DNA of 34,293 nucleotides, taken from positions 1 through 34,293 of the forward strand of contig JWZX01003121.1 of the NCBI GenBank assembly GCA_001275005.1, given 5' to 3'. The position numbers and the translations under genes were made by a program. The notes beneath the pieces were generated by a model. It was not told the DNA's origin. It ran no database searches and saw nothing but the letters and a program-made list of their open reading frames with translations. Below, one piece after another: positions 1 through 34,293 of this stretch (position 1 is its first letter; each line of letters begins with the position of its first letter). Source of the stretch: Chrysochromulina tobinii (Eukaryota; Haptophyta; Prymnesiales; Chrysochromulinaceae).

Positions 1-511
1 CCGCGCTGGCGCACGGCCGCGGGCTGGGCGCGCGCGCGTCGCCTCTCCCTGGTCGGCGCGCGAATGCGCCGCGGCCCGCGCGCCGAACGCGCCGACTAAA
101 CGGCGACGCGCGCCGTCCGGCGCGCTCGCGCGCATCGGTCGTTCTCGTTCACGTCGTTGCGACGCGCCTCAAATAGAAATACTGATGTCTGATCGCCGGT
201 TACCACGTGCGTTTTCGTGCTTATCAGTGCTGTAGATGGTTACAATTGGAATGAAAATCTCACTACAAGACTGTGGGTGGGACTGGGAGCGTATGGACAG
301 CTTCATTCATGTTTCATGCCGTCCGAACGCATCCTGGCAGAGGACGAGCCTTGACGCTTTGTTCGACCTGCTCCGCTGCATCCCGGAGTCCTGACCATCA
401 ACGAGACAGCTGCTGCAGGGCCCACCCGTTTGCGCCCCGTGACCTCGATCGAGGCGTACGCCCTGAACATGGATTGCTTCCCCCCGCTACTGCTCAGCGA
501 TTAAGAGGAGC
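1..511. other. Intergenic, no gene recognised
   Basis: The first 170 bases or so are extremely CpG-rich, with runs of alternating gc; composition becomes more balanced after about 170. A plus-strand frame is open through part of this stretch (273-710), but it mainly runs antisense to the small gene that follows and shows no recognisable domain. I see no tRNA, rRNA or repeat family here. Confidence 0.5.
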
Positions 512-757
512 TTACTTCCCGCGCTTGGCGAGGTACTCGGCGAACGACTCGGCCTTGTGGATGGCCTGCTGCTTGCCCTTCGGGTCGTTCGGGTCGACGT
601 ACGTGGGCGCCGGGTCGCGGGTAGCCTCACCACCGCCGAAGCCCTTGCCGCCCATGGCGATCTTGGACTGCGCCAGCTTGGGGGCGAAGGCGGGGCCAGT
701 GAAGGCCTGAGCGAGCGCGAGCACGGCGGCAAGGACGACGATGCGGAGGTACAGCAT
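512..757 (-). CDS. Small plastid-targeted protein of unknown function (81 aa)
   Basis: The ATG at 757 opens an 81-residue frame ending in TAA at 512. The first 18 residues form a clean signal peptide: a hydrophobic core rich in Leu, Val and Ala, then AQA. The next residues read FTGPAFAP. A Phe directly after the signal-peptide cut, followed by a short Ser/Thr/Pro/Ala-rich stretch, is the known bipartite plastid import signal of algae with red secondary plastids. The mature part is about 45-50 residues, Gly-rich at first (MGGKGFGGG), then a charged segment (DPNDPKGKQQ, AESFAEYLAKRGK). It has no membrane segment, so it may be soluble in the stroma or a small peripheral subunit of a plastid complex. 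I do not recognise a named family. The gene is intronless. Plastid location is inferred from the leader; function is unknown. Confidence 0.82.
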   Translation of the reverse strand: MLYLRIVVLAAVLALAQAFTGPAFAPKLAQSKIAMGGKGFGGGEATRDPAPTYVDPNDPKGKQQAIHKAESFAEYLAKRGK

Positions 758-1293
758 GTTGCGAGTCGATATTGCTTTTAGCGAGATCGGGATCGTCGCA
801 GATCGCAGATCGCAATCCCGCGACGAAACGAGATTCGCTCAGGAGACGCGGTCCGCGTTTGGGACCCTCTTTTCGGTGGTCACGGAGGCTGTGAAAACGG
901 CAAAAAACCCGTGGGCTAACACTTACCTCACATGTAGTATGTACCCAAGGCTACCCATATCCCATAGAGTGTGCATAGTTTGTAACTTAGTTTCGTAAGT
1001 CGTGCTGCACTGAGCACTCTGGCCCGGGGGCGCCTCTCACGTCCGTCATGGCTCATGCCTCTCTCTAATCATGGCAAATTAATGGATAACATGGCGGGTG
1101 AATACTCTGAGGATCGCACGGAGTTGCCACACGTATGCCACACGGGCCACAAAAAGTTGTACACGCGGCTCGCGGGACGGACGCGGCTCGGTCGCGCAGC
1201 GGTTCGCAGCGAGTGTCTTGTCAAATTGTGCCTTCGTCCGTCCGCATGCCCACACACGCACACCCCCATGATGCAGCCGCTGTGCTGATGTGC
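758..1293. other. Intergenic, between two minus-strand genes
   Basis: This stretch holds the 5' flank of the small plastid protein and the 3' flank of the SRP54 M-domain-like gene. A short imperfect direct repeat based on gatcgcagatcgca lies around 795-820. Frames open here on both strands have no signal peptide, domain or consistent codon use. No RNA gene is seen. Confidence 0.45.
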
Positions 1294-1978
1294 TCACTTC
1301 TTGGTCTTCGCCTTCTGCGCCCTCTTGGCCGCCGCCCTCTTGGCCGCGCGGTTGGCTCCCGGCGGTGTGGCCATGCTTTCGTTGACCTCATCGGGGTCCT
1401 CTCCTGCCGCGATGCGGCGCGTCGACTCACGCATCGCCTCGAACTGCATCAGGAAGAGTCCGACCTCCGTCTCGGGCTGGCCGCTCGCGACGGCGAGCCG
1501 TTGGATGCGAGGGCCGGGCCTGGCGCCGCCTGACTTGAGGTCTTCAATCAGCATCTCGGGATTTGCCCGCTCGTCTTCTAGCATCACCTCGACGATTTTC
1601 TCGTGCTTCAGAAATTTCTGCTTGGTCTCCGCGAGCTGTGCGTCGGTGAGCGTCGGCATCCCCGGGATACCCTTGCCTCCCAGTTTGGCGAACGCAGAAG
1701 ACATTGTAAGGAAGTCCTCGAATGAGACCTCTCCGCTCGCAGCTCGCCGGTCGATTCCAGAGACGACCTCATCGGCACCGGTTGACACCGCCTTTGGTGC
1801 AGCCTCATCCCCTGCGGGGGTAGAGGTCCCAGCAACCTTTGCAAACTGATCAGCCGCCGACTTAAGGCCACCAAAGACGTCTCCAAACATCTTCGACGCG
1901 AGACTCTCCATCCGTGGGTCCTGGACCACGCGCCTTTTGCTGCTGGTGATAATGCTGCTGCTGCTGCTGCTGCTGATA

Positions 1979-2023
<45 letters not shown>

Positions 2024-2094
2024 CTGTACAGCGTGCGTGCTGACCAAGCCTGCACGGACAGCACGTACAACATGTTGAGCACGAGCTTTCGCAT
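1294..2094 (-). CDS. Stand-alone SRP54 M-domain-like protein with plastid-type leader (266 aa)
   Basis: I chose the ATG at 2094 because it opens a signal peptide (MRKLVLNMLYVLSVQA) followed by WSARTLY; the frame stays open upstream to 2160, but that extension is charged. A low-complexity serine tract follows, encoded by a CAG/CTG microsatellite. The body, from about residue 75, matches the SRP54/Ffh methionine-rich M domain: an SGEVSFEDFLTM helix (compare the sGkFtleDf pattern), a GIPGMP loop in the finger-loop position, and near residue 205 the RNA-binding helix-turn-helix, PGPRIQRLAVASG followed by the QFEAM helix. The N and G GTPase domains are absent, so this is not an intact SRP54. The tail is Lys/Ala-rich. 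In the family the M domain binds signal peptides and SRP RNA; here it may act as a plastid-targeting accessory factor or RNA binder. Family match is good; role and plastid location are inferred. Confidence 0.78.
1938..2026. repeat. CTG/CAG trinucleotide microsatellite inside a CDS
   Basis: Pure CTG/CAG runs are interrupted by two gataat hexamers. On the minus strand, in the frame of the M-domain gene, the repeat encodes two serine blocks separated by Ile-Ile; another minus frame would give polyglutamine. It sits between the signal peptide and the conserved domain, so length changes would alter only the leader/linker. Confidence 0.9.
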
Positions 2095-2446
2095 TGTTTT
2101 GCTTCGGAGATCGGACCGTTCTCGTAAACTTCTCACCTCATAAAGAGATGCAAAACCCAACCCATGGCCCTGTTGCTACGACGTGCCTTCACAATCGTAA
2201 AACAACAAACGATGGATCTGTGACGATCTGAGCGTCCGTGGTCACGTCGGCCCTGTGCGCGGGCCCGTGCATGCGGCGCGGCGGTCCGCGGTTCAGTATA
2301 GACAACGATACATAAACCCGACAGGTGCGTGCTTGTGGCACTCCTTTTGCGTGAAGTCATGCGCCAGAACCCCCTGCCGATCCAGCGTGGAGCATGCCCA
2401 TGCTGCACGCGTGCTGCCCGTACACTCACCCGCAGGGCTCGAGAGC
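2095..2446. other. Intergenic, 3' of helicase and 5' of M-domain gene
   Basis: About 350 bases between two genes on the same strand. It should contain the promoter of the M-domain gene and the 3' end of the helicase mRNA. I see no repeat, RNA gene or supported frame. Confidence 0.45.
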
Positions 2447-5029
2447 TCAGAAAGCGTCAGAGAAGCGGCCGCCACGATAGCCGCCGCCACCGCTGCCGCC
2501 GCCGCCACCGCTGCCGCCGCCGCCGCCGCTGCCGCCGCCGCGCTCCCCGCCGTACCGCCCGCTGCCGCCGCCACCACGGTCTCCATGATCGTTGTACCGT
2601 GCACCCCCGCCACCGCCGCCGCGGGAGCCATACGGTGAGCCGCCGCCACGATCGCCGCCGCGATCGTTGTAGCTGCTGCGGTACCCGCCGCCGCCACCAC
2701 GGAACCCGCCGCCGCCGCCGCCGCGACCGCCGCGACCGCCACGACCGACGCCACGACCGACGCCACGACCGCCTGGGCCGAAGGGCCGGTCCTTGCGCAG
2801 TGGCGGCAGATCGAGGCACTCAGAGAGCGTCAGAGGTCCCAAAGTCTTCGAGGCTGTCGAAGCGGTGACCATGTCTATGGCCATCTCGACTGGCAAGTCG
2901 AACACGAGCTGCGAGCGAGGAGCACGATACAGCGACGGTCAGCAGCACGCAGCGCGAGCAACATCGCAGCAGGCCTGGCGTGATGGTACCCGCAGCGGCC
3001 CCGGCCCTCCAAGGCCGCAGCAAGGGAGGCGCAGCCATTGGCGAAGCACGCAAGTGTTGTGCGCCGCATCGACGTCCGCAGGTGCCACGGCGGTGAAGGG
3101 CACGACTGCGGTGCTTTTTATGCGGCGGAGGCTAGGGTAGCCGAGGGCGCAGTGCATCCGAAGAGGGGGGCAGTGCGTTCGCGAGGCACGTACCTGGCTT
3201 GCGTCTTCGCACGCACGGATCTTACCAACGTGATCGGCAGCGCGCTCACCACTCGAAGTCTTCCCGAGACGATTGATGGCCGCCATGGCGTCGCCGGCGG
3301 TGAGCATGCTGCCATCACTTGCCTCGAGGAGCAAGGTCGTCTGCCCCTCCTCGCCCGTAAGCAGTGAGCGCTGCGTGAGCGTCACCTTGCCTGCAACGAG
3401 CGCGAGCGCCTGCGCCACGTGGGCGACCACGTCGTCACCCGCAAGCAGCTCGGCTGCCGCTGCCGTGAAGTACTTTTGAACCTTGGGCTCAACGGCCTTG
3501 AGCCGGCGTGGCACGAGCTGCGCGGCCGCCGCCATCACCGTTGACGTCGAGGGCGGTCCGGACTTGACGAAGCGCACGTTGGCGCGCCGCTCGAGATTGG
3601 TGACCTCGCGCTCTTCTCGCTCCGAGTAAAGGAGTAGCGACGTACCGGTACGGCCTGCGCGGCCTGTCCGGCCCGAGCGGTGCACGTACGAATCGGGGTC
3701 CTGTGGCAAGCGATACTGAACCACGAGGTCGATGCCCTGGATGTCGATGCCACGCGCTGCCACGTCCGTCGCCACGAGCACGTTGAAGTGACCCTCACGG
3801 AATCTCCGCAGCGTCAGATCGCGCTGAGCCTGTGAAAAGTCGCCGTGGAGAGCCTGCGGCGAGAGGGCGGAGAGGGCCGAGGAGGCGCACAGCTCGTCGA
3901 CTTCGCGCTTGGTCGAGGTGAACACGATCGTCTTCGCATTCTCCGTTCCGTACACGGCGATCACATCCGCGAGGGTCGAGCAGCGTGCCGTCTCGGCAGC
4001 GGGCGTGAGCACAGCGCGGTGGTCTACCGATGTGGCCGCCTCCGATTGGCCCTTGCCCACGGCGTCGATCTCGATCGGGTCAGTCTGATGCTGGCGCGAT
4101 ACGTCGCGCACCCATGGCGGATGCGTTGCCGAGAAGAGGACCGTCTGCCTGTCCTGCGCAGAGGCCGCCTCGAGGATCTGTTCCACGTCCTCCTTGAAAC
4201 CCATGTTGAGCATCTCGTCCGCCTCGTCGAGCACCACGTGGCGCAGGTTGTCGAGCAGCAGCCCGCCGTTGTTCAGATGGTCGATGATGCGCCCTGGCGT
4301 ACCCACGAGCACGTCGATGCCGTTGCGCAGTGCACGCTCCTGCGGCGGATATGGGGTGCCACCCGTGAAAGTGTGAACTTCCATGCGGTGCGGCCGGCCG
4401 AGCATTTGGATGACCTCGCCAACCTGCTTGGCGAGCTCGCGCGTCGGCACGAGCACGAGCATGCGCGGCGCCCGACCACGTTCGGGCCGCTCGCGGCGCT
4501 GCTCTTCGGCCAGCCGCTGCACGAGTGGGAGCGCGAAGGCAAGAGTCTTGCCTGTACCCGTGCGCGAGCGCCCAAGCATGTCATGCCCCGCACGCAGCAT
4601 GTCGTACGACTGGGCCTGGATGGGCGTAAAGTGAGTGATGCCCTTCTCGGCGAGCATGGTGACCGTGGTCTCGTCCACGTTAAACATCGCGATCGGCGGA
4701 CGGTCAGGATCGTCCGGATCCGGCGTGGGTGCGGCATTCGGGTCGTCGTCATCCAGGGCCCACAGCTTCTCTGAGTCGCCGGCTATGCCGCCGTCGTCGT
4801 CGAGCGCTAACGATGCGAGCACGTCCGCAGCCTCGACCTCCTCATCTCCAGGAATCGAAATGTATTCATCATCAAACGGCGTGGATTTACCGTCGACACG
4901 CTCGGCTGCGACGCACTGCACTGCGGTGCGCTGGTGATGCGCCGCGCGGCAGGTGAATGGTGTTGGAACCAGCGAGGTCGGCAACCAGGAAGCCGTAGTC
5001 AAGGCTAGGGCAAACATCGCTCCCGTCAT
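2447..5029 (-). CDS. Plastid RH3-type DEAD-box RNA helicase with GUCT domain (two exons, ~765 aa)
   Basis: Spliced gene: exon 1 at 5029-3194, exon 2 at 2908-2447. The DEAD-box core is complete: Q motif (FTPIQAQ), motif I SRTGTGKT near residue 154, PTRELAKQV, TPGRI, DEAD near 265, SAT, IVFTST, ATDVAARGIDI and HRSGRTGRAG near 450. After a linker comes a GUCT domain, ending VGKIRACEDAS on exon 1 and resuming LVFDLPVEMA on exon 2; this matches chloroplast RH3 and bacterial DbpA-like relatives. The last 100 residues are Gly/Arg-rich (RGG-like), an RNA-binding tail typical of this group. The ATG at 5029 opens a hydrophobic leader (MFALALTTASWLP) suited to secondary-plastid import; an upstream in-frame ATG exists at 5107. 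RH3 acts in plastid ribosome assembly and intron splicing; that role is inferred from family. It is divergent from the FHA gene. Confidence 0.88.
2909..3193 (-). other. Spliceosomal intron (285 bp, phase 0) in the helicase gene
   Basis: On the minus strand the donor reads CAG|GTACGTG (intron from 3193) and the acceptor CTCGCTCGCAG|CTC (intron ends at 2909). Splicing restores the conserved GUCT segment that links the VGKI strand to the VFDLP helix. Reading through instead gives about 85 residues with no family resemblance and loses the RGG tail, so the intron is well supported by domain continuity. Confidence 0.85.
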
Positions 5030-5418
5030 ATGACGTGAAGCGGTGAAGGCCTCGGGGCAAAAACCGTTTCCTCGAAGTTCACATATGAGATGCAATCTCA
5101 ACCTCATCTCAGAGATTCACGTCCCGGTCCACAGTGTCTACTTGGTCTGGTCTTTGTGCGCGACAAACCGTGCTACGGCACATACAATTGTATGTGCATT
5201 GCCGAACTGAACTTGCTTCGTGCCCACTCGTGTGCGCACGTTCGGTCGTTCGCACCCAAACATGCCCAAGCTCTTACCTGTAGGTGAGATGGGGCGTGCT
5301 CGCATCGCGAACCGTTCCTCTTAACGGAGCCGTTCACGACAACACGTCGGTTGCCACTTCACGGTTCACGCCGACTTTGACTTGACTTCACGCCGCATCG
5401 CGCTCTCATTTCGCATAA
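5030..5418. promoter_or_regulatory. Divergent intergenic region between helicase and FHA genes
   Basis: These 389 bases separate the two start codons (5029 minus, 5419 plus) and must hold both 5' UTRs and promoters. A 20-bp perfect palindrome, gcacatacaattgtatgtgc, lies at 5178-5197, near the middle, and is a candidate binding site for a dimeric factor. No canonical TATA box is obvious. Confidence 0.5.
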
Positions 5419-6810
5419 ATGGCGGCGAGATGGGAACCGCCCGCCTGGGCGACCCTACCGAAGAGCAGCTTGGTTGCGCTCGAGGTGCGCCATGGTTCCA
5501 CCGTGCTCAAAACGCACAGTCTGGTTGCGAAGAAGGCCTTCGTGCTCGGTCGGCAGGTCGGCGTTGCGGATCTCCTCGTTGAGGATGAGGGTGTCTCTCG
5601 CCAGCACGCAGCGCTGGTGCACAAGGATGACGCGCTCTTCCTCATCGATCTCAAGTCACTCGCGGGAGTCACCGTTGACGGCCAGCGCGTCAAGCCGCTC
5701 GAGGCCACGACATTGAAGGAGGGCTCCGAGATCGCGCTCGGAGAGACTGCTCTCCGCTATTTTGTCAAGGGCCTTGCAGCAATGCCGCCTCCGCCCGCAG
5801 CATCGGTGTCCGCCTTCGAGCCGCCTGCGTGGGCTGTGGTGCCACCAGTGCCCGTCATCATGCAGCTTCAGGAGGGTGGCCAGAAGATCCAGTCTCTCGA
5901 CCTCTCTCGGCATTCCTCATACGTGCTCGGTCGGAGCAGTGCCTCTGCCAAGATCATCGTGCCACACGATTCAGTCTCTCGCCAGCACGCTGCCATCGTG
6001 CACGGCCTTCGGGGCGATGGTGGTGCGCCTTCGGTCCACATCATCGATCTCAACTCCGCTAAGGGCACGTTCCTCGACCTCGGCCGCGGGTGGACGCGAT
6101 TAGTGCCAAACGCGCCCACCCTCTGGCCGCCTGGTGGTCGTCTACGCCTCGGCGACTGCCCGACGCGTGTTGTCTTCCCGCCGCCCGTGGGCTCTGCGCC
6201 CCCAGCAGGTGCCAGCACAGCAGCCCCCTCGATGGCGGCTGCCGGCTCATTAAAGGCCCCGCTGCAAATGCTACCGCCCCCTGCCCTAGGAGCGAGCCAG
6301 GCCCTTTCCTCTGCATCCACCGCTGTGGGCGCCGCTGCACACACCGCCGTCGACCGTGTCGCAAACGGTGCCTCCCAGACGGACGGTGCGGCGGACGACG
6401 CGCCGCAGTTCTCCTCACTGCTCTCGAGCACTCTCGTGAGACCCGCTGAGCCGGAGCAAGAATCAGTGAACACGGCTACAGATGCTGCTGCTGCTGAAAA
6501 CAGCGACATCTCGATTGGTGCTGCCGGTCCGGGCGCGCCGATTCCGCTGAAGAATGCCGACTTCCGCAATGCGTTGCTGCCCTTCTTGAGCGTCAAAGTG
6601 GTCGAAGAACCGTCTGCACGCAACGGCAGCGAGAAACCCAAAGGTAAGCACAGCAAAAAGCGACGCGCTAACGACGACTCTGAGTCAGACGGTGAGGCGC
6701 CACCGCCGCCGATGGTGCTCGACAAAAGCGAGCAGTCCGGCGGGCTCATACTTCGCAAGGAGAAAGCGGCAGCAGGAAAGAAAAAGGCCTCGACGAAGAT
6801 CAAGTTCTGA
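5419..6810 (+). CDS. Tandem FHA-domain protein, NIPP1-like (463 aa)
   Basis: The intronless frame starts at an ATG in good context (taaATGG) and ends at TGA 6808-6810. Two forkhead-associated domains are visible. FHA1 (about residues 18-110) has FVLGRQ, then VSRQHAAL and LIDLKSLAGVTVDG. FHA2 (about 150-255) has YVLGRSS, VSRQHAAIVHG and HIIDLNSAKGTFLD. Both keep the GR, SRxHA and N/S-x-G core that binds phosphothreonine. Each is preceded by PPAWA, the lead-in found in NIPP1 (PPP1R8), an inhibitor of nuclear protein phosphatase 1 tied to splicing. The middle is Ala/Pro/Ser-rich; the C terminus has a Lys/Arg-rich nuclear-localisation-like stretch (KHSKKRR) and ends KKKASTKIKF. A nuclear phosphoprotein-binding adaptor is likely. 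NIPP1 has one FHA, so the duplication is unusual. I could not identify a clear PP1-docking RVxF motif. Confidence 0.85.
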   Translation: MAARWEPPAWATLPKSSLVALEVRHGSTVLKTHSLVAKKAFVLGRQVGVADLLVEDEGVSRQHAALVHKDDALFLIDLKSLAGVTVDGQRVKPLEATTLKEGSEIALGETALRYFVKGLAAMPPPPAASVSAFEPPAWAVVPPVPVIMQLQEGGQKIQSLDLSRHSSYVLGRSSASAKIIVPHDSVSRQHAAIVHGLRGDGGAPSVHIIDLNSAKGTFLDLGRGWTRLVPNAPTLWPPGGRLRLGDCPTRVVFPPPVGSAPPAGASTAAPSMAAAGSLKAPLQMLPPPALGASQALSSASTAVGAAAHTAVDRVANGASQTDGAADDAPQFSSLLSSTLVRPAEPEQESVNTATDAAAAENSDISIGAAGPGAPIPLKNADFRNALLPFLSVKVVEEPSARNGSEKPKGKHSKKRRANDDSESDGEAPPPPMVLDKSEQSGGLILRKEKAAAGKKKASTKIKF

Positions 6811-7514
6811 TGAAGACTGCACCGCGACGGGATGCCACTGCCATGTCTGACTCGCTGACGACGGAGTGAGAAGTGCAGCCGAATCGGCTGCCCGCCGCGC
6901 GTTTTTGGACCACACCTCTGCGTGCAGTGCGGTGACCGGTGCCGGCCGGGTGGCGTGGGCGCGCGGATCGCGGGACGCCGACCCGCCGCGCTCAAAATAG
7001 GTTTTTAGCTTTCGACGGGCCGATACGTTGCGGGGTAATCCGTTGTCGTCCTTCGCCGCCGTGTCACGCCAAACGCCCAACGAACGGCGGACGAAAATCA
7101 AATTAACGTAAAATCAAGAGTCATATAAATCGCCAACCGAGACGCGACCAAGAATGAAGAAATGTCCGCATATGCCCGGCCGTATATCTCTACTGCGTCT
7201 CAATGCTTGCCGCTCGTCTATACCGTACCGCTCGTCTATACACCCGCTTACCTCATAAGTACTCGATACTAGAATCGCTCTTAGCCTTCTAAGGTTCTCG
7301 CTCTCGAGTGCAGGGCCTTGTAGGTCCGAGTATTTTGAATTTCGTTTGCAGTTCTCATTTCTGCGCACTGCGGCGGCCTTGCGCGCGTGAGACGGGTGAT
7401 GGAGTCGGCGCGTCGACATCGTGTGTTCGCCGCTGCTGTCACAATCGCCGCTGACTCATGAGCGGTCGGGTTGCCCCCATTCGCCTCTGGTCTGCCGACT
7501 AGCAGAACGAGCAT
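6811..7514. other. Convergent intergenic region, no gene recognised
   Basis: Seven hundred bases lie between the stop codons of two converging genes. The stretch includes AT-richer parts around 7080-7280 and a short tandem: ccgctcgtctatac occurs twice near 7208-7242. Open frames are short or antisense with no domain. Confidence 0.45.
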
Positions 7515-10500
7515 CTATTTCTGCTTCGTCTGCAACTCGTGCATTGCACCTGGCATAGAGTTGTCCTTCGCCCACGTGAAAAACTCAATTGCTGAGATTC
7601 GCACATTCGTGGTTCGGGTTGCACCTTCTGATGGGGTCTCATCCGAACCCTCAATGCGGCGAAAGATTATCTGCAGTAAATGTTCAAGGCACCGATGGAT
7701 CGGCTGACGAGGCGGCGAGTTCCACTTTCCGGTGCGCTCGGTCTGGAACACTTCGAACATGGCTGGCTTCTCGCGTTTCAGATGGGCCACAAAAACCCCC
7801 GCGTCCGGGAGTTCCGCGTCACGGATCTCATCGTCTGTGGGCAGAGGTGCGATGGCTGCGAACCGGCAGAGGGCTTCGAGGAAGCCCTCGAATGGCAGAT
7901 GCTTTTCCTTGAGCCGGCCGCCGACGGTCTGCCCGTCGATGACGCACATGATCGACCAAAGGAAGCAGTATGCCGACACGCTCTTGCTCGGTCCAGAATT
8001 CTCGCCGATCAGGCCAAGGCTGCGCAAAAAGCCTCGCCAAACCTCAAAGCTGCAAAGCTTTCCAAGCTGGCCGCGTGTGTTGGTAAGCGCGTCCAGGCCG
8101 TCAAAAATGACGCGCAGCGACATCTCGTGCTTCGTGAGTACGTCATGCACCTCTTGTGTGTAGCAGTGACCGCGCCTGAACTCGTCTGGGGCACTCAAAG
8201 ACGGCTGGAGAGTCGGACTGACGTCAGACACGAGAAGCTGCTCTAGTGCCACACTCATGTTGGTTGTGACGCCACTCAGAAGATAGCGACTGAGTGCGAC
8301 ACGGACGATGGCGCACATAAACTCGATTCGGGTCAGGCCACTCTGCCGATTCTTTTCGTCCTTCTTCTCGATCGTCGTGGCGGTCTCGCTCTTCAACGCG
8401 TTCTCACTCGTGTGTTGCCGCGCTTCCCCCATGGCGACCGCCTCGGAGAAGATCAAGTCTATGTCAACCCTCTTGCAGTGCTCAGAGTCGTTCACGAAAA
8501 GCTTTGAATCATTGGCGAATCGGGTCCATCCATCTAGCGCAACCAAGTCGACATCGTCCTCTGAAGACAGCGCCGCTTTGCAATAGTAGCTAAACGCAAG
8601 GTTGATCAGCTGGTGATGAATCAACAGTATCGCACCAACCTCTTCATACTCTTCTGGAATGCCTTCGGAGTCGTGGTTCGTCGCGGCGTCGCCATCAAAA
8701 CGGAAGATCGTGCGCATGACGTTGTGGCGTAGCACCCGCCTCCATTCATTGGAGAATCGCTTGAACAGAACTTCCTCGTTGTCGTAAAAGTCCTTGGCGT
8801 CACACCACCTTTCACGCGGCGCCCAGATTGATTTGCGCAAGCTGAAGGGCGTAACTTGCACTTCGAAGAAGCCATAGGGTGGAGGTCGGCTCGGGATGGC
8901 ATACCAACGTCGAGCCAAGGTGAGTTTCTGCTGCTTCTGCGCAAGCATCGCGTTCGACGATGGTAGACCATATCCGCCTGGGCGGGCGCCGCTACGTCTC
9001 AGTTTCTCCCTCCGCACCAGGTCAGCCTCTTCGCCAGGTTGCGGCTCTAACCAGACACTCGTCAAGTGGTCGAGATATGCTCGCGTATCGTCGCTTTCAC
9101 GAGAGAGCTCGTGTGGCGAATATGACTCAATGTCCCGAAAATGCGCGACGCTGATCTCTGGCCTTGCAGGGAGATGTGGTGGCTGCTGCAAGGTGCGTCT
9201 CGACCGTTGTTTCGGACTCGCCGCCGATTCTGGAAAGGTCTGCCAAGCCCACGTCTTCTCCATCAAGAGTTGAGAGTGCGGAGCGGTAGAGTCTGCTGCC
9301 TTCACACCTGGCGCCGCCGCTTGTTGTAAGGGTCTTGATGGTGCAACCCGATGCGTCGGTGCCTGGTTGCGACCGCTACTCCCAGCGCCAGCCTTGATAC
9401 GCATCATCTCCGTCATGCGCAACTCTGTCAGCATGCCATCCAATGCATCTCGGGTGACCCTTTGTCGACTGCTATGCTTCTTGTACTCGAGTGGTATCTC
9501 AGGAACCTTTGCACGCTGAATGATCCCCGCGGTCGAGGCCGTCTGCTCGAGCGGAAACTGCAGGTGAAATGGCTCTTTGCGTGCGTACAGCTCAGGCACG
9601 GAGGCAGCATGTTCTTTAGGTGTATCGCGCTGGTTTTTCGCCGCTGCATTGGTGACATGCGGACGCCGTGCGTCGATCACGACATTCTCCTCCTCATCTT
9701 CATCATAGAGACCGTCAACATCGTAATCATGCCCGGGCTCGTCATCTGAAGGAAGAAACCAAAGCTTTGTCGCCAACGAACGGCCATGATTCACATTCTG
9801 AACAAGACGTCGAGACTGCGTCCGGCCATCCGCTATGATGCGCAATGCGAGGCTGCGCATCCTTTGGAGGTGGTTGGCGAAAGCAGCATGCCGCGCACGG
9901 TTCCAGCTGCTTTTAGCTGTGTTCTTAGCATCGGCCTCGACGTTCACTTCATCCAGAGCGTGCCCGGCGGCCAGGGTTCCGGTCACCAAGTAGTGATCTG
10001 CCTCTTGAGGGAGGCGTACAGGCGAGGATAGCTGCTGCAGGACAATGCTCTCTCCACGCATGCACCGGTTGCCGAGCGATGCAGCAGCGTTCAAGTTGTA
10101 CTGCAGATGAGTCAGCTTCATTACTACCAACTCGAGAACAACTTCATGGTCGTACGTCCAGCGATGTGAGCATCGTGTCAAGAGGGGCGTGCGCGAGAGA
10201 CTACGCACGAAAGCAAAGAAAATGGCCACCCACGTCGCGGAGGCCCCGAGCAACGCGCCTGGCCTCTGACGTGACACCTGCAGGAAAGCAGCGCGTGCTA
10301 TCTCTGTTGTTGCTATTCCCAGCTGAGAGCAGCATGACATGAAGCGCTCTAATGCGAGTGCATGCTCGCCAAGTTGCGTAGTGCCTGCAGCAACCGACGT
10401 CGCTTGAGCCTTTTCCCTGGCATTCCGACTGCCGATGTTGAAGATAGAGTGCGCCATGGCAGCGTGAACAATTGAAGTGGTGACCATCTCACCATAGTAG

Positions 10501-12038
10501 CGAATGATGTAGCCAAGCACGGGTCGGATCGCCTCAGGAGGTTTGGGCACTGAGAGCGGAGGCGCAATGTGCACGTGGAGCAGGTATGTTCGGGTGGTCA
10601 GATCCTCCGCTACAACAACAATTCGAATGACGGCGACGGCCTCTGGGTGGAAGTGCTTCATCAAAGCTTGCTCGTTCGCATCATTAGCAGCAGCCAGCGC
10701 CGCATACTGATTGCCAGAATCGCCACCCTCGCTCTCATCAGGCTTGGTATCCCCGCCTTTACCTCCCTTGCCCTTCTTCGGCGACTTGCCCCCCTTGTCC
10801 TCCTTCGGCGCTTTACCCCCCTTGTCCTTCTTTGGTGGTTTATTGGATCCAGCTTTTGCGTTATCCGGCTGGCCCGCATTCGCGTCGTTCACGGATGCCT
10901 CAGGTGAAGTACTATACAAGCTCAGGCGAGTGACAACCTCAAAGTGTAGCTCAGACTCAGCCGGTAGTAAGAAAGAGGCGAGGTACCCCAGATTTACCTT
11001 GCGCCTGGGACCATCACGAATCGCCGGGCGCAGGCCCATCGCCTTATAAAGTGCAGCAAAGTGTGCCGGCGTGCTGGCAGCGCGGCTGAGACCAAGCTCT
11101 AAAAGTGCAGTCTCAAAAACGGTCTGGTCCACCAGCACCGCGTCACCCTCAGCATCCGCCGAGCCGCCGATGCCTCGAGGGCTCTCAGGAGGGCTTCCTC
11201 GAGGGCTTGTTGAACCACTGGCTGACTGCGTTTCCAAGTACTTGCGGCAATATGCATCCAAATCGACGAAGCTTGCCCTCAAGAAGCTTAGTAGCACCGG
11301 GTTGACGGTGCTCATAGCTTGTCGGAGCCCAATCTCGTGTTCGCTCAGCACGATCGCTCGTGGATCCTGCGCCGTCGCCGCGTCGGGATCAGCGCTGCCA
11401 CTCTTCTCGCCGCCATCTTTCTTGCCCTTCTTGCCACCCTTACCCTTCTTGCTGTTGAGTTTTGCCTCGAGCGCTGAACTTTCTGCACTCGTCGCTAGCT
11501 GCTGCTTTGCACGTTGCCATCGCTCGATCGCAGCACGCCCAACCAAGGCCGCCTCCTGGAACTGGTTGTGCACGCTGATTGGCAGCGGTGGCATTTGCAG
11601 CTTGCCCTCGGCACTTACCGAGCGCTGCCTATAGCGTGTCCGCACGATCCATCCACGCACCACCGATTGGATGCGGATGAGTGCTGGTTTTGACGGCGTT
11701 GGCAGCGGACGACAAGCAGTAAGATGAAGGAGCTCGACCATCTTGCACAAGGACTGGGATGCACTCGCATTCCAGCGATAAATGCGCACGGTGGAGCGGC
11801 GACTTCTTGCCACCGCTCGCACGCTCACGCACTTGGAGCCAGGTGGCAGCGCGTAGCGGATGCGAGTGACAAGTGGAAATTCGGGTTGCACATGTTGCAC
11901 GAGTGGCTCAGCAGTTCCATCAGCGGCAATCACCGTGAGCGAAAGCAATGCGGGGTCCGACCAGCTCGGTGGAAGTGGATCGGGTCCACGGGGCGACTTT
12001 GAAGCACGACCACGAGAAGGTGACTTCGACTTTGGCAT
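7515..12038 (-). CDS. Large IQ-motif protein with cadherin-like beta-sandwich pieces (1507 aa), function unknown
   Basis: One uninterrupted frame of over 4.5 kb. I chose the ATG at 12038 (MPKSKSPSRGRASKSPRG); the frame runs upstream to 12317 but that part would overlap the divergent gene and has no protein character. An IQ calmodulin-binding motif lies near residues 116-137 (IRIQSVVRGWIVRTRYRQR). N-terminal residues 28-85 and the segment IRIVVVAEDLTTRTYLLHVHI near 468-490 resemble the first and last strands of a cadherin-like beta-sandwich (PF12733 type), as if the domain were split by an insert. Lys/Gly-rich linkers (KKGKGGKKGKKDGG and similar) separate regions. The C-terminal 500 residues are mostly helical and repeat a pattern ending LPFEGFLEALCRFA, similar to large flagellar-associated proteins of algae. 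A calmodulin-binding axonemal or cytoskeletal scaffold is a guess. No signal peptide or membrane segment. Confidence 0.8.
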   Translation of the reverse strand: MPKSKSPSRGRASKSPRGPDPLPPSWSDPALLSLTVIAADGTAEPLVQHVQPEFPLVTRIRYALPPGSKCVSVRAVARSRRSTVRIYRWNASASQSLCKMVELLHLTACRPLPTPSKPALIRIQSVVRGWIVRTRYRQRSVSAEGKLQMPPLPISVHNQFQEAALVGRAAIERWQRAKQQLATSAESSALEAKLNSKKGKGGKKGKKDGGEKSGSADPDAATAQDPRAIVLSEHEIGLRQAMSTVNPVLLSFLRASFVDLDAYCRKYLETQSASGSTSPRGSPPESPRGIGGSADAEGDAVLVDQTVFETALLELGLSRAASTPAHFAALYKAMGLRPAIRDGPRRKVNLGYLASFLLPAESELHFEVVTRLSLYSTSPEASVNDANAGQPDNAKAGSNKPPKKDKGGKAPKEDKGGKSPKKGKGGKGGDTKPDESEGGDSGNQYAALAAANDANEQALMKHFHPEAVAVIRIVVVAEDLTTRTYLLHVHIAPPLSVPKPPEAIRPVLGYIIRYYGEMVTTSIVHAAMAHSIFNIGSRNAREKAQATSVAAGTTQLGEHALALERFMSCCSQLGIATTEIARAAFLQVSRQRPGALLGASATWVAIFFAFVRSLSRTPLLTRCSHRWTYDHEVVLELVVMKLTHLQYNLNAAASLGNRCMRGESIVLQQLSSPVRLPQEADHYLVTGTLAAGHALDEVNVEADAKNTAKSSWNRARHAAFANHLQRMRSLALRIIADGRTQSRRLVQNVNHGRSLATKLWFLPSDDEPGHDYDVDGLYDEDEEENVVIDARRPHVTNAAAKNQRDTPKEHAASVPELYARKEPFHLQFPLEQTASTAGIIQRAKVPEIPLEYKKHSSRQRVTRDALDGMLTELRMTEMMRIKAGAGSSGRNQAPTHRVAPSRPLQQAAAPGVKAADSTAPHSQLLMEKTWAWQTFPESAASPKQRSRRTLQQPPHLPARPEISVAHFRDIESYSPHELSRESDDTRAYLDHLTSVWLEPQPGEEADLVRREKLRRSGARPGGYGLPSSNAMLAQKQQKLTLARRWYAIPSRPPPYGFFEVQVTPFSLRKSIWAPRERWCDAKDFYDNEEVLFKRFSNEWRRVLRHNVMRTIFRFDGDAATNHDSEGIPEEYEEVGAILLIHHQLINLAFSYYCKAALSSEDDVDLVALDGWTRFANDSKLFVNDSEHCKRVDIDLIFSEAVAMGEARQHTSENALKSETATTIEKKDEKNRQSGLTRIEFMCAIVRVALSRYLLSGVTTNMSVALEQLLVSDVSPTLQPSLSAPDEFRRGHCYTQEVHDVLTKHEMSLRVIFDGLDALTNTRGQLGKLCSFEVWRGFLRSLGLIGENSGPSKSVSAYCFLWSIMCVIDGQTVGGRLKEKHLPFEGFLEALCRFAAIAPLPTDDEIRDAELPDAGVFVAHLKREKPAMFEVFQTERTGKWNSPPRQPIHRCLEHLLQIIFRRIEGSDETPSEGATRTTNVRISAIEFFTWAKDNSMPGAMHELQTKQK

Positions 12039-12273
12039 GCCACGCCTGTCAGCTCCTGGGCGTGGAGAACGGACGACCACAACGTCGTCCGAGACCCAGC
12101 CAAGCAGGAGCGCCCCACACCTCGAACGCAACGAGGCGCCGGGCACGTTGCGGAAACGTAACGGAAAATGCGTGCAGTATCGCTTGGTGCTCTTATAAAC
12201 ACGGACGTTGATCCGAAGAGTCACCATCTTTGTGGAATGCAACACACTCATAAAGCGCCGTGCCGGGCTGCCC
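12039..12273. promoter_or_regulatory. Divergent promoter region between the IQ-protein and GT61 genes
   Basis: Only 235 bases separate the two chosen start codons, so the genes probably share one bidirectional promoter. A TATAAA-like element (ttataaac) sits at 12193-12199, about 75-80 bases before the plus-strand ATG, a plausible place for that gene's core promoter. Confidence 0.4.
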
Positions 12274-14697
12274 ATGGCGGCGGCGTCGCTCCTTCGCGAA
12301 GCGACAGCGAAGCGCACCTTCGACGCTCGCGAGGCGGTGCATTTCGACGACGCATGGCAAACATCAGCCTACGACCACCTTTGCTTTGCACGCAAGAAAT
12401 GGGTTCTCTCTGTGCAGCAGCGGAGCGGATTGCCCAGGCTCAAGGAGTTTGGATCAGCCGCGTTTCAGCGGTACCCACTCCGCGTGCAGCCCGTGGCCAA
12501 CCTCACAAGCGCCCTTGGCGAACAGTCCGCACGCTGTGAGTATGGAGGTACGACCTTCGTTGCAGACTTGCGGCACGGCGGCGGTGCAACCATGGGCATC
12601 GCTCACTTTGCCAAGCGATTGCTGAGGCTGCACGGCATTCTCCAGCAGCCGTCCGTCTACGGGCTGAAGAGCGTCGACCGCATCGCCTTTCCAGCCACGT
12701 CAGCCGTCCATCTTGCACACTCGTGGCCCTCATCAATGCTGAGGCTCGTGGCACCTCGGGCCGAAATTGTGCCTGTCGACGCACTGATAGCAAAGCCAGA
12801 TGGCTGCTGCTTCCATACCGTCGTCACCGCCGCTCGAGAGAACACGTACTTTGTCAGGCGGGCAGACTCGGACGCGCTTCGCAGCGCCGCTTTTGGCGCG
12901 GCGCAAGTGGCGCAGGCTCGTCCTGCGTGCGCGTCCTTGCGCGCTTGCTACTTCCAACGGTCCGAGGGCAGCACCGGAGGCCGATGGGAAGGAGGCGCTC
13001 GCGTCATCGTCAATCGGCAACTGGTGCTCGAGGCGATGTTGCGCATCCTGCGCTCGCGGGCTCCAGACGGGCGGGTGGAGCTCGTTAATGCCAACTCAAA
13101 TCACACCTTCTCGCAGCAGCTGAGCGTCTTCGCCTCGTGTGACCTGCTTGTCTCAGTCCACGGCTCACAGAATGCCAACATTATGTTCATGCGGCCTGGC
13201 AGCGCCTTCATGGAGCTCAACCCGTACAAGTTCTTCTACTCGTCCTACGAGGAGCTTGCCACTGTCAGCGGCGTGCTCTACCTGCGCTCGCGCGATAATT
13301 CGATCGCCACGGCTGACACGGTCACACACAGTGCCAAGAAACGCGAGGCGTTCGAATCCAAGCGTGCAGCTTTCCTACGCGAATTCCGATCCTGGTCAGA
13401 CGAACGGTGCCAGCAGCACTCGCGCTGTCGCTCGCTCTCGCGCAATTTTCCCACGCTGATCAACCTGACGGACCTGGAGATACATTTTAGGCACGGCGTC
13501 GATCACGTCGTGCGCTCCTTCCCGCGACCACCCAGCTGCCCTCCGATGGAACCCACCATCGCACCCATGCCCATCGCTGCCGATCAGACCCCCGTGCCGC
13601 CGCCCGCTGGCCGGCCGGGCTGGCGACGCTTATTCTCAGGTGGCAAGGGTGGTGGCAAGGTCGGTGGCAAGGTCGGTGGCAAGGGTGGCGGCAAGAGCGG
13701 CGGCGGAGGCAGGATGGGTGGCAGCCGTTACAACACTGGCCCGGCCGACGGTAGCGGTAGCGGCGGGCTTCGCATCGCCGTTTGCGTGGGCGGCCAACTC
13801 TCCCGCCTTGAGATCGACTCAAAGGTCGAGAATGTGCTCAAGCCGACGGCGGCGACGCAGCCGGACGCTCTGGACCTTTTTTTGGCGCTCGAGGTGGGAG
13901 GGCATCTCTTCTCGAACTTGGACTTCGGCGCGATCCTCGCGCAGCAGGGCAGCAGTTGCGGCAAGGAGATCTCGCCAGACGAGGTGCGGCGGCGCTTCGC
14001 GCCCTTTGTCGCGGGCACAAGCTTCTCCAACCACACCACCCGCAGCATCGATCTTGCCGATTGGAAGCGTTACCGCAAGGACCGCCCGGCGGCGGAGCGC
14101 ATGACGCGCCTGCAGCACCACCTCTCGCAGTTTGCGCACATGCGCACGTGTGCTCAAATGATCGAGCAGCGCGAGATCGCCACGCACTCGCACTACGATG
14201 TGATCCTCAAACTCCGAGACAACACGGTCGCGGTCGCTCCCTTCGTCATCAGTCCGCATCACGCAACCGGCGGTGCGCGCACCAAGAAATGCGTCGAATG
14301 GGGAGGATACAATGACAAGGCCATGGTGTTGCCACGGCGATTCGCCGACAGCGCGTTGCGAGGGCCCTCTGAGGACTTTTTCCTCATCAAGGACCTTGGA
14401 CGCGGGATCACCAACTCGGAGCGTCTCCTGCGGGCGGTCCTCGACCGTCGCGGTGTGCGCGTGCAGCGCGTGTCGGCGGAGGACTTGCCACTTGTGGATG
14501 GCCGTTGCACCCCCCAAGGGTGGTGCCTCGTCGAGGAGGGCAAGGACTGCCGACCGGCGACGTGGCCATGGCCGGCGAGGCCTTGCGAGGAGCACAACAT
14601 GACGGCCACGCAGAAGGAGCTTTATCTACAGCGCTTCAGGCCTCGCAGTGAGATTGCGCCGCACATGGTCGCGGGCGTTTCCATGAATAACGCTTGA
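12274..14697 (+). CDS. Two-domain glycosyltransferase: GT61 fused to a second GT-like domain (807 aa)
   Basis: I chose the ATG at 12274 (cccATGG). The first half (to about residue 420) is a GT61 (DUF563) glycosyltransferase. Its hallmark is near 288-321: CDLLVSVHGSQNANIMFMRPGS and then ELNPYKFFYSSY, equivalent to the family's VHGAGLTN...F..P pattern. GT61 enzymes add xylose, arabinose or GlcNAc to glycans in the Golgi. A Pro-rich then Gly/Lys-repeat linker (GGKGGGKVGGK pattern, about 455-486) leads to a second domain (about 498-780) that starts RIAVCVGGQLSRLE and contains YDVILKLRDN, in the position of the YD.vvr.RpD motif of polysaccharide-type glycosyltransferases; the usual RPD reads RDN. 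Cysteines near the end suggest a lumenal fold. No signal anchor is visible, so a missing upstream exon or a cytosolic start is possible. A bifunctional glycan-modifying enzyme is inferred. Confidence 0.82.
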   Translation: MAAASLLREATAKRTFDAREAVHFDDAWQTSAYDHLCFARKKWVLSVQQRSGLPRLKEFGSAAFQRYPLRVQPVANLTSALGEQSARCEYGGTTFVADLRHGGGATMGIAHFAKRLLRLHGILQQPSVYGLKSVDRIAFPATSAVHLAHSWPSSMLRLVAPRAEIVPVDALIAKPDGCCFHTVVTAARENTYFVRRADSDALRSAAFGAAQVAQARPACASLRACYFQRSEGSTGGRWEGGARVIVNRQLVLEAMLRILRSRAPDGRVELVNANSNHTFSQQLSVFASCDLLVSVHGSQNANIMFMRPGSAFMELNPYKFFYSSYEELATVSGVLYLRSRDNSIATADTVTHSAKKREAFESKRAAFLREFRSWSDERCQQHSRCRSLSRNFPTLINLTDLEIHFRHGVDHVVRSFPRPPSCPPMEPTIAPMPIAADQTPVPPPAGRPGWRRLFSGGKGGGKVGGKVGGKGGGKSGGGGRMGGSRYNTGPADGSGSGGLRIAVCVGGQLSRLEIDSKVENVLKPTAATQPDALDLFLALEVGGHLFSNLDFGAILAQQGSSCGKEISPDEVRRRFAPFVAGTSFSNHTTRSIDLADWKRYRKDRPAAERMTRLQHHLSQFAHMRTCAQMIEQREIATHSHYDVILKLRDNTVAVAPFVISPHHATGGARTKKCVEWGGYNDKAMVLPRRFADSALRGPSEDFFLIKDLGRGITNSERLLRAVLDRRGVRVQRVSAEDLPLVDGRCTPQGWCLVEEGKDCRPATWPWPARPCEEHNMTATQKELYLQRFRPRSEIAPHMVAGVSMNNA

Positions 14698-15415
14698 ACC
14701 AATCTGTTCAAACGGGAAATCCCGCCGGCGCGGTTGCGGTGTGTATGGTCAGTGACAATACCCACGCCCATCCTCCGCCCTCGGGTTTCCCTCGGGTGCA
14801 CACTTAAGTGCACACCTAACTGAATGACACTTGACTGAATGACACCTAACTGAATGACACTTGACGGTCGAACGAGTTTGAAGCCCCAGGCCCCCAGCTG
14901 AAGTTGTACATTGAGCTCGCGTCCTTTCGTTACTTCCCCGGCCCACGGCCATTAACACGGCCACGCCCACCGCCGGCATGCCACCGCGCCGGACACGCAA
15001 TCGAATTTAGCGTGTCGGTGCGGGCGACACGACCGACGACGGCGAGAGAGGCGACGACCGCAAACCGCCTCAGGGAACCGCCTAACCGCGGCGCCAAGAG
15101 GCAAGAGCGAGAAGGCCGATTTCTACAGTTACGATGTGATGCGTGAATTTCGGTCTGTCGGGTATCCAATACCGTGAGGATCGGTCGGGAATCAAATGCC
15201 ATGTATGTCCCTAAAGCAAAAGATCCTATTGACAGCTGCTAGCTAGTATGTGACCAAATTCCAGAGCGTCGGCGTTGTCACTCGATAAAAAAGGAAAATC
15301 CAATCGTTTACGGGGTACTCTGAGCTGCGCACTTTCCGGGCTCGCACGTCATTCGTGGGCGCACTCGCAGGCATTTTGCATGCGCTGCTGCTCCGTCCGC
15401 CTGCTTTTCGTCGCC
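14698..15415. other. Intergenic with a short tandem repeat
   Basis: The gap between the glycosyltransferase and LARP genes holds a 15-bp tandem repeat at 14811-14865 and little else. The AT-richer part near 15200-15310 precedes the proposed LARP first exon and may contain its promoter. No RNA gene or supported frame. Confidence 0.45.
14811..14865. repeat. 15-bp tandem repeat (about 3.7 units)
   Basis: Three full units, tgaatgacacttgac, tgaatgacacctaac and tgaatgacacttgac, follow a partial one (cacacctaac). Units alternate between ttgac and ctaac ends. A 10-bp palindrome, cacttaagtg, lies just upstream at about 14801-14810. Confidence 0.85.
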
Positions 15416-18097
15416 ATGCTCGCCACCCAGCACACCGACTTCGAATCCTTCGCCAATGCGCTCGGTGGCCTTCCGAATCAGCCGCCCGTTCCGATGGAGT
15501 GCGAGCCGTCGCCGAGTCCCATCGATGTGGACACCAAAGCCATCGTGCAGCAAGTGGTCGATGTGCTGCTGAAGCACAGCCCTTCGCCCTCGGTGTATCT
15601 CGTGTTGTGGTGAGGTGAAGGAGGTTTGTTGGAACCCAACATGTCCTGACATGTCTGTTTCTAGAGATTAAAAATGTCTAAAGTAAAACGAGAAGTTCGG
15701 GACAAACGAGATTGCGGGGAAGAGAAAAAAGAGGAGAATCGAGATTGCGTTGCTATCAGTCCTCGCGACATGGCGGCGCCCTTGGCGATGACGGCGCATC
15801 TCCAAGAGCCCAGTTCGTCGCAGCAGGGCTTCGGCCGCCAGGGCTATGGCTCACATCAGCAGCTCGCCAGCCCGCAGGCCGCGCACGCGCAGGTGGTGCA
15901 GGCGGTGCAGACAGGCCAGGCCGGCCATCCAGCGATGCTTCAAGTGCAGTTGACACAGGCGCCTTTCGTTGCTCTGCCAGGCGCGCAGCTGACACAGGCG
16001 CCCTACTGGCCGGTGGATATGGTCGCATACCCGTCGAGCCCGACCTTGCTCGAGCGCATCATCCACCAAGTGCACTACTACTTCTCAGCAGAGAATCTTT
16101 GTCGCGATGAGTTCCTACGAGGCCACATGGATCAGCACGAAGGCTGGCTACACATACAGTTGATCGCCTCCTTCAATCGGCTGCGCAGCCTCACGATGGA
16201 TGTCAATCTCGTCGCTGAGGCGCTGCGCCTTTCGCCGGAGCTCGAGGTGTGCAATGGCATGGTGCGCAAGCGACATGACTGGCAGCGCTGGCTGGTGCCA
16301 CAAGCGCAGCTCGGCGGGCCAACCTCGCCGACGCCGTCGTCGCCTGACAGCAGGTCGGATCCAACATCTCCGCTTGTTCGCACGGGCTCGACCGGATTCT
16401 CGCGCGTCACTGAGGCGCCGTCGTTGGACTCGACAGCGAACGTGATCCATGGGCAAACGGAGACCATGCAGCCGTCGCGCTCATCGCCGGCCTCGCCCAA
16501 CACGGCGCCATCGCACCAGCACGCGCAGGCCGGTGCCAAGCCTACGCACCAGCAGCCGCTGTTGCCGCCGTCGCTGCATCAGCAGCCGCAGCCGCGGCAG
16601 CCGCAACCGCAGCAGCTCAAGCAAAAGCAGCAGCAAAAGCAGCTGCAGCAGCAGCAAAAGCAGCAGTGGCCACGAGCGATGCTTGCTGTGGAAACGCCGA
16701 GCGTGGCTGCCGGCGGCGAGGCAGCCGGTGAGGCGCCCGTGCGGGGTCGAGATGCGGCAACGTCCAAGCAGCAGTCGAGGTTGGAGCCAAGGTCGGCCTC
16801 CTCTCGGAAAGCAAGCGCACCGTATGCGCAGCCGTCGTACGAGACGCGCAGCGCAGGCTCCGCGCAGGGCAGCAAGCTGCCATCGTACGGAGCGACAGCC
16901 GCAGCACACGGGCTGCCATCGAACGCTGCGTCGCGCGGGGGGCTCGAGGCGGCGGCAGCAGCAGGAGCAGCAACGTCCAGGCAGCGACAGGTACCACCTG
17001 CGGGCAGCTCCGGAACCGCTTCGGGTCAGTCTACGAGGCCGTCGACGGCAGAGGGCAACAGCGCAGGCAGCAGCGCAGGTAAACGTGCCGCGGCCGCGGC
17101 GCCGAGCGATCTGGATGAGGCAGAGGAGCTCGCGCTGCTGCAGGAGTGGCAGCTGCTCGGGAACGGCTCTTCCCTTGCCGACTGGCGTGCGGCGCACGAC
17201 TTGTGGGTCGAGGCGCAGCTCGGGGGCGCTTTGAGGGCTGCGGCGGCGCGTGAGCAAGAGGAGCCGTGGGAGACGGCGCCATCGAACCGTCGGAGCGCGC
17301 GCAAGGGCGGCCCTGGCGATCGAAAGGACTCCGGCAACGAGAGCGAGATCGGAATGGAGATCGGAGTGAGCGCGCTGCATCTGAAAGACGCGCCGCCGCT
17401 TTCGGACCGCTCTTCCAAGGGAGAGGTGCGTGGGAGCAACCAGAGCAAATGGGACGAAGGGCACTCGGACCAGACGACCCTCCTCAATGATGAGGACTGG
17501 TCGTCTTTGTCCGCAGGCTCCGCAGAGGACCCACGACCGAGCTCGCCCGATGCGCACACGGACGGCACCCCTACATCCGGGTCTGTTTTGTCTCCGGGAC
17601 GTGAGAAGCTCGGTGTGAAGCGATCTCCGTGCAAGACCAAGCCGGCGGACAAGGCCGGTGCTCCCCCGTGCAAGCCGCACGTGCTGCGCGAGCTGCGCGA
17701 CGCGCCGCTGCTCGAGTCGCGCGGCTCGGCGGCCTCGATGCTCGCAGCGATTGACCTCGACCTTATCGTGTCAGTCACGAGCGCTGCGGCCGCAGTCGCC
17801 TCGCGCTGTGCGGGCGCGCTATACGAGCGATTGCTCACGCACACGCCGCGCACGCGCGCCCTCGTGCTCAAGCACGGCGCCGAGCGGCACGCCCAGATGG
17901 CGCTCGTGCTCGTGGCGCTTCTCTTCCTCCTGCTGCTACCCACGAGCCGGCTGCCGCCTTCGTTGGGTGAGCTCGTCGCTCCACGCTGGCTCGAGCTGCC
18001 GATCGGGCTGATTCTGGGGCTCAAGGTGAACGACCTGGGCAATAAGCTCTGGACGATGTGCACACCATGCCCCACGCAGCATGGGCGCGCCGGATGA
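15416..18097 (+). CDS. La-domain RNA-binding protein (LARP1/4-like) with C-terminal membrane segment (two exons, ~843 aa)
   Basis: The core (ATG 15770 to stop 18095-18097) is open throughout. The La motif is at about residues 90-175 counted from that ATG: LLERIIHQVHYYFSAENLCRD, then FLRGHMDQHEGWLHI and LIASFNRLRSLTMD, matching the LARP1-type winged helix that binds mRNA 3' ends or poly(A). Then come long Gln/Ser/Ala-rich disordered stretches. Near residue 460 is a helical segment, LALLQEWQLLGNGSS. The last 100 residues include MALVLVALLFLLLLP, a predicted membrane span, followed by another hydrophobic stretch (LPIGLILGL). I propose a first exon at 15416-15609 (MLATQHTDFESF...), joined in phase over a 150-bp intron (15610-15759, G|GTGAGG to ATCAG). 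The alternative ATG at 15674 lies in this purine-rich intron-like DNA. La identity is firm; exon 1 and membrane anchoring are inferred. Confidence 0.8.
15610..15759 (+). other. Proposed intron (150 bp) in the LARP gene
   Basis: The donor is GTGAGG at 15610 and the acceptor is ...GCTATCAG ending at 15759. The splice keeps frame (two bases plus one). Its A/G-rich composition (aaaaaagagg) differs sharply from the flanking GC-rich coding DNA. A competing donor, GTATCT at 15595, would also keep phase. Confidence 0.5.
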
Positions 18098-19500
18098 GGT
18101 GTGTCACCGGCCCGCCGGCTGCGCCAGAGACGTGTTCGCACGACGTTCAGCTCGTGCCGCTATGGGTTCTGCACACACACGACGGCTACAACGACGGCTC
18201 GCCACTGGCGCGCCCATCGCTATTGATTGATGGGTTGGCGCACTCATGTTAAGGATAAGGAGGCTGCACTCCCACCCTGTGGGAAAGGAAGAGGCACACG
18301 CGGTTAGCATCGCCGGGGCTGTGGGCATGGACGCATGGGAGGCGGTTCGGCGAGCCACAGCCAAACGCATGATTTACGCCGCCAAGGGGCGAGAGGCGGT
18401 GAAGCACGACATGATGAATGCCGAAGCGTCGAAAATAGAGAGATGCGATCAGGGTGGTTAGCAGGATGGCAACGGCCACATGTCATATGAGATGATCCAT
18501 GCGAGATGATGTATGCGAGCATGCGGTTGCAGCGCGAGCAGTTCCGTGTCGCGCGGCGGCTAGCATGAAGCATGGCGAGCCGTCCGGTTGCGTTGCACAG
18601 AGCCGGCATTCGTATTTATTTATTATTCGGAAGGGGGGCGACGAATACCCAGCAATATGGCGACTATCTTTCGGCGCGCTTACACGTTTTTGCGTCACGT
18701 TACGACGAGCGTCCGTTATGCGCTCGTTAAAGTCCGGTTATCGACGCCGACGGGATAATACACGTAAAGACGTAATTATACCGCCGCCCTCGACGCGGCC
18801 GCGACCCGGGACAACGGTCGCCGGTCCGCCGGGCGGGGGGGGGCCGGGTCGCGTTATCGGCCTATAGCTGTATATAGCAGGAGCCGGACGCGGGAGGCCG
18901 GAGCACCGGGGCGCGGCGTTCATCCCACACTTGTACTATCTATAGAACTAGTACGCCGACGGTTGCCAACCACGGGGCGGCGCGGCGCTATCTCTCCAGT
19001 ACCGCTACCGGAACGCCGCTTCGACACTGGTCGAGCTTCTCGCGCTACGCCTTCTTGGCCTCCATTTCTCCATCGATCCGATCATCGATGTCCGGGCCTC
19101 GCTGGCCCCCGCTGCGGCGGGGCGCGGGCGGTGTCGGCGGACGCGTGCGATGGCGCGTCGGCGCGGCCATGGGCGCGCCGCGCCGCGCCAGTGCCGCATG
19201 CACCGTCCCGGCGTGCCCCGCCGGTCCCGCCACCGTGCGGCGAGTGCTTGTGGGTTCCTGCCGTGCCACGGTGGTAGCCCCGTGCGCGTGCCGTATCGCA
19301 ATCGGCATGGCGCGGACCGCTCGGCGCTCGGCTTTCGACGTTAGATCGACCTCATGACATTCGTCCGAGTGTCAGTTCGCGGTCGTACACTACCATGTTC
19401 CGTAACGCGGGGCCGCGAATTGGATCCAAACATGCGGGCGGGCGCGATGACGGTCGGCAGATGCGCGCCGTGTTCGTCGCGCTCGGCGAGCCATCGACGT
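18098..19500. other. Gene-poor 1.4 kb, CpG-rich and TA-motif-rich
   Basis: No convincing gene. From about 18640 to 19330 composition changes: dense CpG, long G runs (18831-18843) and scattered tata words (ggcctatagctgtatatagc at about 18858-18877; ctatctatagaactagtac at about 18936-18954). Frames on both strands across 18960-19360 give Arg/Ala/Pro-rich products typical of GC-rich noncoding DNA. This may be a decayed transposable element or a hypervariable intergenic block. Confidence 0.45.
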
Positions 19501-21069
19501 TCAGTCAAAGATCTCGCACCCGAGATTCTCGCATGCATCTGTAGGCTCGATGCCAAGCACCGCTTCTAGGAAGCCAGATGAGACGCGCTCGACCCACGCT
19601 GGCCCACCGGTCGGGTCGGAAGGCTCGCACCAGCCGAGATGGCCGCCGTCGGCGGTGATTGCCATGAGCAGATTTGGGTTGGCACGCGCGTTGTCCAGAG
19701 CACGGCGCAGCGACACCCCGGGCACGATGGGGTCGTCATATGCGTTGAGCAGTAGTAGGGGACTCTCGATCAGGGCGAGACGCTGGTCGCTCGAGGCGGC
19801 AGCATAGTAGGCATCGACGCTCTCGTACCCGTACTGGCGGCGTGTCAGCGCCTCGTCGAGCTCCCGAATGGAGAGGGCCGTGCGCGCCAGCTGATCATCG
19901 GCTACAAAGCTACCACCTGACTTCTCCGCGCCAGTCGGGTCCAGCAGCCCAGGCCGGCCCAACCCCGACCAGTACGGCACGGGCACGGGGGTGTCCGTGA
20001 CGGCGTCGACAAACTGAGGGCGCGCTGCAGCCCACAGCCTCTGCAACGACTTACCCAGGTTGCGGTCGTATACAGCGGAATGGAAGCGGCGGCGGAGGTT
20101 TGCGCTATTCGCGGGCATGTTGAGAGGGCACGCGCACGCGACGCCAGCGTCGATGCGCGCCGTTCCGTCGTGCTCGTTCGCATGCGTGGTGGCTTGCTCG
20201 GCGAGAACATTATTCAGGATGGTGCCGCTGTTCGACCAGCCGATCACTGCGAGGCGCGCGTCGCCGACGCCAGCGAGCCTGGTGCGCCGCAGATGACTCA
20301 CTGCAAGCCGCAGATCGTCGTTCGCTCCACGGAATGCGGAGAAGAGGCGTGGCGACGTCACCGGCGAGCCTCCACAACCGCGCATGTTGACGACCGCCAC
20401 TTGCCAACCGCGTTCCGCGGCAGTGGCTGCCATGGAGCGCACGTACGTGTCTTGTGAGCCACCGCCCAGCCCTGAGGCGAGCAAGAGCATGGGGCGCGTG
20501 GCGTTGAGGTCGGGCGCCGCATCGACGAAATGCGTGTCGCCGCCTTCCTCGGCTGCACCAGGCAGCAAGCCGCCGCTACCGGTGAAGATGGAGCCGTCGC
20601 GCTGCATCTTTCGACGGATGCCCGCCAGCAAATCGATGGCTAGGGTGCCACCATCAGGAGTAGGAACGAGCAGACGGTGGTACCGGACTGCCCTTGTAAT
20701 CCGAGTCTTAGCCGCGAAGATGGTGTGCACGTGCCCGTTGCGCAAGAAGAGCGGGCTTCGGTACCAGTCTTCCCAGCGGGCTAGCTCAGGCACACGATTC
20801 AGCACACGCTCCATGAGAGGATCGCCAGGATCTGCGTGCACACCCTCAAGGGTTTGGCCATCACTTCGGCGGCAAGCATCTGTTCTGGGAAAGTTCGCAT
20901 CGAGTTGCTTCAGTGTCCCGAATGAACGTGCCGCTAGGCGAATTTCAGGTGTCACGACTCGCTGCAGCTGCACGGCCAGCGGCGCGTACAGCAAGGGCGT
21001 CAGAAGCATCACGAGGGTTCCGTGCTCGCACCTTCGCGGCAATTTTTTAATTGCACAGCCGGCCCACAT
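19501..21069 (-). CDS. Alpha/beta hydrolase, EMB8/YheT type (522 aa)
   Basis: The frame is intronless and ends in TGA at 19501. It follows the EMB8/YheT (abhydrolase 1/3-like) pattern: LLLASGLGGGSQDTYVRSM (oxyanion loop), AVVNMRGCGGSP, and the nucleophile elbow IGWSNSG with Ser near residue 277. The acid is in LLLNAYDDPIVP (about 443) and the His in DGGHLGW (about 473), giving a full triad. A typical lead-in is also present: SPLFLRNGHVHTIFAAK. The family hydrolyses acyl esters or lipids; plant EMB8-like members are plastid or membrane esterases. Two starts are possible: ATG 21069, or ATG 21009, which opens a hydrophobic leader (MLLTPLLYAPLAVQLQ) that fits a signal anchor. The latter leaves a more normal 125-bp gap to the divergent gene. 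Substrate is unknown. Confidence 0.85.
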   Translation of the reverse strand: MWAGCAIKKLPRRCEHGTLVMLLTPLLYAPLAVQLQRVVTPEIRLAARSFGTLKQLDANFPRTDACRRSDGQTLEGVHADPGDPLMERVLNRVPELARWEDWYRSPLFLRNGHVHTIFAAKTRITRAVRYHRLLVPTPDGGTLAIDLLAGIRRKMQRDGSIFTGSGGLLPGAAEEGGDTHFVDAAPDLNATRPMLLLASGLGGGSQDTYVRSMAATAAERGWQVAVVNMRGCGGSPVTSPRLFSAFRGANDDLRLAVSHLRRTRLAGVGDARLAVIGWSNSGTILNNVLAEQATTHANEHDGTARIDAGVACACPLNMPANSANLRRRFHSAVYDRNLGKSLQRLWAAARPQFVDAVTDTPVPVPYWSGLGRPGLLDPTGAEKSGGSFVADDQLARTALSIRELDEALTRRQYGYESVDAYYAAASSDQRLALIESPLLLLNAYDDPIVPGVSLRRALDNARANPNLLMAITADGGHLGWCEPSDPTGGPAWVERVSSGFLEAVLGIEPTDACENLGCEIFD

Positions 21070-21134
21070 AAAACCGTCATCGTCTGTCCCGTGACGGATC
21101 TCGGCGCTGTGAACTGTTCACGATTGCGAGGGAA
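21070..21134. promoter_or_regulatory. Very short divergent promoter region
   Basis: The start codons of the hydrolase (minus) and the coiled-coil protein (plus) are 65 bp apart, or 125 bp if the hydrolase begins at 21009. Both promoters and leaders must fit in this space, so co-regulation is likely. I see no TATA box. Confidence 0.4.
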
Positions 21135-22052
21135 ATGCCTCAGGCCGCGTTGCTGTCCTCCGACGACGAGGAGGAGGAGGACCGCACGCGCGCGGCGCAG
21201 CCACCACTTCGGCTGGTGCGTGCTGACCTGGATCGGGCGCTCCCTGAGAAGCCTCCCGCGTCGGTGGTGCGGCGGCCAGGTGCTGCACTCTCGCTGGAAG
21301 AGCTCCAGGTCCGTGCCCGCGTCATCGACCGCCGCGCGCAGGAGCTCAATCGGGCATCCAAGATCGTCGCCGCCAAGGAGCTCCCTCCACCGAGCGACGC
21401 TGCAACCGAGGCCGACGAAACCGAGAGCCTCGCTGCTGAGCCAGAGCGCTGGCCAGAGGTCGACCTCGGACTATCCGAACACGTTGCCAACCTCAAGCGG
21501 CTGGCATCTACGGACGCACCGGGCGGCACCGATGCATCGACCATTGAGCTCGCGCTCGAGGATGCCGTGTGCTCGGTGAGCGCTTGCGACGCACAGCAGC
21601 GTGAGGCACTGCATACCAGCGTCGAGTCGCTGAAGCAGCACTTCCAACGGCGCCTTGAGGCGCTCGAAGCGGATTTCGTGCGCCGCGCACAGGACCTGAG
21701 CGATGCCCTCGCCAGGGCCGTGACGGAGCGCAAGCGCGCATCCGAGGCAGTTGTCGCCGCCCACGCTGAGGAGTGTGCGGATCGCCTTGCGACGATGACG
21801 CAGCACGGCGAGGTGCTCTCACGGTTGCCACCGACGCCGGCGCCGGGGACAGAGGTGGACGACCACGAGGACGACGCACTCATGTCCGTATCGGCGGATG
21901 TCGACGCCATCCTCGGCCGCAACCGGCCAATGGCATCAGGGCCTGGCCCACGAGCACGGCTCGATGAGCTCATCGCCGCGGCACGGCGCCGGCCGTCGGC
22001 GCACCTGCGTTTCGTGACGCCGATGCACAAGGCCGCGTTTCTCGATGACTGA
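21135..22052 (+). CDS. Acidic coiled-coil protein of unknown function (305 aa)
   Basis: ATG at 21135 to TGA at 22050-22052, intronless. The N terminus is acidic (SSDDEEEEDRT). A helical segment, LSLEELQVRARVIDRRAQELNRASKIVAAKEL, is near residues 52-85, and a long amphipathic coiled coil at about 145-220 (heptads in QQREALHTSVESLKQHFQRR and the stretch after it). The C-terminal 40 residues (ARLDELIAAARRRPSAHLRFVTP) are basic. No signal peptide, membrane span or enzyme motif. Codon use is strongly GC3-biased like its neighbours, which supports a real gene. It could be a centrosomal, basal-body or kinetochore-type structural protein, but nothing in it proves that. It shares its promoter region with the hydrolase. 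Confidence 0.72.
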   Translation: MPQAALLSSDDEEEEDRTRAAQPPLRLVRADLDRALPEKPPASVVRRPGAALSLEELQVRARVIDRRAQELNRASKIVAAKELPPPSDAATEADETESLAAEPERWPEVDLGLSEHVANLKRLASTDAPGGTDASTIELALEDAVCSVSACDAQQREALHTSVESLKQHFQRRLEALEADFVRRAQDLSDALARAVTERKRASEAVVAAHAEECADRLATMTQHGEVLSRLPPTPAPGTEVDDHEDDALMSVSADVDAILGRNRPMASGPGPRARLDELIAAARRRPSAHLRFVTPMHKAAFLDD

Positions 22053-22344
22053 AGACTCGACACGTCCGAGTGCCGCGCTGCTGCCCATGTGTGCGTTACT
22101 TTCCGTGCGTCATAGTCGATAGTGTAAGCATTCATAAATGAATACATGTGGTCTCATGTGCGCGTGCGAGGTGCGTTGCGTGTTGCACTGTTGTTACTTC
22201 ACGTGTGCGCGATTTCGTTCGTACGTGTTGGCGTGTTCTGAAATGAACATGCATTCTGAAGATCGGTGTCCTCAGACTCAATGTGAAACATCCGTTGGAC
22301 GGTACGCCGGTCAGTGACTTGCGTGTCGAATACTTGCTGTGAGT

Positions 22345-23037
22345 ATGGCTGTGATAATAGGGGGTCCGGGGGTCCCCGAGCTAATGGTAACCGCATCCGT
22401 ATGTACGCCGGTCCGGTGTCTTGGGTGTCGAATTATAAACATTGGCTGTGAAACAATGGCCGACATCGTCAAAGTCCCTCGCATGGAGCGCGCGACGAGC
22501 CTACCAGCAATCAAGAGCGCGATGGAATACGTCGATCTGTCAAGGCCATGGAAACGAGCCGTGCCTCCAAGTCCGCGGAAGCGATCACAAGGAGTGGACC
22601 TCTGTCGGCAGCCTCCGACCACACCGCTGTACGTACCGAGGGCCAACACAAAATCGACGACGAGGCTACCACCGACGGGAAAGGCGACTCAAACATTGCC
22701 TCCGCACTACGGTGGGGGGCCTCGCGCCACCTCAATCTTGATGATGCAGTGGAACCCGACGGCAGGGTGGGATCAGCATATGCCGCCTTCCTCACACAGG
22801 GAGTATGTCAGCTGGCTCATGGGCACGCATGACGTGCCTTTCACGAATTCAGCGCTGTCTCGAATCCGTGACGGCGTATTGCCCAGCGTGGCTAGGGTTC
22901 ATTGGGGCGATCGTGGAGAATTCCTCATGGGCAGAGCCCAGAGCAAATTCGGAATCCCTTCAAGCAGCGCGATGACGTCCTCAGCGTTTTCGATGAGGTC
23001 TTCGATGGCAGAGCAGGAGGAGAAAGGGGATCACTGA
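22345..23037 (+). CDS. Weak hypothetical frame (231 aa), possibly a decayed element
   Basis: A continuous frame from ATG 22345 to TGA 23035-23037. The product has no recognised domain. Its interior is Pro/Thr/Arg-rich, and residues near 140-175 (SHREYVSWLMGTHDVPF) look ordinary. Codon use is flatter than in neighbouring genes, and a second plus-strand frame (from 22548, ASKSAEAITRSGPL and on) looks at least as protein-like. That overlap suggests either a degraded coding sequence with frame breaks or chance. The 5' end overlaps a repeat also found near 32.6 kb. Confidence 0.22.
   Translation: MAVIIGGPGVPELMVTASVCTPVRCLGCRIINIGCETMADIVKVPRMERATSLPAIKSAMEYVDLSRPWKRAVPPSPRKRSQGVDLCRQPPTTPLYVPRANTKSTTRLPPTGKATQTLPPHYGGGPRATSILMMQWNPTAGWDQHMPPSSHREYVSWLMGTHDVPFTNSALSRIRDGVLPSVARVHWGDRGEFLMGRAQSKFGIPSSSAMTSSAFSMRSSMAEQEEKGDH
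22427..22453 (+). repeat. Dispersed repeat, copy 1
   Basis: The words cgaatt-taaacattggctgtgaa here reappear nearly exactly at 32582-32604 (one mismatch in about 23 bases). A weaker echo, cgaatacttgctgtgag, sits at about 22327-22343. Confidence 0.7.
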
Positions 23038-23272
23038 GAGGCGGTGGGCGTGGAGGACATAGACAGGTCCTGCCAGCGTGTCAAAGCATCCGTGACGAAC
23101 GGACCACAAAGAGGGGATCCCTTGATGCATGATGGGCAATTGGGATCGGGGGGCGTGCGCGTAAGCGTCAAAACAATCAACAAATACACATTGAAGAACG
23201 CCGGGATTCGGACGCGACGTATCGAGTCTTGTTAACGCCGAGAAGGCAAGCAGGACGTGCAGAGTGCAGTGC

Positions 23273-23764
23273 CTATGCAGTGTCCAGTGATGCATCGACC
23301 ATTACGAGGCACGGCAATGACGGCATCAACCGACGGAGGCTGCCACCGTACGGGCCGTAGTGCGTAGATAGCGGCCAGCCCCGCCGGCCCGCAGCCACGG
23401 TCCGAGCCAACCCATCCGTCGTCGATACGCCGACCGGTCCGTTCTGGTAGGGATAATACACATCATACACAGCGTTCATACTATCGTGTGTGAGGGTTGT
23501 TTGCGGTTCCGACGAGGCTGTCCCCGTATAGACACCGGGGGAGCCGAGAGAGGCCTGACCGGTCCTGGGCCTCCCCGTGACCCCGACCGAGGGGCCGAGG
23601 TGTTTAGATTTCGACGGCTGGCTCACCTCCGTTAAACCTCCGGCAATGATCACCTGGGAATTATGCGACAGCTGGAGCCGCGCCGAGCACGTGGCGTTCG
23701 AGGCGATCGACACGTGCATCATGCTCACGTGTAAGGTGATTTTTGTCTTTTTACCGGTAAAAAG
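23273..23764 (-). CDS. Weak hypothetical frame on the minus strand (partial; 5' end unclear)
   Basis: The frame is open from upstream of 23764 down to 23273. From about 23764 it reads like an ordinary protein, with mixed hydrophobic and polar residues (HVSIASNATCSARLQLSHNS; SMNAVYDVYYPYQNGP), and lacks the Arg/Ala/Pro monotony typical of GC-rich shadow frames. Above 23764 it becomes Arg/Ser-rich and runs antisense to the ankyrin gene. No family is recognised. It could be an orphan gene or part of a mobile element, since palindromes and a direct repeat lie in the same DNA. Confidence 0.22.
   Translation of the reverse strand, partial: LFTGKKTKITLHVSMMHVSIASNATCSARLQLSHNSQVIIAGGLTEVSQPSKSKHLGPSVGVTGRPRTGQASLGSPGVYTGTASSEPQTTLTHDSMNAVYDVYYPYQNGPVGVSTTDGLARTVAAGRRGWPLSTHYGPYGGSLRRLMPSLPCLVMVDASLDTA
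23529..23546 (+). repeat. Direct repeat, copy 1 (agacaccgggggagccg)
   Basis: This stretch recurs at about 23763-23780 with one extra g. Both copies lie next to ccggt-containing palindromes. Confidence 0.6.
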
Positions 23765-23796
23765 ACACCGGGGGGAGCCGGGACTTTTTACCGGTA
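23710..23796. repeat. Palindrome cluster upstream of the ankyrin gene
   Basis: It contains an inverted repeat acacgtg...cacgtgt (23710-23732, 9-base loop), a 22-bp perfect palindrome gtctttttaccggtaaaaagac (23745-23766), and a second copy of its half, ctttttaccggta (23784-23796). Another cacgtg-type core follows near 23808. Such dense dyad symmetry can be a set of factor-binding sites (cacgtg is the E-box/G-box core) or the end of a small inverted-repeat transposon. Confidence 0.75.
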
Positions 23797-23931
23797 GCGA
23801 CGCTTTGCACGTGAGAGACCGTGTGAGAGGAGGGCGCCGACCACTGGAACGTGAGCGCCGCCGCGCGCGCTGAACAACGCGGCTGGGGAGGGGGCTCGCC
23901 GCACTTGTTGCACGTCGCGAGGGTAGTTTCG

Positions 23932-24712
23932 ATGACCTCGAAGAAAAAGGAGAATGAGCTGCGCAAGGCGGCATTGGATGGCGATTTGGAAACCATTCGT
24001 TCTTGTGTGGCCTCGGGTGTCAACGTTGACGCTCCTCATGCCAAGGTGTGTGCGCCCGCGTCCGGTGATGAGCCTCGGCTGCTGCTCATCTTTGGTGGAC
24101 TCCGCGTGCTCCAGGATGGGCAAACCGCCCTCATGTACGCGTCAGCCAACGGCCATGTCGAAGTGATTAAGTTCCTCCTAGCGTCGGGAGCCAAGATAGA
24201 GGCGACAGACAATGTGAGTAGAGCGACTGCACGTCTGGCGAGTGCCCTGCCGTACGCACGTATTGCTCACGTACGCCCGCTCGTGTGCTCGGTCTGCACA
24301 GTTCGTCTTCACGGCTCTCATGATCGCGAGCACTCAGGGCGAGCTCGACTCAATCGAGGTGCTCCTCGCGGCTGGGGCCAATCTGGATGCCAAGGACAAG
24401 TTTGGCAAAACGGCCCTGGACAAGGCGCGCCAGTGTGGCCATGCCGATGCGGTCAAGCTGCTCGAGAGCGGTCCCTCGGTGGCTGGGTCCAGCTCGAAGA
24501 GCGAGGGAAAGCGCCCAGCACCAGAGGCTGACGACGACGACGACGACGACGAGGATGGCGAGGATGACGACGACGAGGAGGAAGCACCGACCAAGAAGGT
24601 CAAGACTGGGCCGCTCAAGCAGGGCTGGCGCGAGATCATCGACGACGAAGGCGACTCGTACTATTGGAATGATGCGACGGGCGAGTCGACATGGGAAGCT
24701 CCCCTCGCGTGA
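23932..24712 (+). CDS. Ankyrin-repeat/WW-domain protein (three exons, 207 aa)
   Basis: Exons are 23932-24045, 24115-24213 and 24302-24712, all joined in phase 0. Exon 1 opens MTSKKKENELRKAALDGDLE and begins the first ankyrin repeat. Exon 2 encodes exactly 33 residues, one repeat (DGQTALMYASANGHVEVIKF and on). Exon 3 continues with TALMIASTQGELDSIEVLLAAGANLDAKD and TALDKARQCGHADAVKLLE. Then come an acidic Asp/Glu run (about residues 150-170), a KKVK patch and a C-terminal WW domain: GWREIIDDEGDSYYWNDATG, ending STWEAP. WW domains bind Pro-rich ligands; ankyrin repeats bind protein partners. The acidic and basic patches suggest a nuclear adaptor, perhaps linked to transcription or splicing. Donors are AAG|GTGTGT and AAT|GTGAGT; acceptors are CCAG and CACAG. 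Confidence 0.85.
24046..24114 (+). other. 69-bp in-frame intron of the ankyrin/WW gene
   Basis: GTGTGT...CTCCAG; length divisible by three and no stop, so retention would insert 23 residues between two ankyrin repeats without breaking the protein. Exclusion gives the standard repeat register and is preferred. Confidence 0.75.
24214..24301 (+). other. 88-bp intron of the ankyrin/WW gene
   Basis: GTGAGT...GTCTGCACAG. Splicing links EATDN to FVFTALMIAS and restores the ankyrin spacing; the length is not a multiple of three, so retention would shift the frame. Confidence 0.85.
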
Positions 24713-25163
24713 CCGGCAAGAGCTCTATGAGTCTCCGTTCGGGATGACGCAAACTGCCCTTTGGCTTTGCGACGTGTAGCAACTGCACTTTGAGAGCGCG
24801 CGTGAAGCTGCCGTTGCGGCAGCGCCGGTATTTTGGAGGTTATTATTGGGAGTCCGAGCACCGAGGGGGATTCGTGCGACGTTGTACGAAGCTGCTCTAG
24901 CGGGTCCGTTTAGGGTTCGACGGGGGAGGGGGGGGATGAGAACTCACGTGAGCCAAGAGCGGCATGTGTGTGCGTGTCTGCGTGTCATTGCGCCGTATTG
25001 GGCTTTTTTTGCGAATCGGGTCAGGCGAAACGCTGTTCGACGCGCATTCAACAAAGGGAACGGCTCTGGCTGTTCTTGAAGAAGATAAGGCCCTCACGGC
25101 GCTCTCGTGCTAAACGAGCGTGAGTGCTAGAACCCGGTGAGGTGCGTCCTGGTCGCGGCGACA
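24713..25163. other. Intergenic between two plus-strand genes
   Basis: A 450-base gap with a G-run (about 24921-24935) and one isolated tttaggg word (24909-24915). No gene, tRNA or extended repeat seen. Confidence 0.45.
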
Positions 25164-25703
25164 ATGTCGACCCCTGGCGCGGGCTTGCAAAAGGAGGGCA
25201 AGAAGGGTAAGAAGGGTAAGGCGGCAAAGGTACCTCCGCGCCAGCTCTACTACGGTCCCGAGGAGATGGACACGCGTGGTGCGGTACCAATTCTGCGTAT
25301 CACGCGCCGCGCACGCACGGGGAATGACACAACCGAGCAAGGCTTCTCGGGCTGGTCGCAAGCACCTAAGCATCGGTCAGCACCCGTTTTCACCGCGCCG
25401 TCGCACCGTGCAGCGCCCATCCTAGACGCCATCAGCCTCGTTGACCTGACTGACATTCAGGTCAACATACCGCCAGTGCAGAGCGCAACAAACCGAGAGG
25501 AGGGATTCCGAGAACACTGGGCATTCCGGCCAGCGCCGACGTACATCCCATATAAAGAGGCGGCCAAAGATATGCGGCCATACATCGAAAGGATGCTCGC
25601 ATCTATCATGGATCGGCAGCAGCGCGAGCGTGAAGCGGCAGAGGAAGCGGCCAGGCTAGCAAAGCTCGCAGCGAAGGGAAAGAAGAAGGCCAAAACGGCA
25701 TAG
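25164..25703 (+). CDS. Small basic protein of unknown function (179 aa)
   Basis: ATG at 25164 (acaATGT) to TAG 25701-25703, intronless; the frame extends upstream to 25137 but without an ATG. The N terminus is Lys/Gly-rich (KEGKKGKKGKAAK). The middle is ordered-looking: RQLYYGPEEMDTRGAVPILR, then FSGWSQAPKHRSAPVF, then LVDLTDIQVNIPPVQSATN. It continues into HWAFRPAPTYIPYKEAAKDM and a C-terminal charged helix (MDRQQREREAAEEAARLAKL) ending KGKKKAKTA. There is no signal peptide, membrane span or catalytic motif. The pattern of short Pro-containing motifs plus a terminal charged helix is seen in small axonemal (microtubule-associated) proteins, but I cannot name a family. Codon use matches neighbouring genes, so the gene itself is credible. 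Confidence 0.75.
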   Translation: MSTPGAGLQKEGKKGKKGKAAKVPPRQLYYGPEEMDTRGAVPILRITRRARTGNDTTEQGFSGWSQAPKHRSAPVFTAPSHRAAPILDAISLVDLTDIQVNIPPVQSATNREEGFREHWAFRPAPTYIPYKEAAKDMRPYIERMLASIMDRQQREREAAEEAARLAKLAAKGKKKAKTA

Positions 25704-26019
25704 CAGAGTAGCAGAGCTCACGTGATTTGAGATGATGAGTATGATGATTGATGACGATCTCGTGACCGAAGAGTATAAAGTAAGTACGTAAACACGTTGC
25801 CAACAATGAGGGTAACCGGTGTATTCTTCAAGAGGCTCATCCGCTCATGATTTCAAAGCAAATCGTCTTCAGTACTTAACCTTGAGTACGGCGGCCCGGC
25901 CGCGGCGGCGGACGGACCGACATCTCAGTCATGACGAAACCGCCACAGACCGGGGTGGCCGGGCGGCCCAGCTGCGGCCTGCGCCGCGACCCGCGTTCAT
26001 ACACGCCCATGTGGCTGGC
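25704..26019. other. Convergent intergenic region
   Basis: About 315 bases between two converging stop codons. A gatgatgagtatgatgattgatga low-complexity run lies at about 25732-25753. No gene or RNA seen. Confidence 0.45.
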
Positions 26020-26688
26020 TCAGGATGGGTCTGGGTCTATACATGTAGACGGCGGCGGTGGCAGTCGTGTGCATGGCACGATTTCGCCGTCGCTCCTAAG
26101 CTCACACCAAAAGTCCTCACAGTTAGCCAGCTTGGGTAGGCTGGTCATTGTGCTGAAGAAGGCCGAGTGTCCAACGAGGCAGAGGCAGCTCTCGGGACGT
26201 AAGAGCAACCATTCCTTGAACTCGAGGACTCTCGCGGCAACCTCTTGCTCGGCGTTCTTGAAGGAACGTGGCGGCCAGAATTCGTCTGGTAGCTCGTCGA
26301 AGCCCTGCCACTGCGCAATGTGCGGATGCTTGGCCAAAAGCCCAGCCTTGGGAGTTCCAACATCAGACGGGAAGATCGTGCGTTCGCACATCAAGTGGCA
26401 GAGCCGCTTCGGCGTCGGGTGAGTGCTAAAGATCTCGGTGGCAGTTTGGATTGTGCGGGTGAGCGGCGAGACGACGATGAGCTCGAAAGGCATCGCACTC
26501 ATCGGCTCCTCGAGCGCCTGTGCCTGGCGTTTGCCTTTGCCCGTCAGTGGGGCGTCGCGCTTCAAGAGCGATGGTAAGAAGGCCAACGCCAGCGGATTTC
26601 GTCGTGGATTGTGTTCGCCCTGCCCGTGCCGGATGAGACAGAGGAGCTTTCTCTTGGGTGGGGCGCAGAGGCAGGAAGGCTCGGCCAT
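26020..26688 (-). CDS. Histidine phosphatase (phosphoglycerate mutase-like) family protein (222 aa)
   Basis: ATG at 26688, TGA at 26020, intronless. The family signature LIRHGQGEHN has the phospho-accepting His near residue 21. It is followed by LTGKGKRQAQAL (the LT..G..QA motif), VVSPLTRTIQTA (second active-site Arg) and near residue 171 LVGHSAFF, supplying the second catalytic His. This is the eukaryotic branch of small phosphatases of the histidine phosphatase superfamily (plant and fungal PGAM-like proteins) and is unlikely to be a glycolytic mutase. Substrate cannot be told from sequence. No targeting signal; probably cytosolic. It diverges from the RRP9 gene across 187 bp. Confidence 0.9.
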   Translation of the reverse strand: MAEPSCLCAPPKRKLLCLIRHGQGEHNPRRNPLALAFLPSLLKRDAPLTGKGKRQAQALEEPMSAMPFELIVVSPLTRTIQTATEIFSTHPTPKRLCHLMCERTIFPSDVGTPKAGLLAKHPHIAQWQGFDELPDEFWPPRSFKNAEQEVAARVLEFKEWLLLRPESCLCLVGHSAFFSTMTSLPKLANCEDFWCELRSDGEIVPCTRLPPPPSTCIDPDPS

Positions 26689-26875
26689 CTTGAGCGCTTT
26701 TGCAATTCACGCGATTGCGTTGACGCACGCGTACATGTAAAATGAACGGCGGAACGGCGTTCGAAATTGATTGTCGTGCGTGTGTGCAGGTCTCGTGTGT
26801 GTGGCGAACTCGTCCGCATGTTTAGCAACTTACGAAAACGAGCACGAGTGCACGGCGACGTCGCAACCCAGAGCA
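26689..26875. promoter_or_regulatory. Divergent promoter region between histidine phosphatase and RRP9
   Basis: Start codons at 26688 (minus) and 26876 (plus) are 187 bp apart. A short tandem word, gaacggcggaacggcgttcgaa, lies at about 26743-26764. No TATA box is clear. Confidence 0.4.
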
Positions 26876-29085
26876 ATGCGGCGAGGAAGCAAGAGCAAGG
26901 TCGCAGCGACCGGTAAGAATGGCAAATCTTCGCGTGCCACGCCGACGCCGTCTTCGGGCAACGGCGTCAAACGCAGCCGGCAGGCCGCACTCGATGAAGA
27001 GCTCGACAGTGGAGACAGCGGCGATGAGGAGGCTGCACAGCACGCAGCAATGCTTGCTGGCGAGGCGGAGGACGACGAGGAGCTGAAAGAGTCCGCTGAG
27101 GAACGTCGCGTACGGCTCGCCAAGGAGATGATCGCTGCCATGGACGCTGCCGCCGCAAGGCGCCGCGAGGGCGCCGCCGACGTAAGCGGTGTGGCACGTG
27201 GCGCTCATGCCGACGAGATCGCGCAGGAGCTCGAGGAGGACGCGATGCGTCGTGCGGGCCAATATCGCTTCTTGGCGGCCGAGCAGCTCCGGGGCGTCCA
27301 ACTGGACCCGAGTGCATCGCGCGTCTTCCGTGGTCCTCGGCTCAGTGCCACGAGCGTCGCGGTGGCACCCGATGAGAGCTTCGTCGTGTGTGGTTGCAAG
27401 GACGGCGCGCTCGTCCGATGGGACTTGCAGTCTGGCGCGCGAACCAAGCTGCTGGGCGGTCGCGCCACTGCCCTGCATGGTGCCAGAGCCGGCGGCGGCG
27501 GTGAACATGGCGACGGCGCTGGCACGTCGAAAGGGAACAGCGATCAGACCGGCCATCTGTCGGACGTACTCTCAGTGGTAGTGAGTGCCGACAGCCGGCT
27601 GATTGCCTCTGGTGGTCGCGATGGCGCCATCCTGCTGTGGGACTGCCGCACGTCGCGCGTGGTGCACCAGATGCGAGGGCATAAGATGCCGGTGAGCGCC
27701 CTGTCCCGGCGGCGGGACGCGGATGGTCCCGAGCTATACTCGGGCTGCGATGACCGGACGGTGCGCGTGTGGGACGTTGAGCAGCGTGGCTACGTCGAGA
27801 CGCTCTACGGCCACCAGGAGCCCATCTGCGCCCTCGACGCGTTGTGCGAGCACCATCTGCTCTCGGGCAGCGCCGACCGCACGGTCCGTCTGTGGAAGGT
27901 CGATGAGGAGACACAGCTCGTCTTCACCCATGGGCACACGGCACCCGTCGATTGCGTCGCTATGTTGCATGCTGACGCCTTTGTCAGCGGCTCGCAGGTG
28001 CGCACCTTCACACGTCCATTCACACGTCCATCCACACGTCCATTCACACGCACACGCGCCGCCGGCTCGCACGCTCGCGCAGCCATGGCCCACCTGCCCA
28101 CGCCCGCCGCGTCCATTCACACGCGTCCATTCACGCACTCCCTGCGCTCGCCATCGCCCGCGTCACCTGCACGCGCTCCCTGCGCACGCCAACTTAGCCG
28201 CCGCCACCTACGCCACGCCCCATTCGGCCGGACGCGCCTATAGCGCCTTTAAAGAAAGGCAGTTGCTGCTGACCTGGGCTGGCTGGGCTACCTGGGCTAC
28301 CTGGGCGCACGTGCGGCGAGCGGCGCCTCCAGTGACGAGCCCACATCACAACCTCTAAGAAGTCCCGACCCGAGGTAGCACTCGTGGCTTGACGAGCCTA
28401 GTTACACGAGGAGAGCGCGCGCCGCACACGGCGCCACGGCCACTGCCGCCGCCATGGCCACTGCCGCCGCCACGGCCACTGCCGCCGCCACGAGGCGGGC
28501 CTGCCTCCGAACCCTCCCTCCGACTCCTCACCCGCTGCGCCCTCAGCCCATGTCCTGACGCTGGTCGTGCCGTTCCGTGCTCAGGACGGCTCGCTCACGT
28601 TCTGGTCGGCGAAGCGCAAGCGACCGCTCGTCACACAGAAGCTCGCGCACGGCCTCGCGCCGTGGGGTGGTCCATGTTGGCTCACCGCGCTCGCGGCGCC
28701 GGCGTACTCGGACGTGGTCGTCTCGGGCTCGTGCGATGGCCATCTGCGCTTCTGGCACTGCGACGAAACCGAGCGTAAGCTCACGCCGCTGCTCTCGACG
28801 CCCCTGACCGGCTTCGTCAACGGCCTTGCGCTCGCGCCGAGCGGCAAGTTCGTTGCTGCCGCTGTCGGCCAGGAGCATCGGCTGGGCCGCTGGTTCAAGA
28901 TCAGCGAAGCGCGTAACTCGGTCGTGATCGTGCCGTTGCCCGCGCCGCTGCACATCAAGCCGCGCCTTGGGTCACGGCTGCAGGGCGGGAGCCGCAGGCG
29001 GCCGGGCGCCCTGGATGGGGACGAGGAGGAGGACGTACGAGAGGACGACGAGGACGACGAGGACGACGAGGCCGAGGACGACTGA
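26876..29085 (+). CDS. RRP9: U3 snoRNP WD40 protein RRP9/U3-55K (two exons, ~540 aa)
   Basis: Exon 1 26876-27997, exon 2 28585-29085; phase 0. The N terminus is basic then acidic (KRSRQAALDEELDSGDSGDEE), with a helical segment ending EDAMRRAGQYRFLA before the propeller. WD40 blades follow: TSVAVAPDESFVVCGCKDGA, then LSDVLSVVVSADSRLIASGGRDGAILLWD, GHKMPVSAL with DDRTVRVWD, YVETLYGHQEPICALD, SADRTVRLWKV, and exon 2 DGSLTFWSAKRKRP and SGSCDGHLRFWH. The order and the YVETLYGHQ blade match RRP9/U3-55K, which binds the box B/C of U3 snoRNA for pre-rRNA processing in the nucleolus. The splice rebuilds the blade FVSGSQ|DGSLTFW. The C-terminal tail is an Asp/Glu run. The chosen ATG (agcaATGC) begins MRRGSKSK. 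Confidence 0.88.
27998..28584 (+). other. 587-bp intron of RRP9 with minisatellites
   Basis: The donor is CAG|GTGCGC and the acceptor GTGCTCAG|GAC. Inside are three tandem arrays: a 12-bp unit around 28007-28053 (ttcacacgtcca type), a 9-bp tgggctacc type around 28270-28300, and an 18-bp cactgccgccgccacggc type at 28441-28494. The splice is supported by WD40 continuity on both sides. Confidence 0.85.
28441..28494. repeat. 18-bp minisatellite, three units, intronic
   Basis: The units cactgccgccgccatggc, cactgccgccgccacggc and cactgccgccgccacgag differ at one to three positions. They lie about 90 bases before the RRP9 acceptor. Confidence 0.85.
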
Positions 29086-29829
29086 CGCGCAAAGGTGCAG
29101 AGTGCATTCGTGAGCATTCCTAATTAGTGATCCTGAGCATTCATAACTAGGGATCCGAAGCATTCCTCACGATCGTGCTCTGTGGAGGGCGCGCGCAGGT
29201 GTTGCGGACACCTAATGCGGAGCGAGCAGCGACCCCGACCGGCGGCGAGCGTCGCGCGGGTCTCGCGGGGCGGCCGGCCCGGCCGGAGAAGAGAGAATCG
29301 GATACGATGTTAAGACACAGTCACCGTACTGCGACCGGTATGTGCAATGTGTTTCGTCTCTGACTCAGTCTCGGTATGACACAGCGCACGGCACAGCGCA
29401 CACGAGCGAGCACACCTCTCTACCTCAGAGCTCAGTCTCGACTCGCACGGAGTCGAGCCACCTCACGGCAGAGCGTCACACACACATCGATGCTGATGTC
29501 ATGTCCCTCCTCTCTCGTTGTTACATGGATACATCCCGTCCACCGGTCCCTCACGCCACGCGCGGCATCGTCATCCGTCGCGCGGCCGTCCTCGACCCGT
29601 CCCCGCGGCAGCGCGCACACATAACGACTTCGGAAGCGACTCACGAGTCGCGTCGGACGTCAGTCGTCACACCGCACCCCTCTGGCACCGCACGCCCGCA
29701 CGACACGTCGCGTCGGCAACCGTTCGGTACACGTTGACGACACGCCACAGACCACGCACCAAGCCGCCCAACAAGGTCAAAGTCCAAGGACGCTCTTACG
29801 GGCGACGCGTATTGCACAGGACGATACCT
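29086..29829. other. Convergent intergenic region with small repeats
   Basis: Between RRP9 (plus) and the BRO1 gene (minus). At about 29100-29170 the word agcattc recurs four times with different spacers. At 29365-29440 ctcagtctcg occurs twice. A plus-strand frame runs from here deep into the BRO1 gene, but it is antisense to it. No RNA gene recognised. Confidence 0.45.
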
Positions 29830-31647
29830 TTATTCCAGCTCCTCCGGTGGCACTGGTTTGGCTCGGCCGGCGTTGCCCCCAGCGGGAATGCGCTTACATG
29901 GAGGCAGCGAGTCGATGGGCGGTGGCTCATACTCCCAATATGGACCATCTGGAAGGTGCTCACGGTATGCTTCTGCGTACTCCTTCTCGACACTCGCGTG
30001 CAGGCGCCCAAAGTGATCATGCACGATGGGCGGTGCGTGGGTGCGGCAGGTCTCGAGCGCGGCGCCTGTGAGTCGTCGGCCCTCGGCGAGCCGAGCGAGC
30101 TGATGGCCGTACTCGTTCACGCGCTCGAAGACCGCGTCCGCATTTATCCGGTGCGTCTTGGCCGCATGCTGCTGAGCCAGCCCACCGAGCAGAAGCCGAT
30201 TGGCCTCAATGACCGCGAGCCATTCGGAGCTGAAGCTGCGAAACGGACGCTTGTTGGTGCGCCGGATCTGCTCAGACACCTCCTCGAACATGGACGCGCA
30301 CTCGGCCGCAAGTTTCTCGAGCATCTCTGGCTGCGCCGAGTTTTCCTCGCGTATCTTGAGATACAGGGCCTTTTGGGCCTGCGCGAGCATCAGGCCGCTC
30401 AGGATGCTGACCGTATCGCCGCTCAGGTCCTCGCAGCCGTGCCACGGGCCTTCCTGCTGGCTGACCTCGGCGAGCTTGTCCAGCGTGAACGCCGCCTGTT
30501 GATAAAGTTTGAACGCGTCCTTATGTGGCTTCCCGTTGGCCAGGTCGGCGAGCGAGGCGGCTAGGTTGAAGAGTGCGCATGCGAGCTCGTAACCCCACGA
30601 CGAGGTGGGCGGCTGCTCGTGGCCGGTGAACGCATCCGTCCATGCGAGCCGAGGCAAGTCCGAGGATGCCCTTCGCAAGCCACACGCCGCATCCGCCGCC
30701 GCTGCAAGGGTGTAATAGCGACCGCACAAGTTGCGACGATCGACCACGCCAGCGCCTTCTGTGGGGGCAGCCACGAAGTCATCCGCAATCTTCCTCAGAC
30801 TCTCGCGAAGGGCATCGCACTCCTTGGCTTTGGTAAGGGCCTCGGCTTCGTTCGCGGGCTGGCCGGCAGGGCTGCCGAAGGGCATCGAGCCGAAAGGCGA
30901 GCCGAATGAGGCCCGGCTCGGACGGCCGCCGACTGCCGGGGCGGGCGAGGTACCGGCGGTAGCAGCCGAACGCGAGGTACCGGCGTCCGCCGAACGAATG
31001 AGAGGTGCAAGGCACAAGCGGCTCCGAGGTACCTTGAGGCTGAAGCTGAGCATTCCGTGCGAGGACACGTACCAACGGGCGTTTGCGCGCCAGCGGGTGG
31101 CCCGCCAGCGCCACCGAGCGAGCTGCGCCCCGAACAAAGCGACAATGGTGATCGCCACGTAAGGCGCCAGCGCTAGGACGAAATCGCACATGAAGGCGTA
31201 CATCGCGTGCGTATTCGGGCTGACTCCCCAGAGCAGCACAGCGCACATGACAGCAAGGACGGCGCGTGCCTGTTCTTGGGAGGACCGCCAGCGCCACTGA
31301 GCGAGCTGCAAAGCGGCAACTGTGCCCGCGACGTAAGGCGTAAACGCGAGAACGCGACTGCGCACGAAGGCGTACATCGCGTGCGTAGTCGGGCTGACTC
31401 CCCAGAGCAGCACAGCGCACATGACAGCAAGGACGGCGCGTACGGCGCGTGCCTGCTCTTGGGAGAGCTGCGTCGCGGGGACGGCGGGTGCGGCCCTTGA
31501 CGCGGATGCGGTGGCAACAGGCGCTGAGAAACCGCTGTCTGGCCGCCCGCGCGCGGGCGAATGCGCGGGTCGGCTGAGCGGCGGAGCCGGAGGAGCCGCA
31601 GCCGCAGCCGGGCTAGCTCGCGCTGGAAAAGGTAACCTCGGAATCAT
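29830..31647 (-). CDS. BRO1-domain protein with N-terminal duplicated membrane hairpins (~605 aa)
   Basis: The frame ends in TAA at 29830. From about residue 260 it is a BRO1 domain (ALIX/Bro1/HD-PTP fold): RRNLCGRYYTLAAAADAACG, then LPRLAWTDAFTG (the F.W.DAF motif), SWGYELACALFNLAASLADL, KDAFKLYQQAAFTLDKL, and further helices to RPFRSFSSEWLAVIEANRL. BRO1 domains bind ESCRT-III CHMP4/Snf7 at endosomes. Upstream are two near-identical 60-residue units, each with hydrophobic segments (AVLAVMCAVLLWGVSP and a following span), then SPAPAVGG and an FGSPFGSMPFGSP linker. A membrane-anchored BRO1 protein is inferred; typical ALIX is soluble. The start is uncertain: ATG 31647 (MIPRLPFPARAS) lies inside the EF-hand frame, and the frame is open to 31782. 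A joint gene with the EF-hand exon is possible. Confidence 0.75.
   Translation of the reverse strand: MIPRLPFPARASPAAAAAPPAPPLSRPAHSPARGRPDSGFSAPVATASASRAAPAVPATQLSQEQARAVRAVLAVMCAVLLWGVSPTTHAMYAFVRSRVLAFTPYVAGTVAALQLAQWRWRSSQEQARAVLAVMCAVLLWGVSPNTHAMYAFMCDFVLALAPYVAITIVALFGAQLARWRWRATRWRANARWYVSSHGMLSFSLKVPRSRLCLAPLIRSADAGTSRSAATAGTSPAPAVGGRPSRASFGSPFGSMPFGSPAGQPANEAEALTKAKECDALRESLRKIADDFVAAPTEGAGVVDRRNLCGRYYTLAAAADAACGLRRASSDLPRLAWTDAFTGHEQPPTSSWGYELACALFNLAASLADLANGKPHKDAFKLYQQAAFTLDKLAEVSQQEGPWHGCEDLSGDTVSILSGLMLAQAQKALYLKIREENSAQPEMLEKLAAECASMFEEVSEQIRRTNKRPFRSFSSEWLAVIEANRLLLGGLAQQHAAKTHRINADAVFERVNEYGHQLARLAEGRRLTGAALETCRTHAPPIVHDHFGRLHASVEKEYAEAYREHLPDGPYWEYEPPPIDSLPPCKRIPAGGNAGRAKPVPPEELE
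31104..31286. repeat. Tandem duplication in the BRO1 gene, copy 1
   Basis: This unit repeats at 31287-31469. About 70 bases (31197-31267 against 31371-31441) are identical except one base, while the rest has diverged, with small indels of multiples of three. Each unit encodes about 60 residues with membrane-like helices. Confidence 0.9.
31287..31469. repeat. Tandem duplication in the BRO1 gene, copy 2
   Basis: Second unit of the duplication starting at 31104. It carries an extra 9-bp tacggcgcg step at its end. The frame is kept across both units. Confidence 0.9.
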
Positions 31648-32437
31648 ATCTCTGTGGAGCTGCTGGGGCGGCCGATGGTCGCCACGCATACCATGGTCCG
31701 GCAGCAGGAGGAATGGGCGCCGGTGGCTGCGCACGTGGCTGTGATGATGACTGAAGCACAGAGGCCGCGGCGGCACTAGCAAATGCAGCAGGTGGGTGTT
31801 GTTGGCTCAGCGGCACATTTTGGTTCGGCGCGGGGGGGGCTGGCCAGGATGAGCGCCCTGAGGCTGCCGAAGCCGCAGGTGGACCCGTTGCTGGACCCGT
31901 CGAACGCCTTGCTGGACTCGTCGCAGATCGCCGTGCGCCGCTTGTGTGTGTGTGCCACAGTACCTCATAGTCATACTTCGTCAACTTCCCCGTAGGCAAG
32001 CGAATGCCGAGGCGCGTCAACTCACGTTTGTACTCCGCGATCGTGCTTGGCGGGATGAGTGCCAGGCGCCGAGCATTCAGTTCATCCAGATCTCCGTGGA
32101 GTCTTTGATCGCTGAAGGACCGCAGCCCGGCACCGCCGGCGGCCACCACATCAGGCTGCTTGATCAGGCTCGCCCAGCGACCGTCGAGCTCAACAAGATG
32201 TTTCACTTCGATCGTGGGTCGTGCCGGGCCCGGAATTTGCTTTGCAAGGACCTCGGCAAGATTGCGCCCCGCTTGAGGCGGAGCAAAGAGCACGCCATCT
32301 CGGAGGCAGAGCAGATCGCTGACGAGTTTGATGAACTCATCGAAGTCAAACATGCCATCTCCGTTATCGTCGTACAGCGTCACCACGGACACGACATTTA
32401 GTTCCACCTCGTACGCAGACCTGCGCCAAGGAGGCAT
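31613..32437 (-). CDS. EF-hand protein with Pro-rich tail (274 aa), overlapping the BRO1 gene
   Basis: I chose ATG 32437 (MPPWRRSAYEVELN); the frame is open to 32563, so an upstream exon is also possible. One canonical EF-hand loop lies near residues 22-35: YDDNGDGMFDFDEFIKLV, with Asp/Asn/Asp ligands, central Gly and a closing Glu. EF-hands usually pair, so the partner may be in an unseen upstream exon. The middle (RPTIEVKHLVELDGRWASLI, then YKRELTRLGIRLPTGKLTKYDYEVLWH) looks ordered but is not recognised. The last 100 residues are Ala/Pro/Ser-rich (QPRAQPPAPIPPAAGPWYAW). The stop at 31613-31615 lies 35 bases inside the proposed start of the BRO1 frame. Calcium binding is inferred from the loop. 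Confidence 0.68.
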   Translation of the reverse strand: MPPWRRSAYEVELNVVSVVTLYDDNGDGMFDFDEFIKLVSDLLCLRDGVLFAPPQAGRNLAEVLAKQIPGPARPTIEVKHLVELDGRWASLIKQPDVVAAGGAGLRSFSDQRLHGDLDELNARRLALIPPSTIAEYKRELTRLGIRLPTGKLTKYDYEVLWHTHTSGARRSATSPARRSTGPATGPPAASAASGRSSWPAPPAPNQNVPLSQQHPPAAFASAAAASVLQSSSQPRAQPPAPIPPAAGPWYAWRPSAAPAAPQRYDSEVTFSSAS

Positions 32438-32581
32438 CAACTCACAGTTGCACAGGGGTCGTGCCTCGTTTGCGTCCCACGCGGAGAGAGGACGGCCCAC
32501 GAACGAGAGTCTCTCTCGAGGCAGACAGAGGGGGGGACCACGCGCACGGCCCGGACAACCCAAGCACAGTCTCGTGTGAAC

Positions 32582-32604
32582 CGAATTCTAAACATTGGCT
32601 GTGA
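32582..32604 (+). repeat. Dispersed repeat, copy 2
   Basis: cgaattctaaacattggctgtgaa matches the copy near 22429 with one mismatch, in the same orientation. A further ttggctgtga sits at about 32685-32694. Confidence 0.7.
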
Positions 32605-32746
32605 ACCTGTGCTAATTTAACACTCTCGACGGTACGAGGACCCAGCGCGGGTTCCTAACAGTTGGTTCCTACCGGTACCCGTATGTTGGCTGTGACCTGT
32701 GACCTGTGCGGGAAAGCGCGAATCATGGCGCGAATCAGCGTGCACA

Positions 32747-32798
32747 ATGGTATCAATCACGCATTAAGTACAAAATGGTATCAATCACGCATAAGTAC
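32747..32798. repeat. 28-bp tandem direct repeat (two units)
   Basis: atggtatcaatcacgcattaagtac (32747-32771) and atggtatcaatcacgcataagtac (32775-32798) differ by one base deletion and are separated by aaa. A trailing cgcataagtac occurs again at about 32876-32886. Confidence 0.85.
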
Positions 32799-32946
32799 AC
32801 GTTCACGTTAAATTGCCATCTCGGCAAGACGCACAGCCACAGGTCCCGTGGAGACACAACGTGGGAGGCGCAGAACGCATAAGTACAGAGTAAACTCAAT
32901 TATGAGACATAAAGTTAGAGAGAAACCGTGAACGAACGCGAGACGA

Positions 32947-33921
32947 TCATACGAGTATCCGGCCGGCGCATGACGAGGCGGTGCGCGCCAGCCCAGCCAC
33001 CGTTGGTGTTGGATTGCGATTGGCCGTAGCTTCATATCGCTCGGGTGCCCAAATAAGGCCGACTCCAGTCCCTTGAGAAAGCTGCGCTCGATCATCTACG
33101 GACATCAAACGCGCCCACGGACGCATGGGTGCCCGCGGCAAGCCACGCAAGGCAATGACTGGCGACTCACCATTGATGGAGAAGACCAGGGTACCCGCAT
33201 CGTGATCCACGCCCACCTCTACGTCAACGACTCCTTTTGAGCCGCCGGCAGGCTCGCTGACGCTGTACATTTGATGTGTCGCCCAGCCAAAACTTGCGGG
33301 TTGTGGGCCTGACTGTGCCCCATTGCGGACCTTGCCATCACTGTCACGGGTCCACCGAAGCAAGCGGCCGGACTGCATGTGCAAGCCCCAGCCCACACGC
33401 GAATCCGCGTCGCACACGCCAATACAAGCACGTCCAGCTCGTCCATCGCGCTGCTCGACACGCAGAACAAAGGAGCACTTTCCCGACGGCGGAAGTAGAG
33501 AGCCTGCCGCCCATGCATCCAGCCCAGACTCACGCACGAGCAGGTCACCATGGGTGACACGGTGGCGCTGTGTAAGAGATGAATCCCAAGCCAAGTGGAT
33601 TAGCTGACGTGGTAAACGACGGCGCGACGTGGATGGCTGAGGCGATTCGCCAGGCGCTTGACGGAGCACCCTCCGCATGCGACGTCCAATCAACCCCGGA
33701 AGCTCGCGGATGGGCGGCAAACGATGTGCAGATTTGCGCGCCTGGAGTAATACTTGGTCGCGGATTTCTCGCAAAGGTCGTGCCCAACGCCTTCGCGCGG
33801 AGGCGGATGGGCTGCGCGAGCGCGTGGCCGCACTGGACGAGCCGGGTGCGATAGAGGCGCCGCGCGTGGATGCCGCACTACCGGAAGACGACCTGGACTG
33901 ATGGCGCAAAAAGCGAGGCAT
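32947..33921 (-). CDS. SPRY/B30.2-like domain protein (324 aa)
   Basis: The frame ends in TGA at 32947; I chose ATG 33921, though an in-frame ATG also exists at 33984. From about residue 125 the pattern fits a SPRY-type beta sandwich: GDLLVRESGLDAWAAGSLLP, then CSFVLRVEQRDGRAGRACIG and VCDADSRVGWGLHMQSG, followed by VVDVEVGVDHDAGTLVFSIN with G, and RAPMRPWARLMSVDDRAQL. The D.d.gtl.fs.NG and g.rVGw core elements are typical of SPRY, a protein-protein interaction module. The first 100 residues are Arg/Ser-rich and low in complexity, and the opposite strand there encodes a heptad-like frame, so the true N terminus is uncertain. No signal peptide or catalytic motif. The partner is unknown. Confidence 0.65.
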   Translation of the reverse strand: MPRFLRHQSRSSSGSAASTRGASIAPGSSSAATRSRSPSASARRRWARPLREIRDQVLLQARKSAHRLPPIRELPGLIGRRMRRVLRQAPGESPQPSTSRRRLPRQLIHLAWDSSLTQRHRVTHGDLLVRESGLDAWAAGSLLPPSGKCSFVLRVEQRDGRAGRACIGVCDADSRVGWGLHMQSGRLLRWTRDSDGKVRNGAQSGPQPASFGWATHQMYSVSEPAGGSKGVVDVEVGVDHDAGTLVFSINGESPVIALRGLPRAPMRPWARLMSVDDRAQLSQGTGVGLIWAPERYEATANRNPTPTVAGLARTASSCAGRILV

Positions 33922-34293
33922 GAGGCGAATCGATGACGAATTGCGCCGTGACGGGCGCTTTCTGGAACGAACAACCAAGCACATACATAAATTCAGTCAG
34001 TGCTCTCGTGACCGAGCAGTACGCGCCGGCTACGGGGGCGGAGGGCGGGCGGGCAGCCACGAGCGCGCTTCGACTTGTCCGTTGTCCCAGCTCCATTTGC
34101 CGAGCTCCCAGGTGCCCGCTTCCGTACGTCGTCACTCGTTACCTCGTCACCTCGTCACTGACAGAAACGTCACAGCCGTGCGTGTGCTCATCGAAACTGT
34201 GAGAGATGGGGTGACGTGGGGTTTCCTATCCTTTTTGGGGGGGGTTTCCTATCGGATACGTATCCTGATGTATTCCGATGTATCCTGCATGTA
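33922..34293. other. Terminal intergenic stretch with a palindrome
   Basis: 5' flank of the SPRY-like gene to the window edge. Near the end, gtttcctatc occurs twice (about 34221 and 34243), followed by a 12-bp palindrome ggatacgtatcc (34254-34265) and gatgtatcc-type repeats to 34289. No gene seen. Confidence 0.5.

Follow-up and report, generated by a model that had tools for sequence, protein, structure and literature searches.

Proteins that consist of an SRP54/Ffh M domain free of its GTPase have been described for mitochondria. One of them, mL105, is reported to sit at the exit of the mitoribosomal tunnel, with its C-terminal helix inside the tunnel (Tobiasson and Amunts 2020, PMC7326499). 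Pyrih et al. 2021 named the MAP67 family, proposed that it arose from a duplicated Ffh by loss of the N and G domains, and reported it to be essential in two apicomplexans and present "in more than one version" in some taxa (PMC8321541). In the case of plastids, ribosome contacts of Arabidopsis cpSRP54 were mapped to its C-terminal tail and M domain; the tail, with its ARRKR motif, is described as contacting both the ribosome and cpSRP43, is called land-plant-specific, and is reported not to be needed in vivo for co-translational sorting (PMC11427828). How diatom LHCPs arrive at their insertase is said to be unknown, and both CpSRP54 and CpFTSY are reported from the haptophytes as a group (PMC10269134). 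The haptophyte plastid proteome has been proposed to be linked with those of pelagophytes and dictyochophytes (PMC5462543).

A search of the open-access literature found no description of M-only proteins from plastids or haptophytes, but relatives of the protein considered here have been named automatically in databases, for example as "SRP54 subunit M-domain domain-containing protein". The protein considered here is encoded in a 34,293-nucleotide stretch of Chrysochromulina tobinii DNA (contig JWZX01003121.1), hereafter the window.

The M-only gene and its neighbourhood

The gene starts at the first ATG past an in-frame stop located 28 codons upstream. Its features are as follows (window coordinates, all on the minus strand).

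1294..2094, minus: whole ORF, 266 amino acids plus stop; no intron is needed
2047..2094, minus: signal-peptide-like leader, residues 1-16, ending in VQA directly before W17 (site test)
1938..2026, minus: poly-serine tract, an array of TGC triplets on the plus strand; not a family feature
1831..1902, minus: conserved N-terminal helix (SLAxKMFG...), residues 65-88 (alignment; low-confidence part of the model)
1426..1725, minus: SRP54/Ffh M domain (SRP_SPB), residues 124-223 (Pfam match and fold overlay)
1645..1680, minus: shortened finger loop, approximately residues 139-150
1480..1512, minus: remodelled RNA-contact motif PRIQRLAVASG, residues 195-205 (alignment)
1369..1473, minus: helix M5 and its conserved extension RIAAGEDPDEV, residues 208-242 (alignment)
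1297..1353, minus: basic C-terminal tail NRAAKR...KTKK, residues 248-266

An earlier note, made from the letters of the window alone, had proposed an SRP54 M domain standing without its GTPase behind a plastid-type leader. Profile searches agreed on the M domain: SRP_SPB (PF02978) matched residues 124-223 above its gathering cut-off (E 2.7e-8, 34.5 bits, cut-off 27), and the NCBIfam ffh match was restricted to model positions 317-426 of 428, which is the M-domain end. The predicted fold overlays on Ffh M, in agreement with this assignment. Foldseek alone returned nothing at E 0.001 or better; its top nine matches were all SRP54/Ffh (best E 7.1e-3).

The N and G domains of the SRP GTPase were absent from the ORF by Pfam and NCBIfam, and whole-genome profile searches (PF00448, PF02881, TIGR00959, TIGR00064) gave no N or G match on its contig, C1962. 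The ORF 2939-5107, upstream of the M-only gene and likewise on the minus strand, encodes a DEAD-box helicase and has a weak match to GUCT. An RGG-rich ORF (2447-2905, same strand) stands between the two and is taken as the last exon of the helicase. Because the RGG-rich ORF ends ca. 350 bp from the ATG of the M-only gene, this arrangement does not accommodate an NG exon upstream, and the absence of both domains stated in the earlier note holds.

Two neighbours on the minus strand carry, or may carry, leaders of their own. An 81-aa ORF at 512-757, in which no Pfam family was found, has a plastid-like signal (AQAF followed by TGPAFAP), and the helicase (2447-5107, RGG-rich end) may have a plastid-like leader (TASWLPTS). 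Together with the M-only gene, these would possibly make three plastid-looking genes in a row.

Families A and B

To collect relatives, ca. 5.8 billion proteins were searched with a length limit that shuts out full-length SRP54. At E 0.01 or better, 105 relatives were obtained. SRP_SPB was the sole precomputed domain in 99 of them, a count that alone is no proof of free M domains, since the length limit excludes full-length SRP54. The proof comes instead from transcripts marked complete (P0074, P0085, and P0093) and from long contigs of Emiliania huxleyi (P0083, 610 kb) and Chrysophaeum taylorii (P0098, 298 kb). All 39 members of this group, family A, that were chosen and aligned matched SRP_SPB, so the match is not due to chance, and the alignment contained many invariant positions, including R227, I228, A229, and G231-P234 behind helix M5. 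On the evidence of sequence, the M-only gene is a member of a conserved family and not a fragment.

The same architecture was found in related algae: among haptophytes, E. huxleyi, Chrysotila carterae, and a third entry whose name is cut short at "Calcidis"; the pelagophytes C. taylorii and Pelagophyceae sp. CCMP2097; and the dictyochophyte Florenciella parvula. These named carriers belong to the very groups whose plastid proteomes are proposed to be linked (PMC5462543). A divergent-alignment search, in which 7995 candidates were scored, gave 247 matches, of which the best 120 were listed; no diatom is named among the matches listed for family A or for family B (see below). Viral carriage of the family was rejected: in one scan, 125 viral-contig stretches fitted one of two peptide patterns, and none of them encodes a relative.

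That the gene is truncated, a pseudogene or an assembly artefact might be suggested by an M domain standing alone in a possibly incomplete assembly. The in-frame stop upstream of the ATG and the neighbouring gene ca. 350 bp away, the invariant positions of the 39 aligned relatives that extend beyond the Pfam domain, and the complete transcripts and long contigs already contradict this explanation, which we consider extremely improbable.

The C. tobinii genome assembly (53 Mb, 2253 contigs) contained three PF02978 matches above the cut-off. One is the cytosolic SRP54 on C1924, which has N and G domains; the second is the M-only gene of the window; and the third is a 260-aa protein on C2183 (L002 1321-2103, minus strand). 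This last protein is also M-only, begins with a hydrophobic leader, ends in an NRKQRR tail, and represents family B. SRP_SPB was present in 31 of 31 family B relatives among the matches listed, including one from Prymnesium parvum, and Coccolithus braarudii P0165 groups with family B in the M-domain tree. A and B profiles aligned with each other over 153 columns (99.9% probability, E 5e-33). A weaker match (ffh, 19.9 bits; SRP_SPB, 21.3 bits, below cut-off) came from C1717 (L015 1192-2010, plus strand), which encodes a protein of 272 aa whose start resembles a presequence. Its best PDB match was 6z1p_AT (E 4.4e-5), an M-domain protein of the Tetrahymena mitoribosome, and we regard it as a MAP67/mL105 candidate. 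6z1p_AT was missing from the sequence matches of the A and B profiles at E 0.1.

Leader, RNA-contact motif, groove, and tail

The M-only protein (P0001) has a hydrophobic leader that reads VQA before W17. Of 62 family A proteins entered in a site test (the 39 aligned members plus P0138-P0160), 52 were kept as having a hydrophobic leader of set length and strength. A small-x-small site followed by F, W or Y beside the hydrophobic segment was found in 35 of the 52; over 2000 rounds of shuffling, windows gave 9.8 such sites on average and never more than 19. The site test superseded a crude acidic-depletion test for transit peptides, in which 16 of 36 leaders had one acidic residue or fewer. The sites fit the ASAFAP-type plastid signal named in PMC5462543, and the leader motif suggests that the M-only protein would be imported into the plastid. 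The plastid-type leader read in the earlier note was therefore borne out as a motif, and we conclude that the protein is real, conserved, and probably plastidial.

The poly-serine tract, also present as described earlier, is a different matter: in the 39-member alignment it occurs in close relatives only (e.g., P0003 and P0006), and a functional role was rejected for this triplet repeat. Residues 55-266 of P0002 are identical to those of the M-only protein, while its leader differs around the tract; the leader thus varies between close strains. Two other family A proteins, P0093 and P0095, have long two-part leaders that are unlike other haptophyte leaders, with AAAF or SAAY in the second hydrophobic stretch; one guess as to their source is a dinoflagellate with a haptophyte-type plastid.

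The residues that contact SRP RNA are, as we take them in E. coli numbering, S397, R398, R401, and G405. R398 was kept in 27 of 28 family A rows and in all 19 family B rows, and R401 in 28/28 and 15/19, respectively. S397 was replaced by P in every family A row, and G405 was lost in 27/28 A rows and 19/19 B rows. The motif SRxxRIAxGSG is thus kept only partly in family A: the helix-turn-helix region pointed out in the earlier note is present, but its contact residues are not all retained. At positions hydrophobic in Ffh, the mean hydrophobic share was 1.00 in helix M1 of both families, 0.83 (A) and 0.96 (B) in M2-M3, 0.61 and 0.73 in M5, and 0.49 and 0.53 in the finger loop. The two Met residues that end helix M5 were lost in both families, and the Met fraction of the M core, 0.060 in A and B, was below that of 13 Ffh (0.090) and of three tail-bearing SRP54s (0.116). 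Given this remodelling of contact motif, groove, and finger loop, ordinary binding of SRP RNA and of signal peptides by either family appears doubtful.

The tail pattern [NS]R..[RK][RK] was found in the last 60 residues of 99/106 family A and 27/31 family B proteins, and in none of the 69 Ffh proteins of more than 350 aa. A search with a tail-containing profile, which yields a biased sample, recovered P0170 (531 aa), P0171 (485 aa), and the partial P0169 (271 aa). All three have G domain matches, and their C-termini read NRAQRR, then Lys and GFG. They are most like P0175-P0179 (P0171 at 57.9% to P0176, named Pseudanabaena), which shows that the tail exists on a cyanobacterial-type SRP54. P0171 aligns with both C. 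tobinii proteins, A and B, from the M domain into the tail. The median length of the M3-M4 linker was 9 in 13 Ffh, 14 in P0169-P0171, 19 in 28 A, and 21 in 19 B.

An M-domain tree was built from 65 chosen rows: 28 A, 19 B, three tail-bearing SRP54s, two cyanobacterial and 11 other bacterial sequences, and the C. tobinii cytosolic SRP54 and MAP67-like protein, the last two of which formed long branches; P0195, P0214, and P0232 were left out, the cutting motif not being found in them. Support was 71/99 for A, 98/96 for B, and 95/82 for the tail-bearing plus cyanobacterial group, and the tree left families A and B unplaced. No N-domain remnant was found in family A with an Ffh N-terminus profile. 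The 39 segments of the conserved N-terminal helix scored a mean of -19.7 on this 42-sequence profile, shuffles scored -24.3 (sd 6.0), and 23% of all windows in the same proteins scored as high or higher; the idea that this helix is a remnant of Ffh helix N1 was rejected on these scores. Most likely, family A arose from a copy of plastid SRP54 that lost the NG GTPase and kept the M fold and basic tail.

Partners, possible function, and known systems

Plastid SRP54 and FtsY were not found in the 53 Mb assembly in searches with PF00448, PF02881, TIGR00959, TIGR00064, and P0171; strong N/G matches occurred only in the cytosolic SRP54 and in an SR-alpha-like protein (C779). PsbO is present, as are three matches to 60KD_IMP (Alb3/Oxa1-type), some of which may be mitochondrial. 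Photosystem II genes are carried by C2186 (67.8 kb) and C1598 (33.4 kb). With a GC content of 0.33-0.42 in pieces and rRNA genes at both ends, these contigs make the plastid genome appear almost complete. With Rfam at E up to 5, tmRNA, IsrR, and tRNAs were found on these two contigs and SRP RNA was not, in a search run without a plastid SRP RNA positive control; a whole-genome search with RF00169 gave no match among 52 scored of 4734 candidates. In published plastid genomes, ffs is reported from diatoms and as lacking in Heterosigma (PMC2410131, PMC2873285). The IsrR match (C2186, L043 2401-2587, minus strand; 160 bits, cut-off 52) is an observation in its own right: IsrR is the cyanobacterial antisense RNA of isiA, and the copy in this plastid genome is far outside the usual host range named by Rfam.

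We favour, with about even confidence, the explanation that the M-only protein is a plastid-imported relative of plastid SRP54 that lost NG and that, with family B, it is a GTPase-independent stromal factor working on the ribosome or its chains. The nucleus-encoded protein would enter the plastid, and A and B would use the M fold and basic tail to attach to the plastid ribosome or to hydrophobic chains, whether nascent or imported; they might then pass these chains to a thylakoid insertase without an FtsY cycle. The model, by analogy, is the role proposed for mL105/MAP67 on mitoribosomes. Holding of nascent chains by the M domain on its own, one of the roles suggested in the earlier note, comes close to this.

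Other roles can be imagined for the same protein. A fixed subunit of the plastid ribosome near the tunnel exit, with no targeting role left to A (and B), is unlikely, given that the core groove helices keep their hydrophobic positions and that the family is found in only part of the algae among the matches. Rather improbable, too, is a post-translational LHCP carrier to an Alb3-type insertase, in which A and B stand in place of plant cpSRP43/cpSRP54: the diatom LHCP route is called unknown, with CpFTSY not needed (PMC10269134), and Alb3/Oxa1-type insertases are available, but the groove is remodelled and the lack of a diatom among the matches listed leaves the diatom case unanswered.

Two further explanations turn on the missing partners. 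That plastid SRP54 was not found in the assembly is a hint only that plastid SRP has been lost in C. tobinii. If the plastid SRP GTPase, FtsY, and SRP RNA were all gone, A and B could have taken over thylakoid targeting as a GTPase-free plastid SRP; the recovery of cytosolic SRP54, SR-alpha, the Alb3/Oxa1-type matches, and PsbO is consistent with this, as is the lack of an SRP RNA match on the two plastid contigs, but its prospects are slim, and CpSRP54 and CpFTSY are both reported for the haptophyte group (PMC10269134). Conversely, a regulator or decoy competing with intact plastid SRP54 for ribosomes, chains or SRP RNA, as raised in the earlier note, could draw on that report and on the existence of full-length, tail-bearing P0170 and P0171. 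With no plastid SRP54 or FtsY found in this assembly, the competition idea has no visible partner; the RNA motif is remodelled and SRP RNA was not found, which also tells against the proposed binding of plastid SRP RNA, and conservation across classes is strong. We therefore consider a decoy very unlikely.

Compared with cpSRP54 and Ffh, family A has the M domain, by sequence and by fold, and shares its tail with P0169-P0171; it differs in lacking the NG GTPase and in its changed RNA motif and finger loop. Its basic tail behind the M domain also resembles that of Arabidopsis cpSRP54, as compared by description. With MAP67/mL105, a precedent that the earlier note did not consider, family A shares an M domain devoid of NG. 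In contrast to those proteins, its leader appears plastid-type (hydrophobic, with small-x-small followed by W in the M-only protein) with no mitochondrial presequence, its tail is basic and cpSRP54-like, and C. tobinii has a separate MAP67-like protein on C1717. Families A or B may be among the MAP67 versions mentioned in PMC8321541. A and B would be testable candidates for delivery of thylakoid membrane proteins in haptophytes and pelagophytes without the usual GTPase cycle. Family A looks like a plastid counterpart of the mitochondrial free M-domain protein, and M-only proteins that combine a plastid leader with the tail of plastid SRP54 would mean that a second organelle had taken the same evolutionary route.
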